A stretch of DNA of 64,000 nt from Sulfitobacter maritimus (lineage in GTDB: Bacteria; Pseudomonadota; Alphaproteobacteria; Rhodobacterales; Rhodobacteraceae). Positions within the stretch are counted from its first letter, which is position 1; each line of letters begins with the position of its first letter. Position numbers and translations under genes: made by a program. The stretch is from the NCBI RefSeq assembly GCF_013346665.1, contig NZ_JABVBB010000038.1, positions 496,001 to 560,000 of the forward strand, read 5' to 3'. Shown one piece after another: positions 1 to 64,000 of this stretch. The notes below the pieces were generated by a model. That model ran no database searches. It was not told the DNA's origin and worked only from the letters and a program-made list of their open reading frames with translations.

Positions 1-81
1 GGGCCGAATGCAATCGCGGCGGCGCGGGGACAGTTGGTGCTGGATCTGGCGCGTTACATCGCCCGCAACGGGCTGAAGTAA
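1..81 (+). CDS. C-terminal 26 codons of a gene cut by the window start
   Basis: The frame is open from base 1 and closes with TAA at 79-81. The visible tail includes the segment NAIAAARGQ followed by LARYIARNG. An Ala/Arg/Gly-rich last helix of this kind occurs at the end of flavodoxin-like reductases, but 26 residues are too few to assign a family. About 150 bp of non-coding DNA separate it from the regulator that follows. Confidence 0.45.
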   Translation, partial: GPNAIAAARGQLVLDLARYIARNGLK

Positions 82-144
82 GCGCGACAGAAGACCCGAG
101 ATTCTCAACCTGCGAGAATTGTCACGGGAAAGTGCGTTCAGTGT

Positions 145-162
145 GTTCAGATATATCTGAAC
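145..162. promoter_or_regulatory. 18-bp perfect palindrome, candidate operator of the MarR-type regulator
   Basis: The sequence GTTCAGATATATCTGAAC is a perfect palindrome 68 bp upstream of the regulator start. A further GTTCAG half-site lies at 136-141. MarR/GbsR-family dimers typically bind palindromes of about this size in their own promoters. Autoregulation of the coupled efflux operon is therefore the likely role, but this is inferred from position and symmetry only. Confidence 0.5.
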
Positions 163-229
163 GCTCTTGATTTGAAGCGGCGGCTGGTTACCTACCGACA
201 ACGCTTTACGCCGGCACGGACCCTGACTG

Positions 230-745
230 ATGGATACTGCACTGCAAATCGACGACCTGCGCGATGATTTCATCGCCCGGATGGGCGTGGTTGCCGCGAA
301 CGATGGTATGCCGCGCATGTCGGGGCAGGTCTTTGCCATGCTGGTGTTTGAGGGCGAAGAAGTTGCCTTTGGCGATCTTGCCAAGGGTCTTTCCGTCAGC
401 CGCGCGACCATCAGCACCTCCATTCGCTTATTGGAAGAACGCGGCTTAATCCGCCGGATTAACAAGGCTGGGGATCGACAGGACTATTTCAAACTGGCCG
501 ATGACGCCTATGCCGCCATGACCAGATGCGCAATCGCGGCCACCCGGCGTTCGAAATCTGAAATTGACGCTACGATCGACAAGCTGCCGGATGAAGCGAC
601 GGCGGTGCGCGACCGGCTCCAAGCCTTTGCGGGGTTCTATGAGGCGATCAGTACCGCGCTTGAAGATGCCACCCTTCGGGTAAGCCAGCCAAAACATGAC
701 ACGGCCCAGAGCCTGCGTCCTGCGGACACGGAGATCGAACAATGA
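230..745 (+). CDS. GbsR/MarR family transcriptional regulator
   Basis: This 171-residue protein has a winged helix-turn-helix at about residues 47-88, with VAFGDLAKGLSVSRATIST as the HTH and RRINKAGDRQDYF as the wing. The helical C-terminal half is suited to dimerisation. The family represses or activates nearby transport operons. Its stop overlaps the start of the membrane fusion protein by 4 bp (ATGA), so the regulator and efflux genes form one translationally coupled unit. The effector is unknown. The palindrome at 145-162 is the most likely binding site. Confidence 0.85.
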   Translation: MDTALQIDDLRDDFIARMGVVAANDGMPRMSGQVFAMLVFEGEEVAFGDLAKGLSVSRATISTSIRLLEERGLIRRINKAGDRQDYFKLADDAYAAMTRCAIAATRRSKSEIDATIDKLPDEATAVRDRLQAFAGFYEAISTALEDATLRVSQPKHDTAQSLRPADTEIEQ

Positions 746-1989
746 ATGAGACCCCTTCTGGCGAGCGTCAAACACTCGATTTCGAAAGCGACGCCGGGTC
801 CGGTCGGTCCAAGTTCGTGGCCGGTGGGATTGCGCTGCTGATCGCGCTTTGGATGGGCAGCGGCTATGTCATGCCCTCAGAAGAGAACGCGCCCGTTAAA
901 GAAGCCGGACCGATCACACCCTCCGCGGTGACCGTTGCCGTGCGCGGCTCTGCGGCAGAGGAGGTCGCGCAGGTGTTCGTCGTCGAAGGCCAAGCCTTGC
1001 CGGACCGGGACACGCAGGTCCGCGCCGAAGCGGGCGGCGAGATTGCCGAAGTGTTGGTTGCCAAAGGGGATGATGTCGCTGGGGGGGACTTGATCGCGCG
1101 GCTCAGCACCACGGCCCGCGCTTCCGATCTGTCCCGCGCCCAAGAAGAGCTTAACCGCGCACAGCGGGAGTACGACAATGCCGAGGCGCTCCTGGATCGA
1201 GGCGTTTCAACTGTCGACCGCGTAAGTCAGGCACGGGCGACTTTGGCCGCAGCCCGTTCTGCCGTGACCTCTGCAAAAGAAGCGCTCAGGAACACCGAAA
1301 TCCGCGCACCTTTCGCCGGGCGGCTGGAAGAATTGGACATCTCAGCCGGTGAATTCATTTCTGAAGGCGAGGGTGTCGCCCGATTGGTGGACAACACACC
1401 GCTGACCATCCGCGTGCAAATCCCGCAGCAGTCGCTTAGGGATATCGAAGTCGGCCAGACAGCCGAAGTGTCCTTTATCACTGATGTTGAAGCACAGGGC
1501 GTGGTCAAATTCGTCTCAAGCAGCGCCAGCGCAGAGACCCGGACCTTCGCTGCTGAGATTGAGGTCGCCAATGCCGATGGCGCCATTCCGGCGGGCATTT
1601 CCGCGCGGGTGCGCATTCCGACAGGCACGACCAAGGCGCATTTCGTGTCCCCCGCGATCCTGTCGCTGGACACGGACGGCACGCTCGGGGTGAAAACGGT
1701 GGATGCCGAGAATAGGGTCGTTTTTAATGAGATCGCCATTGTCCGCGCTCAAACCGATGGGATTTGGATCGCCGGACTGCCTGACGAAACCGAGATCATC
1801 ACCATCGGACAGGGGTTCGTGAACCATGGTGAAGTGGTAGACCCCCAGCCTGAAAGCGGTACGGAAGACATCCGGGAAGGGGGCTTGGCCGCCAGTATTG
1901 CCGGCTTGGATGAACCGGAGGAGACCGAGACCACCAACGGTCAGATTACCGGCAGTGCTGAAACCGTTCAGGCGGAGCCGGTCGAATGA
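742..1989 (+). CDS. RND efflux periplasmic adaptor subunit (membrane fusion protein)
   Basis: A 415-residue HlyD/AcrA-type adaptor that links an inner-membrane RND pump to an outer-membrane channel. It has a single N-terminal membrane segment at about residues 25-45. The lipoyl-like half-motif with EAGGEIAEVLVAKGDDV comes next, then an alpha-helical hairpin (about 125-180), and the second lipoyl half with IRAPFAGRLEELDISAGEF. Beta-barrel and membrane-proximal parts finish the chain. The last 50 residues are acidic and poorly conserved. It overlaps its neighbours by 4 bp on both sides. No outer-membrane factor gene is present here, so a TolC-like partner would have to be encoded elsewhere. Confidence 0.92.
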   Translation: MNETPSGERQTLDFESDAGSGRSKFVAGGIALLIALWMGSGYVMPSEENAPVKEAGPITPSAVTVAVRGSAAEEVAQVFVVEGQALPDRDTQVRAEAGGEIAEVLVAKGDDVAGGDLIARLSTTARASDLSRAQEELNRAQREYDNAEALLDRGVSTVDRVSQARATLAAARSAVTSAKEALRNTEIRAPFAGRLEELDISAGEFISEGEGVARLVDNTPLTIRVQIPQQSLRDIEVGQTAEVSFITDVEAQGVVKFVSSSASAETRTFAAEIEVANADGAIPAGISARVRIPTGTTKAHFVSPAILSLDTDGTLGVKTVDAENRVVFNEIAIVRAQTDGIWIAGLPDETEIITIGQGFVNHGEVVDPQPESGTEDIREGGLAASIAGLDEPEETETTNGQITGSAETVQAEPVE

Positions 1990-4900
1990 ACGCGCTTATC
2001 GAAGCCGCCTTTAGCCGCGCACGTGTGGTCAATCTCGCGTTGATTATGATCCTTGCCGTGGGGGCGCTTGCCTATATCAGCATTCCCAAAGAAAGCGCGC
2101 CTGAAATCCCCATCCCGACCCTCTATGTCTCAACCTCGCTCGATGGCATTTCGCCAGAAGACAGTGAACGCTTGCTGGTTGAACCGCTTGAGACCGAGTT
2201 GAGCGCGCTGACGGGGCTTAAGAAAATCACCTCTAACGGGGCCGAGGGGCATGCCTCTGTCCAGTTGGAGTTCGAGCCTGGTTTCGACGCCGATGAGGCG
2301 CTTGATAAGGTGCGCGAGGCGGTGGACCGGGCCAAGTCTGACTTGCCGGAGGATGCCACTGATCCCGTCGTGACAGAGATCAATACGGCGCTTTTCCCGA
2401 TCCTCACCGCGATCCTTTCGGGGCCGGTGCCTGAGCGTACGCTCAATAACATCTCTGAGGCATTGAAAGACGAGATTGAGGGACTTCCGGGGGTACTGGA
2501 GGTTGATGTCGGGGGCGAGCGCACGGAACTGCTCGAAGTGCTGATCGATCCCACGGTGTTCGAGACCTACAACATCTCTTTTGAAGAGCTGATTGGGCAG
2601 ATCAACCGCAACAACCGCCTCATCGCCGCCGGTGCTATCGAAAGCGGTGCCGGACGGTTGGTCTTGAAAGTGCCGGGCCTGATCGAAAACGTCGAAGACG
2701 TCATGTCGCTGCCGATCAAGGTCCGGGGAGACACGGTTGTGACCTTCGCGGATGTCGCAACGATCCGCCGCACCTTTGAGGACCCAACCGGCTTTGCCCG
2801 TATCGACGGCCAGCCCGCGCTCGCGCTTGAGATTAAGAAACGGTCGGGCGCGAATATTATTGAGACGGTCGAAGAAGTCCGCACGCTGATCGATGAAATG
2901 CGCAGCGAATGGCCGGATAGCATTACGGTAAACTATACGCAGGACGAATCGGAGCAGGTCGAAAGCATGCTCAGTGATTTGGAAGCAAACGTGATCGCGG
3001 CGGTGATCCTAGTGATGATCGTAATCGTCTGGGCATTGGGCATCCGGTCAGCATTCCTCGTCGGGTTGGCAATTCCCGGCGCGTTTTTGGCCGGGGTCAC
3101 CGCGCTTTGGGTGATGGGCTATACGATGAACCTTGTGGTGCTGTTCTCGTTGATCCTTGTGGTGGGGATGTTGGTGGATGGGGCCATTGTCACCACCGAA
3201 CTGGCTGACCGTCGTCTGCAAGAGGGGCATCCGCCCAAAGCTGCCTATGCCCATGCCGCCAAGCGTATGGCTTGGCCGATCATCGCCTCCACGGCGACGA
3301 CGCTGAGTGTGTTTTTCCCGCTGTTGTTCTGGTCCGGCACGACGGGGGAGTTTATGAAATTCCTTCCGATAACTGTGATCCTGACCCTGACTGCGTCTCT
3401 GTTTATGGCGCTGGTGTTTATTCCAGTGGTCGGTGGGCTGATCGGCAAGCGGCCTCCGCAGACGGCCAAGGATAAGGCTACACTTTATGCTGCCGAACAA
3501 GGCGATCCCCGAACGCTCAACGGTTTTACCGGACGCTATGTCAAGCTGCTGCAATTCGCCATTCTGCGCCCTTGGATGACTCTGTTCTCTGCTATTGCAT
3601 TCCTAATCGCGGGCTTTACCGTCTATGGGCAATACGGCAATGGCATCACCTTTTTCCCTGATGTAGAGCCTGATTTCGCGCAGGTGCAGGTGCGTGCGCA
3701 GGACAACTTCTCGATCTATGAGAAGGACGCGCTGGTGAGGCTGGTTGAGCAACGGCTGTTCAAATACCACGAGATCGCGAGTGTCTATGCGCGGACTGGC
3801 GGTGGCCGGCAGGACAGCGCTGATCTGATCGGCACCATTCAAGTCGAGTTTATCGACTGGGACAAACGGCGCACGGCCGCCGTCATTGGCGAAGAAATCC
3901 GCGCTGAGATGGCCGCGATTCCGGGGATCAAGGTGCAGGTCCAAACGGCGTCTAACGGCCCCTCGCCGGGGAAACCGATCAACCTGAAAGTCCGCGCCCA
4001 TGATCAACAAGTGCAACAGCGGGTGGTCGATCAAATCCGGGCTGAAATGGAGCGGATCGGCGGGTTTACCGATGTGACCGACACGCGCCCGCTGCCGGGG
4101 GTCGAATGGCGGATCGCGGTCAACCGCTCTGAAGCGGCGCGGTTCGGTGCTGATATTTCGACCCTGGGACAGGCTGTGCAGCTTTTGACGCGCGGGATCA
4201 CCGTTGCGGATTACCGCCCCGATGATGCGGAAGGCTCAATTGACATCAATGTGCGCTTTCCTTCCGATGAACGGACCTTAGAGGAACTGCAATCACTGCG
4301 TGTTCCGACTTCGTCGGGCCTGATCCCAATCTCGAACTTTGTGACGTTTGAACCCAGCCCCCGTACCGGAACAATCACCCGTGTCGATCAGCAGCGCGTT
4401 GTTACGATTGAGGCGAATGTCGCACCCGGCGTGTTGGTCAATGACCAGACAGTGGCCTTGCGGACGGCAATTGATGCGATGGATCTGCCACCGGGCGTTG
4501 AGGCGAGCTTTGCCGGTGAGGCCGAAGATCAGCGGGAATCGATGATCTTCCTGATCGGTGCCTTTATCACGGCGGTTTTCCTAATGTTTGTCATCCTCGT
4601 GATCCAGTTCAACACCTTCTATCAGGCGTTTATCGTCATGTCGGCCATCGTCTTTTCCATTGCGGGGGTGCTGTTTGGCTTGCTGGTCACCGGGCGGCCC
4701 TTTGGCATCGTCATGGGCGGGATCGGCGTGATCGCCTTGGCCGGGATCGTGGTGAACAACAATATCGTTTTGATCGACACCTATAACGATCTGAAGAAAG
4801 ACGGGCTGTCGCCCTATGAAGCCGCGTTGCGCACCGGTGCGCAGCGTTTGCGGCCCGTGGTGCTGACCTCAGTGACAACGGCACTTGGGCTGATGCCAAT

Positions 4901-5117
4901 GGTGATCGGGTTAAACATCAACTTCTTCACGCGGGAGATCGTCTATGGCGCCCCGTCGACACAGTGGTGGACGGAGCTTAGCTCGGCCATCGCGGGGGGG
5001 CTGGTTATCGCAACGGTGCTGACCTTGGTCGTGACACCGGCGATGCTGATGCTGGGAGAGAAGAAGGCCGCGCGAAATCAGCCGACGCCGCGCAATGCAA
5101 CGCCGGCTGAAGCATGA
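1986..5117 (+). CDS. RND family efflux permease
   Basis: At 1043 residues this is the normal AcrB length, with the two-fold RND layout: TM1 near residue 20, a large periplasmic loop, TM2-6 at about 335-480, TM7 near 530, a second loop, and TM8-12 at about 860-1020. It should export drugs or other hydrophobic compounds using the proton gradient. In TM4 the relay motif reads GMLVDGAIV, so only one of the two AcrB aspartates (D407/D408) is kept. In TM10 the motif reads GIVVNNNIVLID, with Asn where AcrB has Lys940. This places it in a subfamily different from the classical multidrug pumps. Substrate unknown. Confidence 0.93.
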   Translation: MNALIEAAFSRARVVNLALIMILAVGALAYISIPKESAPEIPIPTLYVSTSLDGISPEDSERLLVEPLETELSALTGLKKITSNGAEGHASVQLEFEPGFDADEALDKVREAVDRAKSDLPEDATDPVVTEINTALFPILTAILSGPVPERTLNNISEALKDEIEGLPGVLEVDVGGERTELLEVLIDPTVFETYNISFEELIGQINRNNRLIAAGAIESGAGRLVLKVPGLIENVEDVMSLPIKVRGDTVVTFADVATIRRTFEDPTGFARIDGQPALALEIKKRSGANIIETVEEVRTLIDEMRSEWPDSITVNYTQDESEQVESMLSDLEANVIAAVILVMIVIVWALGIRSAFLVGLAIPGAFLAGVTALWVMGYTMNLVVLFSLILVVGMLVDGAIVTTELADRRLQEGHPPKAAYAHAAKRMAWPIIASTATTLSVFFPLLFWSGTTGEFMKFLPITVILTLTASLFMALVFIPVVGGLIGKRPPQTAKDKATLYAAEQGDPRTLNGFTGRYVKLLQFAILRPWMTLFSAIAFLIAGFTVYGQYGNGITFFPDVEPDFAQVQVRAQDNFSIYEKDALVRLVEQRLFKYHEIASVYARTGGGRQDSADLIGTIQVEFIDWDKRRTAAVIGEEIRAEMAAIPGIKVQVQTASNGPSPGKPINLKVRAHDQQVQQRVVDQIRAEMERIGGFTDVTDTRPLPGVEWRIAVNRSEAARFGADISTLGQAVQLLTRGITVADYRPDDAEGSIDINVRFPSDERTLEELQSLRVPTSSGLIPISNFVTFEPSPRTGTITRVDQQRVVTIEANVAPGVLVNDQTVALRTAIDAMDLPPGVEASFAGEAEDQRESMIFLIGAFITAVFLMFVILVIQFNTFYQAFIVMSAIVFSIAGVLFGLLVTGRPFGIVMGGIGVIALAGIVVNNNIVLIDTYNDLKKDGLSPYEAALRTGAQRLRPVVLTSVTTALGLMPMVIGLNINFFTREIVYGAPSTQWWTELSSAIAGGLVIATVLTLVVTPAMLMLGEKKAARNQPTPRNATPAEA

Positions 5118-5120
5118 GAT

Positions 5121-5143
5121 AGAGCCGCATTAAGCGGCTTTAT
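5121..5143 (+). terminator. Hairpin at the convergent end of the efflux operon and ptsN
   Basis: AGCCGC and GCGGCT pair across an ATTAA loop and are followed by TTAT. The hairpin lies 3 bp after the RND permease stop and overlaps the stop codon of the convergent ptsN. It could end transcription from either side, but the T tract is short. Confidence 0.4.
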
Positions 5144-5594
5144 CGGCCTTTTCTTCGGTGAGAATGGTATAAAGCGTTGCCGGATCGGGGTTCGACCGCA
5201 GCTTCGTGCAAATGCTGGTGTCCCGCAATGTGCGGGCGACCAGTGCAAGTGCTTTAAGGTGCTCAACACCCGCGTCTTCGGGGGCAAAAAGCGCAAAGGC
5301 CACATCGACGGGCTGCCGATCCACCGAGGAAAAATCAATCGGCTTGTCGAGCAGCACAAAGGCACCGACGACCTTGTCGATGCCATCGATACGCGCATGG
5401 GGCAGGGCGACACCATGGCCAACACCCGTTGGCCCAAGGGTTTCGCGTGTCATCAGCGCATCGACGACCTGACCCGCAGGCAGCCCATAGGCATGCTGCG
5501 CCAGTTCGCCGATATCTTGCATCAAACGTTTCTTGCTAGAAGCTGAGGTCAAAACTTTAACCGCTTCCGGCTTGAGAAGTTTGCCGAAATCCAT
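5130..5594 (-). CDS. ptsN: PTS IIA-like nitrogen regulatory protein PtsN
   Basis: The 154-residue protein is a PTS EIIA(Ntr) domain. The phospho-acceptor histidine is His66 in GVALPHARIDG, with the usual ETLGPTGVGHG segment before it. EIIA(Ntr) takes phosphate from PtsP/NPr and regulates potassium transport, nitrogen/carbon balance and stress responses rather than sugar uptake. It is the last gene of a minus-strand string that follows lptB and hpf. This arrangement recalls the rpoN-hpf-ptsN cluster of proteobacteria, although rpoN is not here. Confidence 0.93.
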   Translation of the reverse strand: MDFGKLLKPEAVKVLTSASSKKRLMQDIGELAQHAYGLPAGQVVDALMTRETLGPTGVGHGVALPHARIDGIDKVVGAFVLLDKPIDFSSVDRQPVDVAFALFAPEDAGVEHLKALALVARTLRDTSICTKLRSNPDPATLYTILTEEKADKAA

Positions 5595-5636
5595 TTCGCT
5601 CGCCCTGCTCTCATGGCGAATACTTTCGCCGTTGCG

Positions 5637-6203
5637 TTACGAAGGATCGATCCAGCCGATGTTCCCATCATCCCGACGGTACACGACGTTCATTCCTTCT
5701 TGGCCTTCCTTGCGAAACAGGAGCACCGGGTCGCCGGACAGTTCCATCTGCATAACCGCTTCACCTACAGACAAAGTTGCGATCTTTGTCTGCATCTCTG
5801 CGATAATCATGGGTTGGAGGCTGTCGGGTTCCTGCGCATCTGAATCGCTGTCTGACGCGAGGATATAAGAGGACGCACCCAAAAGTTCAACCGGTTCAGA
5901 TCGGTCTTTGTGGTGGTCCTTCAAGCGGCGCTTATAGCGGCGCAGTTGCTTTTCCATCTTTTCACGGCACGCGTCAAAAGCCGCATAGATTTCAGTCGCT
6001 TTGCCCTTGGCGGAGGCATTGAGCCCGGTGGAAAGATGCACGGTCGCTTCGCAGACAAATTCATGCCCGGACTTGGAAAACACCACTTGGGCATCTGTCG
6101 GGCGTTCGGCATACTTGTTGACCGCCTCATTCAGTTCCGCTTGGACGTGACTCCTAAGCGCGTCGCCAATGTCGATCTGTTTGCCGCTGATTTGGTACCG
6201 CAT
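5637..6203 (-). CDS. hpf: Long-form ribosome hibernation promoting factor
   Basis: A 188-residue long HPF. The N-terminal RaiA/YfiA fold (about 1-100, starting MRYQISGKQIDIGDALR) binds the 30S decoding region. An acidic linker leads to the C-terminal dimerisation domain (about 135-188; SVGEAVMQMELSGDPVLLF). Long forms pair two 70S ribosomes into 100S particles in stationary phase. The start is fixed by an AAGGAG just upstream of ATG. It lies 42 bp before ptsN. A 263-bp gap separates it from lptB, so it probably also has its own promoter. Confidence 0.95.
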   Translation of the reverse strand: MRYQISGKQIDIGDALRSHVQAELNEAVNKYAERPTDAQVVFSKSGHEFVCEATVHLSTGLNASAKGKATEIYAAFDACREKMEKQLRRYKRRLKDHHKDRSEPVELLGASSYILASDSDSDAQEPDSLQPMIIAEMQTKIATLSVGEAVMQMELSGDPVLLFRKEGQEGMNVVYRRDDGNIGWIDPS

Positions 6204-6242
6204 ATCGTCTCCTTGTCATTCTTGATCCGAACGTCGTCAAAA

Positions 6243-6262
6243 GGTCCACACGCATGTGGGCC
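6243..6262 (-). other. Hairpin in the hpf leader
   Basis: GGTCCACA and TGTGGGCC pair over a CGCA loop, giving 8 bp with one G-T pair, about 40 nt upstream of the hpf start. No T tract follows on the minus strand. It could be a leader structure or the remnant of a terminator after lptB. The rest of 6204-6466 shows no gene. Confidence 0.3.
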
Positions 6263-6466
6263 ACAACGGTTCAAATATGGAGGAATGGCGTTGTGCCAAG
6301 GATGATTTTGCCTAGTCCTTCGGAGGAAGGGCGTTGCAGGATCATACAGGCACGCATTATCACCATAGATCAATGAGGCCGCTTTTCCGTTTGAAAGTCA
6401 ATGGTGACGATGCGGATCGGGCGGAATATTGAATGCAATCTTCCGCTTTCCAGCGGCCCCGGCAGA

Positions 6467-7225
6467 TTAGGAAATTTTAAAGTTGTCGCCTAGATAGACG
6501 CGGCGCACGTTCTCATTTTGGACCACCTCTTCCGGCGTGCCGGACATCAGGACCTCGCCCTCATGCAGAATATAAGCGCGGTCGACAATCTCCAACGTTT
6601 CCCGCACGTTATGATCTGTAATCAAGACGCCGATGCCCCGTTTTTTGAGGTCTGCCACCAACTGGCGAATATCGCCCACCGAGATTGGATCGACCCCGGC
6701 GAAAGGTTCGTCGAGCAACAGGTAGCTGGGATCGGCAGCAAGGCAGCGGGCGATCTCCACCCGGCGGCGTTCGCCTCCTGACAGCGCCAGAGCAGGGGCG
6801 CGGCGCAGGTGTTCGATAGAGAACTCGGTCAGCAATTCTTCGAGCCGTTCGCGGCGCTGGTGGCGGTGTTTGACCCGAATATCGAGGATGGCGCTGATGT
6901 TGTCTTCGACAGAAAGCCCGCGGAAGATGCTCATTTCCTGTGGTAGATAACCGATGCCGAGCTGAGCGCGGCGGTACATTGGCAGGGTTGTCACGTCTTT
7001 GCCATCGACTGTGACCCGCCCGCCTTCGGGCGTGACCAGTCCGGCCACGGCGTAAAAGGTCGTGGTCTTCCCCGATCCATTCGGCCCGAGCAGCGCCACG
7101 ACCTCCCCACGGTCGAGCTGCATTGAGAAATCCCGGATCACCGCCTTTTTGCGATAGGACTTGCGCAGATGATCAATGCGCAGCCCGGCAGTGCCGCCGG
7201 TGATCTTTAGATCGGGCGCGGGCAT
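6467..7225 (-). CDS. lptB: LPS export ABC transporter ATP-binding protein LptB
   Basis: This 252-residue cytoplasmic ATPase belongs to the LptB2FG complex, which extracts lipopolysaccharide from the inner membrane. Visible motifs are Walker A (LLGPNGSGKTT, about 46-55), the signature LSGGERRRVEIAR, Walker B YLLLDEPFAGVDP and the switch histidine in LITDHNVRE. It is the usual length. Its ATG overlaps the lptA stop by one base. The gene order kdsD-lptC-lptA-lptB is the conserved LPS-transport arrangement; lptF/lptG are not in the window. Confidence 0.96.
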   Translation of the reverse strand: MPAPDLKITGGTAGLRIDHLRKSYRKKAVIRDFSMQLDRGEVVALLGPNGSGKTTTFYAVAGLVTPEGGRVTVDGKDVTTLPMYRRAQLGIGYLPQEMSIFRGLSVEDNISAILDIRVKHRHQRRERLEELLTEFSIEHLRRAPALALSGGERRRVEIARCLAADPSYLLLDEPFAGVDPISVGDIRQLVADLKKRGIGVLITDHNVRETLEIVDRAYILHEGEVLMSGTPEEVVQNENVRRVYLGDNFKIS

Positions 7226-7719
7226 CAGTTGTCGTTGCCGGTCTGCAAGATTGTTTTGACCCCGCCTGACATTTGGGCGGTGCCATCAGTCAGGTTCACG
7301 GTCATTTCCTGTGCGCTGAGCGCGCTTGGCCCTTGGGTCATCAGCACATCGCCGCGCATCACCAAGGTGCCTGCATCGATGTCGTAATCTGCCCGCTCCG
7401 CTTCGGCGGCATCCTCGCCCGAGACCAGCAAGACGCCCCCGGTGGCCTCCAACTGGGCGATCCCCTCGGCATCAGCCCGGTAAACGACCTTTACCTGCGC
7501 CGCTGATAGCTTCATCTCGCCTTGAGATATCAGAACGTTACCTTCAAATACGGCTGTCCCCGTCGCATTGTCGACAGACAGGTTGTCTGCCGTGACTTCG
7601 ACCGGGAGGCCGGTGTCTTGGGTCATCGCACCGAAAGCGACATTGGCCGATTGCGCGGCCACAGGCGACGCGTGCAAGACGTAAAGCAGCGGCAGAAGCA
7701 AAAAAATAAAATGTCTCAA
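7225..7719 (-). CDS. lptA: LPS transport periplasmic protein LptA (TTG start)
   Basis: A 164-residue periplasmic OstA/LptA-domain protein that bridges LptC and LptD. An N-terminal Sec signal is clear (FIFLLLPLLYVLHASPVAAQ). The beta-jellyroll follows, with VEVTADNLSVDNATGTAVFEG and repeated VLISQGEM-like strands. No ATG precedes the signal peptide, so the gene most probably starts at TTG (7719-7717), 5 bp after lptC. The next ATG would remove the whole export signal. Confidence 0.9.
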   Translation of the reverse strand: MRHFIFLLLPLLYVLHASPVAAQSANVAFGAMTQDTGLPVEVTADNLSVDNATGTAVFEGNVLISQGEMKLSAAQVKVVYRADAEGIAQLEATGGVLLVSGEDAAEAERADYDIDAGTLVMRGDVLMTQGPSALSAQEMTVNLTDGTAQMSGGVKTILQTGNDN

Positions 7720-7724
7720 GGCAG

Positions 7725-8333
7725 TTACTCTTTTGTTGGCTGCGGCGTGTATACCAGCTTCACGCCTTTTGTGAAAAGCATTTGCGATCCAGCTTCGTTG
7801 CGTCGGTTGGTGATGACCATCCCCCCCGCCGCGATCTCGCCCGCCGGGCTGGTGGCTTGGACCGGCCCAGGTGAGGCGATATCTAGCGTCGTCAGGTTCG
7901 ATGTCATCTGCTCAGAAAGGATGCGATACCCTGTCGAGGTGGTAATGCGCACATCTCCGCTGAGGTCAGCACGATCTGCGGCAGGGTCGACCGTGGCTTC
8001 TGCAGCATCGAGCACGATCTGCGTACCGCTTTGCAAATCCAGCACCGCGCGGAGGTTTTCGGCTTTGTTGGTCCCCGATTGCCCGCGCGGTGTGGTCAGC
8101 TTCTCAGCAGAGAATGAGATCAGATCGCCTGCGTCGGTCGTGCCGGAATAGAAGGGGCCAGTGACCTGTTGGTCACGCAGACGGTCCTGCACTTCTTTCT
8201 CGGCAAAGGGAATCGTGGCTTCGGGATCAATCGCGCGGGAGAGCAGAAAGAGGGTTGATAGCAATCCCAGTGCGATCAGCGGAAACAGGATTTTCAGCCA
8301 TGACACAAGGCGCGTATAGCGATCCCCCTGCAT
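7725..8333 (-). CDS. lptC: LPS export ABC transporter periplasmic protein LptC
   Basis: This 202-residue, single-pass inner-membrane protein has one N-terminal anchor at about residues 12-32 (LKILFPLIALGLLSTLFLL) and a periplasmic jellyroll matching the LptC/YrbK family. LptC receives LPS from LptB2FG and passes it to LptA. It starts 6 bp after kdsD and ends 5 bp before lptA, so the genes are clearly co-transcribed. Sequence conservation in this family is low, so synteny adds much of the confidence. Confidence 0.9.
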   Translation of the reverse strand: MQGDRYTRLVSWLKILFPLIALGLLSTLFLLSRAIDPEATIPFAEKEVQDRLRDQQVTGPFYSGTTDAGDLISFSAEKLTTPRGQSGTNKAENLRAVLDLQSGTQIVLDAAEATVDPAADRADLSGDVRITTSTGYRILSEQMTSNLTTLDIASPGPVQATSPAGEIAAGGMVITNRRNEAGSQMLFTKGVKLVYTPQPTKE

Positions 8334-8339
8334 CTGCGG

Positions 8340-9302
8340 TCAGCCCAGCCCGACGCGCAGACAGTCGTGCAGATGCAACAAGCCGATCGGTGTTTGCCCC
8401 TCTTCGGGGTCGATCACGATCAGGCAGGTGATCTTGCGGCTGTTCATCACGCCCACGGCCTTTTCGGCAAGTTCATCCGGCCCGATGGTCACGGGCGAAG
8501 GCGTCATCACATCGCGCGCCGACATCGTCATCAACCCATCCAGATGCCGGGCAAGGTCACCCATCGTGATAATCCCTGCAACCGCACCATTGTCCTCGGT
8601 CACGCAGACCACGCCAAACCCCTTGCGGCTGATCTCGCCAAGCGCTTCGGGCATTGGCGCGTCAACGTTTACCAAGGGAATGGCCGCGCCGACATGCATG
8701 AGATCGCCTACCCGGCTTAGCCGCGCGCCCAGTTTGCCGCCGGGGTGGAAATCGCGGAAATGCTCAGCGGTGAAGGCGCGGTTCTCCATCAGGGCCACGG
8801 CCACGGCATCGCCCATCGCCAACGTCAATGTGGTGGAGGTCGTGGGGACAACGCCAGTGCCGCAGGCTTCGGCAATGCGCGGCAGTTCCAGCACCACGTC
8901 GCTGTGCCGCCCGAGGCTGCTATCGGGGCGGCTGGTGATGCCGATCAGCGGGATGGCGTAGCGGCGCGAATAGGCGATGAGATTCGCCAGCTCCGGCGCT
9001 TCGCCCGAGTTCGAGATCGCCAGCACCACATCGGCGGCGGTGATCATGCCCAAGTCGCCATGGCTTGCTTCAGCTGGGTGGACGAATTGCGCGGGCGTGC
9101 CGGTCGAAGCCAGCGTCGCCGCGATTTTATTGCCGATATGGCCCGACTTGCCGATGCCGGTGACGATAATCCGGCCTTTGCAGGCGCGCATCAGGTCGAT
9201 GGCGGCGCGGAAACGGTCGTCCAAGCTGTCGGCCAGTTGGATTAGCGCCTCGGATTCGCAGCGGATCACCCGCCGGGCGGTATCAAGAAAGGGTGTGTTC
9301 AT
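8340..9302 (-). CDS. kdsD: D-arabinose 5-phosphate isomerase (KpsF/GutQ family)
   Basis: A 320-residue enzyme converting ribulose 5-phosphate to arabinose 5-phosphate, the first step of Kdo synthesis. An N-terminal SIS sugar-isomerase domain (about 30-170) includes GRIIVTGIGKSGHIGNKIAATL and the STGTPAQFVHPAEASHGDLG segment. Two CBS domains follow (about 200-320; DVMTPSPVTI in the second). The start at 9302 is chosen because its ATG overlaps the rnd stop (ATGA). Its place at the head of lptCAB links Kdo supply with LPS export. Confidence 0.94.
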   Translation of the reverse strand: MNTPFLDTARRVIRCESEALIQLADSLDDRFRAAIDLMRACKGRIIVTGIGKSGHIGNKIAATLASTGTPAQFVHPAEASHGDLGMITAADVVLAISNSGEAPELANLIAYSRRYAIPLIGITSRPDSSLGRHSDVVLELPRIAEACGTGVVPTTSTTLTLAMGDAVAVALMENRAFTAEHFRDFHPGGKLGARLSRVGDLMHVGAAIPLVNVDAPMPEALGEISRKGFGVVCVTEDNGAVAGIITMGDLARHLDGLMTMSARDVMTPSPVTIGPDELAEKAVGVMNSRKITCLIVIDPEEGQTPIGLLHLHDCLRVGLG

Positions 9303-9913
9303 GCGTGTGCGAAGATGTCCGTGTCCGGCCATCCCTCCAAATCTAGCCGGGCGCGCATCGGCAGGAAATCGAAACAGGCCTGCGCCATTTCCATCCGGCC
9401 TTCGCGTATCAGACGCTTGTTAAGTTCATCGCGCAGACGGTGCAGGTAAAGCACATCCGACGCGGCATAGTCGATCTGGGCTTGGGTCAGCTTTTCGGCG
9501 CCCCAATCGCTGGATTGCTGCTGTTTCGAGATGTCGACGCTCAGCAGTTCCTGACAGAGTTTCGCCAGCCCATGCCGATCCGTATAGGTGCGCACCAAAC
9601 GGCTCGCGATCTTGGTGCAATAGACCGGGGCTGCGGTGGCGCCAAAGGCGTTGAGCATCGCCGCGATGTCAAAACGGCCATAGTGAAACAGCTTCAGCAC
9701 ATGGGGGTTTTCCAGCAAGGCGGAAAGGTTCGGTGCCTGGGTTTGACCTTTTGCGATCTGCACCAGATGCGCATGGCCGTCGCCACCCGACAGTTGCACA
9801 ACGCAAAGTCGGTCACGATGCGGATGAAGGCCCATCGTCTCGCAATCAATGGCAACCATCGGCCCAAGGTCGAGGTCATCCGGCAGGTCGTTTTGATAGA
9901 GGAAATTTGTCAT
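9299..9913 (-). CDS. rnd: Ribonuclease D-like 3'-5' exonuclease
   Basis: This 204-residue DEDDy exonuclease has the catalytic motifs VAIDCETMG (Asp/Glu), FHYGRFDIAAM (Asp) and YAASDVLYL (Tyr...Asp). It lacks the HRDC domains of E. coli RNase D (about 375 residues), as is common in alphaproteobacteria. It probably trims tRNA and other stable RNA 3' ends. The ATG at 9913 is preferred over a GTG two codons upstream. Its stop overlaps the kdsD start by 4 bp. Confidence 0.88.
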   Translation of the reverse strand: MTNFLYQNDLPDDLDLGPMVAIDCETMGLHPHRDRLCVVQLSGGDGHAHLVQIAKGQTQAPNLSALLENPHVLKLFHYGRFDIAAMLNAFGATAAPVYCTKIASRLVRTYTDRHGLAKLCQELLSVDISKQQQSSDWGAEKLTQAQIDYAASDVLYLHRLRDELNKRLIREGRMEMAQACFDFLPMRARLDLEGWPDTDIFAHA

Positions 9914-9967
9914 GAGCACGTCTATACCGCGCTTGTCCGGCGTGGGAAAGCAGCCCGTTCGCGGCAG

Positions 9968-10759
9968 TCAGGCCACCGCCGACGCAGCAGCCAGATCCTG
10001 CAAGGCCGGACGGGGGTAGCGCCTCAGCAGCCCGTCCACCCGCAGGTGGCATTGATAGCCCGCCCAATCGCGTCGCATCAGCCCACCGGGGAGGGCGGGA
10101 TGTTTCAACACCAAACGCCGCCAATTATGCACGATAAGGCACCGTAAAACGGCGATGTCGAGCGCATTCATTTGGCTGGTGCGAGCCATTTGTTGTTCCA
10201 CCGCCATCAAGGCGCTTAACAATGCATCATATTCTGCTTCTAGCGCTACCGGCTCGGCAGCGCGGCGCAGCCAATCTGGCGGCGCCTCTCCTTGCAATGC
10301 AAGACTTCCTTTTGGGGCCGTGCTTCCCATCGGGCCAATATAGACGCGCGGGGTGACAGAGACAAAGCCCCCGGCGCGCAGGTTTTTATCGGTCTCGCGC
10401 CCATTCTCCTCGGTCAAGACCATCTGCCACGGCTCCGATAGATCCGGCGGCGCGGCATAGATGCGGGGGCTGGCGGCGGCACTTTCAGCGCGGCCCTGTG
10501 CTGTCAGACTGTGCTGGCTGATCCGGCCCACCTTGCGCGACTGCAACCAGCCGTCATTGCGCAGCCGGTGCAGCGCCACGCGGCTCGCCTCTGGTCGTAC
10601 GCCGAGCGCGGCCATGATCGTCGACAGCACCGGCCCGTCGATCGCGTCACCATGCCCTTGGGCGAGATCGCCAAAAAGGCTGATCATCAACGACCAGACG
10701 CGCTGCCCTCCCAAGGCCGCGAAGGCTGCAACCACCGGAAGAGGGGACTCAGAGGGCAT
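9968..10759 (-). CDS. paaX: PaaX-family transcriptional repressor
   Basis: A 263-residue regulator with an N-terminal winged helix (about 35-80; DGPVLSTIMAALGVRPEASRVALHRLRNDGWL) and a PaaX-like middle and C-terminal part. In characterised systems PaaX represses the phenylacetate genes until phenylacetyl-CoA binds. It is shorter than E. coli PaaX (316). It is the last gene of the paa string and overlaps the end of paaZ by 11 bp, so it is probably made with the enzymes it controls (negative feedback). Confidence 0.85.
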   Translation of the reverse strand: MPSESPLPVVAAFAALGGQRVWSLMISLFGDLAQGHGDAIDGPVLSTIMAALGVRPEASRVALHRLRNDGWLQSRKVGRISQHSLTAQGRAESAAASPRIYAAPPDLSEPWQMVLTEENGRETDKNLRAGGFVSVTPRVYIGPMGSTAPKGSLALQGEAPPDWLRRAAEPVALEAEYDALLSALMAVEQQMARTSQMNALDIAVLRCLIVHNWRRLVLKHPALPGGLMRRDWAGYQCHLRVDGLLRRYPRPALQDLAAASAVA

Positions 10760-12773
10760 TCATCGTGAGCAGGTCATATTCCGCGACCGCCTCCTCACGC
10801 TGGTTGGTCAGCGTCACATGCCAGCGCACCTCGCCGTATTCCTCGTTGCGGGGGGTTTTGTGCTTGACCGAAAGCCGCACTTTCATGCTGTCGCCTGCCG
10901 AGACCGGCTCAAGGAACCGCAGGTTGTCGAGGCCAGTGTTCGCCAGTACTGGGCCGGGATCAGGCTGCACAAAGAGGCCCGCCGCAAAGCTCAGCAGCAG
11001 ATAGCCATGTGCCACACGCCCCGGAAAGAAGGGGTTCGCCGCGGCGGCTTCCTCGTCCATATGCGCATAGAAGGTGTCGCCGGTGAAATGTGCGAACTTC
11101 TCAATATCGTCGAGCGTGATTTCGCGGGATTTGGAATAGAAGGTCTCGCCCAAGTCCAACTCGGTGAAGCGGCGGGTAAAGGGGTGATCGCGGTCCGTGA
11201 TCTCTTCCGCGCCCGGCACCCATTGCTGGCCGATGGCTGTCAGAATGTCGGGGCTGCCCTGAATGGCGGTGCGTTGCATATAGTGCATCACCCCGCGCAC
11301 GCCGCCCAGTTCCTCACCGCCGCCCGCGCGACCCGGTCCGCCATGGACCATATGCGGCAGGGGCGAGCCATGTCCGGTGGCTTCGGCCATAGACTTGCGG
11401 TTGTTGAAGTAAAGCCGCCCGTGGAAGGCCGCGGCACCCATGGTCAACTCACGCGCGACCTCGCCGTCGTTGGTGATGATGGACGCCACGAGGGAGCCTT
11501 GGCCGCGGTTCAGCAGTTGCGTGGCATGGGCCAGATCGCGGTAGGGCATGAGGGTCGAGACGGGGCCAAAAGCCTCGGTGTCATGCACGCGCTCGGCCTT
11601 GTCGGGATCAGCACAGTGGAACAGCATCGGCGGCAGGAAGGCACCATTGTCCTTATCCGCGCCGTTGACGGTGAAGTTGTCCGGATCGCCAAAGACACGC
11701 TCTGCCTCAGCTCCAAGCAGCGCGACCTTTTCCAGCACGTCGCGTTTCTGGCTGCCAGAGACCAACGCGCCCATGCGCGTATCATCGGCGCGCGGGTCGC
11801 CGATGGTGGTTTTGGCGAGGCGGTCGGACAGAGCCGAAATCACCGCATCAATCTGCGCCTCAGGTACCATCACGCGCCGGATCGCGGTGCATTTCTGGCC
11901 CGCCTTGGCGGTCATCTCGCGCTGCACCTCTTTGACGAAAAGATCGAACTCCGGCGTGCCGGGGGTCGCGTCAGGGCCGAGGACAGAGGCGTTGAGACTG
12001 TCTTGCTCGGAAGTAAAGCGCACCGAGTTCTGCAGGAGCTTCGGATTGCTGCGCAGTTTCAGCGCGGTGTCTGCGGAGCCGGTAAAAGCCACGGCATCCT
12101 GACAGTCGAGGTGGTCGAGCATATCGCCCAAGCCCCCGCTGACCAGTTGCAACGCGCCTTTGGGCAGCAGGCCGCTGTCGAGCATCAGCCGCACGCAGTG
12201 TTCCGTGACGTAGCAGGTCGCGGTGGCCGGTTTCACAATCGCCGGAACCCCGGCGAGCAATGTCGGCGCGAGTTTCTCCAACATGCCCCAGACGGGGAAG
12301 TTGAACGCGTTGATATGCACCGCGACGCCTTGCAGCGGGGTACAGATATGCCGCCCCATGAACTGACCTTCGCGGCCCAACTGCTCGGGGAGACCATCGA
12401 GATAGACATGCGCATCCGGCATCTCGCGCCGCCCCTTGGAGGCGAAGACCAGCATGGTACCAATACCGCCGTCCACGTCGATCTTGTGATCCGACAGTGT
12501 CGCACCCGTGTCATAGCTCAGGTCATAAAGCGTTTGTTTATGCTCCATCAGATGCAACGCCAGCGCCTTTAGCATCCGGGCACGGTCATGGAATGTCATC
12601 GCGCGTAAGGCGGGGCCGCCGTGCTCGCGGGCAAAGCCGAGCATCGCCTGCACATCCAGCGCGTCGTTCCCGGCTTGGGCAATCACCTCGCCTGTAATTG
12701 CGCTTGCGATGTTGCGGGCGCCAGCACCAGAGGCCAGCCATTCGCCGGCCGCAAAGCTTTGAATATTGCGCAT
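10749..12773 (-). CDS. paaZ: Bifunctional oxepin-CoA hydrolase / 3-oxo-5,6-didehydrosuberyl-CoA semialdehyde dehydrogenase
   Basis: The 674-residue protein is a fusion. The N-terminal aldehyde dehydrogenase (about 1-520) has the catalytic cysteine in [11 protein letters not shown] and the general-base Glu in FTSEQDSLN. The C-terminal MaoC-like R-specific hydratase (about 530-670) has [13 protein letters not shown] and AHGYLL. The hydratase opens the oxepin-CoA ring and the dehydrogenase oxidises the resulting aldehyde. Both active sites look intact, so this is a complete catabolic PaaZ, not the ALDH-less type linked to tropone synthesis. SD AAAGGAG precedes ATG. Confidence 0.95.
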
Positions 12774-12783
12774 GTCGGCTCCT

Positions 12784-13848
12784 TTAATGTGTGTCGTAGT
12801 CGATGGTGAGCGTGTCGCTCAGCGGGTAGCTCTGGCAGGTCAGCACATAGCCGCGCTCGACTTCATAGTCCTCCAGCGCGTGGTTGGAGAGCATTTCGAC
12901 CTCCCCATCGAGCACCTTGCCCATGCAGGTCGAACAGACCCCAGCCTTGCACGAAAACGGCGCTTCTTGCCCGTTCTCCAACGCCGCTTCGAGCACCGAC
13001 TGCCCCTTTTGCATGGTAAAGCTGCGCCGTGCGCCGTCGATGATGACGGTGACTTCGGTGCCGCTCTGGCCTTCGCTGCGCTTGGCCATTTCCTGTTTGG
13101 CCAAACGGCCTTGCTGGCTTTCGCTGAAGAGTTCAAACTTGATCTGATCCTCCCCCAGCCCGTTGGTCTTCAGCGCTTCGGCAATCGCCAGCATCATCGG
13201 CTCCGGCCCGCAGATGAAGGCGGTATCGATGGTGTTGACTTGGATCCAATGTTTAAAGAGCGCGTCACATTTCGCCTGATCGACGCGACCTTCGAACAGC
13301 TCCATGTCCTGCCCGGATTCGAGGATGTGGATGATGGTCAGCCGCCCCATGTAGTGGTTCTTGAGGTCCTCAAGCTCCTCGCGGAACATGATCGTGTTCA
13401 CGGCGCGGTTGGCATAGACCAGCGTAAAGGTCGACTTCGGCTCGCGTTTCAGCACGGTTTTCAGGATCGACAGCACCGGCGTGATGCCCGATCCACCCGC
13501 GAAACCGAGGTAGTTTTTCGCCACCTCCGGCTCAATCGCGGTGAAGAACTTGCCCTGCGGCGGCATGGCGTGCAGCACATCGCCCACCTTGAGCTCGGTA
13601 TTGGCGTAGGTCGAAAACGCCCCGCCATCGACACGTTTGATGCCGACCTTCAACTCACCATCGTCGAGCCCTGCGCAGATCGAATAGTTGCGCCGCAACT
13701 CAGTGCCGTCGAAATCCTGCTTAAAGGTCAGGTACTGGCCTTGGGTAAAGGCAAAAGCCTCAGGGTCTTCTGGCTTCAACGTCAGCACCACCGCATCGCG
13801 GATGGTGTGGTGAATATCAGTTACTAACAGGGGGTGAAACTGGCTCAT
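12784..13848 (-). CDS. paaE: Phenylacetyl-CoA epoxidase reductase subunit PaaE
   Basis: A 354-residue reductase that passes electrons from NADPH to the PaaA di-iron centre. It has an N-terminal FAD/ferredoxin-reductase part (RRNYSICAG for FAD, GFAGGSGITPVLSI for the nucleotide). A C-terminal plant-type 2Fe-2S domain carries CKAGVCSTCMGKV and the fourth ligand in LTCQSYP. An in-frame upstream extension is possible, but 13848 begins with the conserved MSQFHPL and lies 7 bp after paaD. Confidence 0.95.
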   Translation of the reverse strand: MSQFHPLLVTDIHHTIRDAVVLTLKPEDPEAFAFTQGQYLTFKQDFDGTELRRNYSICAGLDDGELKVGIKRVDGGAFSTYANTELKVGDVLHAMPPQGKFFTAIEPEVAKNYLGFAGGSGITPVLSILKTVLKREPKSTFTLVYANRAVNTIMFREELEDLKNHYMGRLTIIHILESGQDMELFEGRVDQAKCDALFKHWIQVNTIDTAFICGPEPMMLAIAEALKTNGLGEDQIKFELFSESQQGRLAKQEMAKRSEGQSGTEVTVIIDGARRSFTMQKGQSVLEAALENGQEAPFSCKAGVCSTCMGKVLDGEVEMLSNHALEDYEVERGYVLTCQSYPLSDTLTIDYDTH

Positions 13849-13855
13849 CGGGGCC

Positions 13856-14413
13856 TCAGATACATTTGAAATAGTCGAAGGGTTCAAGGCAGTCTTGGCA
13901 GCGCCATTGCGCCTTGCAGGGGGTCGAGCCGAACTGGCTGATCCGCTCCACCGCTTGGCTTTTGCAATGCGGACAGTGCTGCGGGCCACCTGCTGGGCGT
14001 GGGGGCGCGATGCCGTAAGCTTCCAGCTTGGCGCGGCCTGTGTCGGTCATCCAATCGGTGGTCCAGGGCGGGGAGAGCTGACGCTTCAGTTCCAGCTTCT
14101 CAATGCCTCGGTCGCGCAGGGCCATCTCGATATCAAGGTTGATGATGCTGGTGGCGGGACAGCCGGAATAGGTCGGCGTGATGGTCACGACCAGCGTCTC
14201 ATCCTGCCACTGCACATCGCGAATGATACCGAGATCGGTCAGTGAGATGGCCGGAATTTCTGGGTCTGGAATGGCAGACAGCCACGCCCAAACAGTCTCT
14301 AAACTGGGTTTTTCGCCACTGGCGCGATGCAGGGAGCCACGCGGCGACCTGTCGCGGACCACCCCGGGCACCGGCGCGGGGGCGGGCCGGGTGCTGGGGG
14401 TGGATCTTACCAT
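13856..14413 (-). CDS. paaD: Phenylacetyl-CoA epoxidase assembly protein PaaD
   Basis: 185 residues. The MIP18/DUF59 domain (about 45-130) has AIPDPEIPAISLTDLGII and the cysteine segment YSGCPATSII. The C-terminal zinc-ribbon-like tail has CPHCKSQ, STPCKAQW and CQDC. PaaD is thought to mature the metal centre of the epoxidase. The first 35 residues are Pro/Arg/Ser-rich and unlike the family core, so the start is uncertain. The chosen ATG overlaps the end of paaC by 7 bp. Confidence 0.9.
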   Translation of the reverse strand: MVRSTPSTRPAPAPVPGVVRDRSPRGSLHRASGEKPSLETVWAWLSAIPDPEIPAISLTDLGIIRDVQWQDETLVVTITPTYSGCPATSIINLDIEMALRDRGIEKLELKRQLSPPWTTDWMTDTGRAKLEAYGIAPPRPAGGPQHCPHCKSQAVERISQFGSTPCKAQWRCQDCLEPFDYFKCI

Positions 14414-15165
14414 GTGGCGTCCGGGTAGGCGCGTTGCAGCCACTGCATCTGGGTCAGCATATGGCCCAGATGTTCGCTGTGCCGCGCGCCGCTTTTCCCG
14501 CCCTTATGGGCAAAGTCATCGTCGGGTTTGGTCAGGGTTGCAGCCGCCAGCGTGTCGCCAACCAGTTGGTCATAGCCCGCACGCAGACTGGCCGGATCTG
14601 GCGCGATGCCCGCCTCGACCATGGCCGCGTCGACGTCATCGCCAAGGAACATCTCACCGACATAGGGCCAGAGCAAGTCTAGTGCCGCCTGCATCCTGCG
14701 GTGGCTTTCATCGGTCCCGTCACCCAACCCGATCACTGTGTCCGAGGAGCGCTCAAGGTGGTAGGTCACTTCCTTGGCTGATTTCTCGGCGATGGCGGCG
14801 ATCTCTTTGTCACTGGAATCGATCAGCGCGGTCAGTTGCGCCAGATGCCACGCGTCGAACAGGAACTGTCGCATCATGGTCTGGCCGAAGTCGCCATTGG
14901 GCTGTTCGACCAGCAGCACATTGCGGAAATCCCAGACATCGCGGTGAAAAGCCAGCTTGTCGGCATCGCGCCCCGCGCCCTCGACCTCACCCGCCAGTCC
15001 CAGCCAAAGCTGCGTCTGGCCGATCAGATCAAGCGCTACATTCGCCAGCGCGATGTCTTCTTCCAACACCGGGGCCACGCCGCACCATTCCGAAACGCGG
15101 TGGCCGAGTACCAGCGCGTTGTCGCCCATACGGCAGAGGAATTCGAATTTGGGATCGGTGCTCAC
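14407..15165 (-). CDS. paaC: Phenylacetyl-CoA epoxidase structural subunit PaaC
   Basis: A 252-residue, ferritin-like but catalytically inactive partner of PaaA in the PaaABC(E) monooxygenase. Typical segments are RMGDNALVLGHRVSEWCG, EEDIALANVALDLIGQ and YHLERSSDTVIGLGDGT. It appears to start at GTG within the GTGA overlap with paaB, which implies translational coupling. Confidence 0.94.
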   Translation of the reverse strand: MSTDPKFEFLCRMGDNALVLGHRVSEWCGVAPVLEEDIALANVALDLIGQTQLWLGLAGEVEGAGRDADKLAFHRDVWDFRNVLLVEQPNGDFGQTMMRQFLFDAWHLAQLTALIDSSDKEIAAIAEKSAKEVTYHLERSSDTVIGLGDGTDESHRRMQAALDLLWPYVGEMFLGDDVDAAMVEAGIAPDPASLRAGYDQLVGDTLAAATLTKPDDDFAHKGGKSGARHSEHLGHMLTQMQWLQRAYPDATW

Positions 15166-15506
15166 ATCGCCCCCACTTCGTCGGGAATGTCAAAGAAGGT
15201 CGGATGGCGGTAGACCTTGTCATTAGCGGGCTCGTAAAGCGCGCCTTTTTCCTCGGGGGAGGAGGCCGCGATGGCGCTGGCTTGAACTGCCCAGATGCTT
15301 ACACCCTCATTGCGGCGGGTATAGACGTCGCGAGCGTTCTTGATCGCCATCTCCGCATCCGCCGCATGGAGGCTGCCGACGTGACGGTGGCTCAACCCGT
15401 GCTGGCCGCGGATGAAGATTTCCCACAGGGGCCATTCGGTGCTGCGCGCCTTTCCGTGGGGGGCCGCTTCGGTGCCGTCATATTCACTGGATTCAGGGCT
15501 GCTCAT
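15162..15506 (-). CDS. paaB: Phenylacetyl-CoA epoxidase subunit PaaB
   Basis: A small, 114-residue subunit that bridges PaaAC dimers. The family signature is clear: WEIFIRGQHGLSHRHVGS near residue 28, NARDVYTRRNEGVSIWAV, and the DKVYRHPTFFDIPDE end. The N-terminal 20 residues are a variable polar lead. The start is placed 5 bp after the paaA stop; a longer in-frame reading would run back into paaA and is rejected. Confidence 0.94.
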   Translation of the reverse strand: MSSPESSEYDGTEAAPHGKARSTEWPLWEIFIRGQHGLSHRHVGSLHAADAEMAIKNARDVYTRRNEGVSIWAVQASAIAASSPEEKGALYEPANDKVYRHPTFFDIPDEVGAM

Positions 15507-15511
15507 GTCGC

Positions 15512-16504
15512 TTACTCCGCTGCCATTTGTCTGCTGCGCTTCTTCTCGGCGTGGGCCAGAAGCCCCTCGCGCACCCAACGGCCTTCGTCCCAGGCCTTGT
15601 TGCGGGCCGCGAGCCGTTCGGTGTTGCAGGGGCCGTTGCCCTTGAGCACCTGAAAGAACTCTTCCCAATCCGGCTCGGCGAAATCGTAGTGGCCGGTCTC
15701 CTCGTTGAACTTAAGCGTCTCGTCGGGGATCGTGAGGCCAAGGTATTCCGCCTGCGGCACCGTCTCGTCGACGAACTTCTGGCGCAGCTCATCATTGGTG
15801 TTCATCTTGATCTTCCACGCCATCGACTGCGCCGAATGGACCGAATCCTTGTCTGAGGGGCCGAACATCATCAGCGCCGGGAACCAGAAGCGGTTGAGCG
15901 CGTCCTGCGCCATCTTGCGCTGCGCGGGGGTGCCGTTGGCCATCTTCATCATGATGTCGAAGCCTTGGCGCTGGTGGAAGGATTCCTCCTTACAGATACG
16001 CACCATGGCGCGAGCGTAGGGGCCGTAAGAGGTCCGTTGCAGCGGCACCTGGTTCATGATCGCGGCACCATCGACCAGCCAGCCCACAGCGCCCATATCG
16101 GCCCATGTCAGGGTCGGGTAGTTGAAGATCGAGGAATACTTCATCTTCCCGGACAGCAGGTCACGGGTCATCTGGTCGCGGGTCACACCGAGCGTCTCGG
16201 CCGCGCAGTAGAGGTAGAGACCGTGACCGGCTTCGTCCTGTACTTTTGCGAGAAGGATCGCCTTGCGCTCCAACGTCGGTGCGCGCGTGATCCAGTTGCC
16301 TTCGGGCAGCTGGCCGACGATCTCGCTATGGGCGTGCTGGCCAATCTGGCGGATCAGGTTCTTACGGTAGCCCTCGGGCATCCAGTCCTTAGGCTCGATC
16401 TTGCCGCCCGCGTCGATGCGTTCCTGAAAGGCGCGCTCTTCGGGGTCCATCTCGTCAAGGGATTTGATGCCCTTGCCGGTGGATTTGATCATCTGTGCAT
16501 ACAT
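15512..16504 (-). CDS. paaA: Phenylacetyl-CoA epoxidase catalytic subunit PaaA
   Basis: The 330-residue, di-iron carboxylate oxygenase epoxidises the ring of phenylacetyl-CoA. Carboxylate/histidine ligand segments are visible in [12 protein letters not shown] and [15 protein letters not shown]. Substrate-side segments such as [16 protein letters not shown] match the family. Length is normal. It sits between pcaF (28 bp upstream) and paaB (5 bp downstream). Confidence 0.96.
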
Positions 16505-16532
16505 CGGTCTGTTCCTTTCGAGGAAAGAAGTC

Positions 16533-17738
16533 TCAGCCTGCGTTTTCGAGGATCAGGGCGACGCCCTGACCCACGCCCACACACATTGTACATAGCGCGT
16601 ATTTGCCGCCCGTCCGCTTGAGTTGCAGCGCTGCTGTCATCACCAAACGTGCGCCGGACATGCCAAGCGGGTGGCCAATCGCGATGGCGCCGCCGTTGGC
16701 GTTCACATGGGCTGCGTCATCCGGTACGCCAAGGGCGCGTAGGGTGGCGAGACCTTGGCTCGCAAAAGCTTCGTTAAGTTCGATCACGTCCATCTGCTCA
16801 ATGGTGAGGCCCGCGCGATCCAAGACTTTGCGCACGGCAGGGATCGGGCCAATCCCCATGACGCGCGGTTCGACACCCGCAGCGGACATGGCAACGACGC
16901 GGCCGATGGGTGTCAGGCCGTGGTCCTTCACGCCGGCTTCGGAGGCCAGCAGCATCGCCGCCGCGCCGTCGTTCACGCCCGACGCATTGCCTGCCGTGAC
17001 GGTCAGATCCGCGCCATTGATGCCGCGTAGTTTGCCAAGTTTTTCGAGCGTGGTGCCGGGGCGGGGGTGTTCGTCGCGGTCCACGATCACATCATCGCCC
17101 TTGCGCTGCGGGATTGTGACGGGGGTAATTTCCTCGGCAAAGAGGCCCTTTTCATCCGCCTCGGCCCAGCGTTGTTGGCTGCGGGCGGCGAAGGCGTCTT
17201 GGTCTTCGCGCGACACGTCATGGTCAGCGGCGACGTTGTCTGCGGTTTCGGGCATCGAATCCACGCCGAACTGCGCCTTCATTTTCGGATTCACAAAGCG
17301 CCAGCCGATGGTGGTGTCATAGACCGCATTGTTGCGGGAAAAGGCAGTTTCGGCCTTGGGCATCACGAAAGGCGCGCGCGACATGCTTTCGATTCCGCCC
17401 GCGATGGCGAGGTCCATGTCCCCGGCGCGAATGGCGCGGGCGGCGGCGCCGACGGCGTCCATGCCGCTGGCGCAGAGGCGGTTGATCGTGGCACCCGGCA
17501 CATCGACAGGCAGACCCGCCAGCAGGGCGGCCATGCGCGCGACGTTGCGGTTGTCTTCGCCCGCTTGGTTGGCGCAGCCCATAATGACATCATCGACACG
17601 CGCCCAATCCACCGACGGGTTCCGCTCCATCAGCGCCTTCAGCGGGATCGCCGCCAGATCGTCGGCGCGAACCGAAGAAAGGGCGCCGCCGTAACGGCCA
17701 ATGGGGGTGCGCTGCGCGTCGCAGATGAATGCCTGCAT
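16533..17738 (-). CDS. pcaF: 3-oxoadipyl-CoA / 3-oxo-5,6-dehydrosuberyl-CoA thiolase
   Basis: A 401-residue thiolase with the acylated cysteine in [12 protein letters not shown], the histidine in [16 protein letters not shown], and the second cysteine in [10 protein letters not shown]. The N-terminus [16 protein letters not shown] is characteristic of PcaF/PaaJ. In the phenylacetate route this enzyme cleaves two intermediates to release acetyl-CoA. It is the first gene of the paa string, so the operon promoter should lie just upstream, where an inverted repeat is visible. An earlier in-frame start adds only 18 basic residues and is not preferred. Confidence 0.94.
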
Positions 17739-17758
17739 GGGGGTACTCCTGTTGTTAC

Positions 17759-17781
17759 CGCGCAATCTAGCCTTTTGCGCG
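17759..17781. promoter_or_regulatory. Inverted repeat upstream of the paa operon, candidate operator
   Basis: CGCGCAA and TTGCGCG form perfect 7-bp arms around a 9-bp spacer, 21 bp upstream of pcaF. This is the expected place for control of the paa operon by PaaX or another regulator. No match to a specific published PaaX site is claimed. Confidence 0.35.
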
Positions 17782-17861
17782 ATTCGGTTCAATTGAAATG
17801 TTACGGTTTGGTGTGGGTGTGCGGTATTTGGTAACGCTTTGAGGCGAGGCGATGAGAGTAG

Positions 17862-17995
17862 CGCCCTCCGTGGGGGGCGATCTAGACCTCACTGTATAAC
17901 GACCGATTAGCGGGGTCGGGGACATTGTGTTCGCCGCACCGTCGCAAAATCGCCCCCCGGTGGGAAGGAGGGCGATGCCCGGTGTGCTATCGGGC
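17862..17995 (+). repeat. Diverged copy (U5) of the dispersed structured repeat
   Basis: Outer arms CGCCCTCC (17862-17869) and GGAGGGCG (17967-17974) enclose perfect inner arms GGGGGGCGAT (17872-17881) and ATCGCCCCCC (17949-17958). A tail hairpin GCCCG/CGGGC follows at 17977-17995. The centre CTCACTGTATAACGACCG matches the GCCACTTTATAGATCGG core of the copies after gltB. The arm sequences differ from the other copies but still pair. It lies between the 3' end of cobO and the paa promoter region. Confidence 0.6.
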
Positions 17996-18003
17996 GAAGA
18001 GCT

Positions 18004-18603
18004 TTAAAAATCTACGCCGCGCTGCGCTTTAATGCCGGCGTGGAAGGGGTGCTTCACTTCGGTCATCTCGGTCACCAGATCGGCGTAGTCACACAATTCC
18101 GGCTTGGCATCGCGGCCCGTAAGCACAGCAGTGGTGCCTTTGGCCCGACCCTCAAGCCCGGCGATCACGTCCTCAACCTTCAGATAGTCATAGCGCAGCG
18201 CGATGTTGATCTCGTCCATCACCACCAGATCATAGTCGCCGCTTGCCATCATATCACGGGCCTTGCCAAAAGCGGCTTCGGCGGCGGCGATGTCACGGTC
18301 GCGGTCTTGCGTGTCCCATGTGAAACCCTCGCCCATCGTGTGCCACGTGACCTCGCCCAGCCTGTCAAAGAACTGACGCTCGCCGGTGATCCATTTGCCC
18401 TTGATGAACTGCACGACGCCCACCTTTTGCTTCCACCCAAGTGCGCGGATCACCACGCCAAAGGCCGACGAGGACTTGCCCTTGCCGTTTCCGGTATGCA
18501 CCAGCACCAGCCCTTTTTCGGGGTCGCGCAGCTCGGCCACTTTGGCCCGCTGCGCGGCCTGTTGCTGTTGCATCTTTTGCTTGTGGTCCTGCGCGTCGCT
18601 CAT
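18004..18603 (-). CDS. cobO: Cob(I)yrinic acid a,c-diamide adenosyltransferase
   Basis: The 199-residue enzyme attaches the adenosyl group to cob(I)yrinic acid a,c-diamide or other corrinoids using ATP (CobA/CobO/BtuR family). The P-loop VHTGNGKGKSSSAFG lies at about residues 35-49. Further family segments are VGVVQFIKGKW, DLVVMDEINIAL and VLTGRDAKPEL. The start at 18603 is preferred over one four codons upstream because a GGAG lies six bases before it. No other cobalamin gene is in the window. Confidence 0.94.
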   Translation of the reverse strand: MSDAQDHKQKMQQQQAAQRAKVAELRDPEKGLVLVHTGNGKGKSSSAFGVVIRALGWKQKVGVVQFIKGKWITGERQFFDRLGEVTWHTMGEGFTWDTQDRDRDIAAAEAAFGKARDMMASGDYDLVVMDEINIALRYDYLKVEDVIAGLEGRAKGTTAVLTGRDAKPELCDYADLVTEMTEVKHPFHAGIKAQRGVDF

Positions 18604-18627
18604 CTGGTTCTCCAATATGGGTGTGGT

Positions 18628-19566
18628 TCAAGCCTTAGGGTCGGTGACCGAACGCGCCTTGCCGCGCTCCATGCCCAGTTGCCGCTCACGCCAGATCACC
18701 AGCGCCCCCGCGCCGATCACCAAGGCGGCGCCCGCCAGCATCATCATCGTGGGCAGTTCGGCAAAGAATATGTACCCCAGCACGATGGCAAAGATCATCG
18801 AGGTGTAGTCATAGGGCGCGAGCATTGAAGCCGAGCCAAAACGGTAAGCCGAGGTGATCAAAATCTGCGCCACCCCGCCGATCAGCCCGGCCAAGACCAG
18901 CAGGCCAAAGGTCTTCGCATCCGGCATCACCCAGCCGAAGGGCAGGGTGAACAGCGCCAAGAGGGACGCGGTGACCGAGAAGTAAAACACGATTGCGGCG
19001 GTGTCTTCGCTCTGGACCAATTGGCGGATGTGGATCTGCACAAGGCTGCGCAACATCGTGGCCATCAGGATCAGAAGTGCGCCGATGGTGGCGGTCTGCT
19101 CCATCGTGCCGATGCTGGTAAATCGCGGCCAAAGGATGATCATCACGCCGACAAGTCCCAAGGCCACGGCGGTAACCCGGATCAGGCGGATTTGCTCGCC
19201 TAGCAACACGGCGGCGAGGATGACGGTAAAGATCGGCGTGGCAAAGCCGATCGCAGTGACTTCGGGCAGCGGCAGGAGACCGAGGCCGGTAAAGGTCAGC
19301 CCCATCGCCGTGGTGCCAAACAGCCCGCGCCAAACATGGCCCATGGGGTTCTTGGTTTTCAGCCCGCTGCCCAGCTTGCCGCGTTGGGCCAACCAAATGA
19401 GGATCACCGGAATGGCAAAGAAAGAGCGGAAAAAGACGGCCTCTCCCGCTGGAACATCATCGGCCAGCGACTTGATAATGACGGACATGAAGGTGAACAA
19501 CAGGATCGCCGTGATCTTAAGCCCGACGCCAAGGGCAGGGCGGGCGGAAAAATCATCGACTTTCAT
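18628..19566 (-). CDS. DMT/EamA family transporter
   Basis: This 312-residue membrane protein has ten predicted hydrophobic segments in two EamA repeats, the layout of drug/metabolite exporters. Typical segments are GEAVFFRSFFAIPVILIW, TAIGFATPIFTVILAAVLLG and, in the second half, SMLAPYDYTSMIFAIVLGY. Members export amino acids, nucleobases or drugs; the substrate cannot be read from sequence. It lies 10 bp after aroC and 24 bp before cobO, so the three may share a transcript. Confidence 0.85.
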   Translation of the reverse strand: MKVDDFSARPALGVGLKITAILLFTFMSVIIKSLADDVPAGEAVFFRSFFAIPVILIWLAQRGKLGSGLKTKNPMGHVWRGLFGTTAMGLTFTGLGLLPLPEVTAIGFATPIFTVILAAVLLGEQIRLIRVTAVALGLVGVMIILWPRFTSIGTMEQTATIGALLILMATMLRSLVQIHIRQLVQSEDTAAIVFYFSVTASLLALFTLPFGWVMPDAKTFGLLVLAGLIGGVAQILITSAYRFGSASMLAPYDYTSMIFAIVLGYIFFAELPTMMMLAGAALVIGAGALVIWRERQLGMERGKARSVTDPKA

Positions 19567-19576
19567 GGTTCACATC

Positions 19577-20686
19577 TCATGCTTCGGGGCCGATCCGTCC
19601 GCGATTGGTGCCAATCTGTCCGCGATGCAGCAGCAGGTGATCCAGCAGCACGCAGGCCATCATCGCTTCGCCCACCGGCACCGCGCGGATGCCGACGCAG
19701 GGGTCGTGGCGGCCTTTGGTGATGATCTCGGTCTCTTCGCCCTGCTTGGTGATGGTGCGCCGTGTGGTTAGGATGCTGGAGGTCGGTTTGACGGCGAAGC
19801 GCACGACCACGTCCTGCCCGGTGCTGATCCCGCCCAAGATACCGCCCGCGTGGTTCGAAGAATATTCCGGCCCATCGGGCCCCATGGTGATCTCATCGGC
19901 GTTCAATTCGCCCGTCAGCATGGCCGCTGACATGCCTTCGCCGATCTCGACGCCTTTGACGGCATTGATGCTCATCATCGCGGCGGCCAGATCGGTGTCG
20001 AGCTTACCATAGACTGGCGCGCCGAGGCCCGCCGGCACGCCGCGCGCGGTCACTTCGATGATCGCGCCAACGCTACTGCCGGATTTGCGCAGCCCGTCGA
20101 GGTATTCTGCCCAGTCGTCCGCCGCATTGGCGTCCGGGACCCAAAAGGGGTTCTGATCGATCTGGTCCCAGTCGAACGCCTCGCGGTCGATCTTATGCGG
20201 CCCCATCTGCACCATATAGCCGGTGATCTGAAGCTGCGGGGCCAGCGCCTTGATCGCCTCACGCGCCAAACCGCCCGCTGCCACCCGCGCCGCCGTCTCG
20301 CGCGCCGAGGAGCGCCCACCCCCGCGATAGTCGCGGATGCCGTATTTCTGGAAATAGGTGATGTCGGCATGGCCGGGGCGGAACTTATCCTTGATGTCGC
20401 CGTAGTCTTTCGAGCGTTGATCGGTGTTCTCGATCATCAGCTGCACGGGCGTGCCCGTGGTGACACCTTCGAAGGTGCCCGACAGAATCCGCACCTCATC
20501 CGCCTCACGCCGCTGCGTGGTGTATTTGTTCTGGCCCGGTTTGCGCTTGTCGAGCCACTGCTGGATCATGCCTTCGTCGATCGGCACGCCCGGGGGGCAG
20601 CCGTCAATCGTCGCACCGAGAGCAGGCCCGTGGCTCTCGCCCCATGTGGTGACCCGGTAAAGATGGCCAAAGCTGTTGATCGACAT
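19577..20686 (-). CDS. aroC: Chorismate synthase
   Basis: The 369-residue enzyme converts EPSP to chorismate using reduced FMN, the last common step of aromatic synthesis. Signatures include [20 protein letters not shown] at the N-terminus, [18 protein letters not shown] in the middle and [17 protein letters not shown] near the C-terminus. The start follows AGGAGGT closely. It is divergent from the TPP riboswitch. Confidence 0.97.
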
Positions 20687-20782
20687 GGGCGGACCTCCTG
20701 TTGCCAAACCCTTAGCCGGGGCAGCGCCCTGCCTCAAGGGGATTTGCCTTGCCAATCATGCGGGGGGCATCTACCTCTGGCC

Positions 20783-20878
20783 TCACCTCGGGGGGCCTTA
20801 GGGCTGAGATGTGCGTGTTGTGCGGACCCGTTGAACCTGAACCGGTTAACACCGGCGGAGGGAAGGTCAGGACAGACA
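20783..20878 (+). ncRNA. TPP riboswitch (THI element)
   Basis: The conserved thiamin pyrophosphate aptamer is recognisable. GGGGGCC is followed by GGGCTGAGAT (P2/P3 side), then ACCCGTTGAACCTGAACCGG, TTAACACCGG and GGAGGGAAGGT closing P1. The spacing to thiB is short (about 36 nt). Between them CCTTT (20890-20894) can pair with AAAGG (20902-20906) inside the Shine-Dalgarno region. TPP binding probably controls translation initiation of thiB by hiding this site. Confidence 0.93.
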
Positions 20879-20914
20879 TCCACCTTTTACCTTTCGCCGC
20901 AAAAGGAGGATGCA

Positions 20915-21892
20915 ATGAAGTATCTTACACTTGCTGCGGGCGTCATGGGCGCATCGGCGGCTTGGGCTGAAACGCCTGAACTGACGGTCTATACCTACGA
21001 CAGTTTCGTCACCGAATGGGGGCCGGGCCCCGCCATCCAAGAGGGGTTCGAGGCCGAATGTGGCTGCGACCTGAAATTCGTTGGCATGGGCGATGGCGCG
21101 GCACTGCTTGCGCGGCTCAAGCTTGAGGGCGCACGCTCTGACGCGGATATCGTGCTGGGGTTGGACACCAGCCTTGTTGCCGCCGCGAAAGAGACCGAGT
21201 TGTTCGCGCCGAGCGGGTTGCAGGTCGACTACGACCTGCCGATTGCTTGGGACGATGAGGTCTTTGTTCCCTACGACTGGGGTTATTTCGCCTTTGTCCA
21301 TGGCACCGATCTGGACGCGCCTGCCGACTTTAAAGCGCTTGCAGAGAGCGATCTGAAAATCGTGATTCAAGACCCGCGTTCTTCGACGCCCGGTTTGGGG
21401 CTGCTGATGTGGGTCAAAGCGGCCTATGGCGACGACGCGCCCGAGGTATGGGCAGGTCTGGCCGATAACGTGGTGACCGTCACCAAAGGCTGGTCCGAAG
21501 CCTACGGTCTGTTCCTCGAAGGTGAAGCCGACATGGTGCTGAGCTACACCACCTCCCCCGCCTACCACCTGATTGCGGAAGAGGACGACAGCAAGACCGC
21601 AGCACTGTTTAACGAAGGCCACTACATGCAGATCGAAGTGGCGGGAAAGCTCGCGGGGTCGGATCAGCCCGAACTCGCGGATCAGTTCCTGCAATATCTC
21701 GTGTCCGACGCGGCGCAGTCGGTGCTGCCCACGACCAACTGGATGTATCCCGCCGTGACGCCCAAAGACGGTCTGCCCGAAGGGTTCGAGGGCATGATCG
21801 AGCCCGGTAAGGCGCTCTTGGTGCCGAACGGAGATGTGCCTGCGCTCCGTGAGGAGGCACTGGACGAATGGCTGACCGCGCTGTCGCGTTAA
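20915..21892 (+). CDS. thiB: Thiamine ABC transporter substrate-binding protein
   Basis: A 325-residue periplasmic binding protein for thiamin and its phosphates. A signal peptide (KYLTLAAGVMGASAAWA) is cleaved before ETPELTVYTYDSFVTEWG, a typical ThiB start. Further markers are GDGAALLARLKLEG, the DWGYFAFVHG region and a C-terminal QYLVSDAAQSVLPTTNWMYP. The start follows AAAGGAGG. Its end overlaps thiP by 25 bp. Confidence 0.95.
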   Translation: MKYLTLAAGVMGASAAWAETPELTVYTYDSFVTEWGPGPAIQEGFEAECGCDLKFVGMGDGAALLARLKLEGARSDADIVLGLDTSLVAAAKETELFAPSGLQVDYDLPIAWDDEVFVPYDWGYFAFVHGTDLDAPADFKALAESDLKIVIQDPRSSTPGLGLLMWVKAAYGDDAPEVWAGLADNVVTVTKGWSEAYGLFLEGEADMVLSYTTSPAYHLIAEEDDSKTAALFNEGHYMQIEVAGKLAGSDQPELADQFLQYLVSDAAQSVLPTTNWMYPAVTPKDGLPEGFEGMIEPGKALLVPNGDVPALREEALDEWLTALSR

Positions 21893-23424
21893 GCGGCAAG
21901 ACGGGGCTTTTCGCCGCCGCGCTCGTCGCGGGGCTGATCCTTGCCGCTCTGATCGCTGTTTTCATGGCGGCCGATGTGGCGGCAGGGCTTGGCGCCGCAG
22001 ACTGGGCGGCGGTGCGGTTCACTGTGACGCAGGCAGTGTGGTCGGCGGTCTTGTCGGTACTGCTGGCCGTGCCGGTCGCGCGGGCGCTGGCGCGGCGGCG
22101 GTTTTGGGGGCGCGGGGCGTTGATTACGCTGCTCGGTGCGCCCTTTATTCTGCCGGTGATCGTGGCCGTGCTGGGGCTGCTGACGGTCTTTGGACGCTCG
22201 GGCGTGCTGAACCAGTTTGGCGGGGCTCTGGGCCTGCCGCCGGTGTCGATCTACGGGCTGCATGGCGTGGTGCTGGCGCATGTGTTCTTCAACCTCCCGC
22301 TGGCAACACGGCTTTTGCTGCAAGGCTGGCAGAGCATTCCATCCGAGCGGTTTCGGCTGGCGGGGCAGCTTCAGATGACCCCGCGGGCGCTGTTTCGGGC
22401 GCTGGAATGGCCGATGCTGCGGCAGGTTCTGCCCGGTGTGACGGCGCTGATCTTTGTGATTTGCCTCACCAGTTTCGCCGTCGCGCTGACGCTGGGCGGC
22501 GGGCCGCGTGCGACGACGATCGAACTGGCGATCTATCAGGCGTTTCGGTTTGACTTCGATTTGGGGCGGGCGGCGCTTTTGTCGGTGGTGCAGCTTGTGC
22601 TCGCGGGGGCTGCGGCGGTTGCGGCGCTGTGGCTGATCCCGCCGATCAGCTTGGGCGGCGGGCTAGACCGGCCTCTGCGCCGCTGGGATGCGCGCGGCGG
22701 AGGGCAACGGTTGCTCGACATTACCGTGATTACGGTTGCCGCCTTGTTTTTGCTGTTGCCTCTGGGGGCCGTGGTGTTGCGCGGATTGGTAGGTTTGGGG
22801 CAACTGCCGCCTTCGGTTTGGCAAGCCACGCTGAACAGCATTTTGGTGGCGGGTCTCAGCGTCTTGGTGCTGGCTGCGTTCGCGCTGCCAATGGCGGGAT
22901 GGATCGCCACACGGCGGCGCGGTGGGGTCGAGGCGATTGGTCTGATGGGACTTGCGGCTTCTCCGCTGATGATCGGCACGGGCTGGTTTATTCTGATTAA
23001 TCCGGTGCTGGATCCCGCGCGGCTGAGCCTGCCGGTTACGGCGTTGGTCAACGCGCTGATGGCGCTGCCCTTCGTGCTGCGCATTCTGGTGCCGCGCCTG
23101 CGCGAGACATTGCAGGATTTCGGGCCGCTGACCCAAACGCTCGGCATGCAAGGCTGGGCGCTCTGGCGGCTGTTGGTCTTGCCGCGCCTGCGTCCACAGT
23201 TGGGCTTTGCGGCGGGGCTCACCGGGGCGCTGTCGGTGGGCGACCTCGGCGTGATCGCGCTCTTTGCCGATCAGGAGCGTGCGACGCTGCCCTTGCAAAT
23301 GTATCGTCTGATGGGGGCCTACCGGATGGAGGCCGCAGCAGGAGCGGCACTGTTGCTGCTGGTCTTGGCGCTGGCGGTGTTTTTTGTCTGCGATAAATGG
23401 GGACGCTGGCATGCTGACGCTTGA
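21868..23424 (+). CDS. thiP: Thiamine/thiamine pyrophosphate ABC transporter permease
   Basis: This 518-residue permease fuses two binding-protein-dependent transport domains, giving about 12 membrane segments. Each half carries an EAA-like loop for contact with ThiQ: one around RLAGQLQMTPRALFRALEWP, the other around TQTLGMQGWALWRLLVLP. Length agrees with ThiP (about 520-540). The reading frame is intact and GC-rich like its neighbours. Confidence 0.94.
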   Translation: MADRAVALSGKTGLFAAALVAGLILAALIAVFMAADVAAGLGAADWAAVRFTVTQAVWSAVLSVLLAVPVARALARRRFWGRGALITLLGAPFILPVIVAVLGLLTVFGRSGVLNQFGGALGLPPVSIYGLHGVVLAHVFFNLPLATRLLLQGWQSIPSERFRLAGQLQMTPRALFRALEWPMLRQVLPGVTALIFVICLTSFAVALTLGGGPRATTIELAIYQAFRFDFDLGRAALLSVVQLVLAGAAAVAALWLIPPISLGGGLDRPLRRWDARGGGQRLLDITVITVAALFLLLPLGAVVLRGLVGLGQLPPSVWQATLNSILVAGLSVLVLAAFALPMAGWIATRRRGGVEAIGLMGLAASPLMIGTGWFILINPVLDPARLSLPVTALVNALMALPFVLRILVPRLRETLQDFGPLTQTLGMQGWALWRLLVLPRLRPQLGFAAGLTGALSVGDLGVIALFADQERATLPLQMYRLMGAYRMEAAAGAALLLLVLALAVFFVCDKWGRWHADA

Positions 23425-24103
23425 AGAGATGCGCATTAAGCGGGGTGAATTCAGGCTGGTCGCTGACATGACGCTCGCACAAGGGCGTAGCTATGCCGTG
23501 ATCGGCCCCTCTGGGTCGGGCAAGTCGACCTTGTTGGCGGCGATCTGTGGTTTCGTGCCGGTGGCTGCGGGGAGGCTGCTACGGGACGGCGCGGAGATCA
23601 CGGACCAGCATCCGGGTCAGCGCGGCATGACGATGCTATTTCAGGACAATAACCTGTTTCCGCATCTCACCGTGCGGCAGAACGTCGGCCTTGGCCTGCG
23701 TGCGGATTTGCGATTGCGGGCGGCGGATCGGGAACAGGTCGATGCCGCACTTAGGCGGGTGGGCCTCAGCGATCACGCCATTAAACGCCCCGGTGCGTTG
23801 TCCGGTGGACAGCAAAGTCGTGTGGCCTTGGCGCGGGTGCTCGTGCAAGCGCGGCCTTGGGTGCTGTTGGATGAACCCTTCGCCGCCCTTGGCCCGGCGC
23901 TTAGGGTCGAGATGCTGGATCTGGTCCAAGACCTCGCCCGTGAGACCGGGGCAGGATTGATCATGGTGACCCATGCGCCGGAAGACGTGCGCCGCATCGC
24001 GGATGAGGTGATTTTTGTCGAAGGCGGGCGTGCCCATGCGCCGGGGCCGGCGACAGAGTTGCTCGACAACCCGCCTCCGGCCCTGCGCGCTTATCTCGGT
24101 TAG
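23411..24103 (+). CDS. thiQ: Thiamine ABC transporter ATP-binding protein
   Basis: A 230-residue ATPase with Walker A (GPSGSGKSTLL), Q-loop (FQDNNLFPHLTV), signature LSGGQQSRVALARVL, Walker B VLLDEPFAALGP and H-loop MVTHAPED. It energises ThiBP thiamin uptake. The start at 23411 overlaps thiP by 14 bp; a start nine codons earlier is possible. Its stop overlaps the stop of the convergent ribH2 by 3 bp, and no terminator fits between the two. Confidence 0.94.
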   Translation: MLTLEEMRIKRGEFRLVADMTLAQGRSYAVIGPSGSGKSTLLAAICGFVPVAAGRLLRDGAEITDQHPGQRGMTMLFQDNNLFPHLTVRQNVGLGLRADLRLRAADREQVDAALRRVGLSDHAIKRPGALSGGQQSRVALARVLVQARPWVLLDEPFAALGPALRVEMLDLVQDLARETGAGLIMVTHAPEDVRRIADEVIFVEGGRAHAPGPATELLDNPPPALRAYLG

Positions 24104-24582
24104 GCGGCGGAGGCTTTTGAAATTTTCGGGGCGGTTTCTTGTGAAGAAAACGTCTCCAGCGCTTGGGTCATGCCGAGTGCGGCCTGCGCGGCCTCGCGCC
24201 CCTTGCTGACGAAGTGGTCGCGATAGATCGCGTTGTGATGATCCGTTTCCTGATAGTGGTGCGGAGTGAGCGAGACCGACAGCACCGGCAGATCGCAGTC
24301 CAGCCCCACCCGCATCAGCCCATCGACCACCGCCTGCGCCACGAAGTCATGGCGATAGATACCGCCATCCACCACGAAGGCTGCGCAGATCACAGCGTCG
24401 TAGCGCCCCGTCTTGGCCAAACGCTGTGCCATGAGCGGCAGTTCAAAGGCACCGGGAACAGCGAAACTGTCCACCTGTGCGGCGTCGATAATTTCGGTAA
24501 ACCCGTCATAGGCGCGGTCGACGATATCCGTATGCCAACTGGCGCGCACAAAGGCGAAACGGGCGGAACGTTCTTGTGTCAT
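24100..24582 (-). CDS. ribH: 6,7-dimethyl-8-ribityllumazine synthase, RibH2 type
   Basis: The 160-residue enzyme catalyses the penultimate step of riboflavin synthesis. VPGAFELPLMAQRLAKTGRYDAV and CAAFVVDGGIYRHDFVAQAV match the type II lumazine synthase of Brucella and rhizobia, where RibH1 has a GGxxRGxTxHFD-like loop instead. The catalytic histidine lies in the IYRHDF segment. It stands alone, without ribBDE. It sits behind a complete FMN riboswitch, with AAAGGAG before the ATG. Confidence 0.93.
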   Translation of the reverse strand: MTQERSARFAFVRASWHTDIVDRAYDGFTEIIDAAQVDSFAVPGAFELPLMAQRLAKTGRYDAVICAAFVVDGGIYRHDFVAQAVVDGLMRVGLDCDLPVLSVSLTPHHYQETDHHNAIYRDHFVSKGREAAQAALGMTQALETFSSQETAPKISKASAA

Positions 24583-24662
24583 GGTGATCTCCTTTAGGTT
24601 CAGACACGTCCACCCAAGGCGATCACGCGCACAGACCGAGCAGGTGCCCTGCCTGTGTTCGC

Positions 24663-24795
24663 ATTCTCTTCCATCCGGACTGTGACCGTCGGCTCTGGAA
24701 TCGCACCAGATCTGCTGACACCTCGCGAAAGGCCGCTCGCGGGCTTGCGGGGGACCGCTTACCGCCGGTGGGGAATTTCACCCCGCCCTGAGAAT
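24663..24795 (-). ncRNA. FMN riboswitch (RFN element)
   Basis: Read on the minus strand, the element begins ATTCTCAGGGCGGGGTGAAA, continues with CCCCACCGGCGGTAAGCGG, then AGCCCGCGAGCG, GTCAGCAGATCTGGTG, CCAGAGCCGACGGT and ends AGTCCGGATGGAAGAGAAT. These are the conserved blocks of the six-helix FMN aptamer. It lies 80 nt upstream of ribH2 and is oriented toward it, so FMN should reduce expression of that gene. Confidence 0.96.
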
Positions 24796-24855
24796 GATCG
24801 CAGGTTGCCAAGATGCCGGACCCTCTGCAATACCAAAAAAAGAAGGAACGGCCTG

Positions 24856-25470
24856 ATGCATCCAAACCCTATATTCCGCAAAGAGGGCCGTGACCGGAAC
24901 CTCGGTTTCGCCCGCGACGTCGGCTTTGGTGTGCTGGCGATGAACGCCGAGGAGGGGCCATTGATGGCGCATGTGCCCTTCATTCTAAATGAAGCGGGGG
25001 ATCTGGCGGAACTGCATCTGGTACGCTCGAACCCCATCGCGCGGGCGCTGAGAACTCCGCAGTCGGTGCGTTTGGCGGTAACCGGGGCCGACAGCTATGT
25101 TTCGCCCGATTGGTACGGGATCGAAGATCAGGTGCCGACATGGAACTACGTCGCCGTCCATCTGACTGGGCTGCTCGAAATGCGCCCGGCAGAGGCGTTG
25201 CCTGACCTGCTGGCGCGGCAATCGGCGATCTATGAGGCGCGACTGGCGCCCAAGACGCCATGGAAGATGGACAAGATGTCACCCGAGGCGCGGGACAAGA
25301 TGCTGCGTATGATTGTACCCTGTCAGATCCGCGTCACCGGGATCGATGGCACGTGGAAGCTGGGTCAGAACAAAGCTGATGCCGTGCGTTTGGCGGCGGC
25401 GGATCAGATGTCGGCACATGGGTTTGGGACGGACCCGGCGTTGATGGCGGACCTGATGCGGGGGGTGTGA
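24856..25470 (+). CDS. PaiB-like FMN-binding split-barrel protein
   Basis: 204 residues matching the PaiB/FMN-binding negative transcriptional regulator family: MHPNPIFRKEGRDRNL at the start, MAHVPFILNE, SYVSPDWYG, VPTWNYVAVHL, KMSPEARDKMLRMIV and WKLGQNK. Bacillus PaiB affects sporulation and degradative enzymes, but most homologues are uncharacterised flavoproteins. It is divergent from ribH2, and its 5' region begins just beyond the FMN riboswitch. The start is preceded by AAGGAA. Confidence 0.88.
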   Translation: MHPNPIFRKEGRDRNLGFARDVGFGVLAMNAEEGPLMAHVPFILNEAGDLAELHLVRSNPIARALRTPQSVRLAVTGADSYVSPDWYGIEDQVPTWNYVAVHLTGLLEMRPAEALPDLLARQSAIYEARLAPKTPWKMDKMSPEARDKMLRMIVPCQIRVTGIDGTWKLGQNKADAVRLAAADQMSAHGFGTDPALMADLMRGV

Positions 25471-25530
25471 TCGCCGTTGCGTCGCGCACCGCACCGTTGA
25501 ATAGTATGGTAAACCAACGGGGGACTTCAC

Positions 25531-26139
25531 GTGAAACTATTCTATTCTCCAACTTCACCCTATGTCCGCAAGGTTATGGTGTTGCTGCACGAAACTGGCC
25601 AGTTGGACGATGTCGCGCTGGAGCCGACCTCTGGCACGCCATTGGCCCCGGCAGAGGGTTTTGCAGAAAAGAATCCGCTCACCAAAGTGCCTGCGTTGGA
25701 GCGGCCTGATGGCTGCACACTCTATGATAGCCGAGTGATTTGCGCCTATCTGGATGATCGGGCTGGCGCCGGGCTTTACCCCAGTGGACCAGCGCGGTGG
25801 GACACATTGACGCTGGAAGCGACCGCGGATGGGATGCTCGATGCCGCTTTGGCCATGGTCTATGAGGGCAAGCTGCGCCCCGAAGACAAACGCATGGCGG
25901 AATGGGTCGAAGGTCAATGGAGCAAAGTTGAACGCGCCTGCAAGACGCTGAATGCCCGCTGGACCGCCCATCTTGCCGGTCCATTAAATATGGGGCAAAT
26001 CGCGCTTGGCTGCGCTCTGGGCTATCTTGATTTCCGTCATGGTACGCGCGATTGGCGGGCCGGAAACCCGGATTTGGCGGCTTGGTTCGATAATTTTGAT
26101 TCGCGCCCGGCAATGACGCATACGGCACCGCCACAGTAA
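25531..26139 (+). CDS. Glutathione S-transferase family protein (GTG start)
   Basis: A 202-residue GST with an N-terminal thioredoxin-like fold (about 1-78; FYSPTSPYVRKVMVLLHETG, KVPALERPDG, LYDSRVICAYLD) and an all-helical C-terminal domain. SPTSPYVRK carries the likely active-site serine. The start is GTG after GGGGGA. It probably conjugates glutathione to electrophiles or reduces disulfides; the substrate cannot be inferred. Confidence 0.87.
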   Translation: MKLFYSPTSPYVRKVMVLLHETGQLDDVALEPTSGTPLAPAEGFAEKNPLTKVPALERPDGCTLYDSRVICAYLDDRAGAGLYPSGPARWDTLTLEATADGMLDAALAMVYEGKLRPEDKRMAEWVEGQWSKVERACKTLNARWTAHLAGPLNMGQIALGCALGYLDFRHGTRDWRAGNPDLAAWFDNFDSRPAMTHTAPPQ

Positions 26140-26329
26140 TTAGGCCGTATTGATATTGCCACATTCGCGGTATTTTTGCCGCGCTGTAGCGGTCTGGTAA
26201 GCGATTGCGCGGCTTTGACATCTGGACGGGCGCGGTCCATCCCGGTAGATAGCGCCCAGAAGTCAGGTGGCAAGGTGACGCCACCCCTGTATCTGACGGC
26301 CAGATTTGGCCAAGAATTGGAGTAAACCC

Positions 26330-26890
26330 GTGTCCCAAGCAGAAGAACACGCAGGCACCCGGAGGGATTTCCTGTATTACGCGACAGCCGGTACAGGTGC
26401 CGTCGCCGTTGGTGCCGCCGTCTGGCCTTTGGTCAACCAGATGAACCCCTCTGCCGACGTAAAGGCGCTGTCATCCATTCGTGTGGATGTATCTGGCGTT
26501 GATGTCGGGACGCAGCTCACTGTGAAGTGGCTGGGCAAGCCCGTATTCATCCGCCGCCGCACTCAGGCCGAGATCGATGAGGCGAAATCCGTCGATGTCT
26601 CCAGCCTGCCCGATCCGATCGCGCAGAACGAGAATCTGACTGGCGATGTGCCTGCTACCGACGAGAACCGCGCCTTGGACGAAAACGGCGAATGGCTGGT
26701 TCAGATGGGCGTTTGTACGCACCTTGGCTGTGTGCCTTTGGGCGATGCGGGTGACTTTGGCGGCTGGTTCTGCCCCTGCCACGGGTCGCATTACGACACG
26801 TCGGGCCGCATCCGCAAAGGGCCGGCGCCACGCAACTTGCCGGTGCCTGTCGCCGAATTCGTGGACGAGTCCACGATTAAACTGGGTTAA
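26330..26890 (+). CDS. petA: Ubiquinol-cytochrome c reductase Rieske iron-sulfur subunit (GTG start)
   Basis: The 186-residue Rieske protein of the bc1 complex carries electrons from quinol to cytochrome c1. A twin-arginine signal/anchor ([19 protein letters not shown]) is followed by the cluster-binding motifs CTHLGCVP and CPCHGSHYD. The GTG at 26330 is chosen over an upstream TTG because GGAG lies 9 bases before it, and because the product then starts [15 protein letters not shown], as in Rhodobacter. First gene of petABC. Confidence 0.95.
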
Positions 26891-26904
26891 GGGAGCGGAA
26901 GAGA

Positions 26905-28248
26905 ATGTCTGGAATTCCTCACGACCATTACGAGCCGAATTCGAACGGCGAAAAGTGGCTGCACCGCCGCCTTCCCATCGTCGGCCTGATGTATGACACA
27001 TTGATGATACCCACACCAAAGAACCTGAACTGGATGTGGATCTGGGGCATCGTGCTGGCCTTCTGTCTGGTGCTGCAAATCATCACCGGCATCGTTTTGG
27101 TGATGCACTACACGCCGCATGTCGACATGGCTTTCGCGTCGGTTGAGCACATTATGCGCGACGTGAACGGCGGCTATATGATCCGCTACCTGCATATGAA
27201 CGGCGCATCGCTGTTCTTTATCGCGGTCTATGCCCACATCTTCCGTGGTCTCTATTACGGCTCCTACAAGGCTCCGCGTGAGATCACGTGGATCATCGGC
27301 ATGTTGATCTATCTGCTGATGATGGCGACAGGCTTCATGGGCTACGTTCTGCCGTGGGGTCAGATGTCCTTCTGGGGTGCGACGGTTATCACCGGTCTGT
27401 TTGGCGCGATCCCCTTCATTGGCGAAGGTTTGCAGACCTTCCTGCTGGGCGGGCCTGCCGTTGATAACGCGACGCTGAACCGCTTCTTCTCGCTGCACTA
27501 CCTGCTGCCCTTTGTGATCGCGGGCCTCGTGATCCTGCACATCTGGGCCTTCCACACCACCGGCAACAATAACCCCACCGGGGTCGAAGTGCGCCGCACG
27601 TCGAAGGAAGAAGCGCAGAAAGACACGCTGCCGTTCTGGCCTTACTTCGTGATCAAGGACTTGTTCGCTCTGGCCGTGATCCTGACCGTGTTCTTTGCGG
27701 TTGTTGGTTTTATGCCGAACTACCTCGGCCACCCGGACAACTACATCGAAGCGAACGCTCTGGCGACGCCTGCGCATATCGTGCCGGAATGGTACTTCCT
27801 GCCCTTCTATGCGATCCTGCGGGCCTTCACCTCTGAGGTCTGGGTTGTGCAGATCGCCTCTTTCGTGACCGGTGGCATCATCGACGCCAAATTCTTCGGC
27901 GTGCTGGCCATGTTTGGCGCGATTGCTGTCATGGCGCTGGTGCCGTGGCTCGACACCTCCTCCGTGCGTTCGGGCCGCTATCGTCCGATGTTCAAATGGT
28001 GGTTCGCGCTGCTGGTGATCGACTTCTTCGCCCTGATGTGGCTGGGCGCGATGCCGGCGGAAGAGCCCTATGCGACCTTCTCGCTCATCGCAGCAGCCTA
28101 TTGGTTCGCCTACTTCCTCGTTATCCTGCCCATCTTGGGCGTGATCGAGAAGCCATTGGCGCAGCCTGAAACCATCGAAGCCGACTTTGATGCGCATTAT
28201 GCGCCCAAGGCAGGCGGCACCAAGACGCTTGTGAACCCGGCGGAATAA
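26905..28248 (+). CDS. petB: Ubiquinol-cytochrome c reductase cytochrome b subunit
   Basis: 447 residues with eight membrane helices, the quinol-oxidising and quinone-reducing core of the bc1 complex. Haem ligands lie in the two His pairs of TM2 and TM4 ([19 protein letters not shown] and [20 protein letters not shown]). The Qo-site sequence PEWYF is present in [14 protein letters not shown]. The length is like Rhodobacter cytochrome b. It starts 14 bp after petA and ends 5 bp before petC. Confidence 0.97.
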
Positions 28249-28253
28249 GGATC

Positions 28254-29675
28254 ATGACAATGATGAAGACCAACCTCCTTTCTGCTGTGGTCACTTTGGG
28301 CCTCGCCCTGCCGGGAACGGCAGTGCTGGCACAGGACACAGCGACGGAAGAAGAACTGCTGACCACTCCGGCGGAAACGCCGGAGGCCGAGGCTGAGACT
28401 GCACCTGCGGAAGCTGAGATCACTGCTCCGGTGGAAGACGCACCCGCAGACTCAGCGGCGGAGGCGGACGCCCCTGCTGAGGCCGAGGCCGCTGAACCTA
28501 CGCCGGAACTTGAACCGGCGCCAAGCGAAGCGCCTGTGGATGCGGAAGCACCTGCTGAGGAAGCCGACCCGGAAGAAGCGCCTGTAGAGGAAACGACTTC
28601 TGAAGAGGCGCCTGCGGAAGAGGTGACAACCGAAGAAGCCGCTCCAGAAGAGGCACCGGTTGCGGACGTAACGTCCGAGGAAGCGCCTGCGGAAGCAGAA
28701 GCAACCGAAGACGCGACAGCCGAAGAAGTAACGCCAGGCGAAGCTGTTGAAGACGCGCCTGCGGAAGACCAGGCAACGGACGACGCTCAGTCGACCGCCG
28801 AAGAGAACGCGGAAGCCGAAGTCATCGTCGAAGACGACGCCGCGGGCCAGGCCCATAGTGACGATCCCGAAGTGGGTGTCATGAACGATGAAGATCATGG
28901 CGACGCCGAAGCAGATCATGCGGCAGCCGAGGATGACCACGGCGGTGATTCTCATGCCACCCCGCATATCGAGAACATCGACTTCTCCTTCGACGGTCCT
29001 TTCGGCGCCTATGATGTAAACCAGCTTCAGCGCGGCCTGCAGATCTACACCGAGGTTTGCGCGGCTTGCCACGGTCTGGAATATGTCGCGATGCGGACAT
29101 TGGCGGACGAAAGCGGTCCGAACATGCCCGAAGAGCAGGTGATCGAATACGCCAAGGGTTATGACGTTTATGACGCCGAGCTGGACGACACCCGCCCCGG
29201 CACCCCGGTCGATCACTTCCCTGGCTCCAACCTGCCCAACGCGCCTGACCTGTCGCTGATGGCGAAAAAGCGCGCGGCTTTCCACGGCCCCTATGGTCTG
29301 GGCATCAACCAGTTCCTCAAAGGCATCGGTGGTCCTGAATATATCACCGCGCTGCTGACTGGTTATACCGGCGAGGAAAAGGAACAGGCGGGCACGGTGC
29401 TTTACGAGAACACCGTTTTCCCCGGCGGCTGGATCGCCATGGCGCCGCCCCTGTCGGATGAGCTGGTCGAGTTCGCGGATGGGCACGCCAATGATGTGCA
29501 GCATCTGTCCGAAGACGTTTCTGCCTTCCTGATGTGGACGGCGGAGCCCAAGCTGGGCGCGCGTAAACAAGCTGGGTTCACCGGTGTTGTGCTGCTGGGT
29601 CTGCTGTCGGTGCTGCTGTACCTGACCAACAAAAAGCTCTGGGCACCGGTCAAGAACCGCCGCAAAGGCGACTGA
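28254..29675 (+). CDS. petC: Cytochrome c1 with a ~200-residue acidic insertion
   Basis: 473 residues; ordinary bacterial cytochrome c1 is about 260-290. A signal peptide (to about residue 26, ending VLAQ) is followed by an Ala/Glu/Pro-rich, almost Lys/Arg-free segment (about 27-200) with imperfect repeats such as [20 protein letters not shown] His/Asp-rich stretch (about 205-235) comes next, then the normal domain: haem CAACH at 269-273, the axial-Met region [12 protein letters not shown], and a C-terminal anchor. Paracoccus denitrificans c1 has a comparable acidic N-terminal insertion. It probably steers docking of cytochrome c. Confidence 0.95.
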
Positions 29676-29700
29676 ACAGGTCGCTAAGTTCAAAAGATTA

Positions 29701-29730
29701 AAGGGGCGTCGGGAAACCGGCGCCTCTTTT
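29701..29730 (+). terminator. Rho-independent terminator after petABC
   Basis: GGGGCGTCGG and CCGGCGCCTC pair around a GAAA tetraloop and are followed by TTTT, 27 bp after the petC stop. The rest of the gap to 29929 shows no gene. Confidence 0.8.
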
Positions 29731-29928
29731 GCATTTGGGTTGATGGTTTGATGTGGGCGGGGCGCGCTGCACAACTGAGTGGCACACCAGACATCGGCCT
29801 CTCTACCCCCGGAGAATGATTTTACTCCGTTTTAACAGACAGATTGGCCAGCGATCTTCGCAACACGATGGCCCATGGCGTGCGCCCTGATTGCCTATCG
29901 AGGAAAGCGCTACCCTTCGGGTTTCATG

Positions 29929-31182
29929 TCAGGCGGTAAGCTGCTCGCCTGCGATACCGGTAATCTTGGCGCTTACAATCTGCCCCTCAGCCTGAGGCTC
30001 GGCAAAGCGCACCTCCGTAAACTGCGCCGTGCGCCCCATATGAGGGTTCTCCATGAGCACCTCGTGGGTCCGCCCCACCTGCTGCTGCAAGTGGCGCTGC
30101 ACCTGCTTCACCCCTGCTGCGCGCAAACGTGCCGCACGTTCCTTGATCGCCGCTCCGTTAACCGCAGGCATCCGTGCCGCAGGCGTGCCGGGGCGGGCGG
30201 AATAGGGAAAGACATGCAGCCAAGTCAGGTCACATTCCTCGACCAGCTTCAGCGAGTTTTCGAACATCGCCTCCGTTTCGGTCGGGAAGCCGGCGATGAT
30301 ATCGGCGCCGAAGGTCATATCGGGGCGCAGCGCGCGGGCCTCTTGCGCGAAGCGGATTGCGTCGTCGCGAAGGTGCCGTCGTTTCATGCGCTTAAGGATC
30401 ATGTCGTCGCCGTGCTGCAGCGAGAGATGCAAATGCGGCATCAAGCGCGGCTCGGCGGCGATGGCCTGCATCAGGTTCTCGTCCACTTCGATCGAATCGA
30501 TCGACGAAATCCGCAAACGCGGCAGATCAGGCACCAGCCTCAGAATGCGCATCACCAAGTCACCGAGCTTTGGCGTGGCGGGCAGGTCGGCGCCCCAAGA
30601 AGTCAGGTCGACCCCGGTGAGCACCACCTCGTTAAAGCCCTTATCCACCAGACGCTTGATTTGGTCCACCACCACGCCCGCCGGGACCGATCGGGAATTG
30701 CCCCGGCCATAAGGGATGATGCAGAAGGTGCAGCGGTGGTCGCAGCCGTTCTGGACCTGCACATAGGCGCGGCTGCGGGTGCCGAAACCGTCGATCAGGT
30801 GGCCTGCCGTCTCGGTCACCGACATGATGTCGTCGACCTGTACGGTCTCGGTCTCGCCGATGAAATCGGCGGCCATGCCCTGCCATGTCGCGCCCTGCAT
30901 TTTCTCGGTGTTGCCAATGACGGCGTCGACCTCGGGCATGGCGTTGAAGGTCTCGGGTTCGGTCTGCGCCGCGCAGCCGGTGACGATCAGTCGGGCTTCG
31001 GGGTGGGCCTTGCGCAGCTTGCGAATGTCCTGCCGCGCCTTGCGGACGGCCTCGGCGGTGACGGCGCAGGTGTTGACCACCACGGCGTTCTCCAGCCCTG
31101 CCTGTTCGGCCAACTCCTTCATCGCTTCAGTCTCATAGACGTTGAGACGGCAGCCCATGGTGCTGAAAATCGGGGCGCTCAT
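29929..31182 (-). CDS. mtaB: tRNA (N(6)-L-threonylcarbamoyladenosine(37)-C(2))-methylthiotransferase
   Basis: The 417-residue radical-SAM methylthiotransferase makes ms2t6A37 in tRNAs reading ANN codons. The N-terminal MTTase domain has [27 protein letters not shown] and GCAAQ (cluster cysteines). The radical-SAM motif is [15 protein letters not shown] (CxxxCxxC). A TRAM-like C-terminal part follows. The start at 31182 is placed by a 4-bp overlap with dapF; the open frame upstream lies inside dapF. Confidence 0.94.
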
Positions 31183-32021
31183 GTCAGGCTCTCCAGAAAT
31201 GCGGGGGTGAGGGTGCCCGAGAAGACATGCATCGTCGGCCCAGTCATCCAGACGCCGTCCTCGCACCAATCGATATGCAGCGTGCCGCCGTCGAGGTCGA
31301 TGCGCACGGCGCGACCGGTGAGGCCGCGCCTCGCAGCAGCCACGGCGGTGGCGCAGGAGGAGGAGCCCGAGGCCAGCGTCACGCCGACGCCACGTTCCCA
31401 CACGCGCATGCGGATGTGGTCCGGCCCGACGATCTGCGCGACCTGCACGTTGGTCCGTTCTGGGTAGAGCGGATCATGCTCGGCGCGGGGGCCGAGATCG
31501 GAGAGGTCCACGGCTTCGGCATTTTCGACGAAGAAGGTGCAATGTGGGTTGCCCATGCCAGTGGCGACGGGATCGCCCTCGATGGGCAGATGCAGCGTGT
31601 CCATTTCGCGCGCCAGCGGCACCTCGTCCCAATCGAGCTGCGGGTGGCCCATATTGACAGAGGTTAGGCCATTGCCCACGTCTTTCGCCGCCAGATCGCC
31701 CCGCGCGGTGGTCAGATGCAGCGAATCGCGGCCCGTGTCATCCATCAGATAACGCGCGATGCAGCGTGTGGCGTTGCCACATGCGGCGGAGAGGGAGCCG
31801 TCACTGTTGTAAAACGTCAGGTGCGCGTCGCCGGTCCCTCGCGTGATCACTGCAAGCTGATCGAATCCCACACCAAATTGCCGGTGCCCGATGCCCTGCG
31901 CCATCGCCGGGGTCACGTCGATCGCCTCCGCGCGTGCATCGAACACGACGAAGTCATTGCCAAGCCCATGCATCTTCATGAAGGGCAATCCGGGGGTCTG
32001 AGCGTTATACATTCGGCGCAT
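31179..32021 (-). CDS. dapF: Diaminopimelate epimerase
   Basis: The 280-residue enzyme interconverts LL- and meso-diaminopimelate for lysine and peptidoglycan. The N-terminus has [17 protein letters not shown]. The two active-site cysteines are in [10 protein letters not shown] and [11 protein letters not shown]. The [13 protein letters not shown] segment is also typical. Two in-frame ATGs three codons apart could start it. It is translationally coupled to mtaB by an ATGA overlap. Confidence 0.95.
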
Positions 32022-32116
32022 ATAACCCCGGCATGAAAACTAATCCAGCATCTCGCATTATTTTCGTGATTAAGGGCTTGACCCTGCCGCCTGTAATTTC
32101 TAGTTACCCGCCTAGT

Positions 32117-32192
32117 GGGCCGTTAGCTCAGTTGGTAGAGCAACTGACTTTTAATCAGTAGGTCGATGGTTCGAACCCATCACGGCTCACCA
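32117..32192 (+). tRNA. tRNA-Lys (anticodon TTT)
   Basis: A full cloverleaf is visible. Acceptor GGGCCGT pairs with ACGGCTC, the D-arm is GCTCAGTTGGTAGAGC, and anticodon stem ACTGA/TCAGT encloses loop CTTTTAA (anticodon TTT). The T-arm is GATGG-TTCGAAC-CCATC. Discriminator A and CCA are encoded, ending at 32192. Confidence 0.97.
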
Positions 32193-32255
32193 CTCACTCA
32201 CCCTCCCTTCCTAGTGATGCAGATGAGGTGTTTGGTGTCGTGAAAGCGGTTTTGC

Positions 32256-33104
32256 CTATTCCTGCCCGCGCAGCCGCGCGGAGCGTCGGCGTAGGGCTTC
32301 CAACACGAAAAGCATTGTCGCCGAGAGCACCACGAGAAGCGTCGCCACCGCGAGAATCGTCGGGTTGATCTGCTCGCGCAGGCCCGAGAACATTTGGCGC
32401 GGAATCGTGCGCTGTTCGGGGCCCGCGAGGAAGAGCACCAGCACCACCTCGTCAAAGGATGTGACGAAGGCGAACAGACCGCCGGAAATCACGCCGGGGC
32501 GGATGAGCGGAATCACCACGTCCCAGAACACTTTGATTGGCGAGGCCCCAAGGCTTAGCCCCGCGACGAAGAGCGAGCGGTCGAAGCCACTGAGGGTGGC
32601 GGTGACGGTGATGATGACGAAGGGCACGCCAAGCGCCGCATGCGCGATGATGAGGCCGGTGAAGGTGCCGACAAGATTGAACTGCGTGTAGAAGAAGAAC
32701 ATCCCCGCCGCGATGATGATCAGCGGCACAATCATGGGCGAGAGCAGCAGCGCCGTGATCACCCGTTTGAAGGGCATCCAAGGCGAGGCGAGGCCGACGG
32801 CTGCCAGCGTGCCCAGCACGGTTGCGATGCTGGCCGCCGCGATGCCCACGAGGAAGCTGTTACGGATTGCGATGCGCCATTTTTGGTCGTCCACGATCTC
32901 TTGATACCAGCGCGTCGAATAGGCGTCCGGGTCGAGCGACAGCATGCCTTGGGTGAAGGTAAAGAACGGCTCGGCGTTGAACGACAGCGGCATGATCACG
33001 AGGATCGGCAACATCAGGAAGATCAGCACCAAGGCCGCCATGATGCGCAGGCCGTAGTGGCCCGCTTTGTGCCAGATCGTGTAATAGTCGGGCAATGGGC
33101 TCAT
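32256..33104 (-). CDS. ABC transporter permease, PotC-like
   Basis: This 282-residue inner-membrane permease has six hydrophobic segments and the cytoplasmic EAA loop (GLSLGASPIKVFWDVVIPLIRPG), as in spermidine/putrescine PotC. It pairs with the larger PotB-like permease 4 bp upstream. The binding protein and ATPase genes of the same string complete a polyamine-type importer. The exact ligand (putrescine, spermidine or another cationic or opine-like compound) cannot be read from sequence. Confidence 0.9.
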   Translation of the reverse strand: MSPLPDYYTIWHKAGHYGLRIMAALVLIFLMLPILVIMPLSFNAEPFFTFTQGMLSLDPDAYSTRWYQEIVDDQKWRIAIRNSFLVGIAAASIATVLGTLAAVGLASPWMPFKRVITALLLSPMIVPLIIIAAGMFFFYTQFNLVGTFTGLIIAHAALGVPFVIITVTATLSGFDRSLFVAGLSLGASPIKVFWDVVIPLIRPGVISGGLFAFVTSFDEVVLVLFLAGPEQRTIPRQMFSGLREQINPTILAVATLLVVLSATMLFVLEALRRRSARLRGQE

Positions 33105-33108
33105 GACG

Positions 33109-34350
33109 TCATCCCAGCTTGAGGTTGTCGGTGCCGACGAAACGGTCGAACAGCCAGTAGAGAACGAGGATCAGGATCAGCAGGAGCGAGCCCAAGGCCG
33201 CCGCGAGTTCCCAGTTGTTGGACACTTGCATGTGGAAGGCGATGATGTTGGAAATCATCTGCCCATCGGTGCCGCCCACCAGCGCGGGCGTGATGTAGTA
33301 GCCCACGGAGATGATGAAGACCAACAGCGCCCCGGCTGAGAGGCCCGGCAGGCTCATCGGCAGGTAGATTTTGTACCACGCGCCAATCGGGTTGCTGCCC
33401 ATCGAAATCGCGGCGCGCATGAAGCTTGCGTCGATCCCCCGCATCACCGCGTAGAGCGGCAGCACCATGAAGGGCAGCAGGATGTGGGTCATGGCGAGGA
33501 TCGTGGAAAACTCATTGTAGAGCAGTTCGATCGGCTCGTTGATTAGCCCGGCCCAGAGCAGGGAGGAGTTCACCACGCCTCCGGCCTGCAGCAGCGCGAT
33601 CCACGCAGTGGTGCGCACCAGCAGCGAGGTCCAGAAGGGCAGCAGGACAAAGACCATCAGAAAGTTCGCCGTCGCGGGGCTGGCCTGCGACATGTAGAAG
33701 GCCAGCGGGTAGCCCAGCAGCATCGTCAGCCCGGTGATGATCAGCGCCATCTTTAGCGTCTTGGTGTAGAGTTGCTTGTAGATCTGCGTGTCGCGCTGGA
33801 CGATGTCCCCTTCGGAGTCGTACTCCATATCGACGGCGGTGAGGTAGTAGCTCGACGTATAGACCTGCCCGGCGCTGCGGATTGCGCGCCATGTGGCCGG
33901 GTTGCTCCAACGGTCGTTCTTCTCCAGCAGCATTTCTGCGCCGTTGGCCGCAAGTTCGTCGTCATCGGCACGGCGCAGCCCGCGGGCGGTGGACTTTACC
34001 ACGCTCGACATGCCGGGCAGGGCGCGGTTGATTTCATCCGCAAAACGGCCAGAGGTGCGATCGTTTGCCATGCGTTTCATGTCGATGGCAAACTGGGTGA
34101 TCGTCGCCTCATCGGGCAGGTCTTCGCCTTCCCAGTCTTCCAACATCGCCAGCGTCTCGGGCACCAGTTCCGCCACAGTGGGGTTATAGACACTGCGGAA
34201 CAGCATCGTGGTGATCGGCGCAACAAATGCAAAAAGGATGAAGACCAGCAGCGGCACCACGAACAGAAACGCCTGCGTGCGACGTCTGCGCATTTGGCGA
34301 CGGGCGTTGGCGGCGTCTTGGGAACTGAGGCTGGACACGCGGTTACTCAT
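33109..34350 (-). CDS. ABC transporter permease, PotB-like, with enlarged periplasmic loop
   Basis: 413 residues against about 275-300 for E. coli PotB. The extra length is a hydrophilic region of about 140 residues (about 58-200) between TM1 (FLFVVPLLVFILFAFVAP) and TM2 (MALIITGLTMLLGYPLAFYM), expected on the periplasmic side. The remaining TMs and EAA loop (AISMGSNPIGAWYKIYLPMS) are standard. It starts 47 bp after the binding-protein gene, beyond a strong intercistronic hairpin. Confidence 0.9.
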   Translation of the reverse strand: MSNRVSSLSSQDAANARRQMRRRRTQAFLFVVPLLVFILFAFVAPITTMLFRSVYNPTVAELVPETLAMLEDWEGEDLPDEATITQFAIDMKRMANDRTSGRFADEINRALPGMSSVVKSTARGLRRADDDELAANGAEMLLEKNDRWSNPATWRAIRSAGQVYTSSYYLTAVDMEYDSEGDIVQRDTQIYKQLYTKTLKMALIITGLTMLLGYPLAFYMSQASPATANFLMVFVLLPFWTSLLVRTTAWIALLQAGGVVNSSLLWAGLINEPIELLYNEFSTILAMTHILLPFMVLPLYAVMRGIDASFMRAAISMGSNPIGAWYKIYLPMSLPGLSAGALLVFIISVGYYITPALVGGTDGQMISNIIAFHMQVSNNWELAAALGSLLLILILVLYWLFDRFVGTDNLKLG

Positions 34351-34364
34351 CTATAGGGGGTAGA

Positions 34365-34390
34365 GCCCCGCGCCCGGTAAGGCGCGGGGC
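34365..34390 (-). other. Perfect 10-bp intercistronic hairpin between binding-protein and permease genes
   Basis: GCCCCGCGCC and GGCGCGGGGC pair perfectly over a 6-nt loop in the short gap after the binding-protein stop. No T tract follows on the minus strand. Hairpins at this position in ABC operons often stabilise the upstream binding-protein mRNA and lower downstream permease expression. That role is inferred here. Confidence 0.6.
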
Positions 34391-34397
34391 AGGGTGC

Positions 34398-35441
34398 TTA
34401 TTGCAGCAGCCATTCGTTGAACTTCTCGCCCAACGTCTCGCCGTAGTCGGCCCAGAAGATGCCATCGGCTTTGACGCCTTCATCAAGATGCGCGGTCGGC
34501 AGGTCTTGCTTGACCTCTTCGGGCAGCAGCGCCTGAGCGGAGTTGCGCGTGGGGCCGTAAGCCACGTCCTGCATGCCCGAGAGCGGCACGGTGCCGGTAG
34601 CGAACTTGATGAACTCCATCGCCTCTTCTTTCTTCTCGGTGCCCTTCATGATTGCCCAAACGTCGAGGTCGTAGATGTGACTGTCCCAGACGATCTCGAA
34701 GGGGGCGCCATCATCCTTGATCGCGGCGAAGATACGGCCATTGGCGGATTGCACCATAGTGGCCCCGCCGTCGTTCAGCAGAACGGGGGCCTGAGACCAG
34801 CTGTCGTACCAAGTGATGTCGTCTTTGATGGTGTCGAGCTTGGCAAAGGCGCGTTTCTGGCCTTCTTCGGTGGCGAGCACCTCATAGACTTCTTCGGGGG
34901 CGACGCCATCGGCCAGCAGTGCCCATTCCAAGTTCACTTGCGGACGTTTGCGCAGACCACGTTTGCCGGGGAACTTCTCGGTGTCAAAGAAGTCTTCAAT
35001 GGTTTTCGGGCCTTCGCCGTTTTCGGTGTTCACCGCAAAGACGACGGACCAGACGATGTTGCCGACGCCGCATTCATTGGCCAGCGCGTCTTCGATAAAG
35101 TCCTCCGCCGCCGGGGTGCCATCGTCGCCATCGGGCAGAACCGATTGGTCGATCACTTCCAGATAGCCTTCGGCGCAGGCGCGTTCGAGGTCGATCACTT
35201 CGATGTCGACCACATCCCAAAGGATGTTGCCCGCTTCGACCTGCGCTTTCATCTCAGCCACGCCGCCGCCGTAGTCTTCGAACAGGACGTTGGTGCCGGA
35301 TTTATCCATATAGGGCTGGATCATATGCTCCATCTGTGCGGCGCCATAGGCCCCGCCGAAGGACGTCACCGTCAGGTCTTCGGCCATGGCGGGGCTGGCG
35401 ATCAGCGCCGCGGTGGCCAGATAACTCAGATGCTTCTTCAT
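34398..35441 (-). CDS. ABC transporter substrate-binding protein, PotD/PotF-like
   Basis: A 347-residue periplasmic protein with a signal peptide (HLSYLATAALIASPAMA) before EDLTVTSFGGAYGAAQ. Conserved segments of the polyamine-binding group include DVVDIEVIDLERACAEGYL, NIVWSVVFAVN, FFDTEKFPGKRGLRKRP and DSWSQAPVLLNDGG. It lies between the ATPase gene (60 bp upstream) and the permeases. PotD-type fold is likely; ligand unknown. Confidence 0.9.
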   Translation of the reverse strand: MKKHLSYLATAALIASPAMAEDLTVTSFGGAYGAAQMEHMIQPYMDKSGTNVLFEDYGGGVAEMKAQVEAGNILWDVVDIEVIDLERACAEGYLEVIDQSVLPDGDDGTPAAEDFIEDALANECGVGNIVWSVVFAVNTENGEGPKTIEDFFDTEKFPGKRGLRKRPQVNLEWALLADGVAPEEVYEVLATEEGQKRAFAKLDTIKDDITWYDSWSQAPVLLNDGGATMVQSANGRIFAAIKDDGAPFEIVWDSHIYDLDVWAIMKGTEKKEEAMEFIKFATGTVPLSGMQDVAYGPTRNSAQALLPEEVKQDLPTAHLDEGVKADGIFWADYGETLGEKFNEWLLQ

Positions 35442-35500
35442 CGGTCTCTCCTTGTTGTGTCCAGGTTTTATGCAGGGCCCCGGTTTGCCCTCGGTCGCCT

Positions 35501-36592
35501 TTAATCGGCAAAGGCGATGCAGTCTTTCGTCAGGGACAACAGCTGCGCCATCGCGCCCTCTTCGAACTCGGGCGCGGACAGGTCGTTGAGCACTTTGACG
35601 ATAATGTCGGTGCTGTCCGGCAGGCGGAAATAATAGCGGATGAAATCGCCCACATAGATGCGCGTGACGAAAGTCGCCGTTAGCGCGTTGTCATGGGCAT
35701 GGGTCGTGGGATGGATGAACAGTTTCTCGGGCCGGATCGAGACGCGGCATTGCGCGCCTTCGGTCAGCCCTTCGGAGGTTTGCGTGGTGATCGTGCCGGT
35801 ATCGGTCTCGACCTTGGCGATCTCGCCCTCGATCCGGGTGACGCGGCCCTGCACGAAATTGTTCTCGCCGATGAACTCGGCCACGAAGGCATTCACCGGG
35901 CGCTCGTACAATTCCGCGGGCGGGGCGCATTGCTGCACCACACCGTCGTTAAAGACGGCGATCCGGTCGGACATCGACAGCGCCTCGGTCTGGTCGTGGG
36001 TGACGTAGATGACGGTAAAGCCGATCTGCTTGTGCAGGCGGGTGATCTCAAACTGCATCTGTTCGCGCAGGTTCTTGTCGAGCGCGCCCAAGGGTTCATC
36101 CATCAGGATCAGCGTCGGCTGAAAGATCATTGCGCGGGCCAGTGCCACGCGCTGCCGTTGCCCGCCCGACAGTTGACCCGGGCGGCGGTCGCCAAAGGCC
36201 GACAGTTCCACTAACGCCAGATACTCCGCCACGCGGTCCTTGATTTCGGCCTTGGGCATCTTGCGCACCGACAATGGATAGGCGAGATTTTCGGCCACCG
36301 TCATATGCGGGAACAGGGCGTAGTTTTGGAACACCATGCCGATGTTGCGTTTGTTGGGTGCGGTTTTGTTAATGGACTTGCCACTGATGGCAATGTCGCC
36401 CGAAGTGACGCTCTCAAACCCTGCCAGCATCATTAGAACTGTGGTTTTGCCGGAGCCGGAGGGGCCAAGGAGGGTGATAAACTCCCCCTCTTGCACGTCC
36501 ATATCGAACCCTTTGACCACGAGGTTTTGCTGGTCATAGCTCTTCTTAACGTTATCAAAACGCAGAAAAGCCTCTGCTTTGGTATCTTTCAT
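35501..36592 (-). CDS. ABC transporter ATP-binding protein, PotA-like
   Basis: The 363-residue ATPase of the importer has Walker A (LLGPSGSGKTTVLMML), the Q-loop FQNYALFPHMTV, signature LSGGQRQRVALARAM, Walker B LILMDEPLGALD and the H-loop VTHDQTEAL. A C-terminal TOBE domain (about 275-350) has VSIRPEKLF and the IYVGDFIRYYF segment. It is the first gene of the string, so the promoter should be in 36593-36732. Confidence 0.94.
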   Translation of the reverse strand: MKDTKAEAFLRFDNVKKSYDQQNLVVKGFDMDVQEGEFITLLGPSGSGKTTVLMMLAGFESVTSGDIAISGKSINKTAPNKRNIGMVFQNYALFPHMTVAENLAYPLSVRKMPKAEIKDRVAEYLALVELSAFGDRRPGQLSGGQRQRVALARAMIFQPTLILMDEPLGALDKNLREQMQFEITRLHKQIGFTVIYVTHDQTEALSMSDRIAVFNDGVVQQCAPPAELYERPVNAFVAEFIGENNFVQGRVTRIEGEIAKVETDTGTITTQTSEGLTEGAQCRVSIRPEKLFIHPTTHAHDNALTATFVTRIYVGDFIRYYFRLPDSTDIIVKVLNDLSAPEFEEGAMAQLLSLTKDCIAFAD

Positions 36593-36604
36593 ACTGGCGC
36601 GGCT

Positions 36605-36625
36605 CTCCCCTGTCGCTGAGGGGAG
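36605..36625 (-). other. Hairpin in the leader of the polyamine-type importer operon
   Basis: CTCCCCT and AGGGGAG are perfect 7-bp arms with a 7-nt loop, 12 bp upstream of the ATPase start. On the minus strand one arm contains the only GGGGAG that could act as a ribosome binding site, so folding could limit translation. This is inferred from complementarity only. Confidence 0.35.
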
Positions 36626-36732
36626 TTAAACAGGTGCGGTGATTCTTAACAATACGCGCAATGAAACGCTGACATTGCGAGAGGAAGGGGGGGTAAATAT
36701 CGAAACAAGCTCTCTCACTTGCTGCGGAATTA

Positions 36733-36818
36733 TGGTGCCCAGGAGAGGACTCGAACCTCCACACCGTTGCCAGTACTAGCACCTGAAGCTAGCGCGTCTA
36801 CCATTCCGCCACCTGGGC
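36733..36818 (-). tRNA. tRNA-Leu (anticodon CAG)
   Basis: A class II tRNA with a long variable arm. On the minus strand acceptor GCCCAGG pairs with CCTGGGC. Anticodon stem CTAGC/GCTAG encloses loop TTCAGGT (anticodon CAG). The variable arm TACTGGCAACGGTGT and T-arm GGAGG-TTCGAGT-CCTCT follow, with A73 and an encoded CCA ending at 36733. Confidence 0.96.
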
Positions 36819-36984
36819 ACGTATCGTGGGGGTGCTCTAAGGCTCGGCTGAGCGGCTGTCAATCGCAATTTGGCCGAAACTTCGAAAATCCGTGTTGCTG
36901 CGCACCGATCTTGGGGGTTTTGCCTTGTTACAGGGGCAGCGCGCAGGTACATCCTGTGAAAGAATAAGCTACAGGAGCGGCAGA

Positions 36985-37971
36985 ATGTCTAAGCTGGTCA
37001 CGATTTATGGCGGTTCGGGGTTTGTCGGACGCTATATCGCGCGTCGCATGGCCAAGGCCGGCTGGCGGGTGCGGGTGGCGGTGCGTCGTCCGAATGAAGC
37101 GCTTTTCGTGCGTACATATGGCGTTGTCGGTCAGGTCGAGCCGATCCTTTGCAATATCCGTGATGATAATTCTGTGCGCGCGGCGCTGCGCGGGGCTGAT
37201 GCGGTGGTAAGCTGTGTGGGCGTGCTGGTGGAGAGCGGCAAGAACGGCTTTGATGCCGTGCAATCCGAAGGGGCCGAACGCGTGGCGCGGCTGGCTGCGG
37301 AGGAAGGCGTTGCCCGGATGGTGCAGGTCTCGGCCATTGGGGCTGATATGAACGCCGATAGCGATTATGCCCGCACCAAGGGCGAAGGCGAGGCGGGTGT
37401 GCAAAAGCACATGCCGGGGGTCGTGATCCTGCGTCCTTCGATCATGTTCGGGCCGGAAGACTCCTTCTTTAACCGCTTTGCTGGCATGACCCGTATGGGA
37501 CCGATCCTTCCGGTTGCGGGGGCGAATACGCGGTTCCAGCCGGTCTATGTTGATGATGTGGCAAAGGCGGCTGAAAAGGCGCTTATCGGTGGTGTCGCGC
37601 CGGGTGTCTATGAGCTTGGCGGTCCGGATGTGGATACCTTCCGTGGGTTGATGCAGCGGATGCTTCAAGTTGTACATCGTCGGCGGCTCGTGCTGAACAT
37701 GCCATGGATCGTTGCGAAGGTGATGGCCTTTGGTTTCGACCTGCTCCAGACCGTTTCGATGGGGCTGTTCACCAACACAATGCTCACGCGGGATCAGGTC
37801 AAAAACCTGCGCAATGACAATGTGGTAGGAGCTGATGCCAAAGGCTTTGCCGAGCTGGGCATTACCCCGGTGTCGATGGAGTCGGTGCTGCCTGATTATC
37901 TGTGGCGGTTCCGGCCTTCGGGTCAGTATGACGCCATCAAGGCTTCCGCACGGAATTTACGGCAGGGCTAA
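36985..37971 (+). CDS. Complex I NDUFA9-subunit-like NAD(P)-binding protein
   Basis: A 328-residue atypical short-chain dehydrogenase with the nucleotide motif [20 protein letters not shown] at residues 8-27, then [14 protein letters not shown] and [19 protein letters not shown]. These match the bacterial relatives of the accessory complex I subunit NDUFA9. It lacks a usable YxxxK pair in the usual place, so it is probably structural rather than catalytic. The start follows AGGAG. Its TAA overlaps the uppP ATG by one base. Confidence 0.87.
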
Positions 37972-38777
37972 TGGAAAACTCGACAACGTTGATCGCCGCC
38001 TTTCTGGGTTTGCTGGAAGGGCTGACGGAGTTTATTCCTGTCTCATCTACCGGGCATCTATTGGTGGCCGGGCATTTTCTAGGTTTTGAAAGCGCAGGGC
38101 GCACCTTTGAGGTGGTGATCCAGTTGGGCGCGGTGCTGGCGATCCTGACGGTCTATTCAACGCGGCTTTGGGCGGTGTTTTCGGCAGCGCCGCATGACCC
38201 GCAAGCGCGCCGGTTTATCTTGTCGGTGCTGGTGGCTTTCTTGCCTGCGGTTTTCGTGGGCGTTCTGGCGCATGACTTTATTAAGACGGTTCTGTTTGAG
38301 ACCCCGCTGCTGATTGCGGTGATGTTGATCTTGGGCGGGATCGTTCTGGTGGTTGTGGACCGGATCGCGCCACCGACAACGGAGCCGGACGCGATGCGGT
38401 TTCCGCTGCCGATGGCGCTGAAAATCGGGGCTATTCAGTGCCTTGCGATGGTGCCGGGGGTGTCGCGCTCAGGGGCGACGATTGTGGGGGCGCTGATGCT
38501 GGGCGCGAGCAAGCGGGCGGCGGCGGAGTTTTCGTTTTTCCTGTCGATGCCGACGATGGCGGGCGCTTTTGCCTATGACTTTTACAAGAACCGCGACGTG
38601 CTTGATGCCTCGGCGATGGGCGAGATCGCGGTGGGCTTTGTCCTTGCTTTTATCACGGCGGTGGTCGTGGTGCGTTGGGTGCTCGATTACGTCGGGCGCT
38701 ATGGTTACGCGCTGTTTGGCTGGTGGCGAATCCTTGTCGGCGGGGTCGTGATACTGGGGCTCTGGGCTGGCCTGTAG
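37971..38777 (+). CDS. uppP: Undecaprenyl-diphosphatase
   Basis: The 268-residue membrane enzyme dephosphorylates undecaprenyl-PP to recycle the cell-wall lipid carrier, and gives bacitracin tolerance. Active-site motifs [18 protein letters not shown] (about 14-31) and [19 protein letters not shown] are intact, with about eight hydrophobic segments. It is coupled to the upstream NDUFA9-like gene by a TAATG junction. Confidence 0.96.
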
Positions 38778-38784
38778 GGCTGGT

Positions 38785-38803
38785 AGGTCCGCATCGGACC
38801 TTA
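38785..38803 (+). terminator. Possible terminator hairpin after uppP
   Basis: AGGTCCG and CGGACCT are perfect 7-bp arms with a CAT loop, 7 bp after the uppP stop, followed by TTAAAT. The T run is weak, so this may only attenuate. Confidence 0.4.
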
Positions 38804-38938
38804 AATGATGCATAAAAATGATCTCCGGGTGGGGTGAAAGCCCGGAAAGCGGCAATTATGGCAGCATTGCTGTCTTTTATTTGCCGAGGCGCTGTCGTAT
38901 GCGGGTCTTCTGACGAAATTTGTCGAAGGAACGGGTAT

Positions 38939-40372
38939 ATGGCGAAGCAGGTTATGCTGAAATTTACGGATGTGGCGCGGGATATGCCTGAGAAACGTCC
39001 GCCTAACTTGCGCCGGACCGATTTCGACGAGATTTATGCCGAGTACGCCGACCGCAAGGCGGCGGAGCAATCCAGCCGCTGCAGTCAGTGTGGTGTGCCA
39101 TACTGCCAGACCCATTGCCCGCTGCACAACAACATCCCCGACTGGCTGCGGCTGACCGCTGAGGGGCGGTTGGAAGAAGCCTATGAGATCAGTCAGGCGA
39201 CGAATACATTTCCTGAGATCTGTGGCCGTATCTGCCCGCAGGATCGGCTGTGCGAAGGGAACTGTGTGATTGAGCAGTCCGGCCATGGCACTGTGACCAT
39301 CGGCTCGATCGAGAAATACATCACCGATACCGCTTGGGAGCAGGGCTGGGTCAAAGCCCCGGCACCGCGTGAGGAGCGGCAAGAGAGCGTGGGCATCATC
39401 GGCGCTGGCCCCGGCGGGCTGGCGGCGGCGGATATGCTGCGGCGTGCGGGTGTGCAGGTCACGATCTATGACCGCTATGACCGCGCGGGCGGGCTGCTGA
39501 CCTATGGTATCCCCGGCTTTAAGCTGGAAAAGGACGTGGTTGAGCGCCGCAATGCGCAGTTGGTCGAAGGCGGCGTGACCTTTGAATTGAACTGCGACGT
39601 GGGCCGCGACATCAGCTTTGGGGCCATTCGGGGCAAGCATGACGCGGTGATCATCGCGACGGGCGTCTATAAGACGCGCGAGATCGAAGCGCCCGGTGTG
39701 GGCGGCTTTGGGGTTGAGCGGGCGATTGACTTTCTCACCGCTTCTAACCGCAAGAGCTTTGGCGATACGGTGGAAGAGTTCGAGAATGGCCGTCTGAATG
39801 CCAAGGGCAAGAAGGTCGTGGTGATCGGCGGCGGTGACACGGCCATGGACTGTGTGCGGACCTCGATCCGGCAGGGCGCGGAGAGCGTGAAATGCCTGTA
39901 TCGCCGGGACCGGGCCAATATGCCGGGCAGCCAGCGCGAAGTGCAGAACGCCGAGGAAGAGGGCGTGATCTTTGAGTGGCTGAGCGCGCCGAAAGGCTTT
40001 GTTGGCGATCCGGTGACGGGTGTGATGGTGCAGAAAATGCGCCTTGGTGCGCCGGATGTGACGGGCCGTCAGGCACCTGAGGTGATCGAGGGCGCGGATT
40101 ACGTTGAAGATGCGGACCTTGTGATCATGGCGTTGGGCTTTGAGCCGGAAGACCTGCCAACACTCTGGGGCGAGCCGGACCTGCCGGTGAACCGCTGGGG
40201 CACGATCAAGGCCGATTACGTCACCGGGGCGACGGCGCTGGAAGGTGTCTATGCCGTGGGGGACATCGTGCGGGGTGCCTCGCTGGTCGTTTGGGCGATC
40301 AAGGACGGGCGCGACTGTGCTGAGGCGATCTTGAATGATTTCAACGGGGTGCAGCGTATTGCTGCGGAATGA
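38939..40372 (+). CDS. gltD: Glutamate synthase (NADPH) small subunit
   Basis: The 477-residue beta subunit takes electrons from NADPH via FAD to the alpha subunit. N-terminal 4Fe-4S cysteines are in SSRCSQCGVPYCQTHCPLHN and CGRICPQDRLCEGNC. The FAD motif is IIGAGPGGLAAADMLRRAG and the NADPH motif is VVIGGGDTAMDCVRTSIRQG. The ATG at 38939 begins MAKQVMLKF, the family N-terminus. gltB lies 1 kb downstream, separated by two GFA genes. Confidence 0.96.
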   Translation: MAKQVMLKFTDVARDMPEKRPPNLRRTDFDEIYAEYADRKAAEQSSRCSQCGVPYCQTHCPLHNNIPDWLRLTAEGRLEEAYEISQATNTFPEICGRICPQDRLCEGNCVIEQSGHGTVTIGSIEKYITDTAWEQGWVKAPAPREERQESVGIIGAGPGGLAAADMLRRAGVQVTIYDRYDRAGGLLTYGIPGFKLEKDVVERRNAQLVEGGVTFELNCDVGRDISFGAIRGKHDAVIIATGVYKTREIEAPGVGGFGVERAIDFLTASNRKSFGDTVEEFENGRLNAKGKKVVVIGGGDTAMDCVRTSIRQGAESVKCLYRRDRANMPGSQREVQNAEEEGVIFEWLSAPKGFVGDPVTGVMVQKMRLGAPDVTGRQAPEVIEGADYVEDADLVIMALGFEPEDLPTLWGEPDLPVNRWGTIKADYVTGATALEGVYAVGDIVRGASLVVWAIKDGRDCAEAILNDFNGVQRIAAE

Positions 40373-40506
40373 GATGAAGATTCATTACCCAAAGGTTAAA
40401 TGTCACAGAGTGTACACCGGACGTACACAGGGCGTGCATATGCCCTTCCGCCCCGTTTTGGCCGATAGGTCAATCTCTGCGACCTTTGCCGGGGCGAAGG
40501 TGAAGA

Positions 40507-40944
40507 ATGTCTGAAGAACGTCATCACGGTCATTGTCTTTGCGGTGCGGTCACGGTGGAGGTCTCCGGCCCGCTGGGTGAGATTTCGGCCTGTCATTGCG
40601 ATCTCTGCACACGGTGGAGCGGGTCGATGCAGATGGGCATTGAGGTGCCTCGGGAGAGGGTGCGTTATGCGGGGCCGATCCGGACCTATGCGTCATCCTC
40701 CTTTGCCGAGCGGGCGTGGTGCGAGACTTGCGGCACGGCGGTTTGGTTTGCCGATACTGAAGGCGAGAACGCCAGCGTGTTGGAACTGGCACCGGGGCTG
40801 TTTGATGGCTTCGGCGGGGCCAATTTGGCGCGGGTGGTTTATGCCGACCGTGCGCCGAGCAATCTGGCGCTGGCGGGTGATCTGGAGCGGGTGAGCAAGG
40901 CGGATTACGAGGCGCGAAACCTGCATGTGGAGGACAAGCCATGA
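40507..40944 (+). CDS. GFA family protein (CENP-V/GFA zinc fold), copy 1
   Basis: A 145-residue protein with the GFA cysteine pattern: GHCLCGAVTVE, then ACHCDLCTRW, then WCETCGTAVW, the ligands of two zinc sites. Some family members act on S-hydroxymethylglutathione or bind glutathione; for most, function is unknown. It ends in an ATGA overlap with a second GFA gene, which itself overlaps gltB, so the pair is translated with the large subunit of glutamate synthase. Confidence 0.88.
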   Translation: MSEERHHGHCLCGAVTVEVSGPLGEISACHCDLCTRWSGSMQMGIEVPRERVRYAGPIRTYASSSFAERAWCETCGTAVWFADTEGENASVLELAPGLFDGFGGANLARVVYADRAPSNLALAGDLERVSKADYEARNLHVEDKP

Positions 40945-41375
40945 GCCGATTGGAGGGCAAATGCCTTTGCGGGGCGGTGACGCTGAGTTTCGAGCCATTG
41001 AAGGATGCGCTTGGGGCCTGCCATTGCGAGATGTGCCGCCGCTGGACCGGGAGCGCCTTTCTGGAGATCGACGCGAAGCCGGGTAGCCTGACCCATGAAG
41101 GCCCGGTCAAGAGCTATGCCTCGTCCGACTGGGCCGAGCGGGCGTGGTGTGACGCCTGTGGCAGCACGCTTTGGTATCACCTGACGCTGCCGGGGCATGA
41201 TTATTACAGCATTAGCGCCGGGCTGGTCGATGACGCCGGCGGGCTAGAGCTGAAGACCGAGATTTATATCGATGTGAAGCCCGCAGGCTATGCCTTTGCC
41301 GGGGAGCACGAAACCAAAACCAAGGCCGAAGTCGAAGCAGGATTTGCGGCATTTGTGGAAGGAACCAAGCCATGA
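40941..41375 (+). CDS. GFA family protein (CENP-V/GFA zinc fold), copy 2
   Basis: 144 residues with the same architecture as the gene before it: GKCLCGAVTLSFE, ACHCEMCRRWTGS and WCDACGSTLWYH. The two proteins are clearly paralogous but far from identical, so the duplication is old. ATGA overlaps at both ends place it strictly between copy 1 and gltB. The conserved zinc ligands in both copies argue for retained function. Confidence 0.88.
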   Translation: MSRLEGKCLCGAVTLSFEPLKDALGACHCEMCRRWTGSAFLEIDAKPGSLTHEGPVKSYASSDWAERAWCDACGSTLWYHLTLPGHDYYSISAGLVDDAGGLELKTEIYIDVKPAGYAFAGEHETKTKAEVEAGFAAFVEGTKP

Positions 41376-44300
41376 CCAAATATGATGACGCCTGGGTAGC
41401 CCGCGAAGAAGCCAAACGCGCGATGATGGCCGAGAAGGGCATGTATAGCTTTGAAGAGGAACATTCCTCTTGCGGTGTCGGCTTGGTGGTGAACGTCAAT
41501 GGCGAAAAGACCCGCGAAGTTGTGCTGAACGGGATCAACGCGTTGAAAGCGATTTGGCACCGGGGGGCGGTGGATGCGGATGGGATGACCGGCGATGGCG
41601 CAGGCATCCATGTGCAGATTCCGGTGCCGTTTTTCTACGATCAGGTGCGCCGCACCGGGCATACGCCGCGCGAAGATGAGATGATTGCCGTGGGGCAGGT
41701 GTTCTTGCCGCGCACGAATTTCGCCGCGCAGGAGACTTGCCGGACCATCGTTGAGACCGAAGTCCTGCGCATGGGCTACTACATCTATGGCTGGCGTCAT
41801 GTGCCGGTGGATATTTCCGTGCTGGGCGAGAAAGCCAATGCGACGCGGCCTGAGATTGAGCAGATTTTGATCTCGAACGCTAAGGGCGTGGATGAAGAAA
41901 CCTTTGAGCGGGAGCTTTATGTGATCCGCCGCCGGATCGAAAAAGCTGCCATCGCGGCGCAGGTGCCGCAGATGTACATCGCGTCGATGTCCTGCCGCAG
42001 CATTATCTACAAGGGCATGATGCTGGCCGAACAGGTGGCGGAGTTCTATCCCGATCTGAAAGACGACAAGTTCATCAGCGCCTTTGCGATTTATCACCAG
42101 CGCTATTCCACCAACACTTTCCCGCAGTGGTGGCTGGCGCAGCCCTTCCGCATGTTGGCGCATAATGGCGAGATTAACACGCTCAAGGGCAACACCAACT
42201 GGATGAAGAGCCATGAGATCCGCATGGCGTCTGCGACCTTTGGCGAGATGGCCGAGGATATTAAGCCGATCGTGGCGGCGGGGTCGAGCGACTCGGCGGC
42301 GCTGGATTCGGTGTTTGAGGTTTTGGTGCGCGCGGGGCGTTCGGCGCCGATGGCGAAGACGATGCTGGTGCCGGAGTCTTGGTCCAAGCTGGCGGTGGAA
42401 TTGCCGCAGGCGTGGCGCGATATGTATTCCTATTGCAACTCGGTTATGGAGCCTTGGGACGGGCCAGCGGCCTTGGCGATGACCGACGGGCGTTGGGTCT
42501 GCGCGGGGCTGGACCGGAACGGCTTGCGCCCGATGCGCTATGTTGTGACCTCGGACGGGATGCTGATTGCGGGCTCGGAAGCCGGGATGGTGCCGCTGGA
42601 TGAATCGCGGGTTGTGGCCAAGGGCGCGCTTGGGCCGGGGCAGATGATCGCTGTCGATATGGACGCGGGAAAGCTGTTCTACGATGCGGAGATCAAGGAC
42701 CGGCTGGCGGCCAATCAGCCCTTTGGCGAATGGGTCAGCAAGATCCACGAGTTGGACGATGTGCTGAGCGCGGTGACGGAAAAGCCGCTGTTTGAGGGCA
42801 ATGAGTTGCGCCGGCGTCAGGTGGCGGCGGGCTATACGATTGAGGAGTTGGAGCAAATCCTCGCGCCGATGGCGGAGGACGGCAAAGAGACGCTGGCGAG
42901 CATGGGGGATGACACGCCTTCGGCGGTCTTGAGCGGGCAGTACCGGCCTTTGAGCCATTTCTTCCGGCAGAACTTTAGCCAGGTGACCAACCCGCCGATT
43001 GATAGCTTGCGCGAATTCCGGGTGATGAGCCTGAAGACGCGGTTCGGGAACCTGAAAAACGTGCTTGATGAAGACAGCAGCCAAACTGAGATCCTGGTGC
43101 TCGACAGTCCTTTTGTGGGCAACGCGCAGTTTGAAGAGCTGATGGCGCAGTTCAAGGCGCTTACGGTGACGATTGACTGCAGCTTTGAGCGGGGCAATGG
43201 CAACCTGAGCGCTGCTTTGGCGCGGATCCGGGCTGAGGCAGAGGATGCGGTGCGCTCCGGCGCGGGGCATCTGGTGCTGACGGATCAGTATAGCGGCGAA
43301 GACAAGGTTGCGATGCCGATGATTTTGGCCACCAGCGCGGTGCATAGCCATCTGGTGCGCAAGGGACTGCGGACCTTTACCTCGCTTAACGTGCGCGCGG
43401 CGGAATGTGTCGATCCGCATTACTTTGCGGTGCTGGTGGGCTGCGGTGCGACCGTGGTGAACGCTTATTTGGCCGAGGATTCCTTGGCCGATCGGATCGG
43501 GCGTGGGCTGCTGGATATGTCGCTGACCGAAGCGGTGCAGAAGTACCGTGAGGCGATTGATCAGGGTCTGCTCAAGATCATGGCGAAGATGGGGATTTCG
43601 GTGATCTCGTCTTATCGCGGCGGGTTGAACTTTGAGGCGGTGGGCCTGTCCCGCGCCATGTGTGCGGAGTATTTCCCCGGCATGACCAGCCGGATCAGCG
43701 GCATCGGTGTCGTTGGTATCCAGCGCAAGGCTGAGGAAGTTCATGCCCGTGGTTGGTTGGGCGATGGCGTCGTCATGCCCATCGGCGGTTTCTACAAGCA
43801 GCGCAAGACGGGTGAGAAACACGCGTGGGAGGCGAGCAGCATGCATATGTTGCAGATGGCCTGCAACAAAGCGTCTTACCAGATGTGGCAGCAATACTCG
43901 AAGAAAATGCAGAGCAATCCGCCGATCCATCTGCGCGATCTGCTCGACATCAAGCCGCGGGGCAATCCGGTGCCGTTGGAGGAGGTGGAGAGCATCACCT
44001 CGATCCGCAAGCGTTTCGTGACGCCGGGGATGTCATTGGGGGCGCTGAGCCCGGAGGCGCATAAGACGCTGAACGTGGCGATGAACCGCATCGGGGCGAA
44101 GTCCGACAGCGGCGAGGGTGGCGAAGATCCGGCGCATTTCGTGCCGGAGGCCAATGGGGACAATCCGTCAGCCAAGATCAAACAGGTGGCCTCTGGGCGC
44201 TTTGGCGTGACGGCGGAGTATCTGAACCAATGCGAAGAGTTGGAGATCAAGGTCGCGCAGGGCGCCAAGCCCGGTGAGGGCGGCCAGCTTCCGGGGATGA

Positions 44301-45904
44301 AGGTCACCGACCTGATCGCGCGGTTGCGGCATTCGACCAAGGGCGTGACGCTGATCTCGCCCCCGCCGCATCACGACATCTATTCGATCGAAGACCTCGC
44401 GCAGCTGATCTATGACCTCAAGCAGATCAACCCGCGCTGTAAGGTGACGGTGAAACTGGTGGCGTCTTCGGGCGTTGGGACGATTGCTGCGGGCGTGGCC
44501 AAGGCCAAGGCCGACATCATCCTGATTTCCGGCCATAACGGTGGCACCGGGGCCTCACCTGCGACTTCGATCAAATATGCGGGTCTGCCGTGGGAGATGG
44601 GCCTGACCGAGGCGCATCAGGTTCTGTCGATGAACAACCTGCGCGACCGGGTGACATTGCGCACGGATGGGGGCCTGCGGACCGGGCGTGACATCGTCAT
44701 GGCCGCGATGATGGGGGCCGAGGAATATGGCATCGGCACCGCTGCGCTGATCGCGATGGGTTGCATCATGGTGCGCCAGTGTCAGTCGAACACCTGTCCG
44801 GTGGGGGTGTGTACGCAGGACGAAGCCCTGCGTGGCAAGTTCACCGGCAATGCAGATAAGGTGGTGAACCTCATTACCTTCTACGCCACTGAGGTGCGCG
44901 AGATTTTGGCCAGCATCGGGGCGCGGAGCCTTGATGAAGTCATTGGCCGTGCGGACCTGTTGACGCAGGTGAGCCGGGGTTCGGCGCATTTGGATGATCT
45001 GGACCTCAACCCACTGTTGATCACCGTCGATGGGGCGCATGAAAACGTCTATGACCGCGATAAGCCGCGTCAGGCGGTGCTCGATACGTTGGATGCGCAG
45101 ATCGTGCGGGATGCGGCGCGGTTCTTGGAAGATGGCGAGAAGATGCAGCTGTCCTATGCGGTGCAGAACACGCATCGGACGGTGGGGACGCGGGTGTCGA
45201 GCCATATCGTCAAGCGATTCGGGATGCGCAATTCCTTGCAGCCGGATCACCTGACGGTGAAACTGACTGGGAGTGCCGGGCAGTCTTTAGGTGCCTTTGC
45301 GGCACCGGGGCTGAAGCTTGAAGTTTCGGGCGATGCCAATGACTATGTGGGCAAGGGCCTGTCGGGCGGTACGATTGTGGTGCGGCCTTCGATGGCGAGC
45401 CCGGTGGTGGCGTCGGAGAATACGATCATTGGCAACACGGTGCTTTACGGTGCGACGGCGGGGTATCTTTTTGCCGCTGGCCGGGCGGGTGAGCGCTTTG
45501 CGGTGCGTAACTCCGGCGCGCATGTGGTGATCGAAGGCTGCGGCAGCAACGGGTGTGAATATATGACCGGCGGTGTGGCGGTGATCCTTGGGGAAATCGG
45601 GGCGAATTTCGCGGCCGGGATGACCGGGGGGATGGCTTATCTCTATGACCCCGATGGGCTGGCGCCAAAGCTGATGAATGCCGAGACCATTGTGACCTGC
45701 CCGGTGGCGGTGGATCATTGGATGGCGCAGTTGCACGGGCTGTTGGAGCGCCATCTGGCCGAGACCGGCAGCCGCAAGGCGGCGGATATCCTGCAGCATT
45801 GGGAGAGCGAGAAGCACAACTTCCTGCAGGTATGCCCGAAGGAAATGTTGGTGCATCTGCCTGCGCCGTTGAGTGTTGAAGAGACGGCTGTTCCGGCGGA
45901 GTGA
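41372..45904 (+). CDS. gltB: Glutamate synthase (NADPH) large subunit
   Basis: The 1510-residue alpha subunit makes glutamate from glutamine and 2-oxoglutarate. The class II amidotransferase nucleophile is Cys34 in EEHSSCGVGLVVN, so a 33-residue propeptide should be removed. The FMN/synthase domain has HKTLNVAMNRIGAKSDSGEG, GHNGGTGASPATS and the 3Fe-4S segment CIMVRQCQSNTCPVGVC. A C-terminal GXGXG beta-helix follows (about 1270-1460). A structured repeat starts 3 bp after its stop. Confidence 0.97.
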   Translation: MTKYDDAWVAREEAKRAMMAEKGMYSFEEEHSSCGVGLVVNVNGEKTREVVLNGINALKAIWHRGAVDADGMTGDGAGIHVQIPVPFFYDQVRRTGHTPREDEMIAVGQVFLPRTNFAAQETCRTIVETEVLRMGYYIYGWRHVPVDISVLGEKANATRPEIEQILISNAKGVDEETFERELYVIRRRIEKAAIAAQVPQMYIASMSCRSIIYKGMMLAEQVAEFYPDLKDDKFISAFAIYHQRYSTNTFPQWWLAQPFRMLAHNGEINTLKGNTNWMKSHEIRMASATFGEMAEDIKPIVAAGSSDSAALDSVFEVLVRAGRSAPMAKTMLVPESWSKLAVELPQAWRDMYSYCNSVMEPWDGPAALAMTDGRWVCAGLDRNGLRPMRYVVTSDGMLIAGSEAGMVPLDESRVVAKGALGPGQMIAVDMDAGKLFYDAEIKDRLAANQPFGEWVSKIHELDDVLSAVTEKPLFEGNELRRRQVAAGYTIEELEQILAPMAEDGKETLASMGDDTPSAVLSGQYRPLSHFFRQNFSQVTNPPIDSLREFRVMSLKTRFGNLKNVLDEDSSQTEILVLDSPFVGNAQFEELMAQFKALTVTIDCSFERGNGNLSAALARIRAEAEDAVRSGAGHLVLTDQYSGEDKVAMPMILATSAVHSHLVRKGLRTFTSLNVRAAECVDPHYFAVLVGCGATVVNAYLAEDSLADRIGRGLLDMSLTEAVQKYREAIDQGLLKIMAKMGISVISSYRGGLNFEAVGLSRAMCAEYFPGMTSRISGIGVVGIQRKAEEVHARGWLGDGVVMPIGGFYKQRKTGEKHAWEASSMHMLQMACNKASYQMWQQYSKKMQSNPPIHLRDLLDIKPRGNPVPLEEVESITSIRKRFVTPGMSLGALSPEAHKTLNVAMNRIGAKSDSGEGGEDPAHFVPEANGDNPSAKIKQVASGRFGVTAEYLNQCEELEIKVAQGAKPGEGGQLPGMKVTDLIARLRHSTKGVTLISPPPHHDIYSIEDLAQLIYDLKQINPRCKVTVKLVASSGVGTIAAGVAKAKADIILISGHNGGTGASPATSIKYAGLPWEMGLTEAHQVLSMNNLRDRVTLRTDGGLRTGRDIVMAAMMGAEEYGIGTAALIAMGCIMVRQCQSNTCPVGVCTQDEALRGKFTGNADKVVNLITFYATEVREILASIGARSLDEVIGRADLLTQVSRGSAHLDDLDLNPLLITVDGAHENVYDRDKPRQAVLDTLDAQIVRDAARFLEDGEKMQLSYAVQNTHRTVGTRVSSHIVKRFGMRNSLQPDHLTVKLTGSAGQSLGAFAAPGLKLEVSGDANDYVGKGLSGGTIVVRPSMASPVVASENTIIGNTVLYGATAGYLFAAGRAGERFAVRNSGAHVVIEGCGSNGCEYMTGGVAVILGEIGANFAAGMTGGMAYLYDPDGLAPKLMNAETIVTCPVAVDHWMAQLHGLLERHLAETGSRKAADILQHWESEKHNFLQVCPKEMLVHLPAPLSVEETAVPAE

Positions 45905-45907
45905 CGA

Positions 45908-46072
45908 GGGCGATCGCCTGCCCGTGGGGTGGCGATTGCGACGGTCCTTCGTGCCACTTTATAGATCGGCCTTGGCGTGACTTCGCGGAGTTGCGTCAAG
46001 GCTCACCAAATCGCCAGCCCGCCGGGACGGGCAGGCGATGGCCCGGCGCCTGCGGCTTGATTCCGGGCTGGG
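45908..46072 (+). repeat. Dispersed structured repeat, copy U1 (short type)
   Basis: The left arm GGGCGATCGCCTGCCCG (45908-45924) and right arm CGGGCAGGCGATGGCCC (46028-46044) pair with one mismatch. The inner arms TGGCGATT and AATCGCCA (46009-46016) pair perfectly. The core is GTGCCACTTTATAGATCGG. A tail GCCCGGCGCCTGCGGCTTG...CCGGGC can form a further hairpin. It begins 3 bp after the gltB stop in a 464-bp region that holds no gene, so it may act as an mRNA 3' structure. Confidence 0.85.
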
Positions 46073-46105
46073 ATGGCCGAATTAGCGTGTTTATTTGAGT
46101 TCTTA

Positions 46106-46318
46106 GGGCGTTCCGCTGTCCGTGAGGTGGCGATCAAAACGGCTCTTCGTGCCACTTTATAGATCGGTTTTGGCGTGACTTTGCGGAGTTGCGGCAAGGC
46201 TCACCAAATCGCCAGCCCGGCCGCACCAAAGGTGCGCTTAAACTAAATCGGCACGCCTCTGGCGTGACGGACGGGCAGGCGATGGCCCGGCGCTTGCGGC
46301 TTGATGCCGGGCTGGGGT
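46106..46318 (+). repeat. Dispersed structured repeat, copy U2 (long type)
   Basis: A direct copy of U1, offset by 198 bp. The core and right half are nearly identical (CTCACCAAATCGCCAGCCC is shared exactly), but the left arm is degenerate. It carries an extra module at 46220-46271 that is absent from U1. The module has two small hairpins: GCACC-AAA-GGTGC (46223-46235) and CACGCC-TCT-GGCGTG (46252-46266). The tail ends about 50 bp before the SGNH hydrolase start. Confidence 0.85.
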
Positions 46319-46368
46319 GGTATTTAAAAACGTCTGGGCTACTTCTGCCTCTCCACAGGAGGCGGGTC

Positions 46369-47070
46369 ATGCGCATAATTTTAGCGTCATTATTGATAGT
46401 CACAGGCCTCGTGGCCTGCACAGACACCGCGCCACGCGGCGGTGGTGACATTCTCGTCCTCGGCGATTCCATCATGGCTTGGAACGGCAGCGCTGCGATT
46501 CCCGATGTCATCGCCAGCACAACGGGCCGCAGCGTCACCAGCCGCGCCGTGCCGGGGGCGCAGTTTGACAATGGCTCGACCATCGCCGCTGCCGTTGGCT
46601 TCGACATTCAACAACAGTTCCCCGGCGGGCGCTGGAACTGGGTGCTGGTCAATGGGGGCGCCAATGATCTGAGTGCGGATTGCGGCTGCGGCGCTTGCGG
46701 GCAGTCTGTCAACGCGCTGATCAGCCCCGATGGGCAGGGCAGCATCCCGGCCTTCCTGCGCAAACTACGTGCAGAAACCGGGGCGCAGGTGATGTGGATG
46801 GGATACTATGCAGGCTCTAACACAGGCTCTTTCGCCGGGTGCCGCGATGATTTGGTTGAGATCGAACGTCGCATTGCAGGCTTCGCGGCCCGCACCCCCG
46901 GCGTGCATTTCGTTGATTCCGAAGACGTGATTGACCGCAACGACCGAGGACTGTTCGCGCGCGATAACGTGCATCCCTCCAAACGAGGCTCGGCGCGGAT
47001 TGGTGCCTATCTGGCCCAAGAGATCACAGCGCGTGAGAAACGTTCACAAACGCCTGCCAGCAGCCTATAG
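46369..47070 (+). CDS. SGNH/GDSL-family hydrolase, predicted lipoprotein
   Basis: The 233-residue protein has a lipobox signal (LLIVTGLVAC, lipidated Cys17). The SGNH blocks are all present: Ser in VLGDSIMAW, Asn in NGGANDLS, and Asp/His in DNVHPSKRG. An unusual Cys cluster DCGCGACGQ follows block III. Such enzymes hydrolyse ester bonds of lipids or of O-acetylated glycans in the periplasm. SD AGGAGG precedes the ATG at 46369; the frame upstream reads through the repeat and is not coding. mtgA follows 7 bp later. Confidence 0.85.
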   Translation: MRIILASLLIVTGLVACTDTAPRGGGDILVLGDSIMAWNGSAAIPDVIASTTGRSVTSRAVPGAQFDNGSTIAAAVGFDIQQQFPGGRWNWVLVNGGANDLSADCGCGACGQSVNALISPDGQGSIPAFLRKLRAETGAQVMWMGYYAGSNTGSFAGCRDDLVEIERRIAGFAARTPGVHFVDSEDVIDRNDRGLFARDNVHPSKRGSARIGAYLAQEITAREKRSQTPASSL

Positions 47071-47077
47071 CTACACC

Positions 47078-47812
47078 ATGAGCACACGTAAAAAGACCGC
47101 CCCCAAAGGCCGGGGTCGCCGCAAGGCTGCGCCGCAGATGACCTTTAAACAACGCGTGACCCGCTGGTTTTTCGGCGCTGTTCTTTTGCTGGGCGCATTG
47201 GTGGTGCTGCTGGTTCTGCTCTTTCGCGTCGTCAATCCGCCAACCGGGGTCTATATGTTCTCCGAAAGCCGCCGCTTGGGCGGGGTCGAGCGCGACTGGG
47301 TGCCGCTGGAGCAGATCGCTCCGGTGATGGCCCGCTCTGCCGTGGCAGCGGAGGATGCGAATTTCTGCAACCACTGGGGCTTTGACATGGAGGCGATCCG
47401 CACGGCGATCGAGAACGGCTCTGAGCGCGGGGCGTCGACGATCAGCCAGCAGACGGTCAAGAATGTGTACCTCTGGCACGGCCGCTCTTGGCTGCGCAAA
47501 GCGTTGGAAGCGGGGATGACGCCGCTGCTTGAGGCGCTTTGGCCGAAGCGGCGGATTATCGAGGTCTATCTGAATGTTGCGGAGTTTGATGAGGGCGTCT
47601 TTGGCGTCGGCGCGGCAGCACCGCATTACTTCGGCGTGAGCGCTGCGGATCTTAGCGCCAAGCAAGCCGCGCGGCTCGCCGCGATCCTGCCCGACCCGAA
47701 AGGGCGCTCGGCCTCCAGACCTAGCCCCTTTACCCGCAAGCGTACGGCGCAGATCATGGACGGGGCGGCGACCATCCGCGCGGACGGTCGTGCGGCCTGT
47801 TTCGAGAGTTGA
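47078..47812 (+). CDS. mtgA: Monofunctional biosynthetic peptidoglycan transglycosylase
   Basis: The 244-residue GT51 enzyme polymerises lipid II into glycan strands. A basic N-terminus and one membrane anchor (about 29-50) precede the catalytic domain with AAEDANFCNHWGFD (catalytic Glu), GASTISQQTVKNVYLW, KRRIIEVYLNVAEF and GVGAAAPHYFG. No transpeptidase domain is present. It is 7 bp after the SGNH hydrolase gene, which suggests a joint cell-envelope role. Confidence 0.95.
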   Translation: MSTRKKTAPKGRGRRKAAPQMTFKQRVTRWFFGAVLLLGALVVLLVLLFRVVNPPTGVYMFSESRRLGGVERDWVPLEQIAPVMARSAVAAEDANFCNHWGFDMEAIRTAIENGSERGASTISQQTVKNVYLWHGRSWLRKALEAGMTPLLEALWPKRRIIEVYLNVAEFDEGVFGVGAAAPHYFGVSAADLSAKQAARLAAILPDPKGRSASRPSPFTRKRTAQIMDGAATIRADGRAACFES

Positions 47813-47870
47813 AAATCCCTGCGTCAGCAGGCATGGAAGGGGCTGATCCCCTTAAACAAAAGGACTTCTC

Positions 47871-48539
47871 ATGACGGCTCGGTTGTTTCACGTTCCTTTG
47901 TCCCCCTTCTGTCGCAAGGTGCGGCTGAGCCTGGGCGAGAAGAAGATCGAGGTCGAGTTGGTTGAGGAGCGTTACTGGGAGCAAGACCCGGATTTTCTGC
48001 GCCGCAACCCTGCGGGCAAGGTGCCGGTGCTGCGGTTGGACGGGATCATGATGTCCGAAAGCGCCGCGATCTGCGAATATATCGAAGAGACCCGGCCCGA
48101 GGCGTCGCTGCTGCCGCAAGACCCGGTGCAGCGCTTGGAAGTGCGCCGGCTGGTGAGCTGGTTCGATGACAAGTTCCACCATGAGGTGACGTCCAAATTG
48201 CTCTATGAGCGGGTGAACAAGAAGGTCACCAAACAGGGTTATCCGGACAGTAAGAACGTCAAGGCCGGGGCCAAGGCGATCAAATATCATCTCGATTACA
48301 TGACATGGCTGCTGGACCATCGCCGTTGGCTGGCGGGTGATGTTATGACGCTGGCGGATTTCGCGGCGGCGGCGCATCTGTCGTCCTTGGATTATATCTC
48401 TGACGTGGATTGGAACCGTTCGGAGGCGGTGAAGGATTGGTACGCTAAGATCAAATCCCGCCCGGCCTTCCGTTCGATCTTGGCCGATCAGGTGCCGGGT
48501 TTCCCGCCGCCCTTGCAGTATAACAACCTTGATTTCTGA
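47871..48539 (+). CDS. Glutathione S-transferase family protein
   Basis: 222 residues. The thioredoxin-like N-terminal part has FHVPLSPFCRKVRLSLGEKK, with Cys in place of the usual Ser/Tyr, and NPAGKVPVLRLDG and MSESAAICEYIEE for glutathione binding. The helical C-terminal part has WLAGDVMTLADFAAAAHLS. SPFC suggests redox or thiol-transfer chemistry. It is followed 22 bp later by queG. Substrate unknown. Confidence 0.9.
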   Translation: MTARLFHVPLSPFCRKVRLSLGEKKIEVELVEERYWEQDPDFLRRNPAGKVPVLRLDGIMMSESAAICEYIEETRPEASLLPQDPVQRLEVRRLVSWFDDKFHHEVTSKLLYERVNKKVTKQGYPDSKNVKAGAKAIKYHLDYMTWLLDHRRWLAGDVMTLADFAAAAHLSSLDYISDVDWNRSEAVKDWYAKIKSRPAFRSILADQVPGFPPPLQYNNLDF

Positions 48540-48561
48540 TGGCATTTGAGGCGCCAGAGGC

Positions 48562-49608
48562 ATGACCGTGGACAGGGACGCCTTGAAAGCGCGGGTGGTG
48601 GCACGTGCGCTTGAGGAAGGTTTTGTCGCCTGCCGCATCTGTCGGCCCAGCGATGTGCCGGAGGTGCCGGAGCGGTTGGAGCGCTTTGTCGAAGCGGGCT
48701 TTCATGGTCAGATGGGCTGGATGGAAGAGCGGATGCATTGGCGCGGCAATCCGGCAGCCCTGTGGCCCGAGGCACGCTCGGTCATCATGCTGGCGGAAAG
48801 CTATACGCCCGAACATGATCCGCGTGCGGTGTTGGCGCAGCCTGAGAAGGGTGCGATTTCGGTCTATGCGCAGGGGCGCGATTACCATGACATTGTTAAG
48901 AAGCGGCTGAAACGGCTGGCCCGTTGGCTGATGGAAGAGGCCCGCGCGGCTGATCCGGAGGTGAAGGTTTTCGTTGATACCGCGCCCGTGCCAGAGAAGG
49001 CGTTGGCGCAAGCGGCGGGGCTGGGCTGGCAGGGAAAGCATACCAATCTGTTAAGCCGGAAGTTCGGCAATTGGGCCTTTTTAGGCTCTGTTTTTACGAC
49101 GCTGGACCTAGAGCCTGACGCGCGGGAGGTTGATCACTGCGGGTCGTGCCGCGCCTGTTTGGAGGTCTGTCCGACCGAGGCTTTCCTCGCGCCTTATCAG
49201 CTCGATGCGCGGCGTTGCATTTCCTATCTGACGATTGAGCATAAAGGCCCGGTGGATCTAGAGTTGCGCGAAAAGCTGGGCAACCGGATTTACGGCTGTG
49301 ATGATTGTCTGGCGGCCTGTCCGTGGAACAAGTTTGCCGTCGCCGCGAGCGACATGCGCTATCATGGGCCAGCGGTGCAGCCTTCCGATCTGGCGGAACT
49401 GGCGGCGCTGGATGACGCGGCGTTTCGGGCGCGGTTTTCCGGCTCTCCGATCAAGCGGATTGGGCGGGATCGTTTTGTGCGGAACGTGCTTTACGCCATT
49501 GGCAATTCTGGACTGGCGGAGTTGCGTCCGGTGGCGCAGGCTCTGGCCGAGGATGCTGACCCGACAGTGGCCGATGCGGCGCGCTGGGCAGCGGGGCGAT
49601 TGGGGTAA
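48562..49608 (+). CDS. queG: Epoxyqueuosine reductase
   Basis: The 348-residue enzyme carries out the last step of queuosine synthesis in tRNA, with a cobalamin cofactor. Two 4Fe-4S motifs are visible: [16 protein letters not shown] and [14 protein letters not shown]. An N-terminal cobalamin-binding region contains the [15 protein letters not shown] segment, and a HEAT-like C-terminal tail ends the chain. Length and motif order are standard. The hyuA-like gene follows 5 bp later. Confidence 0.95.
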
Positions 49609-49613
49609 GGCCG

Positions 49614-51620
49614 ATGGCGGTTCTATTGGGGGTGGACACGGGCGGCACCTATACGGATGCCGTGTTGATCCGGGATGAGACGCAGGTCATTGCCTCGGCC
49701 AAGGCGCTGACAACGCGGGCGGATTTGGCGGTTGGTGTTGGCAATGCCGTGAGCGCGGTACTGGCGCAATCGGGGGTGGCGCCTTCGGAGATTGCGATGG
49801 CGTCGCTCTCGACCACGCTCGCGACCAATGCGCTGGTCGAAGGGCAGGGCGGGCGCGTGGCGCTAATCTATGTCGGGTTTCGGGCGCGAGATTTGGCGGC
49901 GCATGGGCTGGAAGAGGCTCTGCGCGGTGATCCACATCTAATGCTTGCAGGCGGTCATGACCATGCCGGGGCTGAGGTGGAAGCGCTGGATGAAGCGGCG
50001 CTATCGGCCTTTTTAGAGACACATAAGCAAAGCGTCAGCGGCTTTGCCGTGGCGAGCCAATTTGCCACGCGCAACCCCGCGCATGAGTTGCGGGTGGCGG
50101 AACTGGTGGCTGCGGTGACGGGGCGGCCTGTCTCAACCTCTCACGCGCTATCAGCGCGGTTGAACGGGCCGAAACGGGCGCTGACTGCGCTGCTGAATGC
50201 CCGGCTGATTGGCATGATTGACCGTCTCATCGGGCGGGCGGAGACGCAGTTGCGCGCATTGGGGATCGACGCGCCAATGATGGTAGTGCGCGGCGACGGG
50301 GCGTTGATGTCGAGCGCGCAGGCGCGGCAGCGGCCAATTGAGACGATTCTAAGCGGGCCAGCGGCGTCCTTGGTCGGGGCGCGGTGGCTGACGGGGGCCG
50401 AACATGCGCTGGTGTCGGACATTGGCGGGACGACGACGGATGTGGCGCTGTTGCGCGATGGGCGGCCTGCGATTGATCCGGCTGGCGCGCAGGTGGGGCC
50501 GTATCGCACGATGGTCGAAGCGGTGGCGATGCGCACCCATGGGCTGGGCGGGGACAGTGAGGTGCATTTTGTTGCCGAAGGGTTGGAGGCAAAGGTGACC
50601 TTGGGGCCAAAGCGGGTCCTGCCGGTCTCGCTCATTGCCACGGAAGCGCCAGAGGTGGTGCATGCGGCCCTTGATGCGCAGTTGCGGCGAAAGGTGCCGG
50701 GGGCGCATGATGGGCGCTTTGTACGGGCTGTGGCGGGGCAGGAAGCGGAGGGGCTTGCTCCGCGAGAGGCGGCATTGTTGGAGCGGATTGGCGCCGCGGT
50801 GCATCCTTTGGGTGCTATCCTGCTGTCACGGATCGAACAGAGCACTTTGGCGCGACTCGTGGCGCGGGGGTTGGTGCAAGTTGCAGCAGTGACGCCTTCG
50901 GACGCGAGCCATGTGGCGGGGCGGTTGGATGCGTGGGACGCCAGCGCTGCACGCAAGGCATTGGAACTGTTCGGGCGGCAGCGGGGTGGATCGGGCAACC
51001 CGTTCTGTCTTAAACCTGAGCAACTCGCGCAGATCATCATCGACCGTCTGACCTATCAGACAAGTTTGGCCTTGTTAGAGACTGCTTTTGCCGAGGAAGA
51101 CCCCGGTTTCGACCTGCCGGCAGAGACGCTGGCGCGGCATATATTGATGGAACGGGGGCTGGTGGGGCACCGTGGTTTATTGCGGATGGACGCGGGGCTG
51201 AACCTGCCTGTCGTGGGGCTGGGCGCTTCGGCGCAGAGCTACTATCCGGCGGTGGGCGCGCGGCTGGGGACCGAAATGATCTTGCCGGAACATGCGGGGG
51301 TGGCCAATGCGATTGGCGCCGTCGTGGGGCGGGTCATCATGCGGCAAAGCGGGTCCGTGACGTCGCCCGGCGCCGGGAAGTTCCGCGTGCATCTTAACGA
51401 AGGCCCAGAGGATTTCAGCGATCCTGAGGGCGCTTTGACCTTGTTAGAGATGGTTTTGACCCAACAAGCGCGGGCGCGGGCCAAAGCGGCGGGCGCGGCG
51501 GAGATTGAGGTGCAGGTCTCACGCGACATTCGCACGGCGGGTGTTGAGGGGCGCGAAGTTTTTGTTGAGGCTGACGTGACCGTCGAAGCCTCTGGTCGGC
51601 CGCGTGTGGCGGTAGGCTGA
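49614..51620 (+). CDS. Hydantoinase/oxoprolinase-family protein, HyuA-type, without HyuB
   Basis: 668 residues with the ATPase-like fold of HyuA: phosphate-binding motifs GVDTGGTYTDAVL at 4-16 and SDIGGTTTDVALL near 270, plus the LSTTLATNALVEG segment. Homologues hydrolyse hydantoins, 5-oxoproline or N-methylhydantoin using ATP, usually with a HyuB partner. No HyuB or acetone-carboxylase gene is here, so the substrate is open. It follows queG by 5 bp and converges with msrA. Confidence 0.85.
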   Translation: MAVLLGVDTGGTYTDAVLIRDETQVIASAKALTTRADLAVGVGNAVSAVLAQSGVAPSEIAMASLSTTLATNALVEGQGGRVALIYVGFRARDLAAHGLEEALRGDPHLMLAGGHDHAGAEVEALDEAALSAFLETHKQSVSGFAVASQFATRNPAHELRVAELVAAVTGRPVSTSHALSARLNGPKRALTALLNARLIGMIDRLIGRAETQLRALGIDAPMMVVRGDGALMSSAQARQRPIETILSGPAASLVGARWLTGAEHALVSDIGGTTTDVALLRDGRPAIDPAGAQVGPYRTMVEAVAMRTHGLGGDSEVHFVAEGLEAKVTLGPKRVLPVSLIATEAPEVVHAALDAQLRRKVPGAHDGRFVRAVAGQEAEGLAPREAALLERIGAAVHPLGAILLSRIEQSTLARLVARGLVQVAAVTPSDASHVAGRLDAWDASAARKALELFGRQRGGSGNPFCLKPEQLAQIIIDRLTYQTSLALLETAFAEEDPGFDLPAETLARHILMERGLVGHRGLLRMDAGLNLPVVGLGASAQSYYPAVGARLGTEMILPEHAGVANAIGAVVGRVIMRQSGSVTSPGAGKFRVHLNEGPEDFSDPEGALTLLEMVLTQQARARAKAAGAAEIEVQVSRDIRTAGVEGREVFVEADVTVEASGRPRVAVG

Positions 51621-51648
51621 CCCCCGGCGCGGGGCCGGGGGCAGTGAT

Positions 51649-52158
51649 TTATTCAGCAGCGTCGCGTTTGGGCAGCACCCAGTCGGCGCGGGGGAAGTGG
51701 CAGGTGTAGCCGTTGGGCAGACGCTCAAGGTAGTCTTGATGCTCCGGCTCGGCTTCCCAGAAATCGCCAACTGGTTCGACTTCGGTCACGACTTTGCCGG
51801 GCCAGAGGCCGGAGGCTTCGACATCCGCGATGGTGTCTTCGGCCACGGCTTTCTGCTCGTCGTTCACATAGTAGATCGCAGAGCGGTAGCTCATCCCGAT
51901 GTCGTTGCCTTGGCGATTTATTGTGGTGGGATCGTGGATCTGGAAGAAGAATTCCAACAGTTCACGATAGGATGTTTTTTCGGGATCAAAGATGATCTCG
52001 ATCCCCTCGGCATGGGTGCCGTGGTTGCGGTAGGTGGCGTTGGGGACATCGCCGCCGGTATAGCCGACGCGGGTCGAGACCACGCCGGGGCGGCGGCGGA
52101 TGAGGTCTTGCATGCCCCAGAAACAGCCCCCCGCCAATACTGCGCGTTCGGTTGTCAT
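51649..52158 (-). CDS. msrA: Peptide-methionine (S)-S-oxide reductase MsrA
   Basis: The 169-residue enzyme has the catalytic cysteine in [12 protein letters not shown] at about residue 12. The family segments [22 protein letters not shown]-like ([15 protein letters not shown]) and [10 protein letters not shown] follow. It repairs oxidised methionine. A C-terminal cysteine in NGYTCHFP may act in resolution. It overlaps msrB by 4 bp, so both stereoisomers of methionine sulfoxide are handled by one transcript. Confidence 0.95.
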
Positions 52159-52604
52159 GTTACGTTCTCCACTTGGTTGAGATACTCGCCATAGCCTTCG
52201 GCTTCCATGTCGTCACGGTGGATGAAGCGCAGGGAGGCGGAGTTGATGCAGTAGCGCAGCCCGCCCCGGTCAGGGGGGCCGTCGGGGAAGACATGGCCAA
52301 GGTGGCTGTCGCCGTGTTTGCTGCGCACTTCGGTGCGGACCATGCCGAGCGAGGCGTCTTCATGTTCTTCGACATACGCAGGCTCGATCGGTTTGGTGAA
52401 ACTGGGCCAACCGCAGCCGCTTTCGTACTTGTCCGAGGAGGCAAAGAGCGGCTCGCCCGAGACGATGTCGACATAGATGCCCGGCTCTTTGTTGTTCAGG
52501 TATTTGCCGGTGCCGGGGCGTTCGGTGCCGCTGCGTTGGGTGACGTGGAACTCTTCGGGTGTGAGCGCGTCAATGGCGGCGGTGGTTTTCTCGTATTGGG
52601 GCAT
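52155..52604 (-). CDS. msrB: Peptide-methionine (R)-S-oxide reductase MsrB
   Basis: 149 residues with the MsrB markers [27 protein letters not shown] and the catalytic cysteine in [12 protein letters not shown]. The two CxxC pairs that bind structural zinc in many MsrBs are missing ([10 protein letters not shown] and [10 protein letters not shown] stand in those places), so this is the zinc-free form. It is the first gene of the msrB-msrA pair. Confidence 0.95.
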
Positions 52605-52683
52605 GGCGTCCTCCGGTTATGGGCTTGGCCTATTAAATGGGGTCTGATGGTGGAATTCAAAGGGTTTGCGGCTCACAGAGGTG

Positions 52684-53553
52684 TTACGCTTTGCGCTGGC
52701 GCGAGACTTGCACCGCGAGAATGCCGCCCGCGATGATCGCCACGCCAAGGATGTCACGCGGGCCGAGGGTTTCGCCCAGCAGCAGCGCCGCGATGGCCAC
52801 GCCGAAGAACGGGTTGAGGAAGTGGAAGGTCGCCGCCCGCGTGGCGCCGATGCGGTTGACCAGCCAGAACCAGACCACGGTGGCGGCAAGGCCGGGGACG
52901 AGGCAGGTATAGGCGAAAGCGAGGGTGAGGCGCAGGCTGGGGTCGATGCGGGGAGTCTCGAACAGGAGGGTCGCGATAGAGAGGGCCACGCAGCCGACGA
53001 GCATCTGCAGGCCGACGACCATGAGGAAGTTGCCGCCTGAGGTCGCGCCGCGCACTAGGAGGGTGGCGGCGGTGAGAGCGACGACGCCGATGGCGCAGAG
53101 GATGAGGCCGTAGAGGTCGACTTGGCCGCCGAGACGCGTGCCCATGATGATGGCGACGCCGAGGACGCCTGCGAGGAGGCCCGCGATGCCTAAGGGGCGG
53201 AGTTTCTCGCTCAAGAAAGCCCATGCTGCGAAGCCGACGAGCAGGGGCATGGTAGAGGCAATGATCGCGGCAAGGGAGGCTTCGATGGTTTGCATGGCGA
53301 TGAAGTTGAGGCCGAGGTAAACTGCGTTTTGCAGCACGCCAAAGATGATCGTGGCGCGCCATTGGGCGGGGGTGAGGCGCCAGCTTTGGCCCAAGGCGAG
53401 TGCTATGCCGACGCCGATGAGGCCGGAGATGAGGTAGCGTAGGGAAAGGGCCAAAAGTGGAGAGGCGTCCATCACGATAATGCGGGCAGAGGTGAAGGCC
53501 GAGGACCACATGATGGCAAAGGCCAACCCCATGAGAATTGCGCGTATGTCCAT
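52684..53553 (-). CDS. DMT/EamA family transporter
   Basis: A 289-residue membrane protein with ten hydrophobic segments and two EamA repeats. MWSSAFTSARIIVMDASPLL is in TM1 and LGLNFIAMQTIEASLAAIIA in the middle. NPFFGVAIAALLLGE lies in the second half. The likely start at 53553 reads MDIRAILMGL. Substrate unknown; not closely similar to the EamA protein next to cobO. Confidence 0.86.
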   Translation of the reverse strand: MDIRAILMGLAFAIMWSSAFTSARIIVMDASPLLALSLRYLISGLIGVGIALALGQSWRLTPAQWRATIIFGVLQNAVYLGLNFIAMQTIEASLAAIIASTMPLLVGFAAWAFLSEKLRPLGIAGLLAGVLGVAIIMGTRLGGQVDLYGLILCAIGVVALTAATLLVRGATSGGNFLMVVGLQMLVGCVALSIATLLFETPRIDPSLRLTLAFAYTCLVPGLAATVVWFWLVNRIGATRAATFHFLNPFFGVAIAALLLGETLGPRDILGVAIIAGGILAVQVSRQRKA

Positions 53554-53668
53554 GAGATGCCCCCCTGTTCTGAACTTGCTAAGCAATGGCGGGTTTGCGA
53601 AGGGAGGACAAGGCGGGTTTGGCAGGTTGCGCAGACGGTCTGGAATACCCGACCTTTAAGAATACCAC

Positions 53669-53871
53669 CCGGCCCGGAATGAAGCCGCAGGCGTCGGGCC
53701 ATCGCCTGCCTGCCATGCCAACGTGCGCCAGAATATGATGGGCGCACCTTTGGTACGACCGGGGAGGCGATTAGATGGGGTTAGGTGCGACATTACGAAC
53801 GCACATTATAAATGAACCATAAAGTGGCACGATGCGACGTCAGATCGCCAACCTGCGGACAGGTCCTGACC
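53669..53871 (-). repeat. Dispersed structured repeat, copy U3 (long type)
   Basis: Read on the minus strand it has the same order as U2: a degenerate left arm ending GGTTGGCGATC, core CGTGCCACTTTATGG, inner arm AATCGCC, the extra module with GTACC-AAA-GGTGC (53744-53756), right arm CAGGCAGGCGATGGCCC (53696-53712), and the tail hairpin region down to about 53669. It occupies the upstream gap of the DMT transporter. Confidence 0.8.
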
Positions 53872-53925
53872 TTAGATAACTAGATCACGAACTGGCAGAC
53901 AAGCGGTTCCCCGGTTCCATCTGCC

Positions 53926-54088
53926 ACCAGCCCGGAATCAAGCCGCAGGCGCCGGGCCATCGCCTGCCCGCCCCCCGTGTAGGCGATTTGGTGATGCTGG
54001 GTATAACCTCGCAAGCGCACATCAATGCTGAACTATAAAGTGGTAGTCAGGGACCTCAGATCGCCGACCCGCGGGCAGGCGATGGCCC
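53926..54088 (-). repeat. Dispersed structured repeat, copy U4 (short type, perfect 17-bp terminal arms)
   Basis: The arms GGGCCATCGCCTGCCCG (53954-53970) and CGGGCAGGCGATGGCCC (54072-54088) are perfect 17-bp inverted repeats. The inner arms GGCGAT/ATCGCC pair, the core is ACCACTTTATAG, and the tail GGCGCCTGCGGCTTGATTCC is shared with U1. It is tandem with U3 in the same orientation. Together they fill most of the 687-bp gene-free region 53554-54240; 54089-54190 shows nothing recognisable. Confidence 0.85.
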
Positions 54089-54190
54089 TCAAGCCACTAA
54101 TCCATGGGTTGATAGAGATGCAGTGCTACGACACCGACCGTCGCTGAGTTTGGTGTTGCGCCGCGGGCGCTCGCCTTCCCCCCCCTCAAC

Positions 54191-54221
54191 AAAAAAGGGC
54201 CGCCCGAAGGCGACCCTTTCG
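54191..54221 (-). terminator. Rho-independent terminator of the HU gene
   Basis: On the minus strand AAAGGGTCGCC-TTCG-GGCGGCCCTTT forms a strong stem with a UUCG-type loop and is followed by TTT. It lies about 20 bp after the HU stop. Confidence 0.92.
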
Positions 54222-54240
54222 TAAACATTCAGCCAAAGGC

Positions 54241-54528
54241 TTACTCGTTCACGCTGTCCTTCAGCGCCTTCGCGATGGTCATCTTGACCACTTTGTCGGC
54301 GTCTTTCTTGAACTGCTCGCCAGTGGCGGGGTTGCGGACCATCCGCTCAGGGCGCTCACGGCAATAGATTTTGCCAACGCCCGGCAGGGTCACGGCACCG
54401 CCAGCGGACACTTCACGGGTGATCAGGTTGCAAACGGCGTCGAGCGCTGCGCCTGCGGATTTCTTGTCGGTGTCCATCTCTTCTGCCAGTGCAGCGACGA
54501 GCTGGGTCTTGGTCATCGGTTTTGCCAT
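54241..54528 (-). CDS. hup: HU family DNA-binding protein
   Basis: A 95-residue nucleoid protein of the HU/IHF fold: MTKTQLVAALAEEMDTDKKS at the N-terminus, VTLPGVGKIYCRERPERMVR as the beta-arm base, and RNPATGEQF as the DNA-binding arm tip. GEQF with VVKMTIAKALKD at the end resembles HU more than IHF. The ATG at 54528 follows AAGGAG. It is monocistronic, with its own terminator and a palindrome upstream. Confidence 0.93.
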   Translation of the reverse strand: MAKPMTKTQLVAALAEEMDTDKKSAGAALDAVCNLITREVSAGGAVTLPGVGKIYCRERPERMVRNPATGEQFKKDADKVVKMTIAKALKDSVNE

Positions 54529-54585
54529 TTTATTCTCCTTAGACTGCCCGCGTTTTAGGGCCTCATGGCCGGAATGTAACGGTAT

Positions 54586-54603
54586 GTTGTGGGATAACAC
54601 AAC
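54586..54603. promoter_or_regulatory. Inverted repeat upstream of the HU gene
   Basis: GTTGTG and CACAAC are perfect 6-bp arms separated by six bases, 58 bp upstream of the HU start. The spot fits a promoter-proximal operator; no known regulator is matched. Confidence 0.3.
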
Positions 54604-54655
54604 GAATTGTGGCGCTCAGGACGCTAAAACATGCGATTTTCCGCTGTTTTTAACC

Positions 54656-56119
54656 CTATAGGAACGCGGTTTCGTCAAACGACCGTAGTTTTCGGCTGTG
54701 AATACGCTCCAACGGCATACGGCGCAGCAGTTCCATGGCGCGAATTCCGATCATCAAATGCCGTGCGACTTGGGTTTTGTAGAAGTCAGATGCCATGCCA
54801 GGCAGTTTCAATTCACCGTGCAGCGGCTTGTCCGACACGCAAAGCAGTGTGCCGTAGGGCACGCGGAAGCGGTAGCCATTGGCGGCAATCGTCGCGCTTT
54901 CCATATCCAGCGCCACGGCGCGGGACTGGCTGAGGCGTTGCACCGGGCCGGATTGGTCGCGCAACTCCCAGTTGCGGTTGTCAATCGTCGCCACGGTGCC
55001 GGTCCGCATGATGCGTTTGAGCTCATAGCCTTCAAGCTGGGTGACCTGCGCCACCGACTGCTCCAAGGCGATCTGAATTTCGGCCAAGGCCGGGATCGGC
55101 ACCCAGACCGGCAGGTCGTCGTCCAGAACGTGATCCTCTCGCAGGTAGCCATGCGCCAGCACGAAGTCGCCCAGAGCCTGCGTATTGCGCAGGCCGGCAC
55201 AGTGGCCGACCATCAGCCACGCATGGGGCCGCAGCACGGCGATATGGTCGGTGGCGGTTTTTGCGTTCGACGGGCCGACCCCGATGTTAACCAGCGTGAT
55301 GCCAGAGCCGTCGGCGCGTTTGAGGTGATAGGTCGGCATCTGCGGGGTCTTCAGCGTCTCCGGCAGCGGCGCATCTGGGTCGCTAATCTCGGCATTGCCG
55401 GTGGAGACAAAGGAGGTGTAGCCGCTTTCCGGGTCGCGCAGCATGGCGCGGGCGTATTGCTCGAACTCTGTCACGTAGAACTGGTAGTTGGTGAACAGCA
55501 CATGGGCCTGAAAATGCTCCGGGTCCGTGGCGGTGTAATGCGCGAGCCGGGCGAGGGAGTAATCGACCCGCTGAGCGGTGAAGGGCGCGAGCGGGCGCAC
55601 ATCATCCTCGGGGACATAGGTGCCGTTGACGATGTCATCATTGGTGGTGCTGAGGTCTGGCACGTCGAAAACATCGCGTAGGGTGAAGTCGGCAGCCCCC
55701 TCTTGCGGCACGTTCATCGCATTGTCGCCGCCCATGGCAAAATGCACCGGGATCGGTGTGGTCGAGGGGCCGATGGTCACTGGCATGTCGTGGTTTTCGA
55801 TGAGCAGACCGATTTGTTGGATCAGGTAGTTCCGAAACAGGTCAGGCCGGGTGATCGTCGCAGAAAAGCTGCCGGGAGAGGAAACATGGCCAAAGGACAA
55901 TCGCGTATCGACATGCGCAAAAGACGAGGTGCGAAAGCGCACTTCGGGATAGAAAGCGCGGATGCGGGCCTCTGGCGCGCTGCTCTGCATGGCGGTGGTA
56001 AAGCCGTCGCGCAGGAACTGGGTGGCGCTTTCGTAAAGCTCGGTCAGCCGATCCACGGCGGCAGTGGCGTCGCGAAACTCTTCGGGGTTCGGTGTGTCCG
56101 GAGTGAGGATGGTGCTCAT
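54656..56119 (-). CDS. amn: AMP nucleosidase
   Basis: The 487-residue enzyme (E. coli Amn 484) splits AMP to adenine and ribose 5-phosphate. An N-terminal Amn-specific domain (about 1-170) precedes the nucleoside-phosphorylase-like catalytic domain with NIGVGPSNAKTATDH, WLMVGHCAGLRNTQ and LDMESATIAANGYRFRVPYG. It overlaps the adenine deaminase stop region by 4 bp. Product adenine is the substrate of the upstream gene's enzyme. Confidence 0.96.
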   Translation of the reverse strand: MSTILTPDTPNPEEFRDATAAVDRLTELYESATQFLRDGFTTAMQSSAPEARIRAFYPEVRFRTSSFAHVDTRLSFGHVSSPGSFSATITRPDLFRNYLIQQIGLLIENHDMPVTIGPSTTPIPVHFAMGGDNAMNVPQEGAADFTLRDVFDVPDLSTTNDDIVNGTYVPEDDVRPLAPFTAQRVDYSLARLAHYTATDPEHFQAHVLFTNYQFYVTEFEQYARAMLRDPESGYTSFVSTGNAEISDPDAPLPETLKTPQMPTYHLKRADGSGITLVNIGVGPSNAKTATDHIAVLRPHAWLMVGHCAGLRNTQALGDFVLAHGYLREDHVLDDDLPVWVPIPALAEIQIALEQSVAQVTQLEGYELKRIMRTGTVATIDNRNWELRDQSGPVQRLSQSRAVALDMESATIAANGYRFRVPYGTLLCVSDKPLHGELKLPGMASDFYKTQVARHLMIGIRAMELLRRMPLERIHSRKLRSFDETAFL

Positions 56120-57918
56120 GTTTGCGGCTCTAACAATGGGATGATTTCAAATTTCTGCACATCGACCAGCCCAAGGTCCGAGATACGCAGTTCCGGGATC
56201 ACGACGAGGGCCAGCAGCGAGTGCTGCATATAGGCGTTGTTCAGCTTGCAGCCACAATCGACCATCGCTTGTACAAGACGGTCGGCATCGGCAGCGACTT
56301 CAGCGGCGGGGCGGTCGGACATCAGCCCCGCGATGGGCAGGGCGACAAGCGCCAGTTCCTCGCCCTCGCGGAAGATGGTGATGCCGCCGCCGACCTCGCG
56401 CAGCCGGTTCGCGGCCAGTGCCATCTGTTCGGCATCGGTTCCGACGACGATCATATGGTGGCTGTCATGCGCGACGGTAGAGGCCATGGCCATGCGCCCT
56501 TCATAGCCAAAGCCAGAAACAAAGGCGTTGGTCACGGTGCCGGTGGCGCGGTGGCGTTCGACCAAGGCGATTTGGCAGACCTCGCCCGTGGCCTGCACGC
56601 GGCCATCGGTGACGGGCAATTCGAATTTCAGCGCACGCGTGGGCGCTTGGTTTTCGACCACGCCGATCACATTGGCGGTGACGGCATTGGCACCTTCCGG
56701 GGCGGGGATGTCGAAGTCATCGGCGCTCAGGTCGCGGGCCATGTTCACGGTCTGGCGAGCCATGTCAGGCCAATCGTAATGGGGGCAGTCGACAAGGCAT
56801 TTGCCGTCTTCCGCTACGACGTCACCGCGGGCGATGACGGTCTCGATTGGCAGGGTCTTGAGGTCAGACGTCAGAATTACATCGGCGCGGCGGCCCGGTG
56901 TCAGCGAGCCGATCTCGCGTTCCAGCCCAAAGTGGGTGGCGGTGTTGATCGTCGCCATTTGCAGGGCGATCAACGGGTCACAGCCGCAGTCGATGGCATG
57001 GCGGACAACGCGGTTCATATGCCCGTCGTTCGTAATTGTGCCGGAATGGCTGTCATCGGTGCAGAGGATCATATTGCGCGGATCGAGACCCTTTTCCGTG
57101 ATCGCGGTGATCTGAGTTTTGACGTCATACCAAGCGGAGCCGAGCCGGATCATCGAGCGCATCCCCTGCCGCATCCGCGCCACGGCGTCGGCCTCGCAGG
57201 TGCCTTCGTGGTCATCCGCAGGGCCACCTGCGACATAGGCGGCAAAGGCGGGGCCAAGATCGGGAGAGGCATAGTGGCCGCCGACGGTCTTGTTCGCGCG
57301 TTGGGTGGCGGCGATCTCGGCCAGCATCTGCGGGTCGGCATTGCTGACGCCCGGAAAATTCATCATCTCGCCCAAGCCGACGATGCCGGGCCATGCCATC
57401 GCCTCGGCAACATCCTCGGCGGTGATTTCGAAGCCCGTGGTCTCCAGCCCCGGCGCGGAGGGCGCGCAGGAGGGCATTTGGGTGAAGATATTAATGGGCT
57501 GCATCAGCGCTTCGTCATGCATCATGCGCACGCCGTTTAGGCCGAGGACATTGGCGATCTCATGCGGATCGGTGAAGGCCGAGGTCGTGCCATGCGGGAT
57601 CACGGCGCGGGCGAACTCCGCGGGGGTGAGCATGGTGCTCTCGATATGCATATGCCCGTCGCAAAGGCCGGGGACCATATAGCGGCCCTTCGCCTCGATC
57701 ATGCGGGTATCATCACCCCTGCAATGGCTGGCGTCAGGGCCGACAAAGGCGATGCGCCCGGCGGCGACGGCGATGTCATGATCAGGCAGGCATTCGCGGG
57801 TGTGAACATTGACCCAGATGCCACCGGTGATGATCGTGTCAGCTGCGCGCCGTCCGGCGGCGACATCGACCAATTGCGCGGCCACATCGGGCCAGGAGGG
57901 GAATGTTTTATCTGTCAT
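56116..57918 (-). CDS. ade: Adenine deaminase
   Basis: The 600-residue amidohydrolase deaminates adenine to hypoxanthine and ammonia. Metal ligands are visible in PGLCDGHMHIESTMLTP, GTTSAFTDPHEIANVLG and CTDDSHSGTITNDGHM. A C-terminal Ade domain has FVSGFGYEGRMAMASTVAHDSHH. An ATG five codons upstream is also possible. It is the first gene of the ade-amn unit and couples to amn by ATGA. Confidence 0.96.
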   Translation of the reverse strand: MTDKTFPSWPDVAAQLVDVAAGRRAADTIITGGIWVNVHTRECLPDHDIAVAAGRIAFVGPDASHCRGDDTRMIEAKGRYMVPGLCDGHMHIESTMLTPAEFARAVIPHGTTSAFTDPHEIANVLGLNGVRMMHDEALMQPINIFTQMPSCAPSAPGLETTGFEITAEDVAEAMAWPGIVGLGEMMNFPGVSNADPQMLAEIAATQRANKTVGGHYASPDLGPAFAAYVAGGPADDHEGTCEADAVARMRQGMRSMIRLGSAWYDVKTQITAITEKGLDPRNMILCTDDSHSGTITNDGHMNRVVRHAIDCGCDPLIALQMATINTATHFGLEREIGSLTPGRRADVILTSDLKTLPIETVIARGDVVAEDGKCLVDCPHYDWPDMARQTVNMARDLSADDFDIPAPEGANAVTANVIGVVENQAPTRALKFELPVTDGRVQATGEVCQIALVERHRATGTVTNAFVSGFGYEGRMAMASTVAHDSHHMIVVGTDAEQMALAANRLREVGGGITIFREGEELALVALPIAGLMSDRPAAEVAADADRLVQAMVDCGCKLNNAYMQHSLLALVVIPELRISDLGLVDVQKFEIIPLLEPQT

Positions 57919-58033
57919 GGCCCAAGGTGACATAGGCGCGAGGGAGGTTCAAGCCAGCCGCGTGGGGGTGTTATTGCCAGCGCAAGTCGCTTGCGGTTAA
58001 GTGGGCCAAGACGCAAAAGACGAGGCGCGGCGG

Positions 58034-59278
58034 ATGAATTTTCTCTTTGTGCACCAGAACATGCCGGGCCAATACCGCGAGCTCATTGAATGGCTGGCAC
58101 AGGCCGGTGGACATCGTATCTACTTTCTGACCCAGCGCCGGGATGCTCCGAACTTGCCGGGTATTGAGACACGCATCTACCGCCCGCATCACAGGCCCGA
58201 GCCCAGCGCCTATGGCCTGTCTAAAATCTGGGAGGAAGCCGCAGGCAATGGCTTTGGCGCGGTCAACGCAGCACGCCAGATTGAGGTAAAGGAGAACTTT
58301 CGCCCCGATATCATCATCGGCCATGTGGGCTGGGGGGAGCTTACCTTTTTTAAACAGCTTTGGGCAGACGTGCCGATCATTGGCTATTTCGAGTATTACT
58401 ACAACATGACCGGCGGCACGGTCGGGTTTGACCCCGACGACCCCCCATCGGGCCATGCGCCCTATCTGAACCACGCCCGCAATATCGTGCCTTTGGCAAA
58501 TATTGAGACGGTCGATCTGGGTCAGTGCCCAACGGTCTGGCAGCGCGACCGGTTTCCGGAGAGCTTTCACCGCAAATTATACGTCACTCATGACGGGATT
58601 CGCACGGACCGGCTGCGGCCTGACCCGGAGGTGAGCTTGGGATTGGGGCGTCTGGCCAAACCGTTGACGCGCGATGATGAGGTCATCACCTATATCTCCC
58701 GCAACCTTGAGAAGACCCGCGGCTTTCATATCATGATGCGAGCCTTGCCGCGGATCATGCGTGAGCGGCCCAATGCACGGGTGGTGATCGTGGGCGGCAA
58801 TGACGTGTCCTATGGCGGCAAGAGCAAACACCCCGGCGGGCTGCGCGGTGAAATGGCGGCCGAGGTCGGGCATGAGGTGGATTGGGACCGGGTGCATTTC
58901 ATTGGCAAAGTGCCCTATCCTGACTTTCAGAAACTGGTTCAGCTGAGCCGCTGTCACATCTATCTCACCATGCCCTTTGTGCTGTCGTGGTCTTTGCTAG
59001 AGGCGATGTCGATGGGGGCCACGATTGTCGCCGCCGATGTGGCGCCGGTGCGCGAGGCGATTTCCCATGGCAAGACCGGGATGCTGGTGGATTTCTTTGA
59101 CCCCGATGCGCTGGCGGCACAGGTGGTTGATGTGCTGGCCAACCCAAAGGCCCATGCGCATCTTGGCCCCGCAGCGCGGGGCCATGTGGTGGCGAAATAT
59201 GATTTCCTGACCCATTGCCTGCCGAAGCATCTGGCGCAGATCAACGCGTTGGTGCCTGAGGAGAAACGGATCCGCTAG
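58034..59278 (+). CDS. Glycosyltransferase, GT4-like
   Basis: A 414-residue GT-B glycosyltransferase. The N-terminal half starts MNFLFVHQNMPGQYRELIEWL and contains HVGWGELTFFKQLW. The C-terminal donor-binding half has TYISRNLEKTRGFHIMMRAL, VVIVGGNDVSYGG and LLEAMSMGATIVAADVAPVREA (an E-x7-E motif of GT4). It lies at the start of the exopolysaccharide locus. ATG at 58034 is preferred over a GTG eleven codons earlier. The sugar is unknown. Confidence 0.9.
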   Translation: MNFLFVHQNMPGQYRELIEWLAQAGGHRIYFLTQRRDAPNLPGIETRIYRPHHRPEPSAYGLSKIWEEAAGNGFGAVNAARQIEVKENFRPDIIIGHVGWGELTFFKQLWADVPIIGYFEYYYNMTGGTVGFDPDDPPSGHAPYLNHARNIVPLANIETVDLGQCPTVWQRDRFPESFHRKLYVTHDGIRTDRLRPDPEVSLGLGRLAKPLTRDDEVITYISRNLEKTRGFHIMMRALPRIMRERPNARVVIVGGNDVSYGGKSKHPGGLRGEMAAEVGHEVDWDRVHFIGKVPYPDFQKLVQLSRCHIYLTMPFVLSWSLLEAMSMGATIVAADVAPVREAISHGKTGMLVDFFDPDALAAQVVDVLANPKAHAHLGPAARGHVVAKYDFLTHCLPKHLAQINALVPEEKRIR

Positions 59279-59312
59279 ACCGGCGCGGGGACTGCGCCGA
59301 TCTGGCTGGGGG

Positions 59313-60431
59313 TCAGTTGCCGAGGTTTCCTGCAGATCGGACCACGCCAAAGACCGAGCCGACAAGACCCAGAATGGTGCGTGTGTCTGTCAGCGGGCTT
59401 TCTGTGGCCAGAACAAGATCGCCGGAATGAATCTGGAAATTGCGGGCTGAGAAAAGCCCGTCAGAGGTGGTCAGATCCAGCGTAAAGACCACCCGCGTCC
59501 GGCGCGGCCCGCGCACCCCGGCACTGACCGCGCTGGCGGGGTATTCACGCAGAATCAGAATGCCTTGAGGGTTGGCGCGGGAGTCGTTCACGCCGCCGAT
59601 GATCGCCAAGGCATCCAGCGCCGAAACCTCGTCCCGGTTAAAGCGGAACTGCGCTTCTTTTCCCGCCGCGCCGAGCGACAGGAAGTAGCGGCGGTCTTCT
59701 TCGATGATCAGTTTGTCGCCGCCTTGCAGCCGGGTATCAAGATGCGGGTTTTCATAGAGCCGATCGATTGACGTGGCGTAGATGTTCTGGCCACGCACCA
59801 GCTTGACCTGCGGGTTCTCAAGGCCGTTTCGAACTCCCCCGCCCGCAGAGATCGCCGCGAGAACGGTATAGTTGTTGTCCGGCATCATCACACTGCCGGG
59901 CGCATTCACCCCACCAACGAGATCAACCGCGTTGCCGCGGCCTTCGGTCATTGCCAGTTGCACCTGTGCCGATGGCACGATGGCTTCGAGCTGGCGTTGC
60001 AGCAGCAGACGCGCGGATTCAGGCGTGCGCCCGGAAACACGGATTTTGCCAACATAGGGCACGAAAATCGTACCAGATTCTGAAACCCGGATGCCTGCCA
60101 GATTGGCAACCCGTTCAGCAGGGGAGGTCAGCAGAGAATTTTCCCCACTGTCCCAAACCTGAACATCCAGCCGGTCGCCGGGGCGGATGACCTGGGCGTT
60201 CGACCCTCGGCTCGCGCCGATCCAACCATGACGGCGGACCCCTGTCTGAGGCCATTGTGCGACGCTGGGCAAAAAGGCGCGGGTGACGGGGTAAACGGCA
60301 ATATCAGCCCCCGGCGCGGTTGCGTCCTGCGTGACCTCTTTTTCGATCGCAGCCCCCCGTGGCAGGGCACCGCAGGCTGCCAAAGACACCGCCAGCAGGG
60401 CCGACAGAAAGAGCTTGCTGATATGCTTCAT
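59313..60431 (-). CDS. Polysaccharide export outer-membrane lipoprotein, Wza-like
   Basis: 372 residues with a lipobox signal (FLSALLAVSLAACG, lipidated Cys20). A PES/Poly_export domain follows (about 80-170; IRPGDRLDVQVWDSGENSLL, GTIFVPYVGKIRVSGRTPESA), then SLBB domains with VDLVGGVNAPGSVMM. It forms the outer-membrane channel for capsule or exopolysaccharide. It is encoded opposite to the rest of the locus, and its promoter faces that of the epimerase gene. Confidence 0.92.
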   Translation of the reverse strand: MKHISKLFLSALLAVSLAACGALPRGAAIEKEVTQDATAPGADIAVYPVTRAFLPSVAQWPQTGVRRHGWIGASRGSNAQVIRPGDRLDVQVWDSGENSLLTSPAERVANLAGIRVSESGTIFVPYVGKIRVSGRTPESARLLLQRQLEAIVPSAQVQLAMTEGRGNAVDLVGGVNAPGSVMMPDNNYTVLAAISAGGGVRNGLENPQVKLVRGQNIYATSIDRLYENPHLDTRLQGGDKLIIEEDRRYFLSLGAAGKEAQFRFNRDEVSALDALAIIGGVNDSRANPQGILILREYPASAVSAGVRGPRRTRVVFTLDLTTSDGLFSARNFQIHSGDLVLATESPLTDTRTILGLVGSVFGVVRSAGNLGN

Positions 60432-60519
60432 ATAACGCGTGACCGCTTTCTATGTTTTTCGATGAACCGGGTGGTCCGCATCTGTATGCAGGAAGGCACC
60501 GGTAATGGTAAAGGATGAT

Positions 60520-61440
60520 ATGAACCCCGCCCCCCAGAGTTCGATATGCAGCAGGATAGAGACTAAGCCCATGACGTCAATCACTTCAAAGGAGATCAGA
60601 CCGTCTGGCGGCGTGCTATTGCTGGGCGCGACGGGTCGGTTGGGAGGGATGCTGCGCCGCCATTGGCCGCAAGCGGGAGACCTGCTATGCCAAAGCCGAC
60701 GCGCAATGGCGGGTTTCGCGCAGTTTGATCTGCCACTGCCGGGGCAACCGCCATCTGACGCCGCGCTTCGGGCAGCCGAAGGGGTGCGGGCGATTATTTG
60801 CCTTTCGGGTGTGACGCCCGCCGCCGCCCGCAATGGCCAACCGATGAGCGATAATACCACGCTTGCCACTGCAGCGTTGGACTTGGCCCAAGCGGCCGGG
60901 GTGTCGCGGGTGCTTATTGCGTCCTCGGCGGCGGTATATGGTGCAGGCAAGGGCGCAATGTCCGAAACGCAGGCTGTGACGCCCCTGTCAGACTATGGCC
61001 GTGCCAAGCTGGCGATGGAGCAGGCCGTACTGGCCCGCGGGGCGGGTATCGCGCGTATTCTACGGATTGGTAATGTGGCGGGCGCTGACGCGATCCTTGG
61101 CGGGTGGCGGCCCGGTATGGCGCTTGACCAATTTGCAGACGGGCGCACACCACGGCGCAGTTATATCGGGCCGGTCACGCTGGCGCGGGTGATGCATGGG
61201 CTTTGCGGCAGTGCAGACTTGCCTGACGTGTTAAACATAGCCGCACCGGGGGTCGTTGAGATGGGGGCGCTGCTGGATGCGGCAGGGCTGGCATGGCAAC
61301 CACGCCCTGCGGGGGCAGAGAGCATTGCTAAGGTGGAATTAGACACGAATGCGCTTGAACGCCTTGTGCCTTTTGCGCCAGAAAACACCAGCCCCGCCGG
61401 ATTGGTCGGTGAGTGGCAGCAGGACAGACAAAATCCATGA
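60520..61440 (+). CDS. NAD-dependent epimerase/dehydratase family protein
   Basis: 306 residues. A Rossmann motif LLLGATGRLGGMLRRHW lies near the N-terminus, then ICLSGVTPAAA, LIASSAAVYGAG (Ser) and SDYGRAKLAME (Tyr-x3-Lys). It belongs to the extended SDR group that modifies nucleotide sugars. The start is uncertain: AAGGA precedes the ATG at 60520, while another in-frame ATG is five codons earlier. The sugar transferase gene follows 10 bp later. Confidence 0.82.
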   Translation: MNPAPQSSICSRIETKPMTSITSKEIRPSGGVLLLGATGRLGGMLRRHWPQAGDLLCQSRRAMAGFAQFDLPLPGQPPSDAALRAAEGVRAIICLSGVTPAAARNGQPMSDNTTLATAALDLAQAAGVSRVLIASSAAVYGAGKGAMSETQAVTPLSDYGRAKLAMEQAVLARGAGIARILRIGNVAGADAILGGWRPGMALDQFADGRTPRRSYIGPVTLARVMHGLCGSADLPDVLNIAAPGVVEMGALLDAAGLAWQPRPAGAESIAKVELDTNALERLVPFAPENTSPAGLVGEWQQDRQNP

Positions 61441-61450
61441 GCTTTTCTGA

Positions 61451-62062
61451 ATGACGTGGCGCAAACGCCTTTTCGATCTGTTTTTCGCCAGCCTCCTGGT
61501 GATCATCCTCGGCCCCATTTTGCTGGGCCTGTTGGTCTGGTTGCTGTTCAAGGAAGGGCGTCCGCTGTTTCATGTGGCGGAACGGATGAAAACGCCGGAT
61601 CAGAGCTTCAACCTTTGGAAACTGCGCACCATGACGGTTGTCGAGGGCGATCAGGGGGTCTCTGGCGGGAACAAACGCAGCCGGATCACCGAAACGGGCG
61701 CTTGGCTGCGCGCGCGGCGGTTGGATGAGTTTCCGCAACTGTGGAATATCCTGCGCGGCGATTTGAGCTTTGTCGGCCCACGCCCACCGCTGCGCGAATA
61801 TGTCGAACGCTTCCCCGAGATCTACCAAGAGGTCCTTAAATCCCGACCGGGGGTGACTGGGCTTGCTACCATTCGGTTTCACAAACACGAAGACAGGCTG
61901 CTGTCCCGCTGTCAGACGCCCGAAGAAACCGACGATGTTTACTGCCGGGTCTGTGTGCCACGAAAAGCACGGCTTGACCTGATCTACCAGCGGCATCAAA
62001 GCACCTGCTACGACTTTGATCTGGTGTTTCAAACCATCGGTAATCTGTTCCGGCGCGGGTAG
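61451..62062 (+). CDS. Sugar transferase (phosphoglycosyl transferase)
   Basis: 203 residues, the size of monotopic PglC/WecA-unrelated phosphoglycosyl transferases that attach the first sugar phosphate to undecaprenyl phosphate. One N-terminal membrane helix (LFDLFFASLLVIILGPILLG) is followed by the catalytic stretch NLWKLRTM, RRLDEFPQLWNILRGDLSFV and VGPRPPLREYVERF, then LKSRPGVTGLATI. It starts repeat-unit assembly in this locus. Confidence 0.94.
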   Translation: MTWRKRLFDLFFASLLVIILGPILLGLLVWLLFKEGRPLFHVAERMKTPDQSFNLWKLRTMTVVEGDQGVSGGNKRSRITETGAWLRARRLDEFPQLWNILRGDLSFVGPRPPLREYVERFPEIYQEVLKSRPGVTGLATIRFHKHEDRLLSRCQTPEETDDVYCRVCVPRKARLDLIYQRHQSTCYDFDLVFQTIGNLFRRG

Positions 62063-62319
62063 TTAAGTGAGTGGCTCTGTAATGTCTGACAGGGCATTTG
62101 GCAGGGAATCCCGCCTAAGTAGTGGTTTTTCTGAACAGATCGTGGCATCGTGCCGCCTGTTGGGGAAAAAGTTAAGGATTCTAGCGGCGCATATCGCTAA
62201 AGCCCTTGCTCGTGATCCCGACGATATGCCAGAGCGCTGCCGGATCGTCCGGGCGCGTTTGGCGGCGTTTGGTCATATTGGACGCCACAGATCGTATGAC
62301 AGATAGCAGGAAATAGCGA
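62063..62319. other. Gap before the nucleotide-sugar dehydratase gene, no supported gene
   Basis: A short open frame (79 codons, GTG start at 62067) crosses the gap, but it has no family resemblance, no convincing ribosome binding site and an arginine-rich, low-conservation look. The gap may carry a promoter for the gene that follows. I see no repeat copy or RNA element here. Confidence 0.4.
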
Positions 62320-64000
62320 ATGTTGAGCTTCGTTCAATCGCTGACCAAACAACAAAAACGCATCATTATGCTGAGTTTTGACTCGGTGTTGCTCATCCTT
62401 GCGGTGGTCGCGGCTTTGGCACTGCGTGGGCTGCCCGCGGGATTTGCTGAATCGCTGTTCAGCTACCTGTCGATCTTGCCCTATCTACTGCTTGTCGGGG
62501 CGGGTGCGTCGATCTGGCTGGGTGTCTGCAGCATACAGTTGAACGCCTATGAGACCGCCGCCGTTGGTGCGACGGCGATATTAAGCGCGATTCTGGCGAC
62601 CACGTCTTTTCTCACCTCATGGGTGCTGGGGCCGGACTACCCTTTTGGCTTGCACGTCATACTCGGCGCGTTTTTCTTTTCCTTCGTGGTCATTTCCCGC
62701 GCACTTTTGTTGCAAGTGGTGCTGATGATTTATCGCAAGGGGCCAACGCGGTGCCGGGTGTTGATCTACGGCGCAGGCACCACCGGGACGCAACTGGTGT
62801 CGGCCCTGCGCGGCCATGAACAAATTGAGCCGATCGCCTTTGTCGATGATAACGTGGCGCTTCAAGGGCTTAGGGTGGCAAAGCTGCCGGTATATTCGCC
62901 CATGCGCGTGGCGGAACTGGTGGCGGAAAAACAGATCGACCGGGTGTTGCTCGCGGTGCCATCGCTGAGTGTACCCAAACAGGCGCAGATTGCCCGGCGG
63001 TTGGAAAAGATGCGGCTGGAGGTGCAAACCCTGCCGTCTTTCGCGCAGTTGATTGGTGAGGAAGCGCTGGTAGATAAGCTGGCCCCGGTGGCCCCGCGAC
63101 GGTTCCTCAACCGCGATGAGGTGACTCATGCGAATGACCACGGCGCGGCCTATAGTGGCAAAGTGGTCTTCGTCTCCGGCGCGGGCGGGTCGATCGGGTC
63201 TGAGATTTCTCGTCAGGTGCTAGAGCAGCGCCCGACGAAACTGGTGCTGTTCGAGCTGAGCGAACTCGCTCTTTACAACACAGACATGGAGATGCGGCAG
63301 TTGGCCGAAGGCTCCGGTATTGAGGTTGTCTCTGTCTTGGGGTCGGTAACCGACAGTCGGCAGTTGCGCAAAGTGCTGTCTCAACACAAGGTTAACGTGA
63401 TCCTCCATGCGGCGGCCTATAAACACGTGCCATTGGTCGAGGCAAACCCGCTCTCGGGCTTGGTGAACAATGTCTTGGGCACCCAAGCGCTGGCCGAACA
63501 GGCCGCACGGGCGGGGGTGGAGCGCTTTATCCTCATCTCCACCGACAAGGCCGTGCGCCCGACCAATATCATGGGCGGTTCCAAGCGTCTGGCCGAGCTT
63601 GTCCTGCAAGATATGGCGCGTAAATACGGCGGGCCGGATGGGGTAATCTTTTCAATGGTGCGCTTTGGCAATGTTCTGGGGTCCTCCGGCTCTGTGGTGC
63701 CTTTGTTCCAAGAGCAACTTAGCCGCGGCGGCCCCTTGACCGTGACGGATCGTGGCGTTGCTCGATACTTCATGACCGTGGAGGAGGCCGTGCAACTGGT
63801 ATTGCAAGCGGGGGCACAGGCCGATGGGGGCGAAGTCTTTGTGCTCGATATGGGCAAGCCAGTGCCCATTCTGAAGCTGGCCCGGCAGGTGATCGAAACG
63901 GCAGGCTATACCGTACGCGATGAGGACAACCCCGACGGTGATATTGAGATCGCGATCACGGGTCTGCGCCCGGGCGAGAAGATGACCGAGGAGCTAACCC
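62320..64000 (+). CDS. Nucleoside-diphosphate sugar 4,6-dehydratase, WbpM/CapD-like (3' end outside window)
   Basis: The first 560 codons are present and the frame is open to the window end. Four N-terminal membrane helices (about 15-130) are followed by a CoA-binding-like Rossmann domain (VLIYGAGTTGTQLV). The catalytic SDR domain has SGAGGSIGSEISRQVL, AAAYKHVPLVE and STDKAVRPTNIMGGSKRLAE, with Met replacing the usual active-site Tyr as in WbpM/FlaA1 relatives. LRPGEKMTEEL is reached at the edge. It makes 6-deoxy-4-keto amino-sugar precursors. SD AGGA precedes the ATG. Confidence 0.94.
   Translation, partial: MLSFVQSLTKQQKRIIMLSFDSVLLILAVVAALALRGLPAGFAESLFSYLSILPYLLLVGAGASIWLGVCSIQLNAYETAAVGATAILSAILATTSFLTSWVLGPDYPFGLHVILGAFFFSFVVISRALLLQVVLMIYRKGPTRCRVLIYGAGTTGTQLVSALRGHEQIEPIAFVDDNVALQGLRVAKLPVYSPMRVAELVAEKQIDRVLLAVPSLSVPKQAQIARRLEKMRLEVQTLPSFAQLIGEEALVDKLAPVAPRRFLNRDEVTHANDHGAAYSGKVVFVSGAGGSIGSEISRQVLEQRPTKLVLFELSELALYNTDMEMRQLAEGSGIEVVSVLGSVTDSRQLRKVLSQHKVNVILHAAAYKHVPLVEANPLSGLVNNVLGTQALAEQAARAGVERFILISTDKAVRPTNIMGGSKRLAELVLQDMARKYGGPDGVIFSMVRFGNVLGSSGSVVPLFQEQLSRGGPLTVTDRGVARYFMTVEEAVQLVLQAGAQADGGEVFVLDMGKPVPILKLARQVIETAGYTVRDEDNPDGDIEIAITGLRPGEKMTEELT

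Follow-up and report, generated by a model that had tools for sequence, protein, structure and literature searches.

The intergenic region downstream of gltB in Sulfitobacter maritimus contains two copies of a non-coding, structured repeat that is dispersed in the genome. There are about 40 copies in the 3.79 Mb genome. They display one conserved fold, which consists of two stems (P1 and P2), CTTTAT and CCAAA loops and a tail hairpin, and they are located at gene 3′ ends in both orientations. The repeats probably constitute a lineage-restricted family of intergenic sequences of the Rhodobacteraceae that is REP/BIME- and ERIC-like in its working; probably it is an old non-autonomous element that at present serves, at most, as a 3′-end hairpin. 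An earlier note on this DNA had described the family as dispersed, structured and intergenic, and this is borne out by many intergenic copies with compensating stem changes, both in the S. maritimus genome and in related genomes.

The window analyzed is a stretch of 64,000 nt (positions 496001–560000 of contig C32 of genome G000). An open reading frame of 1510 aa at positions 41372–45904 (plus strand), which we take to be gltB, the gene for the large subunit of glutamate synthase, precedes the repeats. Copy 1 (U1) is at 45907–46076 and copy 2 (U2) at 46105–46320, both on the plus strand. U1 is 170 nt in length, has no insert and matches the covariance model with 179.7 bits; U2 carries an insert, is 216 nt long and scores 151.5 bits. 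The next gene, at 46369–47070 (plus strand), presumably encodes an SGNH/GDSL-type lipoprotein, judging from its sequence.

The P1 arms of U1 are at positions 45908–45924 (5′ arm) and 46028–46044 (3′ arm), as placed by an alignment made from sequence alone and a pairing test; the same approach puts the arms of the second stem, P2, at 45926–45936 and 46010–46020. The conserved, unpaired core CCACTTTATAG is found at 45954–45964 by motif matches and alignment, and an inner hairpin of variable sequence, predicted by RNA folding, at 45970–46001. The tail hairpin P4 (GCCCGG..TTGATT..CCGGGC) encompasses positions 46041–46068 and, through its first strand, shares bases with the P1 3′ arm. All of these features are on the plus strand, as are the two-hairpin insert of U2 (46222–46270), recognized by its match to the insert of another copy, and the U2 tail hairpin (46285–46312), recognized by the tail hairpin pattern.

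Much of the layout given in the earlier note is reproduced here. The two copies are direct, with a repeat of 122 nt that is 85% identical at the reported spacing of 198; U1 begins 2–3 nt after the gltB stop at 45904; and the copies share no reading frame, as U1 has one open plus-strand frame and U2 has a stop codon in that frame. The tail block of 52 nt (94% identical) is spaced at 244, and this is due to an extra stretch of about 46 nt in U2, which comprises two small hairpins. Terminal inverted repeats had been assigned to each copy; they are clear in U1, where the arms 45908–45925 and 46027–46044 are 94% complementary, but the 5′ arm of U2 is degenerate. The tail hairpin is present as described, but it is outside the long stem and a part of it can pair in two ways. 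The RNA fold of positions 45903–46085 has −99.7 kcal/mol (z −4.3), equaled by none of 200 shuffles, and that of 46105–46330 has a z of −3.3, with one of 200 shuffles as good.

The core CCACTTTATAG has four matches in the window, two in U1 and U2 and two beyond them, one of the latter with one change; 0.21 matches are expected from shuffles. The third copy, without insert, is at 53922–54089 on the minus strand (DNA search and covariance model), and the fourth, which is diverged and has a shortened insert, is at 53664–53873 on the same strand (covariance model). Thus the family does recur in the window, as had been noted, but the two distant sites reported for it are one tandem pair. A DNA search of the whole genome gives 45 matches at E 0.01, some of which are parts of one copy. 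The covariance model gives 48 matches; 43 extend over its full length, two of them at less than 35 bits. This model, R1, was built from 21 copies on an RNAalifold fold of the genome's own copies, a fold that differs from the P1/P2 fold tested later.

The tail hairpin pattern is found 28 times in the genome (control, 0), and 26 of these matches are inside full-length model matches; of the other two, one is by a fragment at a contig end and one is by a full copy. The tail hairpin was therefore rejected as a free-standing REP, i.e. a 20–40 nt palindrome. The insert was likewise rejected as a separate repeat, since all 12 of its matches in five 400-kb stretches are inside elements. In one copy from another genus (L088:1501–1713) a different insert is found at the joint of the P2 and P1 3′ arms, and this joint may thus be a general place for inserts.

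Tandem copies in the genome are mostly direct, as judged by eye, with one inverted pair at C28:247232/247470. Contig C25 (positions 14763–15792 of G000; loci L037 and L057) carries five direct tandem copies in about 1 kb, in which forms with and without the two-hairpin insert alternate; of the four spacers, two resemble each other. The alternation and the like spacers point to local duplication as a way in which such arrays grow. Fragments that consist of the right end only adjoin full copies at C32:165079–165130 and C14:685289–685323 of the same genome and are possibly short forms.

The distribution of the family was followed in four samples in which scoring was limited to the best 18, 70, 14 and 14 candidates of each genome (family, genus, order and class, respectively), so that copy counts are lower bounds; filters were stricter in the family, order and class samples than in the genus sample. 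Model matches are present in 53 of 149 genomes and 52 of 148 genera of the family-wide sample of Rhodobacteraceae and in 93 of 196 genomes (47 of 87 genera) of the order-wide sample. Under the strict filters of the class-wide sample only two of 190 genomes have a match, and both belong to the genus of the window. Within that genus 19 of 40 genomes show matches, eight of them with 19 to 43 scored copies, and 21 show none. The exact tail pattern is found in 86 stretches of named genomes, and those listed include Sulfitobacter delicatus, S. dubius, Roseovarius, Roseivivax, Litoreibacter, Tropicimonas and Phaeobacter; the 80 listed are, to judge from their titles, all presumably Rhodobacterales. 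The phage records searched contain no match to the repeat. Among plasmid records 96 have a match, and the best three, from Sulfitobacter faviae, cover about half of the query and have no annotated feature beneath the match.

The fold was tested on alignment A4, which has 40 copies from 29 genera, 11 of them from the genus of the window, aligned by sequence alone. These are 40 of the 49 copies of alignment A3; the nine left out comprise two insert-bearing copies, one that carries a different insert, weak copies and second copies of a locus. Helix names, the choice of columns and the P3 hairpin are our own assignments. P1 joins both ends of the body with 17 pairs and 93.3% of its cells are paired, and P2 continues inside P1 with nine pairs and 94.4% of cells paired. 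Together with the small tail stem, 93.2% of cells are paired and there are 104 two-sided changes, compared with 38.1 in shuffles; none of 500 shuffles reaches 104, and slid controls, with the partner shifted by one to three columns, give 6–26. Columns that belong to P1 only covary as well (two-sided changes: 4-142, 8; 7-139, 10; 14-131, 15), as do the tail stems (23 compared with 6.6 in shuffles).

Rival local hairpins formed from the same arms also covary (48 compared with 19.7 in shuffles), and this is due to the resemblance of the four arms to one another. Columns 130 and 129 have one unpaired copy each in P1 versus 12 and 5 locally, whereas column 136 fits the local hairpin better (no unpaired copy with column 109, five with column 9 in P1). 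On this column by column choice the long stems P1 and P2 are taken as the main fold, with the local fold as an alternative. Conserved positions outside of the stems are CACTTTAT, CACCAAA and TTGATT, and the motifs conserved in loops or unpaired stretches are CTTTAT, CCAAA and TTGATT. In a set of 182 copies, kept from 288 after removal of near-duplicates, mean identity to the consensus is 0.92–0.93 in the P1 3′ arm and the tail and 0.86 in the 5′ arm, and it falls to 0.55–0.59 in the two inner variable parts.

P1 displays 102 G.T pairs compared with 44 A.C mismatches (63 copies versus 19). Simple mutation bias does not account for this excess, since the unpaired columns lean the other way, with G to A (0.120) above C to T (0.074). 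The excess is carried by the P1 5′ arm, where C to T stands at 0.052 and G to A at 0.022; the 3′ arm (0.018 and 0.021, respectively) does not show it, and P2 (21 to 19) and P4 (12 to 15) have no G.T excess. The P1 values are a hint, not proof, of selection on a plus-strand RNA. A genuine structured RNA that has a function of its own, such as a small RNA or a two-state switch present in many copies, would be in keeping with the P1 excess that runs against the trend of the unpaired columns, with covariation over 29 genera, with the conserved unpaired motifs and with the mutual exclusion of P1 and P4 pairing. Such an RNA is nevertheless unlikely: the excess comes from one arm of one stem, the copies are many, patchy within one genus and random in orientation to genes, and Rfam has no credible family for the repeat at the gathering cut-off or at E 5. 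The sole Rfam match, a plant microRNA model at E 0.1, is far under its cut-off and was rejected.

The segment GCNCGG serves both as the first strand of the tail hairpin P4 and as the last bases of the P1 3′ arm. In 23 of the 40 sequences it is matched by the 5′ arm as well as by the tail, in one of four sets, i.e. GGGC/GCCCGG/CCGGGC (14 sequences), GTGC/GCACGG/CCGTGC (4), GCGC/GCGCGG/CCGCGC (3) and GGTC/GACCGG/CCGGTC (2). Thus GCNCGG is largely kept complementary to two mutually exclusive partners, the 5′ arm and the tail. The other 17 sequences are outside of the four sets, some by a shift in the alignment and some by real mismatch. In copy 1 the fold with the complete P1 is 6 kcal/mol better than the fold with P4.

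The order guide, hairpin, end in the tail resembles that of IS200/IS605 right ends and is a lead. The repeat could on this account be a purely selfish non-autonomous element that, like IS200/IS605 ends or REPs, moved in single-stranded form; the inner GCNCGG would then act as a guide, with CCGNGC (right end) and CGNGC (left end) as its pairing partners. The 23 full sets, the same order of guide, hairpin and end, and the patchy copy number in the genus, with 21 of 40 genomes devoid of copies, are in favor of this; the 17 sequences outside of the sets speak against it, as do the searches for traces of transposition given below, and it is regarded as a possibility of the second rank, well behind the reading as an old repeat family now largely in place. 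A more speculative proposal, and rather an improbable one, is a three-strand switch in which the inner GCNCGG would pair with the left end and then with the right end; the exchange might drive copying or swapping in place, on single-stranded DNA or RNA, so that sites would be fixed and inner domains replaced.

Gene context was read for the 30 best of the 48 copies in the S. maritimus genome and for loci from other genomes, with a simple gene caller that was trained on the genome of the window and applied to other genera. Of 87 loci, 83 have a copy (L059, L062, L080 and L097 have no usable one) and 78 have a gene call on both sides, five more being dropped for lack of a call on one side. In the element's own frame 33 of the 78 copies are in convergent gaps and two in divergent gaps; tandem gaps hold 18 copies in sense and 25 in antisense orientation. 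In five background stretches of 400 kb, 34.6% of intergenic bases belong to divergent gaps, which are 18.9% of all gaps, and 12.6% to convergent gaps, which are 14.2% of all gaps. The copies therefore are located at the 3′ ends of genes and are underrepresented in promoter gaps. Orientation in tandem gaps is unbiased (18 versus 25, p 0.36); p values are too small throughout because the copies are related and some are tandem neighbors.

The suggestion of a 3′ mRNA structure made in the earlier note agrees with this location; the presence of either orientation and the absence of a U-tract on either side of 28 of 29 of the genome's own copies are against it, and such a structure is a possible role. 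Intrinsic terminators were considered, as there are strong hairpins right behind stop codons. Among the 29 own copies, however, one has TTTT within about 22 nt of the end on the 3′ side, and likewise one on the 5′ side, and separate T-run hairpins adjoin some elements; the terminator assignment was rejected on the missing U-tract and is very unlikely. A GC-rich hairpin with a TTCG loop is located between the gltB stop and the element in genomes G173, G151 and G186 (L121, L123 and L124) and is absent from the window.

In the reading preferred here, transcription from either side would produce a strong hairpin, which may protect or insulate the 3′ end, as position and fold suggest. A 3′-end role of this kind would fit the tolerance of copies between convergent genes and their scarcity in promoter gaps. 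An RNA with conserved loop sequences would not be expected in random orientation, and this counts against the explanation, as do the covariation of the rival local hairpins, their better fit at column 136 and the confinement of the G.T excess to the P1 5′ arm.

At the gltB 3′ end, 30 loci of the genus were read (39 genomes have a match) and element-free sites were judged by eye. Five species have the full element, with two copies in the genome of the window only and one copy in each of the other four. Two species, G151 and G186, have a short form that consists of the outer stem and the tail, and these short forms fit a deletion between similar arms. The remaining 23 loci are without an element, and in G176 and G156 the gltB stop is immediately followed by the next gene. 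The gltB copies of G157 and G171 are the nearest to both U1 and U2 (0.81–0.90), and those of G173 and G177 are at 0.66–0.73. The single copies in the other species and the common nearest relatives of U1 and U2 fit a local duplication, and from this comparison the two look like a tandem duplication of one copy.

In 400 kb of five genomes there are five comparable sites, and four of the five are common to three or more species: gltB in five, the 248 kb site in four with a tail remnant in G171, the 341 kb site in all four comparable genomes, and the 134 kb site with four full copies and one short form. The copy at G173:414524 is present in one of four comparable genomes and has no clean empty site, and three further copies are without comparable flanks. 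The G173 site and the 248 kb site in G171 were rejected as clean insertions, since they look like decay with possible remnants. The inner part has a mean identity of 0.75 at shared sites (35 pairs) compared with 0.71 between paralogs, with flanks at 76–95%. Eight of the 35 pairs, at 0.80–0.99, look like plain orthologs and the rest are near the paralog level, and at one site the insert is present in one species and absent in another. By these identities inner domains look as if they were often exchanged while the sites stay shared.

No transposition event was caught. Inspection by eye of the few loci that allow the test revealed no target duplication, and no conserved flank was seen by eye at the copies examined. 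Neither a long autonomous version nor related transposase ends were noticed among the matches of the model, which is not suited to long versions. The Y1_Tnp domain (PF01797) exceeds the cut-off in 12 of the 40 genomes of the genus sample; of the eight copy-rich genomes G155 alone is among these, with a weak match in G173 and none in the other six. Seven of the eight copy-rich genomes thus give no support to a link to RAYT transposases. The earlier note had considered a REP/BIME-like element; a REP in the strict sense, a short palindrome moved by RAYT, does not agree with the six genomes that are without a Y1 match. The MITE-like character proposed there is upheld in part: terminal inverted arms and a patchy distribution are present, but the few testable loci show neither target duplication nor a clean empty site, and no partner enzyme was found. 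These results also weaken the proposal of a selfish single-stranded DNA element. For the preferred reading, the family would have spread as an old non-autonomous element, most copies would now be inherited in place, a copy could lose its inner part by deletion between the repeated arms, and inner domains may be exchanged.

The repeat shares features with several known families. ERIC (RU-1, 127 bp) and RU-2 (168 bp) of enterobacteria are described as MITE-like (PMC2759123). The present repeat is similar in size (100–200 nt), is structured and non-coding and has many intergenic copies, a likeness of kind that is by description rather than by sequence; it differs in lineage and in a tail hairpin outside of the long stem that covaries with it. 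REP and BIME sequences with their RAYT transposases serve as a second comparison system (PMC2817692, PMC3733652). The present repeat agrees with that system in its intergenic position at 3′ ends, its few copies in divergent gaps and its tail hairpin with a bulge; it differs in length (170 nt versus 20–40), in the lack of a Y1 match in most copy-rich genomes and in tandem copies that are mostly direct. REPs are located in intergenic regions at gene 3′ ends and are rare in divergent gaps. MITEs have terminal inverted arms and no coding capacity and are dispersed, and the repeat resembles them in all three respects, but no target duplication was seen and no related transposase ends were noticed.

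RIME and ABC of rhizobia and the intergenic repeats of Caulobacter (CIR) are alphaproteobacterial intergenic repeats with palindromic parts, and CIR are linked to CcrM. The present repeat is alphaproteobacterial, has palindromic parts and has GANTC in its tail, a likeness by description, not by sequence; in the class sample its model matches only the genus of the window. The conserved TTGATTCC holds the GANTC methylation site, which raises the question of a CcrM-linked repeat like CIR. GANTC is present in 75 of the 106 copies with a recognizable tail (123 were looked at). Its N, however, is no more variable than its neighbors (consensus in 96 of 106), and among the nine positions it is the A that varies most, with the consensus letter in 88 of 106 copies. 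The substitution pattern thus does not single out the site, and a CcrM link is considered very unlikely.

A literature search, mostly of freely readable papers and thus a weak negative, found no description of the family in Rhodobacteraceae. It is a genuine structured intergenic repeat family of the REP/BIME and ERIC kind without an Rfam model, and it lacks the RAYT and short-palindrome features that were tested. The repeats are abundant in the intergenic DNA of numerous genomes of a large bacterial family that is mostly marine. As its fold is backed by covariation it can be modeled, annotated and tested, and its fixed sites with seemingly exchanged contents are a good place to study persistence without a visible transposase.

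Two other structured RNAs are found in the window, an FMN riboswitch (RFN element) at positions 24659–24799 on the minus strand (120 bits) and a TPP riboswitch at 20779–20880 on the plus strand (70 bits).
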